Shown here piece by piece: positions 1-64,000 of a stretch of DNA of 64,000 nucleotides. The notes under the pieces were generated by a model. The model worked only from the letters and a program-made list of their open reading frames with translations. It ran no database searches and had not been told where the DNA came from. The translations under genes were made by a program, and so were the position numbers. Numbering within the stretch: the first letter of the stretch is position 1; each line of letters starts with the position of its first letter. The DNA comes from Verrucomicrobiia bacterium (GTDB taxonomy: Bacteria > Verrucomicrobiota > Verrucomicrobiia > Opitutales > Cerasicoccaceae). The stretch is taken from the NCBI GenBank assembly GCA_030432235.1, contig JAUIHT010000004.1, positions 434,001-498,000 on the forward strand, written 5' to 3'.

Positions 1-1590
1 CGGCCAGTACTCCCATCGCGTCAGCCGTCGCCAACGTGAAAGCAACAGTCGACGGCCACGCCAGGTCAACAGCGGCACGAGCCCGTGAATCAACAGCCAG
101 AGAGCAAATATGCCGCCGAGAAGAATCCAGATGGCGTAGCGGTCGTACTGCTCCACCCAGCGCAACACGACGTCTCCGGCCAGCCAGGACAAGCCGACAA
201 GGATGGGCGTCCACGCCAGCACGGCCACAGCGAAGTACGGCAGAAACTTGCCCAGAGGCATCCGCAAAACACCCGCTGCAACGTAAGCCGGAAGGCGTGT
301 GCCCGGCACGAAGCGCGAGGTCAGGATGATGACCGCTCCGCGTCGATGATACCAGCGCTCCATGCGCTCGACGGTTTTCGCGGAGACAAACCACTTGAGT
401 GGGGCACGGCTCAGGGCAGGCTTACCCAAATAACCGAGCGCATAGAGCATGAGGTCGCCGATGAATATCCCTACCGCACAAGCGACTATCGCAGCCCACA
501 AGGGAAGCGTTCCCCGCGATGCCAACAGACCTCCGATGATGCAGCTCAGGTCCTCCGAGACCAGCGTTCCCAAGGCCAGCAGTGCCATCAGGAAACCGTA
601 GCCTGGCTCATGCACCGAGGAAGAGAAAGACTCCGGGTCAACGCTCTGCGGCGCAAAGTTTCCCGCCTCCACGCGTCGGACAAACTCTTGCACGGGTGCA
701 GCAAAGGTTTCCGGCTTCATCAACATCTGCAGATGTCCGCCATCGGTCCAGACCCGCTCGGACTGTTGCGCAATACGCGCATGCTCGGCCGCGGCCATCG
801 GCGGAACGAACGCGTCGTCCTTACCATGAATGATGAGCATGGGGCCGTCGAAACGTTCGATGACTCCGCGCAGGTTCCTCTGGTCGGTGTCGTAGAAATT
901 GCGCGCGTAAGCCACGTTGAAGATACCGTGATCCATGTAACCAAAGTGCGGCGTGAAATTTTGCAGGAGCCAAAGCCCGCCGAGCTGCAAGCCGTGCAGA
1001 CCGTGGTTGAGCGCGTAATTGCCCAGCAGCTCGCGCTCTTGCACGCCGATGGCCGAACACATAATCAGCCCCTCCACACGCTGCGGGGCGATGTCCGCGA
1101 CGTTCAGGATAACGCCGCCGCCCATACTGTAGCCGGCAAGGTAGGCCTGCTCAATGCCAAGGGCGTCCATCAACTCCAGCGTGTAGCGGGCACCGGCACG
1201 CACGGAGTAATCGGCGATGCCTATGGTGGAGCCGCCAAAGCCCGGAAGGTCCGGCACGATCAGACGGCAGGTTTGGTTGAGCTCCGGGATAAACCTATCC
1301 AGTGCCATTGAGGCCACCGGGCTACCATGGATGAGGACCACAACGGGCGCGTCCGGTTCGCCGTTGAGCGCGGGCAAATCACGATAGGCTATCTGCACCG
1401 TCTTGCCAGTGGGCGCGTCGCGGTCGTATTCGCGCACTTCCACACGCTGCTGACCGGGAAGCAGTTCACCTTCCGTCGGCACAAAGAGCCGCGCGATGCT
1501 CGACAACACTAGCAGCACAACGAAAGCGATCAGCAGGCGCCGCTTGCGGGAGCGCCGTTGCGCGGTCGCGGTTGCCTCGGGCTTGCTCAT
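1..1590 (-). CDS. Alpha/beta hydrolase fused to a DedA-type (VTT) membrane domain, 3' end outside the window
   Basis: The frame is open from an ATG at 1590 to the window edge (530 residues, no stop). A basic N-terminus and one membrane segment (about 19-37) precede an alpha/beta hydrolase domain: oxyanion-hole HG at 88-89, nucleophile Ser155 in GYSMGG, acid near Asp258 in GKDDA and His286 in DGGHL. From about 330 there are several membrane segments with the DedA/SNARE-associated signature SRFVPGTR near 425-432. DedA proteins are known lipid scramblases or transporters; a tethered hydrolase suggests a lipid or lipid-linked substrate, which is inference. It starts 3 bases after the stop of the NRDE gene, so the two are probably co-transcribed. 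Further C-terminal domains may lie outside the window. Confidence 0.85.
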   Translation of the reverse strand, partial: MSKPEATATAQRRSRKRRLLIAFVVLLVLSSIARLFVPTEGELLPGQQRVEVREYDRDAPTGKTVQIAYRDLPALNGEPDAPVVVLIHGSPVASMALDRFIPELNQTCRLIVPDLPGFGGSTIGIADYSVRAGARYTLELMDALGIEQAYLAGYSMGGGVILNVADIAPQRVEGLIMCSAIGVQERELLGNYALNHGLHGLQLGGLWLLQNFTPHFGYMDHGIFNVAYARNFYDTDQRNLRGVIERFDGPMLIIHGKDDAFVPPMAAAEHARIAQQSERVWTDGGHLQMLMKPETFAAPVQEFVRRVEAGNFAPQSVDPESFSSSVHEPGYGFLMALLALGTLVSEDLSCIIGGLLASRGTLPLWAAIVACAVGIFIGDLMLYALGYLGKPALSRAPLKWFVSAKTVERMERWYHRRGAVIILTSRFVPGTRLPAYVAAGVLRMPLGKFLPYFAVAVLAWTPILVGLSWLAGDVVLRWVEQYDRYAIWILLGGIFALWLLIHGLVPLLTWRGRRLLLSRWRRLTRWEYWP

Positions 1591-1593
1591 GGC

Positions 1594-2325
1594 TCAGGCG
1601 CGCGGATTCAGCGAGACGGTGACTGGCTCGAGGAAACGCGGCTCCGTCGGATGCTTGGGCGCATAGGCTAGTTTGATCTCCTCCGCGGAAGCCTCCACCT
1701 GGCACAGGCTAACCGTCTCGGAGTCATCGCGCTGCATGAAGACCGAATGCGTGGACGCCTCGGGCATGAAGTGCTGATGGAAGGCCTCAAGCTTTTCCGG
1801 CGAGGGATCGGCCTGCCCCGCCACCATCTCTGCAAACAAATGCTGTCGTGTCAGCATAACCTCTTCCGGCATAAAGGACGAGGACGTCACTGGCTGCCGA
1901 ATGGACTCACGCTCGCCGATTTCGAGCGTGTGCGTATCCCAGGTGAAACGCCGGGCGCTGGCCAGCCCGACAGCCAGCAAGAGAAAGCCGTCGTAGTGGC
2001 GCAGATCCATGGCCTCCAACTGTCGCCCGACTTCTCCGGGTGAATCACAAGCGGCGAGGGACTCGACCAGCTTCCCCCGGCTGATACGCGGTGGCAACAG
2101 CGGCGCGGGATTGGCCGGGTACTGGTTGAGCAGGCACAGGGTCAGCGCGTAGTCGTTGACCAACAGCCAGGTACCGCCGCCATCCGGATCGCGCGGGCAG
2201 AGGTAGTGCACGCCGTCCAGGCTGTGCTCACTGGGCGGCAGGCCGGGGCTGCGATCACGCCGCTCGTCACGGCTGAAAAAAAGCTCATAGCGTCCGGCGT
2301 CGCTCCACCAGGTTGCCGTGCACAT
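1594..2325 (-). CDS. NRDE (TANGO2-like) family protein
   Basis: 243 residues beginning MCTATW, with the invariant Cys2 of this family; the signature asparagine-rich motif is degenerate here (FSRDERRDR at about 18-26). Family members resemble N-terminal nucleophile hydrolases and include eukaryotic TANGO2, but the bacterial reaction is not established. The protein has no signal peptide and should be cytoplasmic. It lies between a DinB-like gene (6 bases upstream) and the hydrolase/DedA fusion (3 bases downstream), a probable three-gene operon. NRDE genes beside DinB-like genes are, from memory, a recurring arrangement. The start is supported by the conserved Met-Cys. Confidence 0.75.
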   Translation of the reverse strand: MCTATWWSDAGRYELFFSRDERRDRSPGLPPSEHSLDGVHYLCPRDPDGGGTWLLVNDYALTLCLLNQYPANPAPLLPPRISRGKLVESLAACDSPGEVGRQLEAMDLRHYDGFLLLAVGLASARRFTWDTHTLEIGERESIRQPVTSSSFMPEEVMLTRQHLFAEMVAGQADPSPEKLEAFHQHFMPEASTHSVFMQRDDSETVSLCQVEASAEEIKLAYAPKHPTEPRFLEPVTVSLNPRA

Positions 2326-2331
2326 AAGCGA

Positions 2332-2847
2332 TTACACACGGGCCTGCTGGTACTTCAGCGTCGAGGGGGCGACGCCGAAGCCGGGCTCGGGAGTCACGCC
2401 GAGGTTTCGGCACATGACAGTGATCAGGGCGTAATGATGAACCGTGTGGCTGAGTAAAAACTGCAGCTCGCGCCGGAGCGTCGAACGGCTCCACTCCTCT
2501 TCCGGCAGGGCATAGCTGCCGGTATCCATCTTGACGCGCAGTTCGCGGTCGATGTCACTCCCTTGCAGCTTAAGCAGCTCGGTTGCGATTTCCTCGCTGG
2601 CATTGGCCGCTGCCAGGGGATCCTTCTCAATCGCCGCGTCACGGGCACGTGCATCGTAGTCAATTTCACCGCTGTCGAGACCGCGCAAGAGGCTCCAGTA
2701 GTGGTCCAGATTGTGGCGGACGTGGCCGCCAATGCTGCTGTCAAAGCAATTGGAGTGGCGACGCATGTAGGCGGGACCATCGAGCGTTCGAAGGAGCTTC
2801 ACCCCTTGCAGCAGGATGGCATGACAATCGTTGAGGAGCGAGTCCAT
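2332..2847 (-). CDS. DinB-like four-helix metalloprotein
   Basis: 171 residues, mainly helical, with the DinB/YfiT histidine pattern: a His-rich stretch GGHVRHNLDH at about 40-49 and a later SHTVHHYAL at about 133-141, which supply the three metal ligands. DinB-superfamily proteins include thiol-dependent transferases (bacillithiol or mycothiol S-transferases); the substrate here cannot be read from sequence. It is the first gene of the run DinB-NRDE-hydrolase, with very short spacers. No signal peptide is seen. The assignment rests on fold-level motifs only. Confidence 0.7.
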   Translation of the reverse strand: MDSLLNDCHAILLQGVKLLRTLDGPAYMRRHSNCFDSSIGGHVRHNLDHYWSLLRGLDSGEIDYDARARDAAIEKDPLAAANASEEIATELLKLQGSDIDRELRVKMDTGSYALPEEEWSRSTLRRELQFLLSHTVHHYALITVMCRNLGVTPEPGFGVAPSTLKYQQARV

Positions 2848-2984
2848 GTTAGACCGTATAGGAGCGTGATTACAGGGCGGCGGTTGACGTTACGCAAGCG
2901 CTAAGAACGCCCTGCATTGTTCCATTTCTGTGGCTAATTCAGACGATAGCCCCAGCGAATCCTTACAAGCCCGAAGGCATAAAA
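2848..2984. other. Spacer upstream of the DinB-like gene
   Basis: A 137-base spacer between the 3' end of the repeat-tailed secreted gene and the 5' end of the DinB-like gene. It should hold the promoter of the minus-strand DinB-NRDE-hydrolase run and perhaps the terminator of nothing else, since both genes point the same way. The stretch AGGGCG...CGCCCT around 2875-2913 could form a loose hairpin. No convincing promoter boxes were picked out. Confidence 0.3.
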
Positions 2985-3866
2985 TTAGTTGTTGCCGTCC
3001 TGAATCAGGTTGTTCGGCAGGTCCGGAGTCAGATTCGACGACATGTCCGGGGTAAGGTCGGAAGACATATCCGGCGTCAGATTGGTGGATTCGTCCGGCT
3101 CCAGATTAGACTGCATGTCACCAAGCAGGTTGCTGGACATGTCCTTGGTCAGGTTGTAATAACCGGAGCTCTGGTAGTGCTGGGCCACGGTCTTGCCGTG
3201 GGCGTCCTTGTCCGAGAGGGTCAAGCGCACGGTGTCAGCGGAAGGGTTGAGTTGGTAGAGGTCATCCTGGCCGGAATTTTCAATACGCAGCCCTTCCTGC
3301 TCAAAGCGGATAACGAGCCAACGCTTAGGCAGGCTTTGTTGAGTCAATGGGGTCAGGTCGACCAGCTTAAGTCCGTTGGAGTCCCCACGGCGCAGGACGT
3401 TATTGCGCTGAATGATCTGCGCTGCCTGGAAAACACTTGAGAAGGCACTGGTCTGCGCGACGTCGTCGAAGGTACCGACATATTCTACGCGCAGCGGGCG
3501 GGGTTTGCCCTCAATCTGCATGAGGGCGAAGCTGAGAATCAAGTGCTGCTCGCCGGGATTGGTCAAGGCCGCGCGCATGCCGTCCGCATTGAGGTCGAAA
3601 GCAGCGATGCCCTTGAGTGTTACGTTGGCGCCCTGGGTGAAATTGTTGTCCTCCTGCGTCATGACGAAACCGTCCCCCGCATTGAAGCTATTGAAGTCCG
3701 CCTGCCCAAACCTGTCGGCGGCCTCCAGGGTGCCCTGAAGCGTCATGACCTTCGCGGCTGCAAAATAAGTCGCGGGCGCAGCTTTGTCATTAGCGGCAGC
3801 ACCGTCGGCGAAAAGCGATGACGAGGATACGACGAGAGAAAGGCACAGGGCGGGGATGAATTTCAT
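2985..3866 (-). CDS. Secreted protein with C-terminal octapeptide repeats, unknown function
   Basis: 293 residues from the ATG at 3866, chosen because it opens a clear signal peptide (MKFIPALCLSLVVSSSSLFA); an in-frame start at 3905 would bury it. The body is mixed alpha/beta with no family I recognise. The last 60 residues are about seven octapeptide units of the form D-x-x-S-N-L-T-P (for example DMSSNLTP, DMQSNLEP, DESTNLTP) ending in DGNN. Such tails are usually flexible, acidic and exposed. The gene lies between parB and the DinB operon on the same strand but with a spacer of over 100 bases, so it is probably transcribed separately. Confidence 0.7.
   Translation of the reverse strand: MKFIPALCLSLVVSSSSLFADGAAANDKAAPATYFAAAKVMTLQGTLEAADRFGQADFNSFNAGDGFVMTQEDNNFTQGANVTLKGIAAFDLNADGMRAALTNPGEQHLILSFALMQIEGKPRPLRVEYVGTFDDVAQTSAFSSVFQAAQIIQRNNVLRRGDSNGLKLVDLTPLTQQSLPKRWLVIRFEQEGLRIENSGQDDLYQLNPSADTVRLTLSDKDAHGKTVAQHYQSSGYYNLTKDMSSNLLGDMQSNLEPDESTNLTPDMSSDLTPDMSSNLTPDLPNNLIQDGNN
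2988..3167 (-). repeat. In-frame 24-bp tandem repeat coding an octapeptide tail
   Basis: Seven degenerate 24-base units encode YYNLTK/DMSSNLLG/DMQSNLEP/DESTNLTP/DMSSDLTP/DMSSNLTP/DLPNNLIQ-type octapeptides at the C-terminus of the secreted protein. Units differ at the nucleotide level but the N-L pair and the leading Asp are kept, which suggests selection on the peptide. Confidence 0.8.
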
Positions 3867-3926
3867 AGGACCCGAATCATGATTGGCCACGCCCGGCCTT
3901 GGCAACGTTTTTAACGGGCGCGTGCA

Positions 3927-4937
3927 TCACCCCTCCAGGCCCGTCTTTTCGAGGATGCGCTGAAGGTCGTCGTTGCCGTAGTACTCGATGATAATTTTTC
4001 CGCGCTTGGGCGTGTGCTTCAACAGCACCTTGGTATTCAGGCGCGTCGAAAGCTGCTTTTCCAGATCACGTATGACCGTCGACTCGGCTTCGCCGACCGG
4101 GCGCGAGCCGCTGCTAGCCGCCACACCTTCACCCTTGATTTTGCGGATATGACGCTCGGCCTCGCGCACGCTCATACCGGACTCCAGAATACGCCGTGCC
4201 AGCAGTGAGCGCTGAGCGGGGTCTTCCAGACCAAGCAGCACCTTGGCGTGACCGACCGAAAGCATGCCCTTGGCAATGTATCCCTGAATCTCCCGGTCCA
4301 GCGCCAGAAGGCGCAGGGAGTTGGCAATGGACGCGCGGGGCTTGCCGATACGCTCGGAAACGGCCTCCTGGGTGAGGTCGAAGTCCTTCATCAGGCTGGC
4401 ATAACCAAGGGCCTCCTCAATGGGATTGAGTCCCTCGCGCTGTAAATTCTCGATCAGCGAGATGACCGCCGAAGAGGTGTCGCTAGCCGACATCACGCGC
4501 GCCGCGATGGTCTTGAGCCCGAGCTGCTGGTGCGCGCGCCAACGGCGTTCACCCGCGATGAGCTGGAAAACCTCACCGGCCTCACGCACGACGATCGGCT
4601 GCAATAAGCCCTCACTGCGGATGCTCTCGGCCAAGTCCTTGACCCGCTCGGGGTCCATCTCGCGACGGGGCTGGTAGGGATTGGGCTCGATCCTGGCCAC
4701 CGAAATTTCCCGGTAAGGGCCTTCCGGCACAGGCGCGGGCTTGGGCGCGGGTTTAGGCGCCGACGCCTTCGTGGCAGCTTTTTTCGCGGGGGCTTTCTTG
4801 GCCGCCTTCTTGGCAGCAGCCCCGAAGGTCTTCTTGGTCGCCGCTTTCTTGGCGGCTGGTTGCGGGGCGGAAGAACTGCCGCCGCCGGCAATCAAGCTGC
4901 CGAGGCCGCGGCCGAGTCGGTTGGTTTTAGAGGCCAT
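3927..4937 (-). CDS. parB: Chromosome partitioning protein ParB
   Basis: 336 residues from the ATG at 4937 (MASKTNRLGRGLGSLIAGG, the usual ParB opening; an in-frame start at 4994 would read through a repeat). Residues about 20-75 are an unusual lysine/alanine/proline-rich linker with AAKKA-type repeats, like histone H1 tails. Then come the N-terminal CTPase domain with the GERRWRA motif, a helix-turn-helix region with KPRASIANSLRLL, and a C-terminal dimerisation domain. ParB loads on parS sites, slides as a CTP clamp and recruits ParA and SMC. No parA is adjacent and I saw no match to the canonical parS palindrome in the window. Confidence 0.95.
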   Translation of the reverse strand: MASKTNRLGRGLGSLIAGGGSSSAPQPAAKKAATKKTFGAAAKKAAKKAPAKKAATKASAPKPAPKPAPVPEGPYREISVARIEPNPYQPRREMDPERVKDLAESIRSEGLLQPIVVREAGEVFQLIAGERRWRAHQQLGLKTIAARVMSASDTSSAVISLIENLQREGLNPIEEALGYASLMKDFDLTQEAVSERIGKPRASIANSLRLLALDREIQGYIAKGMLSVGHAKVLLGLEDPAQRSLLARRILESGMSVREAERHIRKIKGEGVAASSGSRPVGEAESTVIRDLEKQLSTRLNTKVLLKHTPKRGKIIIEYYGNDDLQRILEKTGLEG

Positions 4938-5055
4938 GTAGATAAACGATGAAAGATGAGAGATGAAAGATGAAGTTCTAAATGATTGGAGCAACGGCGA
5001 TTTCCAAACCGTAAGTCATTTCATCTTACTGCTTTCATCTTTCTGCTTTTCTTAA
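4936..5055. repeat. Inverted quasi-repeat of GATGAAAG words upstream of parB
   Basis: The spacer between the LysM gene and parB begins with GATGAAAGATGAGAGATG-type tandem words and ends with the complementary series (TTTCATCTTACTGCTTTC, then more of the same), giving an imperfect inverted pair with a loop of about 40 bases. The segment next to the parB start contains CTTTCATCGTTTATCTAC on the minus strand, which also occurs just upstream of alr (56328-56350). Confidence 0.65.
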
Positions 5056-5645
5056 CGTTGGGGCACGAAGATAGTTCTGCCGGCCTGGAGCTGGCTGGGA
5101 TTGGCAATGTGGTTGGCGTTCTGAATATCCCGCACGTTGGAGTTAAATTTCTTGGCGATGCCGGAAAGGGTATCGCCGGGCTGCACCTCGTAGGCGACAC
5201 CTTCCGTGGGGTAATCCTGGGGAAAATTCACCGGCGTTTCGATCTGAGGTGCGATGGACTGGGCCTTTGACAACGCATTCAGGGCATCCTGCATCTCGCT
5301 GGCGAGCTTCTTGATCTGCGCGGAAACCTCGGTGAGGATTTCCTTTTTCAAGGCATTATCGCGGGCAGTCTGGCTTTCCAGGCGCGCGTCAATGGAGGCG
5401 CTGTAGGCCTCGAAACGGGCCAGGAGGGCGTTCTGCGTCTTGACCTGAGCCTCGAGAGTACGGCGCAGCTCCTCGTTCTCGCGCTGCATGACGTCCACGG
5501 CGAGGCTGAGCTTTTGCACGCGCTCGTTGAGGAGCTGCACGTCCTGGTTCATGCGGGCAAAGGCCGTGGCACTCTGCCCGGACAGGGGCGACCACGCCGC
5601 GGCTAGACCGAGGAAAAGAAGCGCCAGAGTGCTACGCTGCATCAT
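5052..5645 (-). CDS. Secreted coiled-coil protein with C-terminal LysM domain
   Basis: 197 residues if started at the double ATG at 5645/5642, where a signal peptide begins (MMQRSTLALLFLGLAAAWS); longer in-frame starts at 5705 and 5699 would misplace it. The middle is a long coiled coil (about 30-120), and the last 45 residues are a LysM domain (YEVQPGDTLSGIAKKFN ... AGRTIFVPQR) that binds peptidoglycan glycan strands. It is therefore probably a periplasmic, wall-attached protein. It lies 5' of parB on the same strand; that pairing is loose because of the repeat-filled spacer. It is divergent from glpK. Confidence 0.8.
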   Translation of the reverse strand: MMQRSTLALLFLGLAAAWSPLSGQSATAFARMNQDVQLLNERVQKLSLAVDVMQRENEELRRTLEAQVKTQNALLARFEAYSASIDARLESQTARDNALKKEILTEVSAQIKKLASEMQDALNALSKAQSIAPQIETPVNFPQDYPTEGVAYEVQPGDTLSGIAKKFNSNVRDIQNANHIANPSQLQAGRTIFVPQR

Positions 5646-5776
5646 GCCCGGTGTTCTTACGGCCTGAGCGCGGTCATTGAAAGTCAAAAGTCGTTTCATA
5701 CACATTACTTATACTTCGACTCGCGTACTCCGGGCTTGTTCAATACGCACGGACCCGTAGTTTCAATGACAACCCC

Positions 5777-7270
5777 ATGAGCCATATTCTTGCCCTCGAC
5801 CAGGGAACGACCAGTTCCCGCGCCCTTATTTTCGATCACGCCGGCCAGATCGTGGCCATGGCCCAGGAGGAGTTCCCGCAGCACTTCCCCCGCTCCGGCT
5901 GGGTCGAGCACGACCCGATGGACATCTGGAACAGCCAGGAAAAAACCGCCCGTGCCGCCCTCAAAAAGGCCGGGCTGGCCGCGAAGGACCTCACCGCCGT
6001 CGGCATCACCAATCAGCGTGAGACCACCCTCATCTGGGAGCGCGCCACAGGCAAACCCATTGGCCCCGCTATCGTCTGGCAGGACCGCCGTACGGCCTCC
6101 TTCTGTGACGAGCTTGAGCGCGACGGCGGCGGCGTGCCCATCGAGCGCAAGACCGGCCTGCGCATCGACCCGTACTTTTCCGGCACGAAAATCCGCTGGA
6201 TGCTCGATCACGTCGACGGCGCACGGGTCAGGGCGGAGAAAGGCGAGCTGGCCTTCGGTACCGTCGACACCTGGCTGCTTTGGCAACTGACCGGTGGCGA
6301 AGTCCACGCCACCGATCCCTCCAATGCCAGCCGCACGCTTCTATATAATATCCACGAGCATGCCTGGGACCCCGAGCTGCTCAAGCTGCTGGACATCCCG
6401 GAGAGCCTCCTGCCGGAGGTCAAACCGAGCAGCGGCATCTTCGGCGAAGGCGCCAAGGGCAGCGTCTGCGAAGGCGTGCCCATCGCGGGCATCGGCGGAG
6501 ACCAGCAGGCCGCACTCTTCGGGCAGGCCTGCTTCCAGCCCGGCATGGCCAAGAACACCTACGGCACCGGCTGCTTCCTGCTCATGCAAACAGGCGACCA
6601 TGCGCAAAAGTCCGAAAACAACCTGCTGACCACCGCCGCCTGTCAGCCCGGCGACGAAGTGCGCTACGCGCTGGAGGGCAGCGTCTTTATCGGCGGGGCC
6701 GTGGTGCAGTGGCTCCGCGACGGACTCGGCATCATCCAAAGCGCGCCCGAGATTGAAAAACTCGCCACCAGCGTGCCGGATAGCGGCGGCGTCTTTTTCG
6801 TACCTGCCTTTTCCGGTTTAGGCGCGCCGCATTGGGACCCCGAGGCGCGCGGCATCATCGTCGGCATCGAGCGCGGCACCACCGCCGCGCATATCGCCCG
6901 TGCCGCCATGGAAGGCATCTGCTATCAGGTGGCCGACCTCCTCACGGCCATGGATGCCGACGCCGAGGTCCCACTTTCCGAACTGCGCGTGGATGGCGGA
7001 GCTTCCGCCAACGATTTGCTGATGCAGATGCAGGCCGACCTTATCCAGGTGCCCGTGGTGCGACCCAAGTGCGTCGAGACCACCGCTCTCGGCGCGGCCT
7101 ATCTAGCCGGGCTGGCCACCGGTTTCTGGAAAGACCTCGACGAAATCGCTGCCCAATGGCAGGTCGACAAGACTTTTGAGCCGAAAATCTCCGCCGCCGA
7201 AGCCAAGGCTCGTCGCCGACAGTGGAACCGCGCCGTCGAACGCTCAAAGCGCTGGACGGAAGACGACTGA
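5777..7270 (+). CDS. glpK: Glycerol kinase
   Basis: 497 residues, the normal length for GlpK. It phosphorylates glycerol to sn-glycerol 3-phosphate with ATP in the cytoplasm. FGGY-kinase signatures are visible: [15 protein letters not shown] at the N-terminus, [16 protein letters not shown], the substrate region [13 protein letters not shown] and the C-terminal nucleotide-binding [12 protein letters not shown] with a GAAYLAGLA helix. No glpF or glpD is next to it; the following genes encode small membrane proteins. It is divergent from the LysM gene with a spacer of about 130 bases that must hold both promoters. Confidence 0.96.
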
Positions 7271-7287
7271 GCATCTATGCCAAACCC

Positions 7288-7668
7288 ATGATCAAGCGCT
7301 ACAGTGACCACGCCGCGAACGAACGCACCTACCTGGCCTGGCTGCGGACGGCGCTGGCTATCATCGCCTTCGGCTTTATCATCGAGCGCTTTGATCTGCT
7401 GCTGCACAACCTGAACAAGGTCATCGGCAAACTGGACCCGGAGCACATCAGTAACTCCGGGCGCGACCTGGGCCTGACCCTGGTGGCCATCGGACTCGTC
7501 ATCATGACACTGGCCACGTGGCGATTCCTGCGCACTTACCGGCTGCTCAAAACCGAGGGGGAGGAACCCTTCCGGCCACATCTGGTCGTCGCCCTCGGCA
7601 CCTTGCTCATCATGATCGCGCTGGTGGTTATTTTCTACATCTCGCGCCTGATGTTCCTGGCCGGCTAA
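7288..7668 (+). CDS. DUF202 (YidH-like) membrane protein
   Basis: 126 residues from the ATG at 7288, which gives the typical DUF202 start: a short cytoplasmic segment with ANERTYLAWLRTALAI followed by three membrane helices. An in-frame upstream start at 7222 overlaps glpK and is not needed. The family is inner-membrane and of unknown function. It begins 17 bases after glpK and may be read through from it. Confidence 0.85.
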   Translation: MIKRYSDHAANERTYLAWLRTALAIIAFGFIIERFDLLLHNLNKVIGKLDPEHISNSGRDLGLTLVAIGLVIMTLATWRFLRTYRLLKTEGEEPFRPHLVVALGTLLIMIALVVIFYISRLMFLAG

Positions 7669-7726
7669 GTGTGGTGAAGGACGAATAAGCGTGACGATGA
7701 TGCAGTGACCCGTTTCAAGATATATT

Positions 7727-8308
7727 ATGGCAGATGAACTACAGCACCCCAAAATCGCCGAACTGCTCGGTCTGAGCCCCGAAAAACTGAAAAAGCACGC
7801 CAAAGTCGCGCAAGGTGTGGGCATCGCCTTCATCATCCTGGGCGTACTGGCGGTGTTGCTACCCGGCGTCTTCTCCCTCGGCATCGAGCTGTTCCTGGGC
7901 TGGCTGCTGCTCATCAGCGGCATCATGCAGGTCATTGGCGGCTTTTCCCACATGGGCGCGAAGGGCTGGTGGCTGCAAGTGCTCGCGGGCGTGCTGGCGC
8001 TCATCGTCGGTGGTCTCTTCATCGCCAATCCGCTCAAGGGCGTCGAGTTCCTAACCATGTTCCTGGCCGCCATGTTTTTCGTCAACGGCCTCTTCCGCAT
8101 CTTCTACTGCATGGGCGCTTCCGGTGCTCCCGGCGCTACACTCGGCCTCATCAACGGCATTTTTGGCATCATCATCGGGGGCATCGTATGGGCACAGTGG
8201 CCCAGTTCCTCGGCCTGGTTTATCGGCCTGCTCGTGGGCATCGACATGCTCTTCTTCGGCATCACTCTCCTCTCACTGTCCTCCGCAGTGAAGAAGGAAG
8301 GGAAGTAG
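7727..8308 (+). CDS. HdeD/DUF308 family membrane protein
   Basis: 193 residues with about six membrane helices after a 30-residue cytoplasmic segment. The pattern GVLAVLLPGVFSLGIELFLGWLLLISGIMQVIGGF and its repetition (GVLALIVGGLFIANPLKGV) is that of the HdeD/DUF308 family, named for an acid-resistance membrane protein of E. coli whose mechanism is not firmly known. The stop codon TAG is also the first part of a dispersed repeat (8307-8425). The next gene converges on it. Confidence 0.8.
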   Translation: MADELQHPKIAELLGLSPEKLKKHAKVAQGVGIAFIILGVLAVLLPGVFSLGIELFLGWLLLISGIMQVIGGFSHMGAKGWWLQVLAGVLALIVGGLFIANPLKGVEFLTMFLAAMFFVNGLFRIFYCMGASGAPGATLGLINGIFGIIIGGIVWAQWPSSSAWFIGLLVGIDMLFFGITLLSLSSAVKKEGK

Positions 8309-8425
8309 TGCTTTAGTGCTTAGTGCCTGGTACTTAGTTATGTGGTTGTTGGCTCATAAAGCTTCTACATACCAGCATACCGTTTCTCCGGTCACCAAGC
8401 ACTAAGCACCAAGAACCAGAGTACT
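8307..8425. repeat. Inverted quasi-repeat, AGTGCTTTAGT family, copy 1
   Basis: Between two convergent genes. The left arm is AGTGCTTTAGTGCTTAGTGC and the right arm (8393-8425) carries ACCAAGCACTAAGCACCAAG, so the spacer can fold with a loop of about 55 bases. A second copy with the same opening lies at 52313-52395. In both, the TAG of the upstream gene's stop codon is part of the element. It may act as a bidirectional terminator, although there is no clear T-run. Confidence 0.7.
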
Positions 8426-8427
8426 CC

Positions 8428-9480
8428 TCATTCATCCTCCAGATACATCTCGGGGATGAGCAGGTAGGTCCCGAAAAGGAAAAACCACGAGCCCATCATG
8501 AGGGCGAAGAGATTACCCCACCATTGCGGGATTTGAATGGGCCCCTGGCCGAAGTACCCCACGACGCTGGAGGTCAAAAAGCCAATGGCGCCGAGCAGCC
8601 CAAAGAGATTAATCCACCAGGTCATATCGCGCGGCTGCCAGGCCCACCAGCGGTGAACCACCTCCACGATGCCGAGATAGCCCGCCGTCACGAAGCAACA
8701 CGAGGCTAGCGTGCTGGGCGTCCAGACCCACGCGTCGGCCTCGATCCAGCTCAGCCCCGAGACCAGGGCCATGCCGCAGTTGATGTTGAAGATAATCGCA
8801 CCCGTGAGCTGCACCACGGCGATCTGGTAGTCGATGCGTCCCCACTCCCAACCCCAGAAGCGCAACGGCTTTTTCACGTAGTCGTCCGGCTCGCCCGCGA
8901 TGAGGTGCTCGAGACGGCGCGCGCGCATCTCCAGGCGCAGATCCAGATTGATGTTGATCGCCTCGAAGACCAACAGGTAGCTGCCTACAGTGAAAAAGAC
9001 GGACCCGGTGAAGCAGATGGCGTTGAGCAGTTCGTTGCCCCAGCCCAGACGGTTGGCCACCGTCTCGAAGGCCATCGGTACAGTGCCGGCGACGAAGCAA
9101 ATGGAGCCTAGGATGAAGATGACCCCGATCCACCAGGTCAGCCGGTTGAGCTTCCAACCCCAAGGACGAAAGCGGTGGTGGTTGCAGCATTTACATAGAT
9201 GCCGCCCGCACTCCAGACAGTGCTGGTCGCGCTCCTGCCCGGGAGCCTCGGCGTGCTCGCCCAGATGCTTGTTGAGCATCTCCGGGTGAATGACATGGCC
9301 CATGCGACGTTTGCGGTGACGCCGTGACGTCCAGATATGCAGCCCACCATCGGGCAGGCGGTGAATCACGCGTGTGACGTACTTCCCGGCGCCATCCGAG
9401 CCCAGATGCTCCCAGCTTTGGGGAAAGCGCAAATGGCTCGGGCGCTCCTTGGTCTTCACGTCTTTCGGGGTTTCACTCAT
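8428..9480 (-). CDS. Multi-pass membrane protein with a Cys/His cluster, unknown function
   Basis: 350 residues from the ATG at 9480 ([10 protein letters not shown]); an in-frame ATG at 9519 is also possible. The first 120 residues are polar, with a cluster [15 protein letters not shown] that looks like a metal-binding knuckle, followed by about eight membrane helices. Two repeated blocks of the type GSICFVAGT / [16 protein letters not shown] resemble YrhK-like helices, a weak assignment. The gene stands alone: its 3' end converges on the HdeD-like gene and it diverges from kdsA. Confidence 0.7.
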
Positions 9481-9582
9481 GATGGTAGCGCGCTGCTTAT
9501 ACCCCATACGAATCGGCAAACCAAGTTCCTATACCGAAAAAATATCGTGCCTTTTCGCCTATTTCGTGGTTCCTATCCAGGG

Positions 9583-10374
9583 ATGCTTTACGATCCATCC
9601 AGGCTGCTGTTGATTGCTGGCCCCTGCTCGCTGGAAGGCGAAGCGACCTGCCGCCCTGTGGCCGAAGCCCTGACGAAGCTCGGTGAGCAATTCCCGGAGC
9701 TGAACATTGTTTTCAAGGGTTCCTTCGACAAGGCCAACCGCACCAGCCTCGGCAGCAAGCGCGGACCCGGCATCGAGGAAGGCATGGCCCTCCACGCCTT
9801 GATCAAGAAGGACTACGGCTTCCCCTGTCTGACGGACATCCACCTGCCTGAGCAATGCGCGCCCGTCGGCGAGGTCTGCGACGCACTGCAAATCCCGGCC
9901 TTCCTCTGCCGGCAGACGGACCTCCTCGTGGCCGCAGCGGAGACCGGCAAGGTCGTCAACGTGAAGAAAGGCCAGTTCCTCTCGCCCTACGAGATGGAGT
10001 TCGTGGTCAAGAAGCTCGAAGGCGCTGGCGCGGCGGAGATTTGGCAGACCGAACGCGGCACCACCTTCGGCTATCAAAACCTCGTCGTGGACATGCGCTC
10101 GTTCAGCCTCATGGGCGCCTTCGGCCATCCCACGGTTTTCGACGCCACCCACAGCGTACAGCTCCCCGGCGCCGCCGACGGACAAAGCGGTGGCCAGCGG
10201 GAGTTCGTCCCTGCCCTGGCCCGCGCGGCCCTCGCCGCCGGTGCAAACGGCCTTTTCATCGAGACGCATCCCGACCCCGCCAAGGCCCTCTCCGACGGCC
10301 CCAGCCAGATTCCACTGGCTGAATTGCCCGCTTTGATTGAATCCTGTCTTTCCATTTGGCAGGCCATGCGCTAG
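9583..10374 (+). CDS. kdsA: 3-deoxy-8-phosphooctulonate (KDO-8-P) synthase
   Basis: 263 residues from the ATG at 9583. It condenses phosphoenolpyruvate with arabinose 5-phosphate to make KDO-8-phosphate for the inner core of lipopolysaccharide. Visible motifs: [42 protein letters not shown] and the C-terminal IETHPDP. The Cys in IAGPC sits where the metal-dependent class has its metal ligand (the metal-free E. coli type has Asn), so this is probably the metal-dependent form. The following HAD gene starts 16 bases later. Confidence 0.95.
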
Positions 10375-10390
10375 TCCAATACCCGGAATC

Positions 10391-11380
10391 ATGAAAATGC
10401 TACGCTCCTCACGCTTCACCGTTCTCTTTGTGGTCGCCGTTCTGGGGGCGGCTCAAGCTCTGGCCTTTCGCCTGCCGCAGTCGCTCATCCATCCCCTGCC
10501 CTCCTGGACGGACTCGCCGACGCGCACCTACCTGCTCGACTACCTCGGCCGCGCCACCAATCCCGCCGACCCCGGCTTCGTCCCGACGGAGGAGCGCGTG
10601 GCGGTCTTCGACCTCGACGGCACCCTGCTCTGCGAAAAGCCGCAGTACTTCCAGATTGTCGTCTCCCAGGCCAAGCTCCGCGAGCAGGCCGCGGCCGACC
10701 CCACCCTGGCGGACAAGCAGCCCTGGAAGTCCGCCATCGAGGAAGACCACGACTACGTTTTCAAGAACGTCAAGTACGAGGAGGTCACCCTGACGCCCTT
10801 CATCGGCGTGAGCGAACGCGACTACATCCGCTACGCCGAGCACTTTCTCGAAACCACCAATCACCCACGTTTCGACCGGCCCTACATCGATCTGTTTTAC
10901 CAGCCGATGATCGAGCTGATGTCCATGCTGGTGGAAAAAGGGTTCGACGTCTACGTCGTCTCCGGCTCGCAGACGGGCTTCATCCGCGCGGCCATGAGCG
11001 GGCGCGTGCACGTGCCGCCCTCCAACACCGTCGGCACCCGCGTGGCCTTTGAGTTCAAGCTCGACCACGGGCACCCCACCTTCATTCGCGGGGACAAGTA
11101 CCTCGACCCCATCAACCTCGAGACCGGCAAGCCCATCAACATCTGGGAGCAGATTGGGCGGCCCCCCGTCTTCGCCGCCGGCAACAGCACCGGGGACACC
11201 GAGATGCTCGAGTACGCCACCATAGGCAAACGCAAGGGCCTCGCCCTCGTCCTCCACCACGACGACGCCCGCCGCGAGTACGACTATCCCAACGAAAAGC
11301 TGCTGGAGCAGGCCGCCGAACACGGCTGGGTCGTCGTCAGCATGAAGACCGACTTCAAAAACATCTTTCTTTCCAATTAG
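10391..11380 (+). CDS. Secreted HAD-superfamily phosphatase
   Basis: 329 residues from the ATG at 10391, which starts a signal peptide (about 1-25, ending LALAF). HAD motif I is VAVFDLDGTLL with both nucleophile and acid Asp; motif II is the Ser/Thr in DVYVVSGSQTG; motif IV is AAGNSTGDTEML. A large cap lies between motifs I and II. It should be a periplasmic phosphatase; substrate unknown. Although placed 16 bases behind kdsA, its export argues against it being the cytoplasmic KDO-8-P phosphatase (KdsC). Confidence 0.8.
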   Translation: MKMLRSSRFTVLFVVAVLGAAQALAFRLPQSLIHPLPSWTDSPTRTYLLDYLGRATNPADPGFVPTEERVAVFDLDGTLLCEKPQYFQIVVSQAKLREQAAADPTLADKQPWKSAIEEDHDYVFKNVKYEEVTLTPFIGVSERDYIRYAEHFLETTNHPRFDRPYIDLFYQPMIELMSMLVEKGFDVYVVSGSQTGFIRAAMSGRVHVPPSNTVGTRVAFEFKLDHGHPTFIRGDKYLDPINLETGKPINIWEQIGRPPVFAAGNSTGDTEMLEYATIGKRKGLALVLHHDDARREYDYPNEKLLEQAAEHGWVVVSMKTDFKNIFLSN

Positions 11381-11407
11381 CCACACAACCACCAACCCCT
11401 TCGAATT

Positions 11408-11611
11408 ATGAGCGGACAAGGATCCACCGGTAACGTCATCGCAGCCCTCTGCAGCTTCTTCATCCCTGGCCTCGGGCAGCTCATTCAGGGCCGCCTCTTG
11501 AAAGCCGCCATCATGTTCGTGCTGGCTGCCGTACTTTGGGTCTTCCTTCTCGGCTGGATCATCAGCATCTGGTCGGTCATCGACGCCGCGATGTTCAAAG
11601 GCGCGGATTAA
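11408..11611 (+). CDS. Small two-helix membrane protein
   Basis: 67 residues: MSGQGSTGNVIAALCSFF, then FIPGLGQLIQGRLLKAAIMF and a second hydrophobic helix ending SVIDAAMFKGAD. The PGLGQ and final D motif are typical of small TM2/DUF5683-like proteins. Function unknown. It lies 27 bases after the HAD gene and is followed directly by a long hairpin, so it probably ends the kdsA transcription unit. Confidence 0.75.
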   Translation: MSGQGSTGNVIAALCSFFIPGLGQLIQGRLLKAAIMFVLAAVLWVFLLGWIISIWSVIDAAMFKGAD

Positions 11612-11615
11612 CATC

Positions 11616-11679
11616 TTAACCACGGATTGCACGGATAGGTGAAATTTTATCCGTGCCCATCCGTGAAATCCGCGGTTAA
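11616..11679 (+). terminator. Long hairpin, CCACGGAT family, copy 1
   Basis: Near-perfect stem with 21-base arms: TTAACC-A-CGGATT-G-CACGGAT (11616-11636) pairs with ATCCGTG-A-AATCCG-C-GGTTAA (11659-11679) with only two single mismatches. It sits 4 bases past the stop of the small membrane protein. It may terminate transcription, but there is no strong T-run. A related hairpin follows the next gene at 12350-12424. Confidence 0.75.
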
Positions 11680-11713
11680 TAATCTACTTTTAGATAAGTG
11701 AGATTAGCTATTT

Positions 11714-12322
11714 ATGGCTGCCAAATCTGCATCAAAAGAGAAAACCCGCTGCGGCTGGGCCGGCACTTTTACCTCTGCCGCGGATGACTACTACCTGCAC
11801 TACCACGATACCGAGTGGGGCGTGCCGGTGCACGACGACCAGCAGCAGTTCGAGTTCCTCATTCTCGAAGGCGCGCAGGCGGGCCTGAGCTGGAGCACGA
11901 TATTAAAGAAGCGCGAGGGCTACCGCCGCGTCTTCCAAAACTTCGACCCCGCCAAGCTCGCCCGCTGGACCGACGCCAAGCTGGAAAAGGCCCTGCTGGA
12001 CCCCGGCATCGTCCGCAACCGATTGAAAGTCTACGGCGTGCGCAAGAACGCGCAGGCCTTCCTCAAGGTCGTCGAGGAGTTCGGCACGTTCGATAAGTAT
12101 ATCTGGGGCTTCGTCGACGGTTCCCCGGTTCAAAACAAGTGGAAGACCATGAAGCAGGTCCCCGCCACCAGCCCCGTCTCCGACGCCCTGAGCAAAGACC
12201 TCAAGAAGCGCGGCTTCACCTTCGTCGGCAGCACCATCGTCTACGCCCACATGCAGGCCACCGGCATGGTCAACGACCACACCGTCGACTGCTTCCGCTA
12301 CAAGCAACTGGGCGGGAAATAA
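11714..12322 (+). CDS. tag: DNA-3-methyladenine glycosylase I
   Basis: 202 residues. It removes 3-methyladenine from alkylated DNA, opening base excision repair. The Tag signature is plain: CGWAGT near the N-terminus, YHDTEWGVPVHDD, LEGAQAGLSWSTILKKR (helical base-pocket region), NRLKVYGVRKNA and a C-terminal HTVDCFRY; the Cys and His residues at both ends form the zinc snap known in this family. It is flanked on both sides by hairpins of the CCACGGAT family, so it is probably a single transcription unit. Confidence 0.95.
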   Translation: MAAKSASKEKTRCGWAGTFTSAADDYYLHYHDTEWGVPVHDDQQQFEFLILEGAQAGLSWSTILKKREGYRRVFQNFDPAKLARWTDAKLEKALLDPGIVRNRLKVYGVRKNAQAFLKVVEEFGTFDKYIWGFVDGSPVQNKWKTMKQVPATSPVSDALSKDLKKRGFTFVGSTIVYAHMQATGMVNDHTVDCFRYKQLGGK

Positions 12323-12349
12323 TACCTATTCTCAAAAGAAATAAGACTA

Positions 12350-12424
12350 TTGACCACGGATTACGCGGATGGGCACGGATATTTTTTACCTTGTATCCGT
12401 GTTATCTGTGTTATCCGCGGTTAA
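12350..12424 (+). terminator. Long hairpin, CCACGGAT family, copy 2
   Basis: Located 28 bases past tag. The left side has TTGACCACGGATTACGCGGAT and then GGGCACGGATA; the right side has TATCCGTGTTATCTGTG and TTATCCGCGGTTAA, so the arms pair imperfectly around a loop of about 12 bases. Same words and order as the hairpin at 11616-11679. Confidence 0.7.
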
Positions 12425-12496
12425 AATAAACGTCTCAAATCAATTGAGAGATGGTATATAGGGCCACAAAGAGCGCGAAGAACGCCACGCCAGGCA

Positions 12497-12706
12497 CACC
12501 GAATGGGTCGCTAGGTCCACCGAAAGGCATACGAAGTGCACCGAATAACAAGATAAGCTGACCGAAAGGGTCGCACAGTCCACCGAAAGTGTTACATAGC
12601 TCGCCGAATGGCTAGATGAGCGTACCGAATGGGTCGCTGAGTGCACCGAGAGTGTTATAGAGCCCACCGAATTACTTGCTAAGTGAGCCGAATGCCTCGC
12701 TGAGTC
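12497..12706. repeat. 21-bp tandem array 1, ten contiguous units
   Basis: Ten units of exactly 21 bases with no insertion or deletion, starting at 12497, 12518, 12539, 12560, 12581, 12602, 12623, 12644, 12665 and 12686. The conserved core is C-ACCGAA followed by a variable middle and a GCTGAGT-like end (consensus core ACCGAATGGGTCGCTGAGT). Units diverge in the middle but keep the phase strictly. On the minus strand the array reads as SVxSATL-type heptapeptides, but no credible gene carries it. Confidence 0.85.
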
Positions 12707-12719
12707 ACTAGGTAAATCG

Positions 12720-12845
12720 TTCGGCGGACTTATCCGGTGATTCAGCGAGCAAAGTTTCCCTCTCGGAGCGCTCGTTTTGGCATTCGGTGGGCTAGGCGAC
12801 TCATTCCATAAGCTCAGTGAGTCATTCGCGGATGACTCATCATTT
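12720..12845. repeat. 21-bp units in inverted orientation, continuing array 1
   Basis: Six 21-base segments starting at 12720, 12741, 12762, 12783, 12804 and 12825, most beginning TTCGG/TTCAG/TTCCA/TTCGC. The unit TTCGGTGGGCTAGGCGACTC at 12783 is close to the reverse complement of the array 1 core. The array therefore switches strand near 12710. Confidence 0.7.
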
Positions 12846-12847
12846 CT

Positions 12848-12994
12848 GCCCCAACGGGGCGTGCTTTGGTAGCGATGGGTGCAACCCATCGTCACCGTAA
12901 CTTAGGATAAGGTTGCCCTGACAGGGCAATCCTCCGCGGGCGACTCTCCTCGATGGGCGTTGCCCATCGCTACCAAGGACCGTCCCTTTGGGAC
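12848..12994. repeat. Cluster of five short palindromes with 3-base loops
   Basis: GCCCC-AAC-GGGGC (12848-12860), CGATGGGT-GCA-ACCCATCG (12873-12891), TTGCCCT-GAC-AGGGCAA (12913-12929), CGATGGGC-GTT-GCCCATCG (12951-12969) and GTCCC-TTT-GGGAC (12982-12994). All stems are perfect and all loops are three bases. Two more palindromes with 3-base loops lie at 13313-13331 (CCCAGGGC-AAC-GCCCTGGG) and 13434-13446 (GGGCT-TTC-AGCCC). Confidence 0.85.
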
Positions 12995-13053
12995 GCCATA
13001 CAAGACGCGCGGCTCGACAGAGTCTTCGCCCCTTGCCCCACAGAGGCGCGCTT

Positions 13054-13152
13054 TTAAGAAAATATCCACAGAATGATTCCGATAATCATCATCGCGGTAA
13101 AAACGAACTCCGCGATTCGCCTGCGTCTATACCAAGCCTCACGCTTGCTCAT
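13054..13152 (-). CDS. Possible 32-residue single-helix membrane peptide
   Basis: An ATG at 13152 opens MSKREAWYRRRRIAEF, followed by one strongly hydrophobic helix (FTAMMIIGIILWIF) and a stop at 13054. The positive-inside N-terminus plus one membrane segment is what a real small membrane protein looks like, and it is the only such frame in the island. There is no clear Shine-Dalgarno sequence, so this is tentative. Confidence 0.3.
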   Translation of the reverse strand: MSKREAWYRRRRIAEFVFTAMMIIGIILWIFS

Positions 13153-13288
13153 TGCATAAATGTATACACGCCAGCTCGAAATCGTCAATCGCTACAAGCA
13201 CATGAAACAACTGTTTCCAATCGAACGTGTGGCTTGCCTGTACGCTGCGCCCTACCTTAAGAGGCAAAACCCCGCTGGCACAGCGAGG

Positions 13289-13512
13289 GCCAAGGGCCCA
13301 GCCTTATAACAGCCCAGGGCAACGCCCTGGGTAACGGGCCCCTGATGGAAAACACGGAGGGCTGAAGGTCCGATACATCCCGTCCAACAGTAGGTTCAAA
13401 CGCGCCCCGGTCGCGTCCATCCAACATTATACCGGGCTTTCAGCCCTCGGGGCGCGAGGCGGCATCCATTCCTGGGCCTGCAGCCCAGGCTGTTATAGGG
13501 CGCGCCCTTGGC
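13289..13512. repeat. Inverted pair of a palindromic module
   Basis: GCCAAGGGCCCAGCCTTATAACAGCCC (13289-13315, written here in two overlapping words: GCCAAGGGCCCAGCC and CCTTATAACAGCCC) is the reverse complement, with a few changes, of CCCAGGCTGTTATAGGGC plus GCGCCCTTGGC at 13484-13512. Each copy carries its own internal palindrome (CCCAGGGC-AAC-GCCCTGGG and CCTGGGC-CTGCA-GCCCAGG). A third copy, in the orientation of the second, is at 13685-13713. Confidence 0.75.
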
Positions 13513-13523
13513 ACTGAAGAAGC

Positions 13524-13660
13524 GGCAAACTCGGTCGAGAAAATGGCTTTGTCGGGCTATTTTGTCGCTTTCCAGCCCAAGATTGCAGCTTTCTTAAGAG
13601 AAAACGTGGCTTTCCGAGTCAGGGAAACGCCATTCCGAGGTCAGAAAATGCCGCCTTGGG
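13524..13660. repeat. 21-bp tandem array 2, about seven units
   Basis: The core GGCTTTCCGAG recurs at intervals of exactly 21 bases: 13524 (GGCAAACTCGG), 13545 (GGCTTTGTCGG), 13566 (CGCTTTCCAGC), 13587 (AGCTTTCTTAA), 13608 (GGCTTTCCGAG), 13629 (GCCATTCCGAG) and 13650 (GCCGCCTTGGG). Its sequence is unrelated to array 1 but the period is identical. Confidence 0.7.
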
Positions 13661-13684
13661 TCCATCTTACCCCTATTTCTGCCG

Positions 13685-13713
13685 CCCAGGCTGTTATCGG
13701 ACGTGCCCTTGGT
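13685..13713. repeat. Third copy of the CAGGCTGTTAT palindromic module
   Basis: CCCAGGCTGTTATCGGACGT followed by GCCCTTGGT matches the module copy at 13484-13512 in the same orientation and the copy at 13289 in inverted orientation. It lies about 115 bases before the AT-rich gene. Confidence 0.7.
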
Positions 13714-13828
13714 GCTTGCGGGCCGGGATGTGGTTGCGTAATATAGTCATTGATAACGTAATGAAAAATACAAAACTTAACACTACTTTATTGCAGACAC
13801 ATAAAATAGCATTAATTCTAACTTATAT

Positions 13829-14860
13829 ATGAATAGCAAAGACCCGAATACTGCTCCTGATGAAAGAGATATATTGGGCGAAATTCTATCTTCATCTATC
13901 CCTGAAAGCCTCAAAGAGGATATTCGCCAAAAGTGCGTTCCATCAATACAAGACTGTATTGGTAAGCGTCGGACACAGTTTATTTCAAGCATATCACAGG
14001 AAGATTCCTCAGAAGCAGCTTTTGCCCTATCGTTCTTTTTAGATTTAAGATTTGAAGTAAATTCAATCCATGCGGTTGAAGGAGTTCTCAGCGCTAAATT
14101 ATACTCTAAAGGAGTAACCAAAAACTTTATGGATGATGTCCGAGAATTAAGGGCATTACGAAAGGAGTCTGTCAAAACCACTCAAGACATTCAAACTTCT
14201 AAGAGAAAATCATTGGAAGATGCTCGTTTGCTAGAAAGCAAAATCGCTGAAAGTCTAAAAACATCAGAAGCTAAACTAGAAGGGCACCTTAATATTACAA
14301 AAAAGAAAACAATTGAATCTCTCGAACAAGCCAAACAGGAGTGGGCTTCGGAAGTTGATACAATCAAATCTGAGCTAGAAAGATTAAGAGATTACTATAA
14401 GAGTTCTATAGCTTTAGAGGCCCCAGTGTCATTTTGGGAAGAAAACATGAGAGAGCATAGAAAATCAGCCAAAAAATTCTTTTGGGGTTTATGCATATTA
14501 GTTCCAGTGATTGTTGGAGCGCTTATGAGCATAGGTTGGATTACATTGTCGGATTACGAAACTCATCACTGGGGGAGAACGACCCTGTTTTTGTTTCTAT
14601 CAGGAGTTATGCTTTGGGTAGTGAGAATTATTGTAAAGCTGTATCTAAGCCATAAACATCTCGAAACCGACTCTAGAGAGCGAGTCGTGCTAGCTAAGAC
14701 TTATCTTTCGCTATTGGGAGAAGGTAAAGGGCCTGAACCTGGCCAACAAGACATCGTCTATCATTCCTTATTTAGGCCATCTACAACTGGTATCATCAAA
14801 GAAGATGATAACCCTAACCCTGTAATTGAGTTAATTAATAAGATCCAAAAAGCAAAATAG
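13829..14860 (+). CDS. AT-rich coiled-coil membrane protein, DUF6161-like
   Basis: 343 residues. The N-terminal 100 residues are mixed helical, about 100-195 form a long coiled coil, and two membrane helices follow (about 215-238 and 248-275). The C-terminus (KTYLSLLGEGKG ... HSLFRPSTTGIIKEDD) resembles, from memory, the DUF6161 family, whose role is unknown. Base composition and codon use are far more AT-rich than neighbouring genes, and it is the only clear gene in a repeat-filled island, so horizontal acquisition is likely. Stand-alone membrane coiled-coil proteins of this look can be defence genes, but nothing in the sequence proves that. Confidence 0.7.
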   Translation: MNSKDPNTAPDERDILGEILSSSIPESLKEDIRQKCVPSIQDCIGKRRTQFISSISQEDSSEAAFALSFFLDLRFEVNSIHAVEGVLSAKLYSKGVTKNFMDDVRELRALRKESVKTTQDIQTSKRKSLEDARLLESKIAESLKTSEAKLEGHLNITKKKTIESLEQAKQEWASEVDTIKSELERLRDYYKSSIALEAPVSFWEENMREHRKSAKKFFWGLCILVPVIVGALMSIGWITLSDYETHHWGRTTLFLFLSGVMLWVVRIIVKLYLSHKHLETDSRERVVLAKTYLSLLGEGKGPEPGQQDIVYHSLFRPSTTGIIKEDDNPNPVIELINKIQKAK

Positions 14861-14917
14861 ATTCAAAAAAGAAGACGCAAAAACCCTTGTTTCACCCACC
14901 GCTTGCTTGCTTTCGAC

Positions 14918-16741
14918 TCAATCACCCTCCAGCTCGAGGCGGAGGGCCTCCAGTGCTTCCCAGCGGGTGAATTTTTCCAGGGTCTCGGTTTCAATTTCCT
15001 CGAGGCGGGTTTTGAGCTTGGGGACCTCGTCGGGGGAGTCGACGTAGAGCTGCGGGTCGGCCAGGCGTTCGGAGAGCTGCGCGGCTTCGGCTTCGAGCTT
15101 TTCGATTTCGCCCGGGAGGGCTTCCAGCTCCCAGCGTTCGCGGTTGAGGAACTTGCGGGCCTTTTGCGGTTTGCCCTTCGCTGACTTCGGCAGCTCCGCG
15201 GTCGATGCGCTTTGCACTGAAGTGGGTTTTGCCGTGGCTTGCTTGGCCTCAGCTTTTTTCTCGCGTTGGTAGTCCTGATAGCCGCCGACGTAGGTCTGCA
15301 CGTTGCCGTCGCCCTCGAGCACGAAGAGGTCGGTGACGACGTTGTCGAGGAAGGCGCGGTCGTGGCTGACGAGGAGCAGCGTCCCGCGGAACTCGACGAG
15401 GAGGTCCTCCAGCAATTCCAGCGTTTCCAGGTCGAGGTCGTTGGTCGGCTCGTCCATCACGAGCAGGTTGAAGGGGCGGGTGAAGAGGCGGGCCAGCAGC
15501 AGGCGGTTGCGCTCGCCGCCGGAGAGCATGGAGATGGGGCTGCGGGCGCGGTCCGGCGGGAAGAGGAAGTCCTGCAGGTAGCCGAGGACGTTGCGGTTCT
15601 TGCCGTTGATTTCGATGACTTCGCTGCCCTGCCCGATGGCCTCTTGCAGGGTCTCGGTCTCCACGAGGGCCTCGCGGGTCTGGTCGAAGTACGCCACTTG
15701 CAGCCCGGTGCCGAGCTTGACCGTGCCGCTGACGGGCGCGAGCTGCCCGAGCAGGAGCTTGAGCAGGGTGGACTTGCCCGCGCCGTTGGGGCCGACGATG
15801 CCGATTTTTTCCCCGCGCTCGATGACGTCCGTGAAATCGCTGATGACGGGCTGGCCGCCGTAGTCGTAGCTGAGGTCGATGGCCTCTATGACCTTCGCGC
15901 CGGTGCTGCCGGCCTGCTCGACGTTCAGGCGCACCTTGCCGGAGCGCTCGCGGCGGGCTTTGCGCTCCTCGCGCATCTTTTTCAGCGCACGCACGCGGCC
16001 CTCGTTGCGGGTGCGGCGGGCCTGGATGCCCTGGCGGATCCACGCCTCCTCCTGCGCGAGTTTTTTGTCAAAGACGGCCCAGTTCTGCTCCTCGGCGGCG
16101 AGCCATTCCTCCTTGCGCTGGAGGTAGGTCGCGTAGTCGCAGTCCCAGTTCGTCAGGACGCCGCGGTCGAGGTCGAGGATGCGCGTGGCGACGCTCTGCA
16201 GGAAGGCGCGGTCGTGCGTGACGAAGAGCAGCGCGCCCTTGAAGCCCTTCAAAAAGCCCTCCATCCACGCGATGGCCTCGATGTCCAGGTGGTTCGTCGG
16301 CTCGTCCAGCAGAAGCAGCTCGGGCTCGCGGACCAGCTCCCGCGCCAGCAGCACGCGGCGCTTCACCCCAGCGGACAGGTTTTGAAATAGGTCTTCTGGC
16401 GAGAGCAGCATTTGCTCCAATACTTTTTCCACGCGATGGTCCACATCCCACTCGGCCAAGTGCATGGCCAGCAGCGGCTCGGTCACGATAGTGCGGATGG
16501 CGCCGTGGAGGTCGTCAGGGATCTCCTGCGGCAAAAAGCCCACCTGCGTCCCGGCCGGCATCTGCACCTCGCCGGAGTCCGCCTCAAGCGTGCCCGCCAC
16601 CACCTTGATGAGGGTGGACTTCCCCGCGCCGTTGCGCCCGACCACGCAGGCCCGCTCGCCCTTCTCGAGGACGAGATCGGCGTTCTCCAGCAAGGGCGCC
16701 CCACCGAAGGCGAGGCCAATCTTACGTAGCGTCAATACCAC
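14918..16741 (-). CDS. uup: ABC-F family ATPase, Uup type
   Basis: 607 residues from a GTG at 16741, giving the usual start VVLTLRKIGLAFGG; a TTG at 16771 is an alternative. Two ATP-binding cassettes without membrane segments: Walker A GRNGAGKST and GPNGAGKST, signatures in LSAGVKRR and LSGGERNR, Walker B LLLLDEPTNHLD and LLVMDEPTNDLD. A C-terminal coiled coil (about 550-607) follows a lysine-rich linker, as in Uup. ABC-F proteins act on ribosomes or DNA-associated processes; the Uup subgroup has been linked to ribosome quality and transposon excision. It runs toward the island gene and diverges from vapBC. Confidence 0.9.
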   Translation of the reverse strand: MVLTLRKIGLAFGGAPLLENADLVLEKGERACVVGRNGAGKSTLIKVVAGTLEADSGEVQMPAGTQVGFLPQEIPDDLHGAIRTIVTEPLLAMHLAEWDVDHRVEKVLEQMLLSPEDLFQNLSAGVKRRVLLARELVREPELLLLDEPTNHLDIEAIAWMEGFLKGFKGALLFVTHDRAFLQSVATRILDLDRGVLTNWDCDYATYLQRKEEWLAAEEQNWAVFDKKLAQEEAWIRQGIQARRTRNEGRVRALKKMREERKARRERSGKVRLNVEQAGSTGAKVIEAIDLSYDYGGQPVISDFTDVIERGEKIGIVGPNGAGKSTLLKLLLGQLAPVSGTVKLGTGLQVAYFDQTREALVETETLQEAIGQGSEVIEINGKNRNVLGYLQDFLFPPDRARSPISMLSGGERNRLLLARLFTRPFNLLVMDEPTNDLDLETLELLEDLLVEFRGTLLLVSHDRAFLDNVVTDLFVLEGDGNVQTYVGGYQDYQREKKAEAKQATAKPTSVQSASTAELPKSAKGKPQKARKFLNRERWELEALPGEIEKLEAEAAQLSERLADPQLYVDSPDEVPKLKTRLEEIETETLEKFTRWEALEALRLELEGD

Positions 16742-16851
16742 AAAGTCAGTGTTTGGCAGGACGCTGGCCAAGAGCGAGTCTTGATTTTGATGGATTTAGC
16801 CACAAAGGGCGTCGGCTTTACATTTATGTGCATTTATGCTTTTATGCCTAC

Positions 16852-17112
16852 ATGAGGACAACCATCGATCTTCCCGATCAGCTGCTGAAGCAGGCCAAAG
16901 TCACTGCGATTGAGCGTGGCGGGACCCTGCGCGAGTTGATTCAAAGTGCGTTGGAAAAGGAGCTATCGACGCCCGGAGTCGCGAAAAAAGCAAAGCGGCT
17001 GACGCGCCCGCTTTTCCGTTCAAAAGCCCCTGGAGCCCTCACCGAGAATGAACTAACCCACGCTGGCCTGGATGCCGGAGAAGACTCACGGCACGATGGC
17101 CTGCTTCGTTGA
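16852..17112 (+). CDS. VapB-type antitoxin
   Basis: 86 residues from the ATG at 16852, opening MRTTIDLPDQLLKQAK, a ribbon-helix-helix or DUF2191-type DNA-binding start, then GGTLRELIQSALEKEL. The C-terminal half is basic and should wrap the toxin. The upstream frame to 16753 is untranslated sequence. Its 3' end overlaps the toxin start, the usual toxin-antitoxin arrangement. Autoregulation through the promoter between it and the ABC-F gene is expected from the family but no operator was identified. Confidence 0.85.
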   Translation: MRTTIDLPDQLLKQAKVTAIERGGTLRELIQSALEKELSTPGVAKKAKRLTRPLFRSKAPGALTENELTHAGLDAGEDSRHDGLLR

Positions 17113-17539
17113 TGTCAACGTTCTCGTCGCGCTGTTCCATGAGCGCCATCAGTTCAGCGAACGCGCCATCGATTGGCTAAACACCCAGGATGCGCACGCT
17201 TCGATTGCCATTTGCCGGGTGGTGCAGCTCGGCGTACTACGCATCCTGACCCGCCCATCCATCATGAAGCAGGACGTGCTCTCGGCCAAAACATTCTGGC
17301 GAGGGTGGGACAAGCTTATGGTGGACGATCGCTTTGCCTTGGTTGATGAGCCCCCGAGCTTGAGCCAAACATGGCGCGCACTCAGCACCTCCTTTCCCAA
17401 AGGACAATGCGCGGAAACCGACGTCTATCTGGCTGCGTTCGCCATCGCTCGAGGCGACACACTCATCTCCTTCGACGCGGGATTTAAGAAGTTCGCTAAC
17501 TTGAGCTTTGAGTTGCTGTCAGGGGCGACTGCAAACTAA
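17072..17539 (+). CDS. VapC-type PIN-domain ribonuclease toxin
   Basis: 155 residues from 17072, or 147 from the ATG at 17096, which gives the more usual MACFVDVNVLVALF. PIN-domain acids are visible in FVDVNV (first Asp), CAETDVYLAAF (Glu/Asp pair) and ISFDAGF (last Asp). The second acidic position reads VVQLGVLRIL, with Gln; I recall Gln there in some VapC groups, so I do not take it as inactivating. VapC toxins cleave tRNA or rRNA and are neutralised by VapB. It overlaps the antitoxin gene by 17-41 bases. Confidence 0.85.
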   Translation: MPEKTHGTMACFVDVNVLVALFHERHQFSERAIDWLNTQDAHASIAICRVVQLGVLRILTRPSIMKQDVLSAKTFWRGWDKLMVDDRFALVDEPPSLSQTWRALSTSFPKGQCAETDVYLAAFAIARGDTLISFDAGFKKFANLSFELLSGATAN

Positions 17540-17548
17540 TCTTAGGCC

Positions 17549-18334
17549 ATGAAAGAACTCGATGCCACGCAGCGCGCCGCCGCCGAGCAGTTCGGCAAGC
17601 AGAGCGCGAATTATGGACGGACGCACATCCTGGCCAAAACCGCCGACATCGAGGCCGCCATTGGAGACCTCGACCTGCCTGCGGGTTCCCCCGTGCTGGA
17701 CGTCGCCACGGGCGGCGGGCACACCGCGCTCTATCACGCCAAGCGCGGCTGGGACGTGACCCTTGGCGACATCGCTGCGCCCATGATCGAGAACGCCGCC
17801 AAGCTCCTCGCCGAAGAGGGCTTTTCCTGCCAAACCGCCCTCTTCCCGGCGGAGGATTTCCCCTTCGAGGCCGAAAGCTTCGCACTGGTCTCCAGTCGCG
17901 TGGCCCCGCACCACTTCAGTTCGCCGGAGAAGTTCGTCCGCGAGGCCGCCCGCGTGCTCAAGCCCGGCGGCTACCTGATGGTCATCGACGGCAGCGTGCC
18001 CGATGAGGCCACGCCCGAGCAGGCCGCCTGGATCAACCAAATCGAAAAATGGCGCGACCCCAGCCACGCCCGCCTGCTCAGCCGCACCGAGTGGGAAACG
18101 CTGGCCACCGCCGCCGGGCTGACTGTGCTGCAGTCCCGCCTCGACGCCTTCAAGCAGCCGGACCTGGAGTGGTACTTCACCGCCGCCAACACTTCCCCCG
18201 AAAACCGCCAGAAAGTCCTCGCCTCCCTCGACGCCGCCACACCGGAAGACAAGGCACTCATTCAACTCGGCAACGAAGACGGCAAAATCGTCTGGTGGTG
18301 GCAGCGCGTTACCCTCCTGGCTCAAAAGGCATGA
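17549..18334 (+). CDS. SAM-dependent methyltransferase, class I
   Basis: 261 residues. The SAM-binding motif is PVLDVATGGGHTAL (about 48-61), followed by VTLGDIAAPMIENA, post-I FPAEDFPFE, and LKPGGYLMVIDG. It resembles UbiE/MenG-like small-molecule methyltransferases but the C-terminal part is divergent; substrate unknown. It starts 9 bases past vapC and is followed 12 bases later by a flavoprotein gene, so those two are probably an operon. Confidence 0.8.
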   Translation: MKELDATQRAAAEQFGKQSANYGRTHILAKTADIEAAIGDLDLPAGSPVLDVATGGGHTALYHAKRGWDVTLGDIAAPMIENAAKLLAEEGFSCQTALFPAEDFPFEAESFALVSSRVAPHHFSSPEKFVREAARVLKPGGYLMVIDGSVPDEATPEQAAWINQIEKWRDPSHARLLSRTEWETLATAAGLTVLQSRLDAFKQPDLEWYFTAANTSPENRQKVLASLDAATPEDKALIQLGNEDGKIVWWWQRVTLLAQKA

Positions 18335-18346
18335 CCGATATCCCGC

Positions 18347-19564
18347 ATGCCTGAACAAGTCATCATCGTCGGGGCCGGGCCGGCGGGTGTCTTCGCCGCC
18401 CTGGCCTGCAAGCAGGCGCAGCCGGAGATAGCGGTCTCCCTGCTCGACCGCGAGCCCGCCCCGCTGGGTGTCTTTCTGAAACCAAATCGCCGCCCCTGGT
18501 TGCTCACGCGCGAGCTCTACGATCCGGCGGAGTTCGCCGCGCTTTACCCGCGCGGTCAGCGCGAGCTGCTCGGGCCGCTGCACCACTTTGGACCGGCGGA
18601 GACGATGACCTGGCTGGAAGAGCGCGGCCTGGAGCTGTCCATCGACGACAGCGGTGGCGTCTACCCCGCCAAGGACATCGAAGCCGTACGCGAGCGCTTA
18701 TTGGCGGAATTGGACAAAGCGGGCGTGGCCTTCCACGGCGGCATGGGCATCCGCGCTGCTGACGCCAAGACCACCGGCGGCTTTTGGCTGACTCTCGACG
18801 ACGGCCAGACGCTTCAGTGCGACCGCCTGGTACTGGCCTGCGGGGGCTTGCTGGCCTCCAAGGCGCGCGGCATTTGCGAGAGCTTCGGGCACACCGTTGT
18901 TACGCTCGCGCCGTCTATTTTCGACCTCCACACGCGGGACCAGCGCCTCCTCAAGGCCAACGGCTCCGTCGTGACAGGCGTGCATTTACAAGATGACTCC
19001 GGCGCGGAAGCGCGTGGCACGGTTGCTATCGAGCCATGGGGACTGGGTGGGCCCGCAGTGGGAGAACTCACCAGCCGCGCGGCGGAGTCCATGCGCGACC
19101 GCCACTACAAGTTCTCCCTCCGCATCGACTGGCTCGGGGGTCGTAACAAACCCGCCGCGCACGACGTCCCCGCCATCGCAAAGGCAAACCCCCGGCGGCC
19201 CGTCGGCGACGAGGCCCACGCACCCGTCCCCGCACGGCTGTGGTCGCAAATGCTGGCGACGGCAAACGTCGACCCGACCACCCACTGGGCGCGCCTGGCC
19301 AAGCCCGAGCTACGAGCCCTGCAACGCCAGCTTCGCCACGACAGCGTGAAAATCGTCAAGCGCGGCGCCCACCAGCAGGAGGCCGTCACCTGCGGCGGCG
19401 TGGCCCTGAGCGAGGTCGACTTCCGCACCATGCAGAGTCACCTCGTGCCGGGACTGTTTTTCGCCGGAGAAATCCTCGACCTCGACGGCCTGCCCGGCGG
19501 CGCCAACCTCCAGGCCTGCTGGACCACCGGCCACCTCGCAGGAACAGGCATGGCGGAATCATAA
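18347..19564 (+). CDS. FAD-dependent oxidoreductase, HI0933/BaiN-like
   Basis: 405 residues. The N-terminal dinucleotide-binding motif is VIIVGAGPAGVFAAL. The protein has the HI0933-family layout: FAD-binding halves split by an insert, a GGLLASKARG motif and the C-terminal FAGEILDLDGLPGGANLQACWTTGHLAG. Members include aminoacetone-oxidase-annotated proteins and BaiN, but the natural substrate is usually unknown. It is slightly shorter in the second half than well-known members, and the first-half loop following FLKPNRRPW is variable. It is likely co-transcribed with the methyltransferase. Confidence 0.85.
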   Translation: MPEQVIIVGAGPAGVFAALACKQAQPEIAVSLLDREPAPLGVFLKPNRRPWLLTRELYDPAEFAALYPRGQRELLGPLHHFGPAETMTWLEERGLELSIDDSGGVYPAKDIEAVRERLLAELDKAGVAFHGGMGIRAADAKTTGGFWLTLDDGQTLQCDRLVLACGGLLASKARGICESFGHTVVTLAPSIFDLHTRDQRLLKANGSVVTGVHLQDDSGAEARGTVAIEPWGLGGPAVGELTSRAAESMRDRHYKFSLRIDWLGGRNKPAAHDVPAIAKANPRRPVGDEAHAPVPARLWSQMLATANVDPTTHWARLAKPELRALQRQLRHDSVKIVKRGAHQQEAVTCGGVALSEVDFRTMQSHLVPGLFFAGEILDLDGLPGGANLQACWTTGHLAGTGMAES

Positions 19565-19599
19565 ATTGACATACGGAAACCCTTATTTAGACTCACGGC

Positions 19600-19851
19600 A
19601 TGAACGTACCTGAGTGGTTTTTGAAATCGGTTTTCGTTTGGTCCCTCTTCTTCCTCTACATGATTTTTTGGGTCTGGTCGCTGGCAGCACTGGTGAAGGA
19701 GACCGGAAAAGGCAGGGATGTCGAAATTCTCATTTGGGTGATCGTCCTTGTGTTCGTCCCTGTCATTGGGCTGACGCTCTACGCACTTTATGGCCCCGGA
19801 GCGGACCCTGCGAAAGAAGTAAATGCCCCACAGAAGCGGGCGGACACTTAA
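19600..19851 (+). CDS. Small membrane protein, PLDc_N-like
   Basis: 83 residues with two membrane helices (about 10-32 and 43-65) and the motif IVLVFVPVIGLTLYALYG, which is the pattern of the phospholipase D N-terminal membrane domain found alone in small proteins. No catalytic domain is attached. Function unknown. It is monocistronic or reads on into the carbonic anhydrase gene 38 bases downstream. Confidence 0.7.
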   Translation: MNVPEWFLKSVFVWSLFFLYMIFWVWSLAALVKETGKGRDVEILIWVIVLVFVPVIGLTLYALYGPGADPAKEVNAPQKRADT

Positions 19852-19889
19852 CCTTGCCATAAGCGGCTCTTCTCGCACTTTAGACGGCC

Positions 19890-20507
19890 ATGCTTTCTGC
19901 TCCCGAAGCCTTGCAACAACTCAAGGACGGCAACGCCCGTTTTACCTCCGGCATGCGCAGTCTGGACGCCATGATGAAGCAGGCCCACCGGGCCGAGCTT
20001 GCCGATGGACAGGCGCCCTTTGCGGTCATCATCGGCTGTTCGGACTCCCGCGTACCGGTCGAAATCGTCTTCGATCAAGGCCTGGGCGACCTGTTTGTCA
20101 TCCGCGTGGCCGGCAACGTAGTTTCGAATACCCAGATCGGTAGCGTGGAGTTCGCCGCCGAAACCTTCGGCACACGCCTCGTTGTCGTCATGGGGCACAG
20201 TTGCTGCGGCGCCATCAGTGCGACCTTGGATGCCCTGAAGAGCCCGGGCAACGCTGGCTCGCGAGGGCTACTTTCCATCGTCAACCGTATCCGGCCCGCT
20301 GTTGAGGAGCTGGTGCAGAACGATCCCGATGACGAGTCGCTGCACCATCACGCCGTCCGGGCGAATGTCCGCATGGCCGCGCAAACGCTGCGGGCTAGCT
20401 CCCCAATACTGGAGCGCCTCATCCTCGAAGACGGCCTGCTGGTCGTCGGCGCGGAATACTCACTGGAAACCGGCGAGGTCGATTTCTTCGACGGTGTGCC
20501 GGAGTGA
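19890..20507 (+). CDS. Beta-class carbonic anhydrase
   Basis: 205 residues. It interconverts CO2 and bicarbonate in the cytoplasm. Zinc ligands and catalytic Asp are seen: CSDSRVP (Cys, Asp-Arg dyad) and GHSCCGA (His, Cys). The N-terminus LKDGNARF and GNVVSNTQIGSVEFA are also typical. The GHSxCG block carries two adjacent cysteines, a common variant. No regulatory site was identified. Confidence 0.92.
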   Translation: MLSAPEALQQLKDGNARFTSGMRSLDAMMKQAHRAELADGQAPFAVIIGCSDSRVPVEIVFDQGLGDLFVIRVAGNVVSNTQIGSVEFAAETFGTRLVVVMGHSCCGAISATLDALKSPGNAGSRGLLSIVNRIRPAVEELVQNDPDDESLHHHAVRANVRMAAQTLRASSPILERLILEDGLLVVGAEYSLETGEVDFFDGVPE

Positions 20508-20598
20508 GGGCAATGTAACTTTTGTGTGACGGCGCATTCGGGGCTGTCCAGCGAAGCGCTTAGCGTTTGAATGCGGGCGGTTTAGGATACTTCCGCAC

Positions 20599-21888
20599 AT
20601 GCGCGTCCTGTTGACATCCCACGGCTCCACCGGCGACATCTTTCCGCTCATCGGCTACGGCAAAGCCCTGCTCGAGGCCGGGCACGAGGTGCGCTACGCC
20701 ACCGCCCCGCTCTACCAGAAGGACATCGAGAAGGCCGGGCTGGGCTTCGTCCACATGCCACCCGACTGGGGTAAGGAAATCTTCGCCGAGTTCATGCGCG
20801 AACTCAACCGCGCGCCCCTGCCGCTGCTGCAGCTTCGCCATATCTACAAAGGCGCCCTTCCCTTCATGGGTGAAATCCTGGAGCGCATGGGGCCGGAACT
20901 GGACTGGTGCGACGCCATCGTCAGCTCGTACTTCTTCCCGCATTACCGCACGCTGGCCTCGCTGCACGGCAAGCCCTTCGCCACCTTTGCCTTCTGCCAG
21001 AACCTGATTCCCACGCCCGAGCGCACGCCGGAGATGATTCCGGAACTGCGTGGCCTGCCTGCCCCGCTCCAAGCCAAATGGAACCTGATGTGGTGGCGAG
21101 TAGGCAGTTGGCTGGTCGACAGTGTGCTCAACTCTGTCTGCGGCGAGCTCTTCAAGGAACATGGCCTGCCGCCCTGCAAAGGCTTCCTGACCGCTCCTGC
21201 GGACCTATGCCTGGTGGCCGTTTCACCCGCGCTGATGGACACCTTTCCGCACGAAGACCATTTCAAGTTTGTCGGCTACCTGCGCTGGCAAGCTGAGGAA
21301 AGCGAAGAAGTGGAACGCGAACTGGAGGCTTTCTGCGAGGGCAAGGAAGTGCCCGTGCTGACCTTCGGCAGCGTAACCTTCGACGACACTCATACGATCA
21401 TGAGCCGCTTCCTGCGCTCCTGGCCACACGGGAAAAAGATTATCATCCAGAGCGGCTGGGCCGGCCTTTCTGTGGAAATCGAACGACCCGAAATCAAGGT
21501 CGTCCCGGCCATGTCGCACGACCAGCTTTTCCGGCACGCCTCGGTCGTTATCCACCATGGCGGGGCAGGCACCACGGCATCCGTCCTGCACGCAGGCAAG
21601 CCGCAGATTATCATCCCGCACATCGCCGACCAGGAGTGGTTCGCGAGCGAGGTCAAACGCCTCAAGGTTGGTCGTCGCATCAAGAAGCGCCGCTGGCCGG
21701 AGAAGCTCCCCTTCCGCGTGCGCAAGGTCGAGAGTCGGCCCAAGTATCGCAAGCGCGCCGAGGAGCTTGCCGCCATCCTGCACGAGGAAAACGGCCGTGA
21801 GTTGAGCGTGCGTGCCCTGGAGGACTTTGTTCGCGAGTTCAACGAACGCGAAGAAGCGGAGCCGCCCGAAATTGCCAACGACGAGTAA
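20599..21888 (+). CDS. Glycosyltransferase family 1 (UGT-like)
   Basis: 429 residues with the two-domain GT-B layout. N-terminal SHGSTGDIFPLIGYGKAL contains the acceptor-side His; the C-terminal donor-binding signature is HHGGAGTTASVLHAGKPQII followed by the D-Q pair in IADQ. Such enzymes transfer a sugar from a nucleotide sugar to a lipid, sterol or hydrophobic small molecule. Substrate unknown. No signal peptide. The 3' end converges with the propeller gene, stop codons only 2 bases apart. Confidence 0.88.
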   Translation: MRVLLTSHGSTGDIFPLIGYGKALLEAGHEVRYATAPLYQKDIEKAGLGFVHMPPDWGKEIFAEFMRELNRAPLPLLQLRHIYKGALPFMGEILERMGPELDWCDAIVSSYFFPHYRTLASLHGKPFATFAFCQNLIPTPERTPEMIPELRGLPAPLQAKWNLMWWRVGSWLVDSVLNSVCGELFKEHGLPPCKGFLTAPADLCLVAVSPALMDTFPHEDHFKFVGYLRWQAEESEEVERELEAFCEGKEVPVLTFGSVTFDDTHTIMSRFLRSWPHGKKIIIQSGWAGLSVEIERPEIKVVPAMSHDQLFRHASVVIHHGGAGTTASVLHAGKPQIIIPHIADQEWFASEVKRLKVGRRIKKRRWPEKLPFRVRKVESRPKYRKRAEELAAILHEENGRELSVRALEDFVREFNEREEAEPPEIANDE

Positions 21889-21890
21889 GC

Positions 21891-24083
21891 TTATTCCACC
21901 GTCAACGTCACTTGGGCGGAGGCCTTGTTGCCGGCCTCGTCCGTAACTTCCAGCAAGAGGCTGTGCGCTCCGGACTTGAGCCCATCCAGCTTGAGCGTGA
22001 AGTGCTCGGTGCGCGCATCGAAAAAGCCACTGTCCGGAAAGGCTTCGCGCGCGGGCTTGCCGTCCAGACGGTAGTCGGCGGCGGTGATGATGCTAAAGGC
22101 ATCTTCGGCCCGGAAGACCACCGTGGCCGTGGTACCGTCCACCTGCTGCGACTCCACCGTGACCGACGGGCTGCCGTTATCGATGAGGAAGAGGCTGCTG
22201 ACGAGGCTGCCGCTGAGTCCCTCGCCTGGCGGGTTGGAGTCGGCGTCGGAGGCGGTCACCTTGGCGCGGTAGTAACCATCGGCGAAGCCCCGCATGGACG
22301 TTGAGTAAACCGACTCGGTCAGCTCGTCGACCAGTACCGCAAAGTCTTCCGTGCCCTCCGGCGCAACGGCCAGGGAGTAAGTCAGGGAGTCGTCGTTGGG
22401 GTCAAAAGCATTCCAGCCGAAAGAAAACGAGCCCGCGTCTCCCGAGAAACGCACCTGAGTGCGCACTTGGGGACCCTCCGATGCCTCAATCGCAATCTCT
22501 TTCGAGCCCGTCAGTTGGTTGAGGTTGACCGGGGGCTTGGGCGGCGCGGCCAAGTTAATCACCTGGATACCGACCGGGATAACGTTGATGCGATTGACCA
22601 CCGGCGCGGCGTTGTGGTGCGTGTAGAAAATGCGCAACTCGCGTAGCGCGGCCTTCTCGCCCTTGAATGTCGTCTCGTACTGAAGATAGCGCGAAGGCGC
22701 ACTGGCCACCGCGAGATCGGTGGCGTCTGCCCACTCGCCCCAGGTGTCGTCAGGCTCGGGTGAGTTACCACCGCGCGTACGCCAGGCAACCGACTCGGCG
22801 TCGGCCACGCCGTCCCCGACCGGCAGGAGCCGCCCCCAGCGGGCGATCGCACCGGCGTCGAGGGGCTCGGAGGTGTAGAGGCGCTCCTCGGGGGCAGCGG
22901 ACGCCATCCGGTAAACCGCAGCGGGGTTGCTGGTCATGACCAGGACGTCGCCATTATCCTCGGGGATGAGAGCGCTGACCACGCCGCCGGTCTCAGCCCG
23001 GGCCAGGTAAGCCCAATCGGTGAGGGAGTGAACGCTGAAAAGTTTGGCCTCGTTATCTGTCCCCACAAGAAAGCCGCCGTCCGAAGTACGAACGAAGCAA
23101 AGGATATTAGGACCGCCGGGCGACCATACCGCCTCGCCGAAGCCCTCCGGGGTGACGCGATAGAGGAAGCTCGGGCCCGACGTCGGCGAGGAGCCATCCC
23201 CATCGTCGGACTTGCCGTTGCCGGAGCCGCCGTTGCCGTTGTTGGCCTTGGCTGCGCGCTGCACCTTTTCCAGAAGCGTGGGCAAATCCAGCGGACTTGC
23301 GGAGGCGAAGGTGGGAGGCGCGCCGTTGTTGTGGATGGTGGCAAAGGTGATGGTGCCATCCGCATCCGCCTCGATGGCGGCTATTTCGTCGGTGCCGGCG
23401 TTGAAGAGCACCTCGGCCTTGCCCTTTTCGGGAATGCGATAGAGGTAGGCCTTGGGCCCGGCTCCGGCCAGCAGGCGGCCCTCGTGGTCGAAGGCTAGCG
23501 TGTTGACGTGCGTACGGTCAGTGGTAAACCACTCCTCGGCCTCATTGCCCGGCATGAAGTCCGGCGGCAGGCGGTAGATTTTGGCGTCATTACCGGTGGC
23601 GACGAAAAGCGCGCCGTCCTTGTCGAAAAGCAGGTCCCAGACGTACATCTCCTCGGGGTCAAAGTAGACCTCGGGCCGCTTGCCGTCGACGATGCGGTAA
23701 ACGCGTCCGCCGGGTGACGTTGCCGCGTAGAGCGCACCATCGGGCCCAATAGCCAGGGCACGTGTCATGACCTCCCGTGGCTCCAGGATGAGCTCGGGCT
23801 CGCCGTCGGGAGCGAGTTTATAAATTTTGCCCAGCGTGCCCGTGCCGAGGTAGAGCGTACCATCCTCGGCGCGGACCGCTGCGAGGATGCTGTCAGCATC
23901 GATTTCGGCCAGTTGGGTCAGGCCGGGGCCGGGGGAAATTTCGCCGAGGTCGGAGAGGCTCAAGCCCGCCAACTCGCCCGGCGAGAAGTCGTCATAACTG
24001 TCCTGGCGCAAGGCCTCGGTCTGGACGCCGGGTAGCGCGGTGGTGATCAGGCAGTAAAGGAAAAGGGCGAAAGAGAGACGCAT
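21891..24083 (-). CDS. Secreted beta-propeller protein with C-terminal Ig/Fn-like region
   Basis: 730 residues with a signal peptide (MRLSFALFLYCLITTALPG). From about 60 to 420 there are NHL/WD-like blades of the form DGTLYLGTGTLGKIYKL, DGALYAATSPGGRVYRI, DGALFVATGNDAKIYRL. A low-complexity GNGGSGNGKSDDGDGSS linker interrupts the propeller near 285-300. The C-terminal 250 residues look like beta-sandwich domains. The protein is probably periplasmic or surface exposed and a binding scaffold. It starts 3 bases after the S55 peptidase stop, so the two are one transcription unit. Confidence 0.75.
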   Translation of the reverse strand: MRLSFALFLYCLITTALPGVQTEALRQDSYDDFSPGELAGLSLSDLGEISPGPGLTQLAEIDADSILAAVRAEDGTLYLGTGTLGKIYKLAPDGEPELILEPREVMTRALAIGPDGALYAATSPGGRVYRIVDGKRPEVYFDPEEMYVWDLLFDKDGALFVATGNDAKIYRLPPDFMPGNEAEEWFTTDRTHVNTLAFDHEGRLLAGAGPKAYLYRIPEKGKAEVLFNAGTDEIAAIEADADGTITFATIHNNGAPPTFASASPLDLPTLLEKVQRAAKANNGNGGSGNGKSDDGDGSSPTSGPSFLYRVTPEGFGEAVWSPGGPNILCFVRTSDGGFLVGTDNEAKLFSVHSLTDWAYLARAETGGVVSALIPEDNGDVLVMTSNPAAVYRMASAAPEERLYTSEPLDAGAIARWGRLLPVGDGVADAESVAWRTRGGNSPEPDDTWGEWADATDLAVASAPSRYLQYETTFKGEKAALRELRIFYTHHNAAPVVNRINVIPVGIQVINLAAPPKPPVNLNQLTGSKEIAIEASEGPQVRTQVRFSGDAGSFSFGWNAFDPNDDSLTYSLAVAPEGTEDFAVLVDELTESVYSTSMRGFADGYYRAKVTASDADSNPPGEGLSGSLVSSLFLIDNGSPSVTVESQQVDGTTATVVFRAEDAFSIITAADYRLDGKPAREAFPDSGFFDARTEHFTLKLDGLKSGAHSLLLEVTDEAGNKASAQVTLTVE

Positions 24084-24086
24084 TAT

Positions 24087-25901
24087 TCAGCGGACATTAA
24101 GTTTCATGAAATAGCTGCCGGAAAAGACCCCCGGCACCTCGACGGCTTGCTCCCACAAGGTCTGCCAACGGCTGGTCGTATTGGAAGTGACCACACGCTC
24201 GTTGTCCATCAGCATACGGGCGGATGGTGGCAGCGCGGGCAGGTCCTGCCCGTCGATGTGCAGCCCGGAGGCGGGACGCAGCAGGAGCACGTAAGCCTTT
24301 TCGTTGCTGCGGGAATCGCGCAGGAAGTCGAGCATACCGTCGAAGCTGCTGATATGCCCGCTGGACCAGCCACGCTCCAGCCGGTCGGCACTGTCAGCGT
24401 CGCCGATGAACACGGTCAGGTTTTCCGCATCGGTGCCTTCGGGGATGGGAATGGCAATCGACTCGCGCAGGGGCTCCTTGAGGTAGCGGCCGAGGGTCAG
24501 GCCGAGATTCCACGACTGGCCGGGCTGCGCTGTGCCGCTGAGGCTCCGCACGGCTTCGAGCGTGGTTTCCTCCCAGCCCAGGTTTTGCTCGATTTCAAAA
24601 GAGATGTCGCTGATGACCGGCTCGGTGAACGGGTTGTCCATCAACAGCGAAAGTAGCAACCATTGTTCAATGGCCAGGCTGGCCGCGGCGGAGGGGCCGG
24701 TGGCAGTACGCTCCATGACCAGCGGCTCGTGCCCATCAATGGCGTAACGGACGTGCAAGGTCAGGGTCTGTTCCTCGGCAAACTCCATCGTACTCAGGAG
24801 GGATTCAAAAAGCCCAATCGCAGTAATGAGAGGCGAAAATGAACGATCCCGGAAGACGCGGCCGGAATAGTCGCGCGTCTGCCCGTCACTGCCGGCTACC
24901 CGGTAACTCACCGGCGTGGTCGGCGCCATGCGGCCCAGCTCGCCGGAAATCGCCGTGAGGCGGTCCTGCCGGATACTGCCGACGACCTCACCCACGTTAC
25001 TGAGCTTGAAGGAGCGCTGCACGGACTGCACCACCGTGATGACCTCCGCCGGAGCGGCGGGGATTTCCACGTCACCGGTGCCAAAGAAAGGATGCCCGAA
25101 GGCCAAAAAAGTGTCACCCTCGCGCCAGGTAACCGTCCCCACGCCGGCCATGCGGAAGTCGCCGTCCATAAGGACACCCGCCAGGGCCGTGCCGGCTGCC
25201 ACGGAAGACGCATCCAGGCCCGAGGCAGAACCAACAGGCGCCGCCATGGGCTCCACTCCAAGCGCGCTCAGGGCGGGTGCGAAGGGCTCCAGGGCACGCC
25301 CCGAAACCCCCGAGGCAAACAGCGGCGTGGGCAGAGCGGACAACGCAGCCTCACCTTCGGCGGACCTTTCCGGCGCCTTCATGCCGGTGAGCAACGCACG
25401 GGCTTTTTCCAAGTCACACCAAGCTTCCAGTCGGGCCTGAAAACCGGCCCCCGGAAGTACACGATGCGCCTGCGCCGTTATGGGAGCGTCCCCGCGCTGG
25501 GCTTCCTTATCCAAAGTCTCGAACATGTCCCCGATGGGCGTGATGCCGATAAGGGCCTGCTCCTTGGGCCAAGTAAAGCCGTAGGCGTAGGCCCCGATGA
25601 GCTTACCGTCGATATAGCAGGGGCTCCCGCTCATACCCGCCACCGGGCCGCTCAAAATCTGGCTGGCGTCGGTGGCCAGCGCCAGGATGGCCGGGCGCTT
25701 GGGCCCGATGAAGTTCGGAACCACCCCGACCACCTCGAAGCCGAAACGCTGCGTCCGCGTGCCGTCGATGACAGTTTCCCACTCCCCCTTCATGCCCGGC
25801 TCAATCTCCGCCAGGGGCATGGTAGGCGTCTCCACAGGCGATTCTTTGGCGACTAGTGCCGTCGTCAGGCCAAGGAGAAAGAATATCCGCAAAAGACGCA
25901 T
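24087..25901 (-). CDS. SpoIVB-type (S55) serine peptidase family protein, secreted
   Basis: 604 residues from the ATG at 25901, which opens a signal peptide (MRLLRIFFLLGLTTALVA); an in-frame start at 25964 is less likely. The S55 signature GPVAGMSGSPCYIDGKLIGA (about 105-125) carries the catalytic Ser, and FLAFGHPFFG near 275 may carry the partner His. In sporulating Firmicutes SpoIVB cleaves a regulator; in this Gram-negative the substrate is unknown. The partner gene 3 bases downstream is a secreted propeller, so they may act together in the periplasm (inference). The gene lies just behind lpxB. Confidence 0.85.
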   Translation of the reverse strand: MRLLRIFFLLGLTTALVAKESPVETPTMPLAEIEPGMKGEWETVIDGTRTQRFGFEVVGVVPNFIGPKRPAILALATDASQILSGPVAGMSGSPCYIDGKLIGAYAYGFTWPKEQALIGITPIGDMFETLDKEAQRGDAPITAQAHRVLPGAGFQARLEAWCDLEKARALLTGMKAPERSAEGEAALSALPTPLFASGVSGRALEPFAPALSALGVEPMAAPVGSASGLDASSVAAGTALAGVLMDGDFRMAGVGTVTWREGDTFLAFGHPFFGTGDVEIPAAPAEVITVVQSVQRSFKLSNVGEVVGSIRQDRLTAISGELGRMAPTTPVSYRVAGSDGQTRDYSGRVFRDRSFSPLITAIGLFESLLSTMEFAEEQTLTLHVRYAIDGHEPLVMERTATGPSAAASLAIEQWLLLSLLMDNPFTEPVISDISFEIEQNLGWEETTLEAVRSLSGTAQPGQSWNLGLTLGRYLKEPLRESIAIPIPEGTDAENLTVFIGDADSADRLERGWSSGHISSFDGMLDFLRDSRSNEKAYVLLLRPASGLHIDGQDLPALPPSARMLMDNERVVTSNTTSRWQTLWEQAVEVPGVFSGSYFMKLNVR

Positions 25902-25967
25902 AGAAGAATCGCTTAGGAAAACATAAGTACGCGCGATAGCAACGATCATCGGATCATTGGGCATGCG

Positions 25968-27128
25968 CTAAACTGTAAGATTACCCAACAACCAGTCTTC
26001 CGGGCTTTGCTCTGCCTGCTCTCCGAGCATGTCACGCAGCGCCTGCGCATCGGCCTGCGCTTGCTGCGCGCGCTGACCATTGTTCAGGCAGTCACTCACT
26101 TGTCCGGCCAAGGCCTGAGGCGTGGCCGCGCCCTGTAGAAACTCCGGCCAGGCCGGGCGCTCCAGCAGGATGTTGGCGATGCCCAGGTATTCGATTTTCA
26201 CCACACGGCGACCAATCAGGTACGTCAGCGGATTGGCCCGGTAGACAATCGCGCCCGGCACACCCGCCAAAGCCACCTGCAACGACATCGTCCCGGAGCT
26301 GGTCAGCACCGCCGAAGCCGTCAAGGGTTCCTGCTGCCCGACGAGGGACAGCTCTCCAAGACCACCACGCACCGGCGCGAGGATATCCTTTTCCAACGCA
26401 TGGATGCGCTCGTCGGGATAAACCACGGCAGCGGGGCGTACGTCGCCGCTTTGACGCAACGCGCGCAGGCCGTTCAGCATGAGCGGCAGGATGCGCCGCA
26501 CGGGCGTTTGCCGGCTGCCGGGTAACAGCAGCACGGGGCCATCGGGGTCAAAGCGTAGTGGCAGTGTGGCGTCCTCCTCCACAAACGGGTGCCCGACAAA
26601 GGTCACGGGCAAATCGGTGTCCTGGTAGCACTCAACCTCGAAGGGAAAAATCACCGCGAGGTCATCGAGGTACTGCGCCATCTTGAAACGCCGCCCCGTT
26701 TTCCAGGCCCAGATTTGCGGGCTGATGTAATACAGCAGCTTTATGTCGCCGCCGCCCTTCACCGCCAGGCCCTCGTCGCAGAGGCGCTTGGCCAGACGGA
26801 GGTTGAACCCGGGGTAGTCGACGAAGCACACTGCCTTCGGCTGGTGTTCGCGAATCCACGCCACTGTTTTTTCAAAGAGGTCCTTGAAGAAGCCGTAGTT
26901 CTTCAGCACCTCAAAAAGCCCGACAACGGAGTGTTCTGTCAGGTCGAACAACAACTGCGCTCCGGCGCGTTCCAACTCCACTCCGCCCAGCGCACATACG
27001 TTTAAATCCGGCTGCTTCGCCTTAGCGGCTGCGACCATCCGCGCGGCATGCGCATCACCGGAGTGCTCCCCGGCAATGACGAGGAGATCCGGGCGGCCGG
27101 AGGGCGCGGGTAAAGTGATTTCAGCCAC
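25968..27128 (-). CDS. lpxB: Lipid-A-disaccharide synthase
   Basis: 386 residues. LpxB joins UDP-2,3-diacylglucosamine and lipid X to make the lipid A disaccharide at the inner membrane. Family motifs are visible: IAGEHSGDAHAARM, VDYPGFNLRLAK, YYISPQIWAWKTGRR, FPFEVECYQ, FVGHPFVEE, LLPGSRQ and the donor-site TSSGTMSLQVALAGVPG. The remaining lpx genes are not adjacent. A Gfo/Idh gene of the type found in lpx operons lies upstream, separated by an oppositely oriented AT-rich gene. Confidence 0.95.
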   Translation of the reverse strand: MAEITLPAPSGRPDLLVIAGEHSGDAHAARMVAAAKAKQPDLNVCALGGVELERAGAQLLFDLTEHSVVGLFEVLKNYGFFKDLFEKTVAWIREHQPKAVCFVDYPGFNLRLAKRLCDEGLAVKGGGDIKLLYYISPQIWAWKTGRRFKMAQYLDDLAVIFPFEVECYQDTDLPVTFVGHPFVEEDATLPLRFDPDGPVLLLPGSRQTPVRRILPLMLNGLRALRQSGDVRPAAVVYPDERIHALEKDILAPVRGGLGELSLVGQQEPLTASAVLTSSGTMSLQVALAGVPGAIVYRANPLTYLIGRRVVKIEYLGIANILLERPAWPEFLQGAATPQALAGQVSDCLNNGQRAQQAQADAQALRDMLGEQAEQSPEDWLLGNLTV

Positions 27129-27230
27129 GGATCACAGATTGACACAGTTAGGAGGGGAGAAAAGGCTCGATTTAGCGGCTTAGCGCCTGTTTTGCGGAGC
27201 CCAAGTATCAAATACGTGATACTATATACC

Positions 27231-27719
27231 ATGCAACGAAATCTACAGGTAAAGCTTACCTGCGTATTTGCCCTCTTGTTCCCCGTACCGTTCTTTGTAT
27301 CATGCCAGAATTCTGACGGACTCGTAGAAAAAAGATACGAGATGAAAGTCTACTACATGATCGGCTTTAATCCGATATGGGATCCCGGCGCTGAAAAAAG
27401 GGAGGCTCTTCAAAAAGAAGAAGCCAGGGAGCGGTGGAAAGAGCTTTCGGAGGAGGATGTTAACATGATCGTCTGGCTTGAGGCGCAAGGTATTCCCTTT
27501 TTCGAAGTGGAAGGATCCAGCCTCAAATACTACGACAAACCCAAAGCCTCGGAGGTAAACATAGATTCATTATATTACGGCTACATTGAGGTTAAAAATA
27601 CACCGGAAAACCTCGAGAAACTCGAAAAGTGGATTTCATATAATGACAGGCGCCATATAGAGTTGAATGCAAAAGAGCCTGTCCCAAGCAATCCTGACCT
27701 AGATAAATACCTCAGGTAA
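27231..27719 (+). CDS. AT-rich putative lipoprotein, unknown function
   Basis: 162 residues from the ATG at 27231. The N-terminus MQRNLQVKLTCVFALLF ends in the lipobox-like FFVSC. The rest is polar, with KREALQKEEARERW helices, and matches no family I know. Base composition is visibly more AT-rich than lpxB and the dehydrogenase around it, and it is on the opposite strand, so it looks like an insertion between two genes that are often together. Confidence 0.65.
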   Translation: MQRNLQVKLTCVFALLFPVPFFVSCQNSDGLVEKRYEMKVYYMIGFNPIWDPGAEKREALQKEEARERWKELSEEDVNMIVWLEAQGIPFFEVEGSSLKYYDKPKASEVNIDSLYYGYIEVKNTPENLEKLEKWISYNDRRHIELNAKEPVPSNPDLDKYLR

Positions 27720-27815
27720 CAAGCTTCTGCCGTACTGGAGATAGCTCCTGAGCTTTCGCGATCACTACGAGCGCTATTATTCTTATGCCCTCGCCGCGTG
27801 AGTTAGCCTCGCTCA

Positions 27816-28745
27816 TTACATCTTTTCCCGGATTTGCTCGGTAACGCGGATGGCGATTTCCAGGGCAGTGGAGCCGAGCTTGGCGTCGACCTTGGGATTG
27901 GAACGGGTGCGGACGGCCTCGGCGAAAGACGCCAGCTCCAGCGCAAGGGGCTCACCCTTTTCGATGGGGATGTCCTTCTTGCTCAGGCCGAGCTTCCCCT
28001 TGCGAATGAAGTGGCCTTTTTGCTCGGCGAAGTTAAGCGATAGATAAGCGGCGGGTTGGAATATACGAATCTCCCGCACGGGCTTGAGGCTGACGCGGCT
28101 GGTGTTGATGTTCGCCACGCATCCGTTTTCAAAAGTCAGGCGCGCATTGGCGATGTCCTCGGTCTTGGTCAGGACGTTGACCCCGACGGCGTCAATGCGC
28201 TCGATGGGGCTTTTGACGAGCTGCAGGATGACGCCGATGTCGTGGATCATCAGGTCGAGCACGACACCAACCTCGATGCCGCGCTTCTTGAAGGGCGCGA
28301 GGCGGTCACAGGTGATGAAGCGCGGGTCAGTCACGTTCTTTTCCAGGAAGCCCATGACGGGGTTGAAGTGCTCGATGTGACCGACCTGCACGACGCAGTC
28401 CTGGGCGCGGGCCTTTTCCATGATCGACTCGGCCTCCTCCAGTGAAGGAGTGATCGGCTTTTCGATCAGCAGGTGGCAGCCTCGGTCCAGCAGGGGCATG
28501 GCCACCTCGTGATGCTTGTCCGTCGGCACGGCCACGCTGACGGCTTCGCAGGACTCCGCCAGCTCCGCCAGGGTCTTGAAAACTTTTCCGCCGTACTCGC
28601 CGGAGATTTCGCGGGCGCGCTTGATGTTTGCGTCATAGATGCCGACGAGTTCGGTCTGCTTCAGCGCCGCGTAAAGCCGGGCGTGATGCTGCCCGAGGTA
28701 GCCGACTCCGGCCACGCCGCATTTCAATGGGGCTTGTTTCGCCAT
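27816..28745 (-). CDS. Gfo/Idh/MocA oxidoreductase, lpx-operon type (GnnA-like)
   Basis: 309 residues. NAD-binding GVGYLGQHHARLYAAL at the N-terminus, VAVPTDKHHEVA, the catalytic-helix motif LIEKPITPSLEEAESI, and VQVGHIEHFNPVMGFL. The GHxExFNP motif is typical of the dehydrogenases encoded in lpx operons, among them GnnA, which oxidises UDP-GlcNAc on the route to a diamino sugar for lipid A. No GnnB-type aminotransferase is seen nearby, so the role is inferred from family and from lpxB 690 bases away. Confidence 0.75.
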   Translation of the reverse strand: MAKQAPLKCGVAGVGYLGQHHARLYAALKQTELVGIYDANIKRAREISGEYGGKVFKTLAELAESCEAVSVAVPTDKHHEVAMPLLDRGCHLLIEKPITPSLEEAESIMEKARAQDCVVQVGHIEHFNPVMGFLEKNVTDPRFITCDRLAPFKKRGIEVGVVLDLMIHDIGVILQLVKSPIERIDAVGVNVLTKTEDIANARLTFENGCVANINTSRVSLKPVREIRIFQPAAYLSLNFAEQKGHFIRKGKLGLSKKDIPIEKGEPLALELASFAEAVRTRSNPKVDAKLGSTALEIAIRVTEQIREKM

Positions 28746-28835
28746 GAGTCCACGCTAGCGGAGTGTGGCTGTTTGGAAACAGAAAAGCGCGACCCGTTGG
28801 CGGGCCGCGCTCGAAGAAGCATGTCGCTTTGGAAA

Positions 28836-29624
28836 TTACTTGGGCAAGACGATGGTCTGATCCGTGCCACCGATGAAGAAGACGGTGAATTCGGAATCCG
28901 GGTCCCCGGTGTAGAGGAAGAGCCAGCGGCCTTCGCCGGGGTTCTCACCATCGGGCTCATAGCACCAGGGGAAGGTGCCTTCGGCGGTCCAGTGCCAGGC
29001 CACGCCTTCGCGGTACTGCCACATGTCATTCTGCTCTTCGGCATTCACGTAGACCCAGCCTTCCTCTTCCTGGAAGCACCAGGGATAGCCAATGACGTAC
29101 ACGTTGCCGTACCATTGGGAGTTGGCCCAACCGCTACCGGGATCCTGCTGAAGGTCCTGCCAGGGACCGCGTACCAGCACGAAGGTGCCGCTGGCGGTGC
29201 CGGTCTGGTCTTCGCTATCCGTCACGGTGTAGGTGAAGGTGCCCTCGAAGGGATTGGAGAACTCCATCGTGAAGCCCTGAGTTACGTAGTAAGGTTCCCG
29301 TTCTTCTTCGGGGACATCACTCTGGTCCGGCGGATTATCGATTTCCAGGTCCAGGGTGGCGCCACGAGGCGGAACCTTCGCGTAGGTGAAGTTCCAGAGG
29401 TAATCCTCCCCATCGGCCTGCCCGATGCGTTCGCTGCGGTTATTAGTGCGCTCCACAATAAGGTACTCGTCGACCTCATCCACGGCGGGCGCGACGCCGT
29501 CGGACTCGGTGAAGGTAAATTCGAAGGTGTAGCCACGAACGAGATTACCGGGCGATTGGCCGAACACAGCGGCCATCGGAAGTAAAAGGAGAGATGAGAG
29601 TGTGAATATAGATTTTTTGTTCAT
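28836..29624 (-). CDS. Secreted protein with C-terminal Trp-rich domain
   Basis: 262 residues from the ATG at 29624, chosen for its signal peptide (MNKKSIFTLSSLLLLPMAAVFG). The first half is a beta-rich domain (TFEFTFTESDG ... GTFTYTVTDSEDQTG). The second half is unusually rich in Trp, Tyr and Gly-Tyr-Pro-Trp-Cys words (WYGNVYVIGYPWCFQEEEG, GTFPWCYEPDG). Similar Trp/Gly-rich tails occur in secreted proteins of this bacterial group, from memory, and their role is unknown. Its two tail cysteines may pair. Confidence 0.65.
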   Translation of the reverse strand: MNKKSIFTLSSLLLLPMAAVFGQSPGNLVRGYTFEFTFTESDGVAPAVDEVDEYLIVERTNNRSERIGQADGEDYLWNFTYAKVPPRGATLDLEIDNPPDQSDVPEEEREPYYVTQGFTMEFSNPFEGTFTYTVTDSEDQTGTASGTFVLVRGPWQDLQQDPGSGWANSQWYGNVYVIGYPWCFQEEEGWVYVNAEEQNDMWQYREGVAWHWTAEGTFPWCYEPDGENPGEGRWLFLYTGDPDSEFTVFFIGGTDQTIVLPK

Positions 29625-29848
29625 ACCCCTAACCTGACGCATGTTTGGGGCTAATTTTGAGGTCTCGCGCGCCGTGAGGACTTTTAGCCCTGAGCCCCTA
29701 ATGAGCCCGATGCGCTTTGCTACGGCCCTCAAAACGAGTTGTAAAAAAGTTGGAAATTAAAGCATAGGGCACAAAGCCCCTAATGCCCAGTGGAGCAGTC
29801 CTGCAAAATGCAAGGGGCCGCTGTCGGCGCAATCGTGCAATCTGCACG
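29625..29848. other. Spacer between the Trp-rich gene and the dapF-like gene
   Basis: A 224-base spacer. Past the dapF-like stop (minus strand) is GTGCA-ATC-TGCAC (29835-29847 region), a small hairpin that could be part of its terminator, and the T-run TTTTTTACAACTC on the minus strand near 29740. The remaining sequence should contain the promoter of the Trp-rich gene. Nothing else was recognised. Confidence 0.35.
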
Positions 29849-30688
29849 CTAGCCCAGCAGCTCTTCGTCCATTTGGAACTCGCCAACGCGGGTGGCCGGG
29901 CCCCGCATGGTGATAGCATACCCCTCTCCGATGCGGATACCGATATCTCCACCGGGACAATGCACCGTGATGTCCGCATCGCAGAGACCGAGCTTGTGCG
30001 CGACAGCCGCTGCGGCGCTGCTGCTGCTGCCAGAGGCCAGGGTGTAGCCCGCGCCACGCTCCCAGATTTCGATATAAATGTTATTGCGGTCCAGCACCTG
30101 GAGCAGTTGGACGTTGGTCCGATTGGGAAAAAGCGAAGTCATGTTCTCCAGCACCGGGCCCACATCACAGGCCAACGTTTTCGTGACTTTTTCCATGGGC
30201 AGCACGACATGGGGGTTACCAATGGTGGCCGAACAGTAGGTGTAATCCGTTCCGTTGATATAGACTGTCTCGTTGATGACCTCGCGGGGCTCGCCCACGA
30301 CCGGGATTTTCTCACTGTGAAAACTGACGTTACCCATCTCGACCTCAATGGCACCGAGGGGATCTTCGACCTGACAGGTCACTATGCCGCCGAGGGTTTC
30401 GACGGTAAAAGGCTGGTCCGTGACACGGCCGGTGTCATGCAAGTAGCGCGAAAATATACGCAGGCCGTTGCCGCTCTTCTCCGCCTCGGAACCATCCGGG
30501 TTCCAGATTTGCAGTCCGAAGTCCGCCTTATCGGTCTTCATCGGACCGTAGAGGATGCCGTCCGAGCCAAGCCCGAAGTTGCGGTGGCAGATGCGCTCCG
30601 TCTGCTCCGGGGTATACATTTCGGGTGCATCAGCCGGATCGAGGACGAGGTAGTCGTTTCCGAGGGCGTGGTATTTGGTGAATTTCAT
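29849..30688 (-). CDS. DapF-like epimerase lacking both catalytic cysteines
   Basis: 279 residues from the ATG at 30688 (MKFTKYHALGNDYLVLDP). The whole protein aligns with diaminopimelate epimerase: GLGSDGILYGP, NPDGSEAE, IGNPHVVLP, PNRTNVQ, EIWERGAGYTLASG. Classical DapF uses two Cys, in MCGNG and ACGTGACA; here these read KSGNGLR and ASGSSSSAAAA, so both are Ser. It may be a distinct subfamily with altered chemistry or substrate, rather than DapF itself. No dapF with cysteines is in the window. Neighbouring genes are divergent Gfo/Idh and the Trp-rich secreted protein. Confidence 0.8.
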   Translation of the reverse strand: MKFTKYHALGNDYLVLDPADAPEMYTPEQTERICHRNFGLGSDGILYGPMKTDKADFGLQIWNPDGSEAEKSGNGLRIFSRYLHDTGRVTDQPFTVETLGGIVTCQVEDPLGAIEVEMGNVSFHSEKIPVVGEPREVINETVYINGTDYTYCSATIGNPHVVLPMEKVTKTLACDVGPVLENMTSLFPNRTNVQLLQVLDRNNIYIEIWERGAGYTLASGSSSSAAAAVAHKLGLCDADITVHCPGGDIGIRIGEGYAITMRGPATRVGEFQMDEELLG

Positions 30689-30793
30689 AGTTGGAGGTCT
30701 CCAGTTCAAGTAACGACTGAATATTAACAACCAAAATCCTTGCAGAGCCACGAATGTCGTCTCTGTATGGGCGGCTTATACCTCAAAGAAATT

Positions 30794-31849
30794 ATGGCGA
30801 AATCATCATCCAAAGTTCGCTGCGCGGTTATCGGCCTGGGAATGGGCTGGAACCACGCCAAAGCATTCAAAGAGTGCCCCGAGGCCGAGTTGGTCGCCTG
30901 CGTGGACATGAACCCGGCCATCTACGAGAAGGTCAAGGACTGGATTCCCGCCGAGGCCTTCTTCACCGACTACAAGGAAATGCTCAAGAAGGTGAAGCCA
31001 GACCTGGTCACCATCGCGCTGCCCAATTTCCTCCACGCCACCGTGGCCATTGACGCCATGCGCGCCGGCGCAAGCGTCCTCGGGGAAAAGCCTATGGCCA
31101 TGACCACCCGCGAGGCCATCAAGATCCGCGACGAAGCCGCCAAGCTTAAGCGCCTGTTCGGGCTCAACCTGAGCTACCGCTTCACCCCGCAGGCCCGCGC
31201 CCTCAAAGGCATGGCGGAAGAAGGCTTCCTCGGCAAACCTTACCACGCCCGCACCCAGTGGACCCGCCTCGACGGCTTTCCGCGCTTCGGCGGCTGGTTC
31301 GGCCAGAAGAAACTTTCCGGCGGCGGCCCGCTCATCGACCTAGGCGTGCATCGTATCGACCTGGCCCTCTGGCTCATGGGCAACCCCAAGCCGCTTACGG
31401 TCAGCGGCGCGACTCACCACCACATCGGCGTGACGCGCGGCAAGGCCACCAAACAGAAGTTCGACGTCGAAGACCTGGCCGCAGGCTTTGTCCGTCTGGA
31501 GAACGGCGTCTCGCTTGTCTTTGAAATCTCCTGGGGCAACCTACAACGCAAGACCGAGGACATGTTCACGCAGGTCGTCGGCACCGAAGGCGCGCTCATT
31601 CACAGCAACCCTGTCGACGGTTACGACTTCAAGGCTGAATACGTCAAACGCGAGGCCGGCCAGTACGTGCGCGGCGAGGTCTTCAAAGCAGACGCGGACT
31701 TCCGCAATCCCTACGCCGAGATGGTGCACTGCATCGTCAACAAGAAGCCCTTCCTCGCCACCGCCGAAGACGGCATCGCCATTCAGCAGATCCTCGACGG
31801 CCTTTACAAGAGCGCCCAAACCGGCCGCGAAGTTAAAGTCAAAGCTTAA
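30794..31849 (+). CDS. Gfo/Idh/MocA family oxidoreductase
   Basis: 351 residues from the ATG at 30794. N-terminal NAD(P)-binding motif VIGLGMGWNHAKAF; catalytic motif LGEKPMAMTTREAIKI; substrate-domain GGGPLIDLGVHRIDLALWLMG with the conserved His. The family oxidises or reduces sugars and inositols; the substrate is not inferable. The start upstream at 30740 would cross the promoter region shared with the dapF-like gene, from which it diverges. Confidence 0.85.
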   Translation: MAKSSSKVRCAVIGLGMGWNHAKAFKECPEAELVACVDMNPAIYEKVKDWIPAEAFFTDYKEMLKKVKPDLVTIALPNFLHATVAIDAMRAGASVLGEKPMAMTTREAIKIRDEAAKLKRLFGLNLSYRFTPQARALKGMAEEGFLGKPYHARTQWTRLDGFPRFGGWFGQKKLSGGGPLIDLGVHRIDLALWLMGNPKPLTVSGATHHHIGVTRGKATKQKFDVEDLAAGFVRLENGVSLVFEISWGNLQRKTEDMFTQVVGTEGALIHSNPVDGYDFKAEYVKREAGQYVRGEVFKADADFRNPYAEMVHCIVNKKPFLATAEDGIAIQQILDGLYKSAQTGREVKVKA

Positions 31850-31882
31850 GCCTAAGCACAGCTTAGGAATCCTCGATGCTGC

Positions 31883-31913
31883 GCAAGCGATGGGGCTCTG
31901 CCCCATCGCTTGC
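31883..31913. repeat. Perfect palindrome GCAAGCGATGGGG, 5-base loop
   Basis: GCAAGCGATGGGG-CTCTG-CCCCATCGCTTGC, a perfect 13-bp stem, in the spacer between the Gfo/Idh gene and the polymerase gene. The core CGATGGG/CCCATCG is the same as in two palindromes of the 12.8-13 kb island. No T-run follows. Confidence 0.85.
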
Positions 31914-31967
31914 GTTGCTCGCTGCCCCGAACAAAGTATCTGCGATTCTCAGGCAGTAGAAGTTGCC

Positions 31968-34160
31968 ATGGATTTGTTCATGGCCGATAGTCGGCGCATG
32001 AGTGAGCCATCGCAGCCTGTCCTTACCGGCGTCTTCGTCGATGCCGACGGCGCGGTGCACCTCAGCCATGCCACGCCGGAGGGTGCGCGTGAAGCCACAG
32101 CGGCAAAGCCCTTTAAACCCTATGCATGGACACGCGACGGCGAGGGCGAACCGCTCCAAGGCGACGGCGTGCTGACGCGTCTGCGTCGCTTTGAAAACCC
32201 GGCGGACTTCGACGCCGCTGCCAAGGAAAGCGCCCGTAGCGAGGGCTGGGAAATTCTCAAGCCGCTCGAACATCAGTGGCTGCTGGAAAACCGCGCGCGC
32301 CTCTTTGACGGGCTACACTTCGACCAGCTACGGCGGCTCCAGCTCGACATCGAGACCCACTGCTCCGTCGAAGGCGGCTTCCCGGACCCCGGCCGCAAGG
32401 AGGATCGCGTACTCGCCATTGGCCTGCGCCTGAACGGCGAAGATCACACCCTTGTCCTGGAGGCCATGACCGACGAGGCTGAACGCACCTTATTAAAAAG
32501 CCTCAACGCTGCCCTGGCAGATCTCGATCCGGACGTCATCGAGGGACACAACCTTTTCAAGTTCGACCTGGACTACCTCAAGCGCCGCTGTCGCCGCTTC
32601 AAGGTGCCCTGCGCCTGGGGACGTTTCGGCCAGGAGGCAAAGTTCCGCAACAGCCGCCTGCGCATCGCCGAACGCTGGATCGACTACCCGCGCTGCGATT
32701 TGCCGGGCCGCACGGTCTTCGACACCTACCTCGCCATCCAGCTCTACGACATCACCACCCGCGAGCTTCCCAGCTATACGCTGAAAGACGTCGCGGTGCA
32801 TCTGGGCGTCACTACGGAGGCCGATAACCGCACCTATCTGGCCCCGGCGGACATCCAGCGGACCTACTTTGAGGACCGCCCCCGTTTCCTCGCCTATCTC
32901 GGTGACGACCTGCGCGAGACCGCCGGCATCGCTGCCCTGCTGCTGCCTACCTACGTGGCGCAGGCAACCAACTTTCCCATGACCTTGCAGGAGATTTGCC
33001 TGCGCGGTACCGCCGCCAAGGTCGACTCGCTCTTTTTGGAAAAGTATTTCCACGCCCGGGCCGCTCTGCCTGCCCCACCGGAGGTTAGCGGCTACGCCGG
33101 CGGCTTTACCAAGAGTTTCCAGGAGGGCGTCTTCCGGCACGTGCTGCACTACGACGTCGCTTCGCTCTACCCAAGCCTGCTCCTGCACATCGGGCGCAAC
33201 CCCGCCGGAGATTCCCTAGGCGTCTTCATCCCCATGCTGACTGAGCTGCGCGAGGAACGCCTACGCTACAAGCAGCGAGCCCGTGAAGCCGAAAGCGATA
33301 CCCTGCGCCGCGAATTCTCCGCCCGCCAGGCCGCCTACAAAATCGTCATCAACTCCTTTTACGGCTACCTCGGCTTCGGCGGGGCGCGCTTCGCCGACGG
33401 GGAGCTCGCCGCGGAGGTCACCGCCAAGGGCCGCGAACTACTGCAAAAGCTCATCTCGGAGTTTGAGCGGCTCGGCTGCACCGTCCTGGAAGCCGACACC
33501 GACGGCATCTACGTCAGCTCCGAGAAGGATTGGGAAGCCCCCGAGGGCCTGCTGGACAAAGTAAAAAAGGTGCTGCCACCGGGCATCGACCTGGAGTTCG
33601 ACGGCCGCTACGAGGCCATGTTCTGCTACAAGGCCAAGAACTACGCGCTCTACGGCGACGGACACATCAACATTGCCGGATCGGCCCTGCGTTCCCGCGG
33701 CATCGAACCCTTTTTAAAGGAGCTGACCGACGCCCTCATCCACTACCTGCTCGGCGCCTCGGAGACGAACCCACTGGAGTTGGAAAAGACCATGCGCGAA
33801 GAAATCGCCAAAGGCGCTTTCCCTGTCGAGCGCCTGGCCAAGAGCGAGTACCTTTCCCAGAGTCCCGAGGCCTACAAACGCGCCGTCGAAGGTGGCAAAA
33901 AGCCCCGGCGCGCCTCGCTGGAGGTAGCCCTGCGCCTGGAGCCGCAGCCCGGCATGGGTGAGCAGGTCAGCTATTACCTCGGCCTAGGCGATAAAAAGCG
34001 CGCACCCGACTGGCAGGTGGCCCGGCCCCTGGCGGAATTTGACGCGAGTAAGGCTCCCTACAATGTCGAGGCTTACCTGAAGAAACTCGACGATTGGCGC
34101 AAGCGCTACGATGCCTTCCTCGAGGGCGACCCACAAGCCGAACAAACGGAACTTTTTTAG
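31968..34160 (+). CDS. Family B DNA polymerase (Pol II-like)
   Basis: About 730 residues from the ATG at 31968 (later in-frame ATGs at 31980 and 31998 are equally possible; no decisive ribosome binding site). The 3'-5' exonuclease domain has Exo I LQLDIETH and Exo II EGHNLFKFDLDYL. Polymerase motif A is HYDVASLYPSL, motif B KIVINSFYGYLGF, and motif C EADTDGIYV, where most family members have DTDS. It is shorter than E. coli PolB. Bacterial members serve translesion or repair synthesis. It stands alone, preceded by a palindrome and followed by a PEP-CTERM gene. Confidence 0.88.
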   Translation: MDLFMADSRRMSEPSQPVLTGVFVDADGAVHLSHATPEGAREATAAKPFKPYAWTRDGEGEPLQGDGVLTRLRRFENPADFDAAAKESARSEGWEILKPLEHQWLLENRARLFDGLHFDQLRRLQLDIETHCSVEGGFPDPGRKEDRVLAIGLRLNGEDHTLVLEAMTDEAERTLLKSLNAALADLDPDVIEGHNLFKFDLDYLKRRCRRFKVPCAWGRFGQEAKFRNSRLRIAERWIDYPRCDLPGRTVFDTYLAIQLYDITTRELPSYTLKDVAVHLGVTTEADNRTYLAPADIQRTYFEDRPRFLAYLGDDLRETAGIAALLLPTYVAQATNFPMTLQEICLRGTAAKVDSLFLEKYFHARAALPAPPEVSGYAGGFTKSFQEGVFRHVLHYDVASLYPSLLLHIGRNPAGDSLGVFIPMLTELREERLRYKQRAREAESDTLRREFSARQAAYKIVINSFYGYLGFGGARFADGELAAEVTAKGRELLQKLISEFERLGCTVLEADTDGIYVSSEKDWEAPEGLLDKVKKVLPPGIDLEFDGRYEAMFCYKAKNYALYGDGHINIAGSALRSRGIEPFLKELTDALIHYLLGASETNPLELEKTMREEIAKGAFPVERLAKSEYLSQSPEAYKRAVEGGKKPRRASLEVALRLEPQPGMGEQVSYYLGLGDKKRAPDWQVARPLAEFDASKAPYNVEAYLKKLDDWRKRYDAFLEGDPQAEQTELF

Positions 34161-34213
34161 CATACGGCCATTTTCCCTTGCACGATTCAAGTGCATCATT
34201 AACAAGCCTTTCC

Positions 34214-34786
34214 ATGCGTATTCAAATCGTTACTGCACTCTTCTGCGGAATCGCCATCTCGCACGGAGCGGATTTCACGACCACCTTGACCCTGGATACT
34301 CCAGTGGGCAGCCCACAAGTCACCGCCGTGGAGGTCGATTGGACTTCCAATACTACCTCCGGTATCATCTCGGAAGTAAACCTGACCGATCTGACTTTCC
34401 GACTCATGGACGGCAGCACGACGGTCTACGAGGACGTTGCCATGATCAACAGCGTCGTGCAATCCATCGGAGGAGTTGCTGGCCGCAGCGTCGACTTCAA
34501 CTTCGATTTTGGAACCAACTTGATCGGTGCGTTCGACAATGACGCGAGCACCGTCCAAGGCGGAGGAACTGCGACCGGCACGACCTACAACATCTACGCT
34601 TTCGAAACCACGGACTATTTCGTAAATATACGCAGATTCTTTGATGGCAATCCCACCGCGGATATTAACGATAATAATACCGTCACGCAAAATACCGTGC
34701 CCGAGCCCGGCTTCTGGGCTTTGTTCACGGGTGTTGCTGCCCTTGGACTGGCTGGCGTCCGCCGCCGTTTCGAGCGTACTGCCTAA
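34214..34786 (+). CDS. PEP-CTERM sorted exported protein
   Basis: 190 residues from the ATG at 34214, opening a signal peptide (MRIQIVTALFCGIAISHG). A beta-rich Thr/Asn-rich body is followed by the sorting tail VPEPGFWALFTGVAALGLAG and an RRRFER basic end. PEP-CTERM proteins are processed by an exosortase/archaeosortase and usually end up in extracellular matrix or cell surface. No exosortase is in the window. Its stop codon overlaps the 3' end of the convergent gene by 4 bases. Confidence 0.85.
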   Translation: MRIQIVTALFCGIAISHGADFTTTLTLDTPVGSPQVTAVEVDWTSNTTSGIISEVNLTDLTFRLMDGSTTVYEDVAMINSVVQSIGGVAGRSVDFNFDFGTNLIGAFDNDASTVQGGGTATGTTYNIYAFETTDYFVNIRRFFDGNPTADINDNNTVTQNTVPEPGFWALFTGVAALGLAGVRRRFERTA

Positions 34787-35238
34787 TACAGCGGCGAGAA
34801 GATGCCGTTGTTGAGGGAGTCGTACTTGCGCTCGAGGTAGCTCTCCACCGCCTGCGTCACCTGTGAGCCGTAAACGGCCGTGACGTCGTTGAACATTTGG
34901 GTACGGAGCTTCTGAGTCTCGGTCTTCAACTCGACGGGGAAGGTACGCCCCTCATAGGAGTCCCCGGCCAGTTGCTTGACGCGGGTGGCAATGGGGCGCA
35001 GCTTCGTCACGATGGTGTCGAGCTTCTGGTTATCGTCGTAATTGGCAGCCAAGTAGCCGAGCACCTCAATGACCGGCACGCGATAGTGCACGTTCAGCGT
35101 GACTTTCTCGGGTGCGGTCCACTGCTTTTCAGCATACTCAATACGCTCCTGGCGGCGCTGGACAAGGTTCTTGGCGGCAAAGGCAGGCGTGAGGAAGCCC
35201 AGGGCCAGAACGAACAGAACAAGGGTTTTGACTTTCAT
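34783..35238 (-). CDS. Small secreted protein, unknown function
   Basis: 151 residues with a signal peptide (MKVKTLVLFVLALGFLTPAFA). The mature part is helical and charged (RRQERIEYAEKQW, LKTETQKLRTQMFNDV) and not recognised. It begins 17 bases after the TPR gene stop and is probably co-transcribed with it. A periplasmic helper role is a guess from that context. Confidence 0.65.
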   Translation of the reverse strand: MKVKTLVLFVLALGFLTPAFAAKNLVQRRQERIEYAEKQWTAPEKVTLNVHYRVPVIEVLGYLAANYDDNQKLDTIVTKLRPIATRVKQLAGDSYEGRTFPVELKTETQKLRTQMFNDVTAVYGSQVTQAVESYLERKYDSLNNGIFSPLY

Positions 35239-35255
35239 TCGGGGAAAATTCAGGC

Positions 35256-36668
35256 TCAGCTCTTGCGGCGTTTGGCGTAGAAGGAGTTGATCTTGTCGGC
35301 CACATCGCGGTAGCCGATGTCGGCCTGATAGATGATCTTGTACTCGTTGATGGCGGCCTCCTCCTCGCCCATTTGCTCGTAAGCCTGGGCCAAGTCGTAA
35401 ATCGCTTCCTTCTTCAGCTCGTTCATGAGCGGAATTTCCTTCTTGGCCAGGGCGAGTTGCTCGACGGCCATGTCGCTGAAGTCCTTGGCCAGATAGGCGC
35501 GGCCCAGGAAAAGCAGGGCCTTGGTGCGCACGTTGGGGTTGCGCTGGGCCAACTGGAATTCCTGAATGGCAGAGTCGTAGTCGCCTTCCTCCATTTCGAG
35601 GACGCCCAGCTCGAACTTCGCCACGTAGTCGTTGGGATACTTCTCCACGATTTCGCGGGCGTTCTTGAGCCGGAATTCATGCAGCTCGTGCTTGATCTGC
35701 TTTAGCTGCGGATCGTCCTCGGCAGCGCCGCCTTCCTCGAGCTCGGCGATGCGGGCACGCATGCCGGCCGTCTTGAGGTCGGAGGCCTGGCGCTCCAGAG
35801 TCGGGTCATTCGCGCCCATGGAGGTGGCCCGTGCCTTGGCCACCATATCGAGCGCTTCGTCGTAACGCTCAAGCTGGCGGTAGGCATTGATGACCTCGCG
35901 GTAAAGATTGAGGGCCTCAGGCTCTTCTTCAATGCGCTTGAGGTTCTTGGTGATGAGCTTTTCGAGGACTTCTTCGTCGTTGGCCACGCGTGAGGCCTGC
36001 TCGAGTTCGACGGATTTCTCCTCGTCGGCCAGCTTTTCGCGGAAGTCGCCCTCCTGCTCCCACTTGCCTCGGTCGATGGACTCGGCCACGGAGGCCTTGC
36101 GCAGGAGGTCCTGGGCGTCCTCGTGAGCAGGATTCTCGGAAAGGATTCTTTCACCCTCGGCAATCGCCTCCTTGGGGTGACCAGCCTGGATAAACGCATC
36201 CATCAGGGCGACGCGGTTATCCATGTTGTCGGGCTCGATGGTTTTGATGTCCTGATAGGCAAAAACGGCGGTTTCCCACAGGCCCAGAGATCCGGCAGCC
36301 TGCCCCAGCATCTTGTAGGCGGTCACATTGGCCGGGTTGGCGGTAAGCATGCGCTCGGCGGACTCCAGCACGGCCTGCGGGTCCTTTTTAAGCTCCTTGC
36401 CGGCCTTGAGGGCAAAGGGCGCGCTGGTCACGCTGCCGATAAACTTGGTCAGGCCGCTGGTCTTGGTGCCCTTGGCCCGGCGCTGAGCCCGGCGCATGAG
36501 CTTGCGCACGTCGAGGCAGCCGGGGTTGCGCTGGAGAATGCCCATGCAGACGTCAACCGTGTACGTGGGATTCTTGTCCATCGTCCTTTCCGCGTTCTCC
36601 ACCTGCTTGCGCAGGCGCGGGTCGAGGTCTTTCAATGCAACTTCGGAGAGAGTTTCGGTTTCGGCCAT
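35256..36668 (-). CDS. Tetratricopeptide-repeat protein
   Basis: 470 residues, with no signal peptide or membrane helix. TPR-like helical hairpins cover about 90-200 and 235-460 (for example TAYKMLGQAAGSLGLWETAV, AKFELGVLEMEEGDYDSAIQEF, IYDLAQAYEQMGEEEAAINEY). A short basic hydrophobic stretch TSGLTKFIGSVTSAPFALKAG near 70-90 may contact a membrane. The protein is likely a scaffold; partner unknown. Together with the following secreted protein it forms a two-gene unit. Confidence 0.8.
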   Translation of the reverse strand: MAETETLSEVALKDLDPRLRKQVENAERTMDKNPTYTVDVCMGILQRNPGCLDVRKLMRRAQRRAKGTKTSGLTKFIGSVTSAPFALKAGKELKKDPQAVLESAERMLTANPANVTAYKMLGQAAGSLGLWETAVFAYQDIKTIEPDNMDNRVALMDAFIQAGHPKEAIAEGERILSENPAHEDAQDLLRKASVAESIDRGKWEQEGDFREKLADEEKSVELEQASRVANDEEVLEKLITKNLKRIEEEPEALNLYREVINAYRQLERYDEALDMVAKARATSMGANDPTLERQASDLKTAGMRARIAELEEGGAAEDDPQLKQIKHELHEFRLKNAREIVEKYPNDYVAKFELGVLEMEEGDYDSAIQEFQLAQRNPNVRTKALLFLGRAYLAKDFSDMAVEQLALAKKEIPLMNELKKEAIYDLAQAYEQMGEEEAAINEYKIIYQADIGYRDVADKINSFYAKRRKS

Positions 36669-36794
36669 GATGATAAAGAAAAGGGAAGTAACTATGGATA
36701 GGTATCGCTTCGCGGGTCAATGTTCAATAACCTGAAGCCAAAAACCCAGAATAGACCTTCTATCGGCAGGGACAAGCCCGCTTTTAGGCACCCC

Positions 36795-37112
36795 ATGAGT
36801 ACACCGTCAAATATCCTGCAAGGCCTCCCTGGAGACCTTTCCCGCGAACATTTCGAGAGCCTGGCCGAGTCCGCCCACGCCCGCATTGAGCGCATTGTCT
36901 CCCACGGGCAAGCCACTCCACCAGGGCAATGGTACGACCAGGACCGCGCCGAGTGGGTCGCCGTGCTCAGTGGCGAGGCCACGCTTGAGTACGCCGACGG
37001 GCGAAAAGTCGACCTCCAACCCGGCGACCACGTGCTCATCCCCGCCCACGAGAAGCACCGTGTAGCCCGGACGGCCTCGCCCACCGTCTGGCTGGCGGTA
37101 CACTTTGACTGA
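36795..37112 (+). CDS. Single-domain cupin protein
   Basis: 105 residues from the ATG at 36795. The cupin 2 pattern is visible: QWYDQDRAEWVAVLSGEATLEY, then LQPGDHVLIPAHEKHRVAR. Metal ligands are the usual His/Glu positions (partly replaced in the first motif). Small cupins of this form are common and their substrates usually unknown. It is divergent from the TPR gene and lies 47 bases before a VOC protein. Confidence 0.8.
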   Translation: MSTPSNILQGLPGDLSREHFESLAESAHARIERIVSHGQATPPGQWYDQDRAEWVAVLSGEATLEYADGRKVDLQPGDHVLIPAHEKHRVARTASPTVWLAVHFD

Positions 37113-37159
37113 GCGAATTGTGTTGCCTGGCTTGCTCAGCGCTTGGTTTAGAAAAAAGC

Positions 37160-37636
37160 ATGCAAAAGATCATTCCCTGCCTCTGGTTTGACGGTCAGGC
37201 CGAAGAAGCCGCCCATTTTTACGTTTCTCTCCTCCCTGATTCTCGCATAGACTCGGTCAACCTTTCTCCGGCAGACTACCCGAACGGTAAGGCCGGCGAT
37301 GTCCTTACGGTCGACTTCACCTTGGGCGGCACTCAATATGTAGCGCTCAATGGTGGCCCTGAATTCAAGTTTACCGAAGCCGTCTCCTTCCAAATTCCCT
37401 GCGCCGACCAAGTAGAAGTGGACCAACTGTGGGCTAAGTTGACTGACGGAGGGGAGGAAATTGCCTGCGGATGGGTCAAAGACCGCTACGGCCTTTCCTG
37501 GCAGATTTTCCCCAGACGCCTCACCGAGTTGCTCACAGACCCGGACCGCCAACGTGCCAAACGCGCCATGGAAGCCATGATGACCATGGTCAAAATCGAC
37601 CTTGCGGCAATCGAAAGTGCCGCCAGCGGCGAGTAG
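37160..37636 (+). CDS. VOC superfamily protein, PhnB-like
   Basis: 158 residues from the ATG at 37160. The start IIPCLWFDGQAEEAAHFYVSLLPDSRI, the middle FTLGGTQYVALNGGPEFKF, and DRYGLSWQIFPRRL are the pattern of the PhnB/3-demethylubiquinone methyltransferase-annotated vicinal oxygen chelate proteins. These usually bind a metal or small molecule, and the original methyltransferase name is not a proven activity. Probably read with the cupin. Confidence 0.85.
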   Translation: MQKIIPCLWFDGQAEEAAHFYVSLLPDSRIDSVNLSPADYPNGKAGDVLTVDFTLGGTQYVALNGGPEFKFTEAVSFQIPCADQVEVDQLWAKLTDGGEEIACGWVKDRYGLSWQIFPRRLTELLTDPDRQRAKRAMEAMMTMVKIDLAAIESAASGE

Positions 37637-37714
37637 TTTTTCTGCCCGCACGGCAACCGCCGGAAAAGCATTGCGGGGAACGCCCGGAATATTAGGCTGT
37701 CCGATACCTTAGCC

Positions 37715-38818
37715 ATGAAAGTCCGCCTGTTCCTCCTATTTCTCGCGCTGGGCGCGGCCACAGCCTTCGGGCAGGGGGCCAAGACCGCTCTTTTCGTCAA
37801 CAACCTCGCCGGAAGCGACCTGAGCGGCAAAGCGGAGGCCTTCGAGGCCATGCTGGCAGGCAAGCTCAACGGCCAGGGGTACTCTGTGTTGAGCCGTCAG
37901 GCTGTGGCGGACTCCCTGCAAAAAGCCCCACCGACCGAGCAGGACCCCGCCACCATGCTGGCCACACAGACCAGTGCCCTGCGACTGGCCCAACTCCTCG
38001 GCGCCGACTACATCCTCGTGGCCAATCTCGTTTCGCTCGGGGGGGAAACCAAGGTCTTCCAGGGCAACGGCATTGAGACCACCAACCGCATTTACACCCT
38101 GCGCGTCTCCTACGGCCTGCTTGATGCCGCCGAGGCCGGGGGCCTCAAGGGCGACTCCTTTTCCGTCAACAAAACCCTGCGTGACGACGGCAATTTGAAA
38201 GTCAACGACGCCGACCTCATCAACGGCCTTCTTGAGCAGGCTGCCAACGGTATCGCCGCTCAACTCACCGCGCCGGGCGTGGTCGAGTCACTCCCCGCAC
38301 CCGCCGAGCAGGCATCGCCGGTCACCTTTACCATCACCGCCGTCCTGCAGGGCATCAAGATCCCCAACGTGCTTGTCGGCCCGGACAATGTCGTGCGGAC
38401 AACCGAGAATCGCTTCCCTGTAGAGGCCATCGGCGTCGATGTGGAGTTGGACGGCGTCGTGCAAGGTAGCGCGCCGGGTGAGTTTGGCGCCATGCCGGGC
38501 CTGCATCGCCTGCGGCTGACCCGCGACGGCTTCCAGCCCTGGGAGCGCAACGTCAACCTCTACGAAGGCTTCGCCCTTACAGCCGCCATGGACCTGACCC
38601 CCGAGGGCCTGGCCCAGTGGAAGGACCTCACGCAGTTCGTACAAGATCTGCAGCTCGAAGCCCAACTGACGGCTGCCCAGGTGAAAGTGCTCGAAGGCAA
38701 GGCGCAGATGCTCCAGCAGAGCGGCTACAAGGTTAACACCACCGAGGCCCCCGTCATGAATATGTTTAATTCGCTCTGGGGCCCGCCCTTCCTCGACGGT
38801 GTGCCGGTCGTGGAGTAA
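37715..38818 (+). CDS. Secreted CsgG/TolB-like protein with PEGA domain
   Basis: 367 residues with a signal peptide (MKVRLFLLFLALGAATAFG). Residues about 25-190 show a CsgG-like fold pattern (MLAGKLNGQGYSVLSRQAVADSL ... LRLAQLLGADYILVANLVSL). Around 240-290 is a PEGA-like domain (DVELDGVVQGSAPGEFGAMPGLHRLRLTRDGFQPW), a small beta domain of surface or periplasmic proteins. A C-terminal helical stretch follows. It opens the plus-strand lipoprotein cluster. A role in outer-membrane secretion or assembly is inferred from the CsgG-like part and the neighbours. Confidence 0.7.
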   Translation: MKVRLFLLFLALGAATAFGQGAKTALFVNNLAGSDLSGKAEAFEAMLAGKLNGQGYSVLSRQAVADSLQKAPPTEQDPATMLATQTSALRLAQLLGADYILVANLVSLGGETKVFQGNGIETTNRIYTLRVSYGLLDAAEAGGLKGDSFSVNKTLRDDGNLKVNDADLINGLLEQAANGIAAQLTAPGVVESLPAPAEQASPVTFTITAVLQGIKIPNVLVGPDNVVRTTENRFPVEAIGVDVELDGVVQGSAPGEFGAMPGLHRLRLTRDGFQPWERNVNLYEGFALTAAMDLTPEGLAQWKDLTQFVQDLQLEAQLTAAQVKVLEGKAQMLQQSGYKVNTTEAPVMNMFNSLWGPPFLDGVPVVE

Positions 38819-38872
38819 TCTGGCTCACGCAAAGACGCAGAGGCGCAAAGATAATAACTCTAAACAAACGCC

Positions 38873-39757
38873 ATGAAACACATCCGATTTTCAACTTTGT
38901 TACTTTCAACTTTGTTACTTGGTTACTCCGCGCTTCACGCGGAACGCGAAACCTTGGCCGTCTCGCCTGTAGTGGCCTCGCCAGCCCTGCTCAAAGCTGT
39001 CAGCGACGCGGGCAACAACCTGGCCCTCGGGCGCGTTATGGACTCGCTCGATGTGCAACTCCTGCAATCACTTCAGGACACGAACAAGTTTACCATCGTC
39101 GAGCGCCAGAACCTGCAGCCCATCATTGAGGAGCAAAGCATCGGCGATAGCGGCAACGTCAACCCCGAGACCGCCGCCTCCGCCTTCCGGCTCCAGGGCG
39201 CGGACTACCTGCTGGTAGTTGGCATCGACGACTTCCAGAACTTCACCGACCAGGCCAACTTCGCCAACATCAGCCGCCAGGTCGAGCGACGCAACGTCCG
39301 CGTCACCGCCGTGGCCCGCCTCTACGACACCACCACCGGCTCGCTCAAGGACTCCGTCTCCTGCGAGGTGGACGAGGTCGAAACCGCGCAGTACTTCGAC
39401 GAAGGGCAACGCAAGGGCGACTCCACCGAGGCCCTTTACCGTCAAGTCGCCGTGGCTCTGGCCGGCGAAATCGCCAACGGCCTGGCCGACTCGCTTTACC
39501 CGCCGCGTATCCTGGCCAAGACCGGCAGTCAGATTACCTTCAACCGTGGCGAGGGCAACGGCGTTGAGCCCGGCCAGACCTGGGTGATTTTTGCCGTCGG
39601 CGAAGACATGATCGACCCCGACACCGGAGAAAACCTCGGCCAGGAGGAAGTCCTCCTCGGCGAAGCGGAGATTGTCCGCGTCGGCACCCGCACCTCCCAA
39701 GCCATGCTCAAGGAAGACAACGGCGTCCAAAAGGGTCACATCATCCGACCGCAGTAA
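38873..39757 (+). CDS. CsgG-family secreted protein with FlgT-like C-terminus
   Basis: 294 residues with a signal peptide (MKHIRFSTLLLSTLLLGYSA) whose hydrophobic core is encoded by two perfect 15-base repeats (38889-38918). The CsgG-like part includes LQSLQDTNKFTIVERQNLQPII and GADYLLVVGIDDF. The end, SQITFNRGEGNGVEPGQTWV and DPDTGENLGQEE, resembles the FlgT C-terminal domain. CsgG forms an outer-membrane channel for curli; LpoB is in the same fold group. It is the second gene of the cluster. Confidence 0.75.
   Translation: MKHIRFSTLLLSTLLLGYSALHAERETLAVSPVVASPALLKAVSDAGNNLALGRVMDSLDVQLLQSLQDTNKFTIVERQNLQPIIEEQSIGDSGNVNPETAASAFRLQGADYLLVVGIDDFQNFTDQANFANISRQVERRNVRVTAVARLYDTTTGSLKDSVSCEVDEVETAQYFDEGQRKGDSTEALYRQVAVALAGEIANGLADSLYPPRILAKTGSQITFNRGEGNGVEPGQTWVIFAVGEDMIDPDTGENLGQEEVLLGEAEIVRVGTRTSQAMLKEDNGVQKGHIIRPQ
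38889..38926 (+). repeat. 15-bp tandem repeat encoding a signal-peptide core
   Basis: TTTCAACTTTGTTAC occurs twice without change (38889-38903, 38904-38918), followed by a partial TTGGTTAC. It encodes FSTLLLSTLLLGY of the CsgG-family protein. Just upstream (38826-38850) is another short-period run, CGCAAAGACGCAGAGGCGC followed by AAAG. Confidence 0.85.
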
Positions 39758-39876
39758 GGGAGAGGCGGGGAACTGGAGATAGGGAGAACCGGAGAGAACC
39801 ATGAGTTCGCTTGCCAAAATTAAATCTCTCCCCATCCCCCTATCCCCTTTTCTCCTTGTCTGTCTTCTCTCCGGTT
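39758..39876 (+). promoter_or_regulatory. Inverted repeat that pairs with the ribosome binding site of the COG3014 gene
   Basis: AACCGGAGAGAA (39787-39798) includes the Shine-Dalgarno GGAGAG, 5 bases before the ATG at 39801. Its exact complement TTCTCTCCGGTT lies at 39865-39876 inside the coding sequence for the signal peptide. Wider purine-rich (GGGAGAGGCGGGG) and pyrimidine-rich (TCTCTCCCCATCCCCC) flanks extend the match. Pairing would hide the ribosome binding site. Confidence 0.65.
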
Positions 39877-41279
39877 GCGCCACCTACAAGGACGACACCG
39901 AGGCCATTCGTGCTAGCTGGGCGGCGGGCAATGACGAAGCGACCGCGGAACTTGCCGCCAGTGCCGCCGACAGCAAGGACGACTCCGCTGACGCCATCGT
40001 CTTCCTCTTGGAGGAGGGCACGGCTTGGCGCGCAGCGGAACAGTACGGCGAGAGCAACGCCACCTTCGGCGTGGCCAACGAAAAAATGGCCTACTGGTCG
40101 TCGCAAGCCGAACTGCGCCTCGGCGAAACGGTCAAGGCGAACTTCACCAACCTCAGCTATCTGACCTATACCGGTTACGCCTATGACAAGGTCATGCTGC
40201 ACACCTACGTGGCGCTCAACTACCTCGCGGTGGAGGACTTCGAATCCGCGCGGGTTTCGCTGAACCGCGCCCTGGAGGCTCAGCGTGAGGCCGTGCGCGC
40301 CAACGCCGAGGCCATCGCCGAGGCCCAGCAGGCCGCGGAGGAGTCCGCCGACAAAGCCGCCAAGGACGACAAAGCCTACAATGCCGAAAAGGCGCTCAAA
40401 GATAAAAAATTCTCCAGCGCGGTCGACGACACCTACCGCTATCTGGCCAAGTACCAGGCCTACACCGACTACGTGAATCCCTTCACGGTTTATCTGGACG
40501 GGCTCTACTTTTACGCGCAAGCCACCGGCCCGAGTGATCTGGAGCGGGCCCGCAAGTCCTTTGAGCGCGTGCGCGGCATGATTCCACAGGACGAATACCT
40601 GCAAAAGGACATTGCGGCGGTCAACCAGGCCTACGCCGGGGGAACGCCCCCGCCCACCACCTGGGTACTCTTCGAGACCGGCATGGCCCCCCTGCGCGAG
40701 GAAACCCGCATCGACATCCCACTCTTCATTGTCACCCAGCAGGTGCCTTACGTCGGTGTGGCCTTCCCCAAGCTGGTTTTCAACAACTCTTACGTCCCCG
40801 GGCTCTCCGTCCGCACCAGCAACGGCGCCTACGAAACCACCCTGCTGTGCAGCATGGACTCCGTCGTAGCGCAGGAGTTCGAAAACGAGCTACCCGTGGT
40901 CATCACCCGCACGCTCATCTCCGCCGGGACCAAGGCCCTGGCGCAGTACGGCATCTATGAGGCCACCAAGGACTCCGGCACCATCGGGGCTATCATCCAG
41001 ATCGCGGGCGTCGTTTACCAGGCCGCCATGAACCAAGCCGACCTGCGCACCTGGGTCACGCTGCCCAAGCAGTTCCAGCTCGTGCGCCTGCCCACTCCGG
41101 AGGACCGCCACCTGCGCATCATCCCGCAGGGCAGCCCCGGCACCGTAGAGGTTGACCTGCAACCGGGACGCCTTAACGTGGTTTACGTTAAAAGCAACAG
41201 CGCCTTCGATCCCATCGACGTCACCCAGTTCACTCTTTTGCCGGAACCAAACACCTCCGCCACGAATCTCATCCAGTAG
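39801..41279 (+). CDS. COG3014-family lipoprotein
   Basis: 492 residues. The signal peptide ends in the lipobox LLSGC (about 22-26). The mature protein has TPR-like helices (HTYVALNYLAVEDFESARVS), an Ala/Glu-rich charged stretch (about 160-190), and a beta-rich second half with WVLFETGMAPLREETRIDIP, the part I recognise as COG3014. The family is uncharacterised but occurs with YcfL and LpoB homologues, as here. It is probably an outer-membrane-anchored periplasmic protein. A hairpin may mask its ribosome binding site. Confidence 0.85.
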   Translation: MSSLAKIKSLPIPLSPFLLVCLLSGCATYKDDTEAIRASWAAGNDEATAELAASAADSKDDSADAIVFLLEEGTAWRAAEQYGESNATFGVANEKMAYWSSQAELRLGETVKANFTNLSYLTYTGYAYDKVMLHTYVALNYLAVEDFESARVSLNRALEAQREAVRANAEAIAEAQQAAEESADKAAKDDKAYNAEKALKDKKFSSAVDDTYRYLAKYQAYTDYVNPFTVYLDGLYFYAQATGPSDLERARKSFERVRGMIPQDEYLQKDIAAVNQAYAGGTPPPTTWVLFETGMAPLREETRIDIPLFIVTQQVPYVGVAFPKLVFNNSYVPGLSVRTSNGAYETTLLCSMDSVVAQEFENELPVVITRTLISAGTKALAQYGIYEATKDSGTIGAIIQIAGVVYQAAMNQADLRTWVTLPKQFQLVRLPTPEDRHLRIIPQGSPGTVEVDLQPGRLNVVYVKSNSAFDPIDVTQFTLLPEPNTSATNLIQ

Positions 41280-41329
41280 GTATTTTTTTAAGCCACAGAT
41301 TAACGCAGACTTGCGCAGATAAATTCGTC

Positions 41330-41794
41330 ATGAAAAAAACTCTCCTCTCCCTTTCCGCTTTAAGCTTTTTGCTCTTGGCTGCCTGCAGCTCCGTCAACAC
41401 CGTCGAGCGCGCCGAGCCACTGGCCACGCCAGACCCTATCGCCATCAAAAAGGTCACCACCGACCCGGCCTTGGCGGACAAGGTTAGCGTGGTGAACGTC
41501 ATCCAGGGCACCGTTTCGGGCGACCTGCTCAAGATTCAGGTGCAGGTGGAAAACCTGACTTATGCCTATCAGCTCTTCAACTATCAGGTCGTCTGGATCG
41601 ACAAGAACGGCTTCCATGTCACCTCGCCCGCGCCCCTCTGGAGGCCCGGCCAAATCGAAGGCCGCGAAACGCAGTACCTGACCGCTGTCGCGCCCAAGCC
41701 CAGCGTGGTCGACTTCCAGATGAAGCTCCTCTCTCGCATCACTTACGACGAAACCGTCGGCGCCGGTCGTAGCGGCCCCGCCGGCAAGCGCTAA
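41330..41794 (+). CDS. YcfL-family (DUF1425) lipoprotein
   Basis: 154 residues. Signal peptide with lipobox LLAAC at about 16-20. The core KIQVQVENLTYAYQLFNYQVVWIDKNGFHV is the beta-sandwich pattern of YcfL, an E. coli lipoprotein encoded next to lpoB. Its function is unknown. It lies between the COG3014 gene and lpoB, the order known from gammaproteobacteria. Confidence 0.85.
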   Translation: MKKTLLSLSALSFLLLAACSSVNTVERAEPLATPDPIAIKKVTTDPALADKVSVVNVIQGTVSGDLLKIQVQVENLTYAYQLFNYQVVWIDKNGFHVTSPAPLWRPGQIEGRETQYLTAVAPKPSVVDFQMKLLSRITYDETVGAGRSGPAGKR

Positions 41795-41815
41795 TCCTCC
41801 ACCCTCCTGTAGATC

Positions 41816-42001
41816 ATGAAAGCACTTCTTATTCTGTTTCTCGGCCTGGGGTTGGGTATTATGCTTGGCGGTATCTATCTCAAGGACGTATCTCCGACTC
41901 TCGTCATAATTATCGGGGCAAGTACCATTGGCATTGGCCTTACATTAAAAGTTTTTAGCCACGAAGTTCGCCCATCAGCCAAACCCATTGAAGAATCATG
42001 A
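41816..42001 (+). CDS. Small two-helix membrane protein in the lpoB cluster
   Basis: 61 residues, two hydrophobic helices (about 3-21 and 27-46) and a short polar tail SHEVRPSAKPIEES. It starts 21 bases past the YcfL gene and overlaps the lpoB start by 4 bases (ATGA), so translation is coupled to lpoB. Not part of the gammaproteobacterial version that I know; function unknown. Confidence 0.7.
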   Translation: MKALLILFLGLGLGIMLGGIYLKDVSPTLVIIIGASTIGIGLTLKVFSHEVRPSAKPIEES

Positions 42002-42615
42002 ACCAGCTCCAGAAAATCTCCCTGCTCTCTCTCGCGCCGTTGGCGCTCATCCTTGGCGGCTGTGCCAGCAGCGGCGGCACCCGCGACGCGGCCTATGTCG
42101 ACTCCGACGGCACGCATACCATCGTCAGTTTGGACCAGATAAACATCCAGGACTGGTCCAACGCCGCCGACCAGATGGTGCAGAGCCTGCTGGAGTCCGG
42201 CATCCTCAACCGTTCCCCGGAGAAGCCCGCCATCATGGTGGTCAGCCGCATCGTCAACAATACCACCCAGCAGGTGGACACCGATTTGCTGACCAAGAAA
42301 ATCCGCGTCGCGCTCAACCAGAGCGGCAAGGTCGTCACCACCACCACCTATGGCCCCGGCGGACGCGCCGAGGATCCCCTCGCCCGCGAAACCGCGGAGT
42401 TGGAGAAGTTCCAGCGTGGCGACACCGCCAACATGCCGCTGCCGTACTTCAGCCTCTCCGGTAAGCTCCTGGAAAACCGCGCCCAGGCCGGCAAGACCAA
42501 GCAGGTCACCTACATCTTCCAGCTCTCCATGACCGAAATCCCCACCGGCCTGGCCGTCTGGGAAGACGAGGTCCAGATCACCAAGCAGGGCCAGCGCGCC
42601 TCTGTCGGCTGGTAA
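41998..42615 (+). CDS. lpoB: LpoB-type penicillin-binding protein activator
   Basis: 205 residues. Lipobox LILGGC near 18-23, then the LpoB/CsgG-like fold with IVSLDQINIQDWSNAADQMVQSLLESG and a C-terminal ITKQGQRASVGW. In E. coli outer-membrane LpoB reaches through the wall to stimulate PBP1b. There the N-terminal linker is long and proline-rich; here it is very short, so a different reach or partner is possible. No penicillin-binding protein gene is adjacent. Confidence 0.88.
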   Translation: MNQLQKISLLSLAPLALILGGCASSGGTRDAAYVDSDGTHTIVSLDQINIQDWSNAADQMVQSLLESGILNRSPEKPAIMVVSRIVNNTTQQVDTDLLTKKIRVALNQSGKVVTTTTYGPGGRAEDPLARETAELEKFQRGDTANMPLPYFSLSGKLLENRAQAGKTKQVTYIFQLSMTEIPTGLAVWEDEVQITKQGQRASVGW

Positions 42616-42625
42616 CAGGACATGT

Positions 42626-42859
42626 ATGAAACTGGGAAGCTGGATAGTCTCCTGGATTATAGGTCTGGCCGGGGCATGGGGTATTCTGGAGTTATCCAAG
42701 ACCACGGAAACAGATTGGTTTGGGCTGCCCAAGCTGCTGATCGCCTGTGTTTTGTTTGTCGTGTTTTTTGTTATCGGAGCCGTCCTGATGTATTCGTGCG
42801 GTAAAAGGCCTGGCAGAAAACTCCGCGATGATTCTGACTTGGAAAAAACACGGGATTGA
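42626..42859 (+). CDS. Small membrane protein after lpoB
   Basis: 77 residues with two hydrophobic helices (about 5-22 and 35-57, containing LIACVLFVVFFVIGAVLMYSC) and a charged tail GRKLRDDSDLEKTRD. It lies 10 bases after lpoB. Not recognised. With the 61-residue protein it makes a second tiny membrane component in this cluster. Confidence 0.6.
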   Translation: MKLGSWIVSWIIGLAGAWGILELSKTTETDWFGLPKLLIACVLFVVFFVIGAVLMYSCGKRPGRKLRDDSDLEKTRD

Positions 42860-42891
42860 GTTCCTTCGCGACAAAGCGCCACCGTTCTCTC

Positions 42892-43686
42892 ATGGATGCC
42901 ATTCTTGACGTCTCCGGTCTGCGTGTGGAGCGCGGCAAAGCCGTCATCCTGCGCAAGGTGGACTGGCACGTGGAGCCCGGGCAGCACTGGGCCATCCTCG
43001 GGGCCAATGGCAGCGGGAAGACCTCCCTGCTCGCCGCCCTCACCGCTTATCTGACGCCCACCGCGGGCGAGATTCACCTGCTCGGAGAAACCTACGGCGA
43101 GGCCAACTGGCCGGAGCTGCGCGAGCGTGTTGGCTTTGTCAGCTCGACCATCGCCCAGCGCGTGCCCATGGATGAGCTTGCCCTCGCTACTGTCATGAGC
43201 GGGGCCACCGCACAGCTCGGCTACTGGACACGCGACACGAAAAAGCAGCGCGCCGAAAAGGAAGCCAAGGCCCTCAAGTGCCTCACCCGCATGGGCGGCA
43301 AAGCCCTTGCGGAAAAACCCTGGCAAATCCTCAGCCAGGGTGAGCGCCAAAAGGTTTTTATCGCGCGCGCACTCATGGCCGACCCGGCGCTTTTGATTTT
43401 GGATGAGCCCTGTGCTGGGCTCGACCCCGTGGCGCGCGAGAAATTTCTAGAATCGATTGGCAAGCTCGCCCGTGGCAAGCACGCCCCGACGCTCATCCTC
43501 GTCACTCATCACGTCGAGGAAATCCGCCCGGAGTTTACCCACACACTCATTTTGCGCAAAGGCGCTGTCCTCGCCCAAGGCCCTACCAGCGAGGTATTGA
43601 GCAGTGAGAACCTCAGCAAAGCCTTCGGCGCACGGCTCAGTTTGGATACAGATAAGTTCGGGCATCATCGCCTGAGCCCCTTATAA
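42892..43686 (+). CDS. ABC transporter ATP-binding protein (ModF/YlmA-like)
   Basis: 264 residues from the ATG at 42892; a TTG at 42856 is possible. Walker A LGANGSGKTSLL, Q-loop region VGFVSSTIAQR, signature LSQGERQKVFIARAL, Walker B LLILDEPCAGLD, switch VTHHVEE. It resembles stand-alone cytoplasmic ATPases of the YlmA/ModF group. No permease is next to it unless the small membrane proteins serve. It closes the run and is followed at once by a strong terminator. Confidence 0.85.
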   Translation: MDAILDVSGLRVERGKAVILRKVDWHVEPGQHWAILGANGSGKTSLLAALTAYLTPTAGEIHLLGETYGEANWPELRERVGFVSSTIAQRVPMDELALATVMSGATAQLGYWTRDTKKQRAEKEAKALKCLTRMGGKALAEKPWQILSQGERQKVFIARALMADPALLILDEPCAGLDPVAREKFLESIGKLARGKHAPTLILVTHHVEEIRPEFTHTLILRKGAVLAQGPTSEVLSSENLSKAFGARLSLDTDKFGHHRLSPL

Positions 43687-43716
43687 AAAAGGCGCACCCC
43701 GAAAGGTGCGCCTTTG
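43685..43716. terminator. Bidirectional intrinsic terminator
   Basis: AAAAAA-GGCGCACC-CCGAAA-GGTGCGCC-TTT: a perfect 8-bp GC stem with a short A/T tract on each side, placed between the stop of the ABC ATPase gene and the stop of the convergent cysteine-rich peptide gene. It serves both strands. Confidence 0.85.
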
Positions 43717-43738
43717 AAAGTTAGATTACGCGATTCGC

Positions 43739-43882
43739 TTACTTGGCGCACTCGCAGCAGCAGACGCAGGAGCCGTCCTTCGGGCATTCCTTGCAGCAAC
43801 AGGCTGCGGCTTGAGCGGTGGCTGCGAAGGCAACACCGGAGAGAGCGATAAGAGCGATCGTGCTCAGGATAACTTTTTTCAT
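43739..43882 (-). CDS. 47-residue secreted cysteine-rich (metallothionein-like) peptide
   Basis: ATG at 43882, stop TAA at 43739. The first 25 or so residues are a textbook signal peptide (MKKVILSTIALIALSGVAFA). The mature part holds CCCKECPKDGSC then VCCCEC, nine cysteines in about 22 residues, and ends in a lysine. That density is like a metallothionein or copper/zinc-binding peptide, but exported. It lies just before a strong terminator and downstream of a second cysteine-rich secreted gene on the same strand. Too short for usual gene finders. Metal binding is inferred from composition only. Confidence 0.8.
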   Translation of the reverse strand: MKKVILSTIALIALSGVAFAATAQAAACCCKECPKDGSCVCCCECAK

Positions 43883-43884
43883 AA

Positions 43885-43973
43885 TGTGTACGTTCTAGAA
43901 TTGTTGTTTGTGTTGGACTTAAGGGACGCATGCATCGCCCCATCGCTGCCGTCACAACAACAACCGTACACAC
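43885..43973. repeat. Inverted repeat between the two cysteine-rich genes
   Basis: TGTGTACG at 43885-43892 and TTGTTGTTTGTG at 43901-43912 are complementary to CACAACAACAACCGTACACA at 43953-43972, with TTCTAGAA (itself a palindrome) bulged on one side. It could fold in the RNA of the pair. The right arm overlaps the 3' end of the upstream coding sequence. Confidence 0.6.
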
Positions 43974-44311
43974 TGAATCTGCTCAATGATGCCCGGCCCC
44001 GTATCAAGCACGGGCGGGATGAAAAACATAGCATCCCCCAGGTACTCTGCGGCAGGCAGGCGAGACAAAAAGGGAATCGCCAACCCCACCGGAGCCAATG
44101 GCGATATCGCCAAACTGCGCTCAATCGGCAGGCTATCACAGGATTCCACGAAGCATTCACAACCCGTGTGTTGCGCGGGAGCTTCTTCAGAAGTGTCACC
44201 GCAGCAGCAATCGCTGGTTGCACTCGGCACGGCTGCCATGGCTCCGCAAGTAAAGGGGGTAAACCCTAAAAACAGAGCAACGGAAACTAACATGGAGACG
44301 ACCTGCTTCAC
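43952..44311 (-). CDS. Secreted cysteine-rich protein, possible metal-related (DUF2946-like look)
   Basis: 119 residues if started at the GTG at 44311 (signal peptide VKQVVSMLVSVALFLGFTP); TTG at 44341 and ATG at 44293 are alternatives. A cysteine-rich section follows the signal: SDCCCGDTSEE and HTGCECFVESCDS. The rest is Pro/Leu/Ile-rich and ends CVRLLL. Short exported Cys-rich proteins of this build are often found with copper resistance genes; no such gene is here. It precedes the 47-residue peptide and the two probably share a transcript. Confidence 0.6.
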   Translation of the reverse strand: MKQVVSMLVSVALFLGFTPFTCGAMAAVPSATSDCCCGDTSEEAPAQHTGCECFVESCDSLPIERSLAISPLAPVGLAIPFLSRLPAAEYLGDAMFFIPPVLDTGPGIIEQIQCVRLLL

Positions 44312-44341
44312 TGGCCGGAAATTAAGTCTCAAAAGCCCCAA

Positions 44342-44547
44342 AGATCAAGCGCAAGTGCATCAATTTCGTGCCTAAGCCACGGCTCGCCACCGCAGCCCTG
44401 CCTGAGATCGGTTTTCGCGCATGCACTGAGTTTGACTCCCGGACCCTACGCTACGCGAGTCCCGGAGAGCATAGTCCTATATTGCTGATTAATGTCGTGT
44501 TTTTCTAAGGTTATCTGAAACCTACTAAATAACCTGACTGCAAAAAA
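44342..44547. other. Spacer between the divergent cysteine-rich and AT-rich genes
   Basis: A 206-base spacer that should hold promoters for both directions. The sequence becomes AT-rich toward the plus-strand gene (GTGTTTTTCTAAGGTTATCTG). A direct repeat-like GACTCCCGGACC/GAGTCCCGGAG (near 44430-44470) can pair as an imperfect hairpin. No operator for a metal sensor was recognised. Confidence 0.3.
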
Positions 44548-45015
44548 GTGATAAGAGCACTCTTATACATCCTTACGGCATTCGTCCTTTCGATTAACTT
44601 ACACGGAGAAGAGAATCTAAGCATCGCTCTAGCTCGAAGTGAAGCCAAGAAGGCAGGTGTATCAGTATCTGAAATTGAAAATGGGATTAAGAATACCCTC
44701 TTGAACCTAGACAATTCGGTATTGGCGGTGACCTTCGCGAAAGCACATGAAACATTGTGCCTTATCGTGTTCCAAAATGAGCATAAGGATCTGATATCTG
44801 TTGATGTGAGTGCTGTAGAGAGTGGAAACTTCGGAAAATTAGGATATGATCGCTCATACTATCAGAAGTATATAACTCGTCCTGTAGAATGGATCGTCCG
44901 AGAGGACGATTTGATTCGAATTAAGTTTGTTACACAGGCATGGAAAAATGGGCAGCGATACACAGTTTCAGAACCTGTAATCGTGAAGAGTGATGGCACA
45001 CCATTATTCCGATAA
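44548..45015 (+). CDS. AT-rich secreted protein, unknown function
   Basis: 155 residues from a GTG at 44548 that opens a signal peptide (VIRALLYILTAFVLSINLHG). The mature protein is a mixed fold with no motif I recognise; it ends DGTPLFR. It is clearly more AT-rich than its neighbours (as are the lipoprotein at 27231 and the coiled-coil gene at 13829), which suggests transfer. It converges on trpB with about 60 bases between. Confidence 0.6.
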   Translation: MIRALLYILTAFVLSINLHGEENLSIALARSEAKKAGVSVSEIENGIKNTLLNLDNSVLAVTFAKAHETLCLIVFQNEHKDLISVDVSAVESGNFGKLGYDRSYYQKYITRPVEWIVREDDLIRIKFVTQAWKNGQRYTVSEPVIVKSDGTPLFR

Positions 45016-45073
45016 AAATATAAGCAGAACAAGGCGATGGTAACAACGACTAACGCAGCACAACACTTTCATA

Positions 45074-46369
<1,296 letters not shown>

Positions 46370-46476
46370 ATGCATACACTTCTGTAAAAAACCCAAATTG
46401 CAAGTCCAAGCAGGCCGCATAATTTGTCCTACTTCATCCTTTGACAATTGCATGGTTGAAGTCCTATACTTCGTTT

Positions 46477-47145
46477 ATGAAACGTTTACCTACCCCTACT
46501 GAGAAGACAATGACGTCAGCCTCGGCACTTTCTCTGTCCGCACTCGCAGGTATGACCACTGCTCATGCTGCCATAGTCACCAATACCGATCTGGGGCTGA
46601 CTGGTTTTGTAATTGGTAGTGTCACTGAAAACAGCTACGGCTGGGACATTGATGGCGAAAACGGGGCCGAAATCACCGTTTATGGAAATAATAATTCCAT
46701 GAGTTTCATAAACCCGAGGAGCTTTTTCGGCATACTAGCTACATCGAGTTTTCGAAACGCAGCAGACCTAGAGAACATTGGTTACAGTGCAAATGTACAA
46801 GCCGGGCGTTTTCTTTACCTAACCCTGAGCAGTTTTTTTCGGAGTGGGTACTTTGGAAATGCCCTTTATTTTACCAGTGGAGAACCTGGCTACATAGGCT
46901 TTCGATTCATTCCCAGTGGTGGTCTAATTGATACTTATCTTTACGGCTGGGCAGAAGTCATTCTGACCGAATCATTCGTAAATCCTTCCTTAGATGTTGT
47001 GCGGTGGGCTTACGAGGACACTGGTGCGACTATATTCACACCCAGCGCCGTGCCCGAGTCGGAAACTGCCGCACTTGGGCTCGCGGGGCTGGCCCTCGGT
47101 GCGGCCGGGCTGCGCCGCTGGCGCAAGACCAAGCAGGCAGCCTAA
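46477..47145 (+). CDS. PEP-CTERM type exported protein
   Basis: 222 residues from the ATG at 46477. Signal peptide near residues 10-35 (SASALSLSALAGMTTAHA). A beta-rich body with GWDIDGENGAEITVYG, then VPESETAALGLAGLALGAAGL and basic RRWRKTKQ. The tail is the sorting signal of PEP-CTERM proteins, with VPE in place of PEP. It has the common low-complexity, Asn/Ser-rich composition of such proteins. Divergent from trpB. Confidence 0.8.
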   Translation: MKRLPTPTEKTMTSASALSLSALAGMTTAHAAIVTNTDLGLTGFVIGSVTENSYGWDIDGENGAEITVYGNNNSMSFINPRSFFGILATSSFRNAADLENIGYSANVQAGRFLYLTLSSFFRSGYFGNALYFTSGEPGYIGFRFIPSGGLIDTYLYGWAEVILTESFVNPSLDVVRWAYEDTGATIFTPSAVPESETAALGLAGLALGAAGLRRWRKTKQAA

Positions 47146-47241
47146 ACGACCGACTGGCTGGCCTGTCGTATTGCAATTTTGAAATTTACTGTGCCGTCTG
47201 ACAGGGCTTGCGCCTTTGATATGCAAGCCTAACGTGATTCT

Positions 47242-48192
47242 GTGGAATCGCCAAACGCCATCGACAAAGACGCACTGGCAGCACGCATGGGCAAGGCCAA
47301 CCTGCATAAGCGCCTCGAGCGACAACAGCTTCACATCGCCGGGCAGGCATGGCATGGCAAGGGGCTCTTTCGCTTCGAGCATCGCGTCGATTTCCCCCGA
47401 CTGGTCTCCCTCTTTTTCAAATGCATGGGCCTGTATGGACGCGGCTACCGCAACTACCTCGACATCCGCGTGGTCGAAAACGTCGTTGCGCTACCCGGTC
47501 TGCCGCCCACCTTCGACGGCCTGCGCGTGCTGCAAATCGCCGACCTGCACACGGACCTCGACGACGCCCTGCCGGACGCCGTCATCGCTCGCTTACAGGG
47601 CCTGGACTACGACTTGTGCATCAACACCGGCGACTTTCGCAACCGCACCCGAGACAGCCTGCATGCCTCCATGGCCGCCACGCGGGTTATTTACGAGCAC
47701 ATCCACGGTCCCAAGTACGGCATCTTTGGCAATCACGACTTCCTCGAAAAGGTGCCCGACCTGGAGGCGATGGGCATCCGCCTGCTCCTGAACGAATCCG
47801 TCCCAATTGAGAAGGACGGGCAGCAGCTCTGGCTCAGCGGCATCGACGACGCGCACTTCTACGAAAGCCACGACATTGCCCGGGCACGCAGCCAAGTGCC
47901 GGACAGCGCCTTCGCCATCATGCTCTCCCACACTCCGCAAACCTACCGCGAGGTCGAGGCAGCGGGCTACCGCTTCATGCTCAGCGGCCACACCCACGGC
48001 GGCCAGATTTGCCTGCCCGGCGGGCATATCATTAGCGGCCACTGCCCCACCCCGCGCCCCATGTGGCGCGGCCCATGGCAATATGGGCAGCTCAAAGGGT
48101 ACACCTCTCCCGGCACGGGTTCGGGCTCCTCGCCCTTGCGGTTCAACTGCCCGCCGGAGCTGACGGTGCATGTGCTGAGGTGTGAGATATGA
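47242..48192 (+). CDS. Metallophosphoesterase, YaeI-like
   Basis: 316 residues from a GTG at 47242 (an ATG at 47287 is an alternative). Calcineurin-like motifs: IADLHTD, NTGDFRNR, GNHDF, MLSHTP and SGHTHGGQICLP. The family includes phosphodiesterases such as YaeI and UDP-2,3-diacylglucosamine hydrolase-like enzymes; here an inner-membrane peripheral role is possible but not shown. The final residues CEI and the stop TGA are encoded by the left arm of the repeat at 48180. Confidence 0.85.
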   Translation: MESPNAIDKDALAARMGKANLHKRLERQQLHIAGQAWHGKGLFRFEHRVDFPRLVSLFFKCMGLYGRGYRNYLDIRVVENVVALPGLPPTFDGLRVLQIADLHTDLDDALPDAVIARLQGLDYDLCINTGDFRNRTRDSLHASMAATRVIYEHIHGPKYGIFGNHDFLEKVPDLEAMGIRLLLNESVPIEKDGQQLWLSGIDDAHFYESHDIARARSQVPDSAFAIMLSHTPQTYREVEAAGYRFMLSGHTHGGQICLPGGHIISGHCPTPRPMWRGPWQYGQLKGYTSPGTGSGSSPLRFNCPPELTVHVLRCEI

Positions 48193-48304
48193 GTTACGAG
48201 ATGTGGGATAAAGGCATTAATGTTAGAAGCGGTGGAAAATTTTCTCGAAGACAGCTTTCAAGAACGTGGGATAAATAATCTCATATCCCACATCTCACAT
48301 CTCG
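48180..48304. repeat. Inverted quasi-repeat, GAGATGTGGGATA family
   Basis: The left arm TGAGATATGAGTTACGAGAT then GTGGGATAAA overlaps the 3' end of the metallophosphoesterase gene. The right arm AATCTCATATCCCACATCTC then ACATCTCG ends at 48304. The loop is about 65 bases and itself holds another GTGGGATAAA. A run of ten C follows. Same design as the other spacer repeats, different words. Confidence 0.7.
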
Positions 48305-48402
48305 CCCCCCCCCCTTCTAAAACCTTGACTGTCGGGCTCCAGATCGCCACTTTTGCCCCTTCTCTACGGCCCAGAGCCGTTGGTAACACCCTAAAGAACT
48401 GA

Positions 48403-48672
48403 ATGGCAGACGACGTAATCCAAGTAGAAGGCACTATCAAGGCAGTCCTGCCCGGGACAATGTTCCGGGTCGAGTTGCCCAATCAGCACGTCGTGCTCGC
48501 CACCATATCGGGCAAGCTCCGTAAGCACTTCATCAAGATCACCGTGGGTGACACGGTAAAGATGGAAATGTCCCGTTATGACCTGAACAAGGCCCGCATC
48601 ACCTACCGCCTGCGCAACGCCAATGCGAATCGCAACGCACCACGGCGCAGCTATGGCCCGCGCCGCAGGTAA
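48403..48672 (+). CDS. infA: Translation initiation factor IF-1
   Basis: 89 residues, with the S1/OB fold sequence [20 protein letters not shown] and [21 protein letters not shown]. It has a longer basic tail than E. coli IF-1 ([14 protein letters not shown]). IF-1 binds the ribosomal A site during initiation. It lies 35 bases before cysK. A TTGACT box in the spacer at about 48325 could be part of its promoter. Confidence 0.95.
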
Positions 48673-48707
48673 GTTTCTCCGCCAACCCTAACCTATTCGA
48701 CCCGACC

Positions 48708-49661
<954 letters not shown>

Positions 49662-49810
49662 TCTCGACATAGCCCCCTGGGGCATACGCGAGGCTTTAAT
49701 ATCCTGCATTAAATACAGTGAAATCCAGTGCCCGATACCTCCTTTTTTCTCGCTAACTGAGGCACCATACCTATTCCATCAATTTGTTAATTATGTTATA
49801 GTTCGGGTGT

Positions 49811-49926
49811 CCTGAGAAATCAGGCGTTTGTGGAAACACAAACGGAATCCGAACAGCAGTAACAGTAGTAGCAGTAGTGGTAGCTTGAAGACCGTCGTCC
49901 CTCGGGGCGGCGGTCTTCTCTTTTCT
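49811..49926 (+). ncRNA. Structured RNA candidate: two GAAA tetraloop hairpins, serine-codon run, terminator
   Basis: CCTGA-GAAA-TCAGG (49811-49824) and GTTTGTG-GAAA-CACAAAC (49826-49843) are perfect GNRA-type hairpins one base apart. Then comes AGCAGTAACAGTAGTAGCAG (49854-49873) and TAGTGGTAGC, and the terminator. A short frame from TTG at 49828 to TGA at 49941 (37 residues) reads ten codons of which eight are Ser, just before the terminator, as in attenuation leaders. A small RNA is an equal option. Confidence 0.45.
49887..49926 (+). terminator. Strong intrinsic terminator
   Basis: GAAGACCGTCGTCC-CTCG-GGGCGGCGGTCTTC: a 14-bp stem with two G-T wobbles and a 4-base loop, followed by TCTTTTCT. 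It ends 47 bases before the photolyase start and faces plus-strand transcription. Confidence 0.8.
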
Positions 49927-49972
49927 GCGCATCCGGTTTGAGCTTTCGACCGACCGCATTCATACTGTCGAC

Positions 49973-51433
49973 ATGTCGTCAAAAGCACGCCCCTCCCTGC
50001 TCTGGTTTCGCCAAGACTTGCGGCTGCACGACAACCCTGCCCTGAACGCCGCCATCGAGCACGGGCGCCCCGTAATCCCAGTCTATATCTCGGACGAAGC
50101 CGGAGAGGGCGACTGGCCGCCGGGCGGTGCATCACGGTGGTGGTTGCACCATGCGCTCCACGATTTGACGGAACAACTGGCCGTTCATGGGCTGCGACTA
50201 ATCTTGCGTCACGGGGAGTCCATGCAAGCACTGCATAGCCTCGTCAAGGAAACCGGTGCGGAGGCCGTCTACTGGAACCGCCGCTACGAATCTGCCATCA
50301 TCACCCGCGACAAAGAGATTAAGGAATCGCTTCAAGCCGAGGGGTTGGAGGCAAAGAGTTTCAATGCCGCGCTGCTTTTTGAACCATGGACGATAAAGAG
50401 TAAAAATGGCGGGCCTTATAAGGTTTTTACCCCGTATTGGAGGACTTGCTTAAGCAATTCTGTTCCAAAACCGGAAAAAAGCGACCCCGCCCGGGCCACT
50501 CCACCAATGTCCTGGCCACGCTCCGAAAACCTCGAGGACTGGACGCTGCTGCCTCGTCTGGATTGGGATAAAAACTTCTATGATGCCTGGACACCCACCC
50601 GGCGCGGTGGCTGGGCACGCCTGCATGCGTTTCTCGACGGCGCCGCACACGACTACGGCCGGGGGCGCGATGTACCCGGCGAAGACGGTACCTCGCGCCT
50701 GTCACCCTACCTGCACTTCGGCCAGCTCGGCCCGCGGGAGATTTACGACACTCTCAAAAGCAAAATCGACCCGGACCGCGGCGGCGCATGCAAATACGTA
50801 GCCGAGCTGGGCTGGAGAGAGTTCTCCTATCATATCCTCTACCACTTCCCGGAGACTCCCACCGAACCGCTCGACCCGAAATTCGCGCACTTCCCCTGGG
50901 AGCCTGACGAAAAACTCCTGCGTGCCTGGCAACGGGGCCGCACCGGCTACCCGCTGGTCGATGCCGGCATGCGCCAGCTCTGGGCCACCGGCTGGATGCA
51001 CAATCGCGTCCGCATGAACGTTGCCTCGCTGCTCGTTAAGCATCTGCAGCAGCCCTGGCAGGACGGCGCGCGCTGGTTCTGGGACACCCTCGTCGACGCC
51101 GACCTGGCCAGCAACACCCAAGGCTGGCAATGGAGCGCCGGGTGCGGTGCCGATGGCGCGCCCTACTTTCGCGTCTTCAACCCTATGACGCAGGGGCAGC
51201 GCTTTGACCCGCACGGCGACTATGTCCGCGAATGGGTACCCGAGCTGGCCAAACTGCCCGACGCCTTCATCCATCATCCCTGGGAGGCTTCCGCAGACGT
51301 ATTAAAAGAGGCAGGTGTCGACCTGGGCGACACCTATCCGATGCCCGTCATCGACCACAAACAAGGCCGCAACCGTGCCCTGATGGCCTACGAAAAGCTC
51401 AAACACTTTGCCAAGGAAAGTACCAAATCATGA
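49973..51433 (+). CDS. phr: Deoxyribodipyrimidine photolyase / cryptochrome family
   Basis: 486 residues. N-terminal antenna domain LLWFRQDLRLHDNPAL, C-terminal FAD domain with LHFGQLGPREIYDTL, the GWMHNRVRMNVASLLVKHL helix, and NTQGWQWSAGCGADGAPYFRVFNP. Class I CPD photolyases repair UV dimers with blue light. Its stop overlaps the start of the next gene (ATGA), so the two are coupled. Confidence 0.92.
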   Translation: MSSKARPSLLWFRQDLRLHDNPALNAAIEHGRPVIPVYISDEAGEGDWPPGGASRWWLHHALHDLTEQLAVHGLRLILRHGESMQALHSLVKETGAEAVYWNRRYESAIITRDKEIKESLQAEGLEAKSFNAALLFEPWTIKSKNGGPYKVFTPYWRTCLSNSVPKPEKSDPARATPPMSWPRSENLEDWTLLPRLDWDKNFYDAWTPTRRGGWARLHAFLDGAAHDYGRGRDVPGEDGTSRLSPYLHFGQLGPREIYDTLKSKIDPDRGGACKYVAELGWREFSYHILYHFPETPTEPLDPKFAHFPWEPDEKLLRAWQRGRTGYPLVDAGMRQLWATGWMHNRVRMNVASLLVKHLQQPWQDGARWFWDTLVDADLASNTQGWQWSAGCGADGAPYFRVFNPMTQGQRFDPHGDYVREWVPELAKLPDAFIHHPWEASADVLKEAGVDLGDTYPMPVIDHKQGRNRALMAYEKLKHFAKESTKS

Positions 51434-52314
51434 AAGTCGCTATCACCGGAGCCACGGGCATGATCGGCAGCGCCCTGAGCAAATCGCTGCAAGCGGACGG
51501 CCACGAGGTTATCGCCATCTCCCGTCATGCCGGCGAAGGCGTTGCGCAGTGGAACCTCGAAAAGGGCACCCTTGAGGTGGACAAGCTCGCCGGCTGCAAG
51601 GCGATCGTCAACCTGGCCGGCTCAAGTATCGCCCAACGCTGGACCCGGGAAGTGAAGCAGGAGATCGTCGACAGCCGTGTGAAAGGCACGCAGCTCATCG
51701 CCGAAGCCGCTGCCAAGCTTGACCCCAGGCCTACTGTGCTCGTCTCCGCCTCCGCTATCGGTATTTACGGCGCGAACCCCGGTCAGCCCGTGGATGAATC
51801 GACCTCCGCCGGCAAGGGCTTCCTCGCGGATGTCTGCGTGCAGTGGGAAGCCGCCACCGCTCCGGCGGAGGCAGCCGGAATCCGCGTGGTTCACCCGCGT
51901 ATCGGCGTCGTGCTTTCACCCGATGGAGGCGCGCTGGCCAAGATGCTCACGCCCTTCCGTGCAGGGCTCGGCGGTCCCATCGGCAACGGCAAGCAGATGG
52001 TCAGTTGGATTTCCCTCGACGACCTTGTGCGCGCTCTGCGCTTTCTCATCGAACACGATTCGCTCTCCGGTCCGGTCAACCTTACCGCGCCTGGCCCGGT
52101 CAGCAACGCGGACTTCGCCAAAGCCTTGGCCAAAACCCTCGACAAACCCTGCGCCCTGCCCGCGCCAGCCTTCGCGCTCAAGCTCGCCATGGGGGAAATG
52201 GTCGACGAAACCGTCCTGGCCGACCAAACCGTTCTGCCCAAACGACTAGAGGAAGCAGGATTCTCGTTTGCGCATACGGACATCACCGAAGCATTGAAGC
52301 ATAGCCTAGGTTAG
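51430..52314 (+). CDS. TIGR01777-family NAD-dependent epimerase (SDR)
   Basis: 294 residues from the ATG at 51430. The start MKVAITGATGMIGSALSKSL is an extended SDR nucleotide-binding motif. NLAGSSIAQRWT and the tail with TVLPKRLEEAGFSF are hallmarks of the TIGR01777 group (YfcH in E. coli, SulA-like in cyanobacteria). Function is not settled. The frequent linkage of this family to photolyases is from memory and fits the 4-base overlap here. Its TAG stop is part of the repeat that follows. Confidence 0.88.
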   Translation: MKVAITGATGMIGSALSKSLQADGHEVIAISRHAGEGVAQWNLEKGTLEVDKLAGCKAIVNLAGSSIAQRWTREVKQEIVDSRVKGTQLIAEAAAKLDPRPTVLVSASAIGIYGANPGQPVDESTSAGKGFLADVCVQWEAATAPAEAAGIRVVHPRIGVVLSPDGGALAKMLTPFRAGLGGPIGNGKQMVSWISLDDLVRALRFLIEHDSLSGPVNLTAPGPVSNADFAKALAKTLDKPCALPAPAFALKLAMGEMVDETVLADQTVLPKRLEEAGFSFAHTDITEALKHSLG

Positions 52315-52395
52315 TGCTTTAGTTCTTGGTGCTTAGTGCTTAGTTCATTTCTTTTACCTACGCCAAGCACAGGCACCAACCAACCAAAGCACTCT
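52313..52395. repeat. Inverted quasi-repeat, AGTGCTTTAGT family, copy 2
   Basis: Begins AGTGCTTTAGTTCTTGGTGC at the stop codon of the epimerase gene, then TTAGTGCTTAGTTC; the right arm GCCAAGCACAGGCACCAACC plus AACCAAAGCACT pairs with it. Same opening, same position on a stop codon and same design as 8307-8425. Confidence 0.75.
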
Positions 52396-52400
52396 CTTTC

Positions 52401-53543
52401 GTGAAGCTTCTTGTCCTTACCTCCAGCACCGGCGGCGGCCACGACCTGCGCGCCAATGCCTTGTGTGCCTGGACGGAGAAGGAGACTGACCTGGGTATCG
52501 AGACGGATATCTTCCGACCTCTGGAGGGCTCCACCGCGCTGAACCGATTCGGCGTGCGTCTGTACAACGACATCCAGCGTAACCTGCCCGTCGCGCATCA
52601 CGTCTACTGGAGCTTTCTGGAGGTGGCCGGTCTCCACCGAAAACCCGGGATGCTCGGCGGCACACAGCCATTTATCGAAAAGTTGGAAAGCTATCGCCCG
52701 GACTGGGTCATCAGCGTGCATGCCCACCTCAATCACGGCTACATGGCACTGGCACGGCAAGTGCTCGGGCCCGACAAGGTCAAAGTCGGCACCTATTGCG
52801 GGGAAATGTGGGGCGGCTACGGCTTCAGCCGGCACTGGGTCAATCCGACAGCGGATCTCTTTATCGGCGCCACGGAAGCCTGCTGCACCGCCGCAAGACA
52901 CATTGGCATGCCGGAGGCGAGAAACATGCTTGGCGGCTTCATGCTGCGGCCTGCCAGTTATACGCCCTCGCCCAGCCCGAAAGAACGCGCGGAGTATCTG
53001 CGGAAGCAATTCGGCTTTGACCCGGAGCGCTTCACGCTGTTGCTGGCCACGGGAGCGGTGGGCGCCAACAACCACCTGCGCCTCTTCGAAGCCCTCGACG
53101 CCTCCGGACTGGATTTGCAGGTCATCGCGCTCTGCGGCAAACGCCCGGAGACGCTACAGCGCGTCGCCGCCTGGAAGCCTCGCAGTGCCCACCTGAGCGT
53201 GCAGGCCATCCCTTACTGCGAGGACATGCCCAAGCTCCTCGGCTCAGTCAGCGCCATCGTGGCACGAGGCGGCACCGGCACCACCAGCGAAGCCATCCTG
53301 GCTGGCTGCCCGATCATCATCAACGCCCTCGGCGCACCCATGCCCCAGGAGATGATCACCTTAAAATATCTGCGCAGCCAAGGCATCACGGAGCAAATTA
53401 ATCGCACCTGCCAACTCCCGGAAATTATCCGCCCCTGGCTGGAAAATCCTTCTGCTCAAGAGGCCGCCCGTCAGCGCATGCGGGCCGCCCTGCCCCCCGG
53501 CAGCCCACGCGCCATCCTGGAACGCCTCTGTGGCGAAGGCTGA
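52401..53543 (+). CDS. Glycosyltransferase, MGDG synthase/MurG-like (GT28)
   Basis: 380 residues from the GTG at 52401, which directly follows the repeat. N-terminal VLTSSTGGGHDLRANAL is the glycine-rich start of MGDG synthase and related GT28 enzymes; the C-terminal donor site is VARGGTGTTSEAILAGCPIIIN. Such enzymes glycosylate diacylglycerol or related lipids at the membrane face. Acceptor unknown. No signal peptide. Confidence 0.82.
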   Translation: MKLLVLTSSTGGGHDLRANALCAWTEKETDLGIETDIFRPLEGSTALNRFGVRLYNDIQRNLPVAHHVYWSFLEVAGLHRKPGMLGGTQPFIEKLESYRPDWVISVHAHLNHGYMALARQVLGPDKVKVGTYCGEMWGGYGFSRHWVNPTADLFIGATEACCTAARHIGMPEARNMLGGFMLRPASYTPSPSPKERAEYLRKQFGFDPERFTLLLATGAVGANNHLRLFEALDASGLDLQVIALCGKRPETLQRVAAWKPRSAHLSVQAIPYCEDMPKLLGSVSAIVARGGTGTTSEAILAGCPIIINALGAPMPQEMITLKYLRSQGITEQINRTCQLPEIIRPWLENPSAQEAARQRMRAALPPGSPRAILERLCGEG

Positions 53544-53602
53544 ATTTTTCACCTAAGACCTTGCAGTTACGTGACATTCGGCTACGCTGAAGCGTTTTTC
53601 CA

Positions 53603-54577
53603 ATGAAGACACATCCGGAGAATGCCACGGGGGCATCGGCCTCCCAAACGCCGCTCAAGCGCCACTACGACGAGAAATTCGCGGTGACGGACGCTTATCG
53701 CGCGTCCCTGCCCGACATGCAGAACAGCGAAAGCTCGGAGATTCAGGGCGCCAATGTGCCCATCATGCAGGTAGGTATCCACAACTTTCGGCTTCCTTTA
53801 CGCTACCTGACCGAGGCCCGCGACAACCAAACGCTGGAGACCTCCGTCACCGGTACTGTCTCCCTGGGTGCGGACAGCAAGGGCATCAACATGAGCCGCA
53901 TCATGCGCGTCTTCTACGAGTTCAAGGACCGCGTCTTTGCGCCCGAGCTGCTCGAGGAAATCCTCATCGCTTACAAGCAAAGCCTGGGCAGCAGCCGCGC
54001 GCGCCTGAAGCTGTCCTTCGACTACCCGATGTTGAAAAAGAGCCTGCGCAGCGGCTTGGAGGGCTGGCAGTATTATCAGTGCGCCTACGAAGGCTTCATC
54101 GACGACCTCAACCGCTTCCGTAAGGTCGTCCAGTTCGACTTTATCTACTCCTCGGCCTGCCCCTGCTCCGCCGAGCTGACCGAGCACGCACGCGATGCCC
54201 GTCAGATCTACGGCGTGCCACACTCCCAGCGCAGCAAGGCCCGCGTCATCGTGGAAGTGCGTCCCGGTGACCACGTTAGCCTGGAGGACATCCAGCGCCA
54301 CTGTCTCAACGCACTTCGGACCGAGACCCAGGTCATGGTCCGCCGCGAAGACGAGCAAGCCTTCGCCGAGCTCAACGGGGCCCACGTCAAGTTTGTCGAG
54401 GACGCCGCCCGCCTGCTCTACGAGCAGCTCAACGGTGACGAACGCATTTACGATTTCCAGGTCGCCTGTTCACACCTTGAGTCCCTGCATTCGCACGATG
54501 CCGTGGCCGTGATCAACAAGGGCATACGCGGCGGCTTCACCGCGGACTACGATCAGTTCCAGGATTTGGTTTGCTAA
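53603..54577 (+). CDS. folE2: GTP cyclohydrolase FolE2 (type IB)
   Basis: 324 residues. It converts GTP to dihydroneopterin triphosphate, the first step to folate. The FolE2 pattern is clear, with [14 protein letters not shown] (metal-binding Cys region), [16 protein letters not shown] and [14 protein letters not shown]. FolE2 replaces or backs up zinc-dependent FolE and in some bacteria is under zinc control; no Zur box was identified here. Confidence 0.92.
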
Positions 54578-54578
54578 T

Positions 54579-54612
54579 AATCCGTGAAAATAGCGGTTTA
54601 TCCGTGATATAG
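54579..54612. repeat. Remnant of the CCACGGAT hairpin family
   Basis: AATCCGTGAAAATAGCGGTT followed by TATCCGTGATATAG, just after the folE2 stop, carries the right-arm words of the hairpins at 11616 and 12350 without a matching left arm. Confidence 0.5.
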
Positions 54613-54666
54613 CATTGCAGCCCAGGCAATCCGCCATTTGGATTTTAATCCTCGCTGTATCCCCCC

Positions 54667-55185
54667 ATGTCTACTGAAGAAATTTTCGACGTCGTCAACG
54701 AACGCGACGAAGTCATTGAGCAGCTTCCGCGCGCCGTCGTCCACCGCGACAAGCGCCTGCACCGGGCCGTTCATATCTTTGTTTTCAATAGCGAAGGCCG
54801 GCTCTATCTGCAGAAGCGTTCACCGCTCAAGGACCAGTTGCCCAATTGCTGGACCAGCTCCTGCTCCGGTCATGTCGACTCCGGAGAGGATTACGATACC
54901 GCCGCCGTGCGCGAGCTCGGCGAAGAGCTGGGCGTCCACATCGACGGCGCAGAGACGATGGACTTCCTCTTCAAGCACGAGGCCTGCAAACGCACCGGCT
55001 GGGAGTTCGTCCACGTTTACCGGCTGACCTGGGACGGTGAAGTCACCTTCGACCCGGTGGAAATCAGCGAAGGCCAGTGGATCGCACCCGCCGACATGGA
55101 GCCCTGGATGAAAAGCCAACGTCGCGACTTTGCGCCCAGCTTCCGCCTGCTTTGGGAAGAAGCCCGCAAACGCGAGCTTGTTTAA
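54667..55185 (+). CDS. Nudix hydrolase, IPP-isomerase-like (YfcD type)
   Basis: 172 residues. The start [19 protein letters not shown] and [15 protein letters not shown] are typical of the YfcD/IDI-like Nudix branch. The Nudix box is [22 protein letters not shown], given here as [17 protein letters not shown] then GEELG, with the catalytic Glu residues present. Substrate not known. The 3' end overlaps that of the convergent alr by 4 bases. Confidence 0.85.
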
Positions 55186-56327
55186 ACCGCCACGCGGGCG
55201 GTCCTATAGACGCGCGGCACGCGCTTGGTCAGCGAGCAAAACGTTTCCCAGGGGATGCACGCACCCCACTCGCTGAACTCCGCCACGGTAATGCGTTCAT
55301 CACCTTGAGCACCGATGAGCACGGCCTCGTCGCCCACCGATACCGCGTCTTTCAAATCGGTGACATCGACGATGGTCTGGTCCATGGTCACCCGGCCCAG
55401 GACCGGGCAACGCTGCCCACCGATGAGCACCTGGGCGCGGTTGCTGGCGGGCGTGGGAATGCCGTCGCCGTAGCCGGCGGTCAGGACAGCCAGTCGGGAA
55501 CGCCGCTTCAAGGTGTACGTGCGCCCGTAGCTGATAGGCGTGCCCCGGGGCAGCTCTTTGAGCAGACCCACGCGCGTATGGAAGCTCAACACCGGCTCGA
55601 TAGCCAGGCGCGCCAGCAGGGAATCCTTGTACGGCAAATGCCCAAACTGCAGTAGCCCGACGCGCACGGCAGTGAACGGACTTTGCGCCGCAAAGCTGTC
55701 GATGCCTGCGCTGTTGTCCGCATGAATCAGCAGGCGATTCACCGTACCTTCAGGCATCTTCTGGATGACGCGAATCAGGCGCTCGCGCTGGGTTTTGGTG
55801 TATTCGGCGTCCGTGTCCGCGCTGGAAAAGTGTGTGTAAATACCCTCCAGGGCAAGCTGTCGGCTCTGCTCCAGTTGGGCGAACAGCGCTTCGGCCTCGG
55901 AGTGCCACACACCGAGGCGGCCCATGCCGGTATCGACCTTCAGGTGCACACGCAGGGGACGGCCCGCCTTGCGCGCGGCCTTCTCGAATCGCTTGACCTC
56001 CTCCGGGCTGGAGATGGTGGCTACGAGGTCGTTTTCCAGCAGTCTATCTTCCTCGCCGGGGAGGATGGGGCCGAGAACCAGAATCGGCCAGCCCGCGCCA
56101 ATTTCGCGTACTTCCGCACCCTCGAAGACATTGGCCACGGCGAAGGCATCCGCCCCACACTGCATGAGGCGCGCAACCGTCTGGTAGAGGCCATGCCCGT
56201 AGGCATCGGCCTTGACCACCGCCACGTACTGAACGCCGGGCGGCAACGCCGTGCGAATGCGCCCGAGGTTGCGCTCCAGCGCCGCCAGGTCGATGCTGGC
56301 CCAAACTCGGTTTTGCGGGGAGGACAT
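55182..56327 (-). CDS. alr: Alanine racemase
   Basis: 381 residues. It supplies D-alanine for peptidoglycan. PLP lysine in [10 protein letters not shown] (about 38-47), [19 protein letters not shown], the PLP-region [19 protein letters not shown] and the catalytic Tyr-containing second half with [10 protein letters not shown]. The start ATG at 56327 is preceded by an element shared with the parB upstream region. It is the last gene of the minus-strand run from the kinase. Confidence 0.93.
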
Positions 56328-56390
56328 GAGAGTAGATAAACGATGAAAGCAAAAAGAGGAAAGAGGAAAGAGGGCTTGCCCAATAGTGTC
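56328..56390. repeat. GATGAAAG quasi-repeat upstream of alr
   Basis: Contains TAGATAAACGATGAAAG immediately 5' of alr (plus-strand view), identical to the segment 5' of parB at 4938, then GCAAAAAGAGGAAAGAGGAA and more purine-rich words. No matching right arm is present. Confidence 0.6.
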
Positions 56391-56440
56391 CTGTGCGGTC
56401 AGGCACCGCGGGTCTGGGACGCGCAGCCCCGGGTCGTGCG

Positions 56441-57082
56441 TCAGCCCGGTTGCCAGCGTTTGTACTCGACGGGCTTGACGGTGTAGACGCCGGGTTGCTC
56501 TACAGCGCGAAGCTGCTTTTCATCACAAAGTAACTGAGCGTCCGCGGAGAGATCGAGTGTGACCTCAACGGCACGCTCCGGCGGCGAACGCCAGGCCTTG
56601 CGCTGACGCAGATAGTACAACGGCAATTCCGGCGAGATATCCGCATCCGCTACAACGGCGATATCTCCACCGCTTCGCAATGTTATCCAGGCGTCCTTGC
56701 GGTAATCCGCGAGAATAACGAAATTCTCCCCTGCTCTATCGTCGGCAAGCTGTGCCGCCAGTAGCTCCAAGCTGCGATAAGCAAAGACGGGCTTGCTCTT
56801 CAACGCAGGCATAGCACGCCAAATACGCAGGGCCATGGCCGTCACGCGAATGCCTAAGACGGAGCCCGGGCCTTCATCATAGGCAAAGCCAGCGAGCTCC
56901 TCAAGGTGCGTGTCCGTCGCGTCGAGGCATTCCTCCACCAAACCGAAAAGACTGTCCAAGGCAGGTGTTTTCACTGAGCGGCTGACAAGCCAGGCGCTAT
57001 CCTGCCAAAGCCCGGCAAAAACGCCGGGGCAGGCAGCGTCCAGAACGAGGATCGGACCACCGCTGGGTAGAGGCTTACTCAT
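56441..57082 (-). CDS. tsaB: tRNA threonylcarbamoyladenosine biosynthesis protein TsaB
   Basis: 213 residues from the ATG at 57082 (MSKPLPSGG). TsaB is the inactive ASKHA partner that organises TsaD and TsaE in making t6A of ANN-decoding tRNAs. The family motif is [18 protein letters not shown] near the middle, with [10 protein letters not shown] at the start. It is slightly short and divergent. It overlaps the preceding hypothetical gene by 8 bases. Confidence 0.8.
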
Positions 57083-57389
57083 CGAGCAGGCTCCAAGGTT
57101 GACGTTTGACCGCAGCGATATCGCCCCGAGCCAGGGCCAGCCAAAGCTCAAGGGCTTTTTTGAAATTCACGCCCAACATCTCGCGGGTGGGCTCGTCCAG
57201 CATATCGTTATGCAGCTGCACGGCACCGGAGGTGAATACGGTCAAGGTCCAGTGCGTCTCTCCATGGGTCAACCAGACCTCGGCGTGGTCGTCGCGATCC
57301 TCATCCAGGCTGCGCAGGATTTCGCGCAGGGTCTTCTCCGGAGGATTGAGCTCGGTAACGCCATCGCGGTCTGTGGTGAAGTAGGACAC
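57075..57389 (-). CDS. Conserved-looking small protein, unknown function
   Basis: 104 residues, MSYFTTDRDGVTELNPPEKTL, then alternating strands (AEVWLTHGETHWTLTVFTSGAVQL) and a helix (NFKKALELWLALARGDI). It looks like a small alpha/beta immunity-like or adaptor fold but matches no family I can name. It overlaps the tsaB start and so is translated with it. Confidence 0.65.
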   Translation of the reverse strand: MSYFTTDRDGVTELNPPEKTLREILRSLDEDRDDHAEVWLTHGETHWTLTVFTSGAVQLHNDMLDEPTREMLGVNFKKALELWLALARGDIAAVKRQPWSLLDE

Positions 57390-57447
57390 AAGGGAATGCG
57401 GAATTCAAAAAAGCAGAGTGCAGAAAGAGACACGGGCTGCAAGCGTC

Positions 57448-57741
57448 TCAGAAGGGCTTATGCATACGCGTCTCACCGCAATAGAGGCAAGTCATGTGAT
57501 GGCCGGCCAGGATGCGGCCGCACCGACGGCAGGGCACAGGCGGCTGCACGGTGTCCTTTTTCCCGTCGTACTTGCCATCCATCAGGTCGAGGCGGGTCAT
57601 GTGCTCGATGAGATCGATATCCTCCAAGCCCTGTTTCTCTTTAACAATCTCCCAGAGAGCCTCACAGATGAGCGACAGACGTTCCAGCTCCTGCTTGAGC
57701 TCCTTGACCGACTCGTTCCCGCTCTGGGGCTGAAATTGCAT
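57448..57741 (-). CDS. Small coiled-coil protein with C-terminal zinc ribbon
   Basis: 97 residues. An N-terminal helix (VKELKQELERLSLICEALWEIV) is followed by CRRCGRILAGHHMTCLYCG, a CxxC-x13-CxxC-type zinc ribbon. The gene lies 6 bases behind rpoN, so it is made together with sigma-54. It might be an adaptor for RNA or a protein; that is a guess. Confidence 0.7.
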   Translation of the reverse strand: MQFQPQSGNESVKELKQELERLSLICEALWEIVKEKQGLEDIDLIEHMTRLDLMDGKYDGKKDTVQPPVPCRRCGRILAGHHMTCLYCGETRMHKPF

Positions 57742-57747
57742 GGCGGC

Positions 57748-59202
57748 TTAATCGTAGCGGCGGCGCAGGTTGGTAGGCAGGATGCCCAACTCCTCGCGGT
57801 ACTTGGCCACGGTGCGGCGGGCGATTTTGACGTCTTCCTCGGCCAGTATCTTGACGATGTCCTGGTCACTGAGTGGCTTGGCCGGGTTTTCCGACTCGAT
57901 AATCTGGGCAATGCGGTCCTTCACGCTCTTGTTGGAGAGCGATTGGCCGTTGGACGAGGTGTAGCCGGGAGTGAAGAAGAACTTGAACTCGAAAACGCCG
58001 TGCGGGGTTTCGATGAACTTGTTGGCGATGGCGCGGCTGACGGTGGTCTCGTGGACGCCGACCTCCTGCGCGATCTGGTTCATGGTGAGTGGCCGCAGCT
58101 TAGACACGCCGTGATCGAAGAACTCACCCTGGTACTTGAGGATTTCGCGGGTGATGCGCTCAATGGTCTGCTGACGCTGCTCGATGGAGTTGATGAGGAA
58201 TTTGCCGGAGCGGATTTTTTCGCGCAGATACTCGCGGTCCTTGGCGCTGGCCATGCCGCGCGCGATGATGTCCTTGTAGGTGCTGCTGATGCGCAGACGC
58301 GGAATATAGTCGTTGTTGAGGACGACATTCCAGACATCGCCGTCTTTTTCCACGCGCACATCGGGCACGATAACACGGTTGTTGTCCTCGCTGAAACGGC
58401 GGCCCGGCGCGGGGTCGAGCGCGGCGATTTCCTCCAGAGCGCCCTGGACGTCAGGCACGCTGGCGGCGGCCTTGCGAGCAATCTCAGGGATACGTCGGCG
58501 CAGGAGCAAATCGTAGTGATCGCGTACGATGCGCGAGGCCAGGCTGCCGCCACGACCGAGCAGACGCAGTTGCGTGAGCAGGCAGTCCTTCAGATCGGCC
58601 GAGCCGATACCGGGCGGGTCAAAGCCCTTCAGCAGCTCGGCGGCGTGCTGCATGTCACGCAAAGGGAGGTTGGCCAGCAGGGCCAAATCGGAAAGGGACG
58701 ACGTAAGAAAACCGCGATCATCCAGGCTGCCCACTAGGTAGTCCATGGCCTCCCGCTCGAACTTGGTCAGATCCACCAAATCGGCCTGACACAGTAGATG
58801 CTCCTGCAGCGAAGTCTCGCTGACCAGGGAATCGAAAAAGTGCTGGCGGCGCTCAGCATCCTCACTGGTGTAATGACTGTTGGCGCTTTCCTGGGCGTAG
58901 TACTCCCGGAAGTCCTCGTTCATTTTGCTGAGGATGGAAAAGTCCTCGTCGCTCAGGCTCATCTCGCCGTCCGACTCGTCGCTGCTGCTCTCGGCGCCGT
59001 TTTGATCCTGCGCCTCCTGCTCCAGGCTGACACCCTCCCCGGACAACTCCTCCAGCGTCGGATTGCTTTGCAGCTCCTCCAGGATGGCATTGCGCAACTC
59101 CAGCGTGGGCGCTTGCAGGATTTTCAGGGACTGACGCAACTGCGGCGCGAGGACGAGTGTCTGCGCCTGTTTCTGTACCTGCTGGAGTCCCTGGCTTGCC
59201 AT
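57748..59202 (-). CDS. rpoN: RNA polymerase sigma-54 factor
   Basis: 484 residues, full length. Region I is LVLAPQLRQSLKILQAPTLEL, then an acidic region II (about 55-90), the core-binding domain, a helix-turn-helix (TMNQIAQEVGVHETTVSRAI) and the RpoN box ARRTVAKYREELGI. Sigma-54 needs enhancer-binding AAA+ activators; none is in the window. It lies between a Ser/Thr kinase and a zinc-ribbon protein. Confidence 0.96.
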   Translation of the reverse strand: MASQGLQQVQKQAQTLVLAPQLRQSLKILQAPTLELRNAILEELQSNPTLEELSGEGVSLEQEAQDQNGAESSSDESDGEMSLSDEDFSILSKMNEDFREYYAQESANSHYTSEDAERRQHFFDSLVSETSLQEHLLCQADLVDLTKFEREAMDYLVGSLDDRGFLTSSLSDLALLANLPLRDMQHAAELLKGFDPPGIGSADLKDCLLTQLRLLGRGGSLASRIVRDHYDLLLRRRIPEIARKAAASVPDVQGALEEIAALDPAPGRRFSEDNNRVIVPDVRVEKDGDVWNVVLNNDYIPRLRISSTYKDIIARGMASAKDREYLREKIRSGKFLINSIEQRQQTIERITREILKYQGEFFDHGVSKLRPLTMNQIAQEVGVHETTVSRAIANKFIETPHGVFEFKFFFTPGYTSSNGQSLSNKSVKDRIAQIIESENPAKPLSDQDIVKILAEEDVKIARRTVAKYREELGILPTNLRRRYD

Positions 59203-59220
59203 GCTTGCTGTTTATACCGC

Positions 59221-60309
59221 CTAAACGATAGGAGGTTGTGTCTTGGATTCTTCGTAACGCTCGGCGGCAACGGAGCCATCCGACCCGAACAGGTCCTTGA
59301 GGTAAACAGCGAGCTTTTCATTGGTGGGGCCGTAACCGTCGCCATAGATATACATTTCGAGAGCGGTGAGCATCTCGTAAGCGGTCTGGTAGCGCTGGTT
59401 TTTGTCCCGGTTGAGGGCTTTGTAGAGAATATCGTTGAGGCGGTCGTCGACACCGTCGCGCATGCGGCGAAAATCGGGCAGCTCGAGGTTGAGGATCTTG
59501 TCTCGGGTATCCTCGGGATCTTCGCCTTCGAATATATTATAGCCCAGCAGCAGCTCGGCCAGGAAGATGCCGCAGGGAAAGATGTCCGCGCGGTGGTCGG
59601 TGACTTCCTTACGGGCTTGCTCGGGGGACAGATACTCGTCCTTGCCCGCGATAACCTCACCCTCCTCGTTGTACATCAGGTCGAGCGCCTTGGCGATGCC
59701 GAAGTCGGTAATCTTCACGTCACCCTCGTAGGCGAGCATGACGTTCTTGGGGCCTACGTCACGGTGCACGATGCCGAGGGGGCGGCCATAGGTGTCACGC
59801 TTGGCATGCGCGTAGGCCAGACCGCGGCAGATGCGTGAGACGAGGAACACCGCCAAGTCGACGGGGACGTACTGGTTCGTCTCGATATGACGCGTAATAA
59901 ACTCCTCGGTGTTGATGCCATTGACGTACTCCATGACCATGAAGTACTGGTCCCCGAGAGAACCGAGGTGGTACGTCTGCACGATATTGGTATGGATCAG
60001 GTCGGCCACCAAACGCGCCTCCCCGATGAAATTATTGCGAAACTCCTCGATGGCGGAGAATTCCTCTTTGATGAGCTTGATCGCAACCACCTTGCAAAAC
60101 TCGTCCGTGCCGTGCTGGCGGCCCTCGTAAACCACGCCCATGCCACCCTCGGCGATAAGCCGGGACAGTTCGTAATGAATCTCGTTGAAGAGGTGTTTCA
60201 AACGTTCCACAGTCGCGCCATATTCCCCGAAACGGAGCCTGCTGGCAAGGGCATTTTCTGCAGTTAGCACGATTCTTGCTACGAGGTATTTGGGATGCAG
60301 GTTTGACAA
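59221..60309 (-). CDS. Serine/threonine protein kinase, cytoplasmic
   Basis: 362 residues from a TTG at 60309; a GTG at 60210 is an alternative. Hanks motifs: glycine loop [19 protein letters not shown] lysine, [11 protein letters not shown] catalytic loop, ITDFGIAKA, and YLSPEQ in place of APE. It lacks the membrane segment and sensor domain common in bacterial kinases. It precedes rpoN by 18 bases, so it may be made with sigma-54 and could act on the same pathway (inference). Confidence 0.88.
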
Positions 60310-60339
60310 GCGGCACGACCGCCCGGAAATTGCCTACAT

Positions 60340-60657
60340 ATGATTACTTTGACCGATTCCGCCGCCGCGAAAATCCGCGCTCTGCAGGAAGAAATTGCCG
60401 ATCCGGCCAAGCGCCTGCGCATCTTTATCGAGCCGGGCGGCTGCTCCGGCTTCGAGTACGGCATGTCCTTCGACGAGGCCAAGGAGGGCGATACCGAGCT
60501 CGAAGACAAGGGCGTGCCCTTTCTGATAGACCCTTCCAGCCTGGATTACCTGAAGGGCTCACAGGTCGATTTCGACGACGGCCTGCAGGGCAAAGGCTTT
60601 TCCATCAACAACCCGAACGCCACCAGCACCTGCGGCTGCGGGAAGAGCTTCAGCTAA
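60340..60657 (+). CDS. erpA: HesB/IscA-family iron-sulfur carrier, ErpA-like
   Basis: 105 residues. The A-type carrier pattern is ITLTDSAAAKIRAL, FIEPGGCSGFEYGM and the C-terminal TCGCGKSFS, giving the three cluster-ligand cysteines. It delivers [2Fe-2S] or [4Fe-4S] clusters to apo-proteins. The distinction between ErpA and IscA is not certain. It lies 9 bases before the DUF2721 gene and diverges from the kinase. Confidence 0.88.
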   Translation: MITLTDSAAAKIRALQEEIADPAKRLRIFIEPGGCSGFEYGMSFDEAKEGDTELEDKGVPFLIDPSSLDYLKGSQVDFDDGLQGKGFSINNPNATSTCGCGKSFS

Positions 60658-60666
60658 AGCACGTCT

Positions 60667-61128
60667 ATGAAGCTGGTTGAATTCAGTGCCATCCTGCAAG
60701 CGTCGGTCAGCCCGGCCATCATCATCTCCGCCTGCGGCCTGCTCATGCTGAGCATGACCAATCGCTACGGCCGCGCCATCGACCGCGCCCGGCTGCTGGT
60801 GCGCGAACGCGACAAGGCGGACGCTATTTTCGCCAAAAGCATCCAGGTGCAGTTGATGATCCTGAAGCAGCGGGTGCGCATCATTCGCTCGGCTATTCTC
60901 TTTGCCGCCCTATGCATCCTGCTGGTGGCCATTCAGGTACTGGTGCTTTTCGTAGGGGCCTTGATCAACCATCACTTCGGGTTTCTCGCCTCCATCCTCT
61001 TTGCCGCCTCGTTACTGTCGCTATGCATCTCCATGGTGTATTTTATCAAGGATATCTTTCGCTCGCTGGAGGCCATGGAGGCCGACATTAACCGGCAAGA
61101 GCCGGGCGACACCAGCGCGGCCAGCTAG
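60667..61128 (+). CDS. DUF2721 membrane protein
   Basis: 153 residues with three membrane helices (about 12-30, 75-98, 105-127). The pattern LQASVSPAIIISACGLLMLSMTNRYGR is the signature of DUF2721. Function unknown. Its stop TAG is formed by TA plus the first base of a MITE-like element, so the original C-terminus may have been longer. Confidence 0.82.
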   Translation: MKLVEFSAILQASVSPAIIISACGLLMLSMTNRYGRAIDRARLLVRERDKADAIFAKSIQVQLMILKQRVRIIRSAILFAALCILLVAIQVLVLFVGALINHHFGFLASILFAASLLSLCISMVYFIKDIFRSLEAMEADINRQEPGDTSAAS

Positions 61129-61289
61129 GCCGTTTCTTCAAAATCAAGTGCGAGCACACGTCGTGATATTTTGAGCTAAAAATGAGGCTTTCGAACCGAG
61201 TAAATTCCAGAATTGTCGAGGTGAGGAAACGCATTTTTAGCCAAAAGGATACAGTGTGCGAAGTCAGGGGGTTTTGAAGAAACGGCCTA
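61126..61289. mobile_element. MITE-like inverted-repeat element flanked by TA
   Basis: Terminal inverted repeats GGCCGTTTCTTCAAAA at 61128-61143 and TTTTGAAGAAACGGCC at 61272-61287 are perfect (16 bp) and each is flanked by TA, as expected of a TA target duplication in IS630/mariner-type insertion. Inner segments also pair: CACAC/GTGTG and TTTTGAGCTAAAAATG with CATTTTTAGCCAAAA. The element has no coding capacity. Confidence 0.75.
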
Positions 61290-61365
61290 AATTACCGGCC
61301 ATTAGCGAGGCTGCTTTTCGCAGAATCGCATTGCGAGGTAGCCCATGCAGTGCAAAGTATATTGT

Positions 61366-62469
61366 ATGGCAGAATTGCTGAAAACCCCGCTCTACGATTT
61401 CCACCAAAAACACGGTGCGCGCCTCGTGCCCTTCGCCGGATACGAGATGCCGGTCCAGTACGCCGGCATCCTGCAAGAGCACCGCTCCGTCCGTGGGGCC
61501 GCCGGACTGTTTGATGTCAGCCACATGGGCGAAGCCCGCGTGACGGGCCCGCAGGCAGGCGCGTTTTTGGACTACCTCGCATGTAACGACGTATCTCAAC
61601 TCGTACCCGGGCGCGCGGTCTATTCGCCTCTGTGCAACGAAGCCGGCGGCGTGGTCGACGACGTCATCATCTATTGCGTGGACAAGGACAACTTTCTGGT
61701 CGTGCTCAATGCCTCCAACGCCGCCAAGGACCTAGCTTGGCTAAAGCACTATGCGCGGGATTTCGACTGCGAAGTGGCCGACGAGTCCGACGACTGGGCT
61801 CTGCTCGCCCTGCAGGGGCCGAAGGCCTTCGCCGTGCTGGAAGAGGCGGGCTTCCGTGGTGACATCGAGCACCTGCGCCGCTTCTCCCTCATCAGTCTCA
61901 ATGCCCGCACCGTGGATTTCGGCAAGGGCGAGCTTATCATCAGCCGCACCGGCTACACGGGCGAGGACGGCGTGGAAATCTTCTGCCGTCCCGGCGATGC
62001 CGAGCACATCGCGACCCGCCTGCTGGAAATTGGGGCAGGCGACGGGCTGGTCCCCGCCGGGCTGGGTGCGCGCGACAGCCTGCGCCTGGAGGCCGGTTAT
62101 CCTCTCTACGGGCATGAAATCGAAGACGACATCAGCCCGCTTGAGGCGGGGCTGGGCTGGACCGTCAAACTGCAAACGCCCACCGACTTCATAGGCAAGG
62201 CCATGCTGAAAGCCCAAAAACAGGACGGGCCACCACGCCGCCTGATTCATTTCATCGTGGAAGACCGCCGCATCGCCCGCCCGGGCACCCCCGTCCTCGA
62301 TGGCGATTTCGAGGCTGGCACGGTCGTATCCGGGGCGCAGTCACCCATTCTGGAAAAGCCCATCGGCAGCGCCCTGGTCAAAAGCAACACGCCTTCGGAG
62401 AATTTGACGGTGGACATCCGCGGCAACCGTCTGCCCATCACGGTCAAGAAGCCGCCGCTGCACCAGTAG
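61366..62469 (+). CDS. gcvT: Aminomethyltransferase, glycine cleavage T protein
   Basis: 367 residues from the ATG at 61366 (MAELLKTPLYDFHQKHGARLV). It moves the methylene group of glycine to tetrahydrofolate. Motifs: VPFAGYEMPVQYAGILQEH, FDVSHMGEARV, SRTGYTGEDGVEIFC, and GLGARDSLRLEAGYPLYGHEI. gcvH and gcvP are outside the window. I saw no glycine riboswitch in the leader. Its 3' end overlaps that of the convergent ligase gene by 26 bases. Confidence 0.94.
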   Translation: MAELLKTPLYDFHQKHGARLVPFAGYEMPVQYAGILQEHRSVRGAAGLFDVSHMGEARVTGPQAGAFLDYLACNDVSQLVPGRAVYSPLCNEAGGVVDDVIIYCVDKDNFLVVLNASNAAKDLAWLKHYARDFDCEVADESDDWALLALQGPKAFAVLEEAGFRGDIEHLRRFSLISLNARTVDFGKGELIISRTGYTGEDGVEIFCRPGDAEHIATRLLEIGAGDGLVPAGLGARDSLRLEAGYPLYGHEIEDDISPLEAGLGWTVKLQTPTDFIGKAMLKAQKQDGPPRRLIHFIVEDRRIARPGTPVLDGDFEAGTVVSGAQSPILEKPIGSALVKSNTPSENLTVDIRGNRLPITVKKPPLHQ

Positions 62470-63919
62470 TAGAAGCCTCGGTTTCTTCGGCGGGCTCATC
62501 CAAGTCAACTTGGGACAGCCCCAAGAGCAGCCAGAAGGGCACCGCGCCCATCGGCCCCTCCAGAACGACTTGGAACAGCGCGCTGGCCAGCACGGTCCAG
62601 CACATGATTTGCAGCAGCAGAGGCTCCGGCAAAGACGGCCCAGCCCGTGCACGTCCTAACCAGTGGCAAGTCTGCCCGGCCATGAGTACCAGAACGACGA
62701 GAAACAGCACCAGGCCGAGTACCCCGGTGCGCGCAAAGAGAGTCAGCAGGTAATTGTGGGGACTGCGCGCAGTGAAAGCCTCCCGGTCGCTCCCCGGATA
62801 GTACTCCTGCACGAAAGGCGCCGCCAGGTCGTACCCGAAGCCCAACCCGAAGAGCGGCGCTTCGTCCAGGGTTTTCCCCGCTAGTGTCTGCCACCAGACC
62901 AGCCGGAAGCGATTGTTCGCACCGGTGTCATGGCTGCTTTGTCCACGGTATTCACGCGTTCCTGAGACGTCCACCAGGGAAGCGACGTGCTCGTAAAAGC
63001 CGTACAGGCGCGTCTCCCGCAGAGGCGTCCCGGCAATACTGTAATAAAGCAAAAGAGCCACCACGGCAGCCGTGCCCGCGCCGATCAGCATGGCCACGAA
63101 GCCGCGATCCCGCGCCAGCAGCAGGAGGACCACCCCGACGCCGAGACCCAGCATGGCCGCGCGGGAGAGCGTCAGGAAAATCATGGCCAGGCAAGCCAGC
63201 GCCAGCAGGAGCCGCCACATCCCGCCACGCCTTCGGTAAAAGCCGTAAAAGAAGACCGCTCCGGCCCCACCGTAAATGCCCGCGAGGTCGTCCTTGAAAT
63301 AAATCAACGGCATCCCGCGAAAAGTCAGCGTGTAGGTGAAGAAGTGCTCGAAGGTCAGAAATAGCGGGTACACCACGACCATCAAGCCGAGCCCCAGACC
63401 GAAGCCCCCCAGCAACAGGCTCCGCGAAGGCGCATGCCGCCCCAGACTAAAGGCGATAAAGAAAAACAGCGCGTAGAACACCGCCGCATAGTCCCGCAAA
63501 GCCATCAGGCCCCACTGCGGCAAGTCCAGCAGCAGGTGCACTCCCGCCGCGCCGATCCACACCAACAGGGCGATAGCCAACGGTGTCAGAGGAAAAGGCA
63601 GGCGTTGCTTCAGGGCAGTGCGCAACGTCACCATCCCGAGGCTCAGGCCCAGGCCAATCTCCGCGAAGAACAACGGCAGACCGCCCAGAGGACTCAACTG
63701 GGCAAAACCGCGATTGGCCGCGAAGTACCCGACCACCAACAGAGAAACACAGGCCGACTCCACCTGCACACCTCGCCAGACGCAAAAGAGCAGGAAGCCA
63801 GTCAGCAGCAGCAAAGCCACGGGCAGCAGAACGCCTCCCTCTCCAGCAATGCGCCCCAGAAAGACCGCCGCCACGCAGCCCAGCAGTATCAGGGCTCCAC
63901 GCATGTAAAGCAGGTTCAT
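62444..63919 (-). CDS. O-antigen ligase / Wzy-like membrane protein
   Basis: 491 residues with about twelve membrane helices. The large periplasmic loop near 300-400 (LVDVSGTREYRGQSSHDTGANNRFRLVWW, written here only in part, and ARSPHNYLLTLFARTGVLGL) is characteristic of the Wzy_C/O-antigen ligase family, which joins or polymerises surface polysaccharide. It starts within the stop of a glycosyltransferase gene (ATGA overlap), which supports a polysaccharide operon running off the window. Confidence 0.85.
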   Translation of the reverse strand: MNLLYMRGALILLGCVAAVFLGRIAGEGGVLLPVALLLLTGFLLFCVWRGVQVESACVSLLVVGYFAANRGFAQLSPLGGLPLFFAEIGLGLSLGMVTLRTALKQRLPFPLTPLAIALLVWIGAAGVHLLLDLPQWGLMALRDYAAVFYALFFFIAFSLGRHAPSRSLLLGGFGLGLGLMVVVYPLFLTFEHFFTYTLTFRGMPLIYFKDDLAGIYGGAGAVFFYGFYRRRGGMWRLLLALACLAMIFLTLSRAAMLGLGVGVVLLLLARDRGFVAMLIGAGTAAVVALLLYYSIAGTPLRETRLYGFYEHVASLVDVSGTREYRGQSSHDTGANNRFRLVWWQTLAGKTLDEAPLFGLGFGYDLAAPFVQEYYPGSDREAFTARSPHNYLLTLFARTGVLGLVLFLVVLVLMAGQTCHWLGRARAGPSLPEPLLLQIMCWTVLASALFQVVLEGPMGAVPFWLLLGLSQVDLDEPAEETEASTTGAAAAS

Positions 63920-64000
63920 AGCTCCGCGAAAATCAAATCAATGGCTTGGTGATAGGCCTTTTCCGTGAATTTGGCGAGAAAACGCTCCCGCCCCGCTTGT
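63916..64000 (-). CDS. C-terminal end of a glycosyltransferase, 5' part outside the window
   Basis: The minus-strand frame ends at TGA 63916, overlapping the ligase start. The last residues QAGRERFLAKFTEKAYHQAI then DLIFAEL have the form of the C-terminal helix of GT4 glycosyltransferases. Only 27 residues are visible, so the assignment is tentative. Confidence 0.6.
   Translation of the reverse strand, partial: QAGRERFLAKFTEKAYHQAIDLIFAEL

What the first reader, a model, noticed from the sequence alone, without database searches (positions are those of the whole stretch)
12497..12706. Ten-unit tandem array with an exact 21-base period and no indels
The units start every 21 bases from 12497 to 12686 with a conserved ACCGAA word and strongly diverged remainders. 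Diverged repeats that keep phase to the base suggest selection on spacing. 21 bases is two helical turns and also seven codons, so both a DNA-binding array and a heptapeptide-coding origin are possible. There are no spacers, so it is not CRISPR. I know of no described element that matches.
Basis: seen in the sequence. Interest (0 to 1): 0.72.

Follow-up and report, generated by a model that had tools for sequence, protein, structure and literature searches.

The report
Two-armed 21-base repeat array between genes
[quoted passage not shown] similar blocks with other words sit elsewhere in the genome, and although 21-base arrays of variable sequence are already described in bacteria, the two-armed layout looks like an unreported variant.

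Summary
Ten direct units (12497-12706) are followed by six inverted units (12706-12831) on the same exact 21-bp spacing. The genome holds more such noncoding arrays: in 2.06 Mb scanned, 10-14 have period 21, none 20 or 22, other periods once or twice; a same-family relative has none in 400 kb. The words fall into several families; six loci are two-armed, and related pairs share the same symmetry axis. Over 101 units (737 differences from consensus) 100 sit in phase, while the homologous flanking module shows 2 gaps per 21 substitutions. So spacing, not sequence, is conserved. It is not coding and not CRISPR. Mirrored units are not preferentially complementary, which weighs against a precisely paired hairpin. 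Subirana and Messeguer (2020, 2021) described bacterial tandem repeats of constant size (20-23 nt) and variable sequence, so the kind is known. New here is the two-armed architecture, absent from at least 67 of 69 noncoding 21-bp arrays examined from other bacteria. Best guess: a helically phased protein-binding array with reversed polarity about a dyad. The protein and the function are unknown.

The parts
12497..12706 (+). Direct arm: ten 21-bp units, consensus CACCGAATGGCTCGCTGAGTC
12706..12831 (-). Inverted arm: six 21-bp units on the same lattice; the centre gap of -1 base is identical to that of the sister locus C42:262668-263065
12845..12977 (.). Palindromic module next to the array, found at only one other place in the genome, beside the sister array (21 substitutions and 2 one-base gaps in 135 columns)
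12951..12995 (+). Weak, below-threshold match to Acido-Lenti-1 RNA (RF01687), partly overlapping the module
   Evidence: 24.9 bits, gathering score 37
13533..13675 (.). Second, shorter 21-bp periodic stretch in the same intergenic region with another word (TGGCTTTCC)
   Evidence: lag 21, score 0.48
12440..12895 (-). Antisense open frame of 151 aa across both arms; judged spurious
   Evidence: no Pfam match

Best explanation
The array is one copy of a dispersed family of noncoding, two-armed 21-bp lattices. SHOWN: units of one word repeat at exactly 21 bp in one direction, then switch once and continue in the opposite direction; several word families coexist in the genome; phase is kept while sequence diverges. 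INFERRED: 21 bp is two turns of B-DNA, so one site per unit lies on the same face of the helix. The likeliest role is a landing lattice for a DNA-binding protein that polymerises or clusters with a two-turn step, with polarity reversing at the central dyad. It would act in nucleoid organisation or at the 3' ends of genes. The protein has not been identified and binding is untested.
For: Own genome, 2.06 Mb: noncoding arrays at lag 21 number 10, 12 and 14 at three thresholds, against 0 at lags 20 and 22 and at most 2 at any other lag from 14 to 35; the relative G001 has 0 at lag 21 in 400 kb. With a second statistic lag 21 gives 9-13 and lag 22 gives 1-2. An orientation EM gives single-switch patterns, e.g. 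window DDDDDDDDDDIIIIII and C42:1k DDDDDDD.IIIIIII. Phase: 100 of 101 units at offset 0 with 737 differences from consensus. Internal control: the flanking module of the same two loci has 21 substitutions and 2 gaps, while the arrays have 70 substitutions and no internal gap. Sister pairs (window/C42:262k, C42:1k/82k, C42:9k/C39) have matching words (z 7.5, 4.7, 8.7) and the same centre gap modulo 21. Mirrored units are no more alike than other pairs (0.52 against about 0.50 in the window), arguing for per-unit rather than pairing constraint.
Against: No binding protein is known. The words differ between loci, which is awkward for a single sequence-specific protein unless it reads a short shared feature; the window and C42:9k families do share a stretch (GCTCGCTGAGT-like, p 0.01). 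There is no 10.5-bp sub-periodicity in the window array. Several 21-bp arrays of this genome have one arm only or an unclear second arm (C3:14k, C37:394k, C37:214k, C42:155k). The array is absent from relatives, so it is not essential across the family.
Confidence: 0.42

Rival explanations
1. Transcribed long imperfect hairpin: the two arms pair in RNA to act as a 3'-end stabiliser, terminator or RNase III substrate between genes.
For: RNA fold z-scores of -4 or below on at least one strand at 6 of 11 loci (window -5.8). Arrays start within about 10 bases of stop codons at C39, C42:9k and C42:82k, and C42:262k, 9k and 82k lie between convergent genes. Transcription of 52-nt bacterial satellites is reported in PMC8625621.
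Against: The sister locus C42:262k folds no better than shuffles (z -0.2 to 0.5). Mirrored units show no excess complementarity over non-mirrored ones. One-armed 21-bp arrays exist here and elsewhere. Exact 21.0 spacing is not needed for an RNA stem.
Confidence: 0.25
2. Neutral satellite DNA: a 21-bp unit expanded by slippage or unequal exchange, and a fold-back copying event made the inverted arm; no function.
For: Block duplications are visible (lag 63 identity 0.73 in the window, lag 105 0.71 at C42:1k, lag 84 0.69 at 82k). Species-restricted. Inverted units are about as similar to direct units as direct units are to each other at 82k (0.60 against 0.59), as fold-back copying would give.
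Against: Hundreds of differences but at most one phase shift in 101 units, against 2 gaps per 21 substitutions in the adjacent homologous module. Different words with the same 21-bp period are not expected of independent neutral expansions.
Confidence: 0.22
3. Fused subterminal transposase-binding arrays of a mobile element (Tn7/Mu-like ends carry roughly 20-22-bp sites in opposite orientation at the two ends).
For: The two-armed inverted site layout resembles such ends (own knowledge, not tested). Related elements occur as dispersed pairs with the same axis. An IS200-like transposase lies near C42:489k; the gene before C42:1k reads like an IS630-type transposase (by eye).
Against: No Mu-transpos_C protein found in the genome, though the control search also rang nowhere, so this is weak. 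No terminal repeat other than the unit itself was seen at the one locus inspected. No match in plasmid or phage collections. Most arrays have no transposase beside them.
Confidence: 0.06
4. Decayed or active heptapeptide-coding repeat (7 codons).
For: One antisense frame is open through the window array.
Against: Stops in all frames at C42:262k, 9k, 82k, 155k and 473k. No Pfam match. The strand switch inside the array is incompatible with one coding strand. No clean three-base pattern of conservation.
Confidence: 0.03

Closest known systems
Constant-size (20-23 nt), variable-sequence tandem repeats of bacteria (Subirana and Messeguer, J Bacteriol 2020, JB.00229-20; IJMS 2021, PMC8161180)
   Same: About 21-nt period; several word families per genome with different sequences; species-restricted; mostly noncoding; short conserved words within units; the authors also note two helical turns and suggest a polymerising nucleoid protein or small RNA.
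   Different: Here many arrays are two-armed with one orientation switch and a shared axis, and are very degenerate (about 60% unit identity) yet in phase. The 2021 paper does not describe an inverted second arm; the 2020 paper could not be read.
REP / BIME / REPIN palindromic repeats
   Same: Intergenic, dispersed, palindromic arrangement.
   Different: REPs are single 20-40-bp palindromes with a GTAG or CGTC tag (PMC3733652). Here each unit is not clearly palindromic and the period is 21 bp over ten or more units.
Iterons and plasmid centromere (parS/parC-type) arrays
   Same: Phased short repeats bound by a protein, sometimes in opposite orientations (own knowledge).
   Different: Several loci per chromosome with different words; no partition or replication gene seen beside those inspected.
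Subterminal transposase-binding arrays (Tn7, Mu)
   Same: Roughly 20-22-bp sites in opposite orientation on the two sides (own knowledge).
   Different: Up to 15 contiguous sites per arm, no cargo, no element ends detected.

Membership tests
Constant-size variable-sequence bacterial tandem repeats (Subirana and Messeguer) | Repeat length fixed at 20-23 nt across the arrays of a genome | tested here: met
   Lag 21: 10-14 noncoding arrays; lags 20 and 22: 0
Constant-size variable-sequence bacterial tandem repeats (Subirana and Messeguer) | Several families of different sequence in one genome, species-restricted | tested here: met
   Three word families with sister pairs, plus further words; in 273 genomes of the order only coding-type or chance-level matches outside the own genome
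Constant-size variable-sequence bacterial tandem repeats (Subirana and Messeguer) | Not protein coding | tested here: met
   Stops in all frames at five of eight loci; no Pfam match for the open frame in the window
Constant-size variable-sequence bacterial tandem repeats (Subirana and Messeguer) | Tandem array in one orientation (implied, not stated as defining) | tested here: not met
   Orientation switch at the window locus and five others; this marks a variant
CRISPR array | Near-identical repeats separated by unique spacers | tested here: not met
   Contiguous diverged units without spacers
REP/BIME | GTAG- or CGTC-tagged palindromic unit with an associated RAYT | tested here: not met
   Unit consensus carries no such tag; an IS200-like gene lies near one locus only
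Heptapeptide-coding repeat | Open frame conserved across copies | tested here: not met
Helically phased protein-binding array (iteron/centromere-like) | Specific protein bound at each unit | not testable with these tools
   Needs footprinting or a pull-down

The most novel reading that the evidence does not exclude
A distinct class of chromosomal element: a 21-bp lattice built outwards from a central dyad with reversed polarity in its two arms, in which only spacing and symmetry axis are inherited while the words turn over. It would nucleate a two-way protein filament or cluster at gene ends.
Probability: 0.2. Interest if true: 0.78.

Novelty: new variant of a known kind. Interest (0 to 1): 0.55.

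Why it matters
Bacterial satellites with a fixed 20-21-nt period but free sequence are an acknowledged, unexplained puzzle. These arrays put a number on the constraint (hundreds of substitutions, at most one phase shift, against gaps in a neighbouring homologous module) and add a directional feature, a dyad with two arms. That makes the helical-phasing model testable by half-turn insertions and a DNA-affinity pull-down.

Tried and rejected
CRISPR: no spacers. Coding: stops in all frames at most loci, no Pfam match. Structured RNA family: only sub-threshold Acido-Lenti-1 matches outside the array. Precisely paired hairpin: mirror test negative. Plasmid or phage origin: no match. Mu/Tn7-type transposase: none found, but the control search also rang nowhere, so weak. 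Homologues in relatives by blastn, degenerate pattern and sequence profile: none convincing (one marginal hit in G021 at E 0.007). Generality of the two-armed layout: 69 noncoding CCGAA-type 21-bp arrays from other bacteria were no better than the reversed-sequence control (one above the strict cut-off, two above the looser one). The 2020 J Bacteriol paper is not held. The organism was not identified by name.

Full report
OBSERVATION. The ten 21-base units at 12497-12706 are real. Lag identities are 0.58 at 21, 0.57 at 42 and 0.73 at 63, with 0.11-0.35 at lags off the 21 series; no other 231-base stretch of the window comes close. TRF reports the 63-base higher-order period. C3, C4, G5 and A6 are invariant.

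THE MISSED HALF. Read on the minus strand, the next stretch continues as six more units of the same word at exactly 21-base steps (12706-12831). An orientation-aware EM gives DDDDDDDDDDIIIIII for the window.

THE GENOME. Blastn and pattern searches found a sister array at C42:262668-263065 with the same unit, also ten direct units then inverted ones, and with the same centre gap of -1. A palindromic module of about 133 bases follows both arrays; apart from a weak self-inverted match at the same place it occurs nowhere else in the genome. A scan free of any word, over 2.06 Mb of the genome, found noncoding arrays almost only at period 21: 10, 12 and 14 at three thresholds, 0 at periods 20 and 22, at most 2 at any other period from 14 to 35; a second statistic agrees, with 1-2 at period 22. 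A same-family genome gave none at period 21 in 400 kb. The words differ from locus to locus.

ARMS AND AXES. Six loci are clearly or probably two-armed: window, C42:262k, C42:1k, C42:9k, C42:82k and C39:64k. C42:473k and 489k are possible; C3:14k, C37:394k and C37:214k look one-armed and C42:155k is unclear. The six form three sister pairs by word (z 7.5, 4.7, 8.7), and in each pair the centre gap modulo 21 is identical (20/20, 15/15, 6/6). The window and 9k families may be distantly related (p 0.01) with the same axis. Descent of whole two-armed elements would explain shared axes within pairs.

PHASE VERSUS SEQUENCE. Scoring each of 101 units with a leave-one-out profile at offsets of -6 to +6, 100 prefer offset 0, with 737 differences from consensus. 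The lattice was assumed when building the profiles, a mild bias; a scan of the flanks found few out-of-phase hits, about what chance gives. As an internal control, the module beside the window and 262k arrays shows 21 substitutions and 2 gaps in 135 columns, while the arrays themselves show 70 substitutions and no internal gap.

CONTEXT. C42:82k and C42:9k lie between convergent genes and start within about 10 bases of a stop codon; C39 starts at the stop codon of a gene that reads like a NUDIX hydrolase (by eye, not tested); C42:262k lies between a CoA-disulfide-reductase-like gene and convergent ftsK. The window array lies 175 bases after a methyladenine glycosylase gene and before a DUF6161 gene on the same strand.

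RELATIVES. No convincing match in 54 genomes by blastn, in 273 genomes of the order by degenerate pattern (other hits look coding or chance-level), or in 88 by sequence profile (one marginal hit). The nine same-family genomes carry the neighbouring glycosylase gene, and the eight loci scanned around it show no 21-base lattice. None is of the same genus, so neither conservation nor a clean empty site could be tested.

MECHANISM. Coding, CRISPR and known RNA families are excluded or unsupported. RNA folding is stronger than shuffles at 6 of 11 loci but not at the sister locus 262k, and mirrored units are not preferentially complementary, so a precisely paired hairpin is not the constraint. The remaining explanation for conserved 21.0-base spacing with free sequence is helical phasing of protein sites; this is inference. 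A satellite with fold-back origin remains possible for how the arrays arose, but neutral evolution does not by itself explain the missing indels.

KNOWN OR NOT. Subirana and Messeguer describe bacterial tandem repeats of constant size (20-21 or 52 nt in Bacillus; 20-23 nt in many groups), variable sequence and several families per species, mostly noncoding, and propose a polymerising protein or small RNAs (PMC8161180). This array belongs to that kind. The two-armed layout is not mentioned there; the 2020 paper could not be read. Hence: new variant of a known kind.

LIMITS. About 36% of the genome was scanned for arrays. The 170-aa open-frame cut-off for 'noncoding' is a heuristic. Counts of two-armed loci depend on profile thresholds.

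Noticed in passing
L052, L061, L066, L077, L083, L091 (Sutcliffiella/Bacillus): Dispersed intergenic arrays of about four CCGAAGTTTT units at 21 bases followed by CCGAAC units with less regular spacing; L083 also carries a 52-bp array, as in the published 20-21/52-nt classes.
   Followed up: partly
window 13533-13675: A second short 21-base periodic stretch with another word (TGGCTTTCC) in the same intergenic region.
   Followed up: partly
window 11605-11693 and 12350-12424: Palindromes of the type ACCACGGAT...ATCCGCGGTT flank the glycosylase gene; similar CTTCGTG/CACGAAG runs follow C3:14k and C42:1k.
   Followed up: no
window 12951-12995, 13286-13331, 13471-13515: Three sub-threshold Acido-Lenti-1 RNA (RF01687) matches in one intergenic region.
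   Followed up: no
own genome C3:357577-359020: A noncoding array of 66-base period (33-base sub-unit TCTTCACACTTAGGAATTGGATTCAAGGCAAAG), unlike the 21-base family.
   Followed up: no
own genome C42:489719-490165 (L221:9719-10165): IS200-like (Y1) transposase gene about 150 bases from the C42:489k 21-base array.
   Followed up: no
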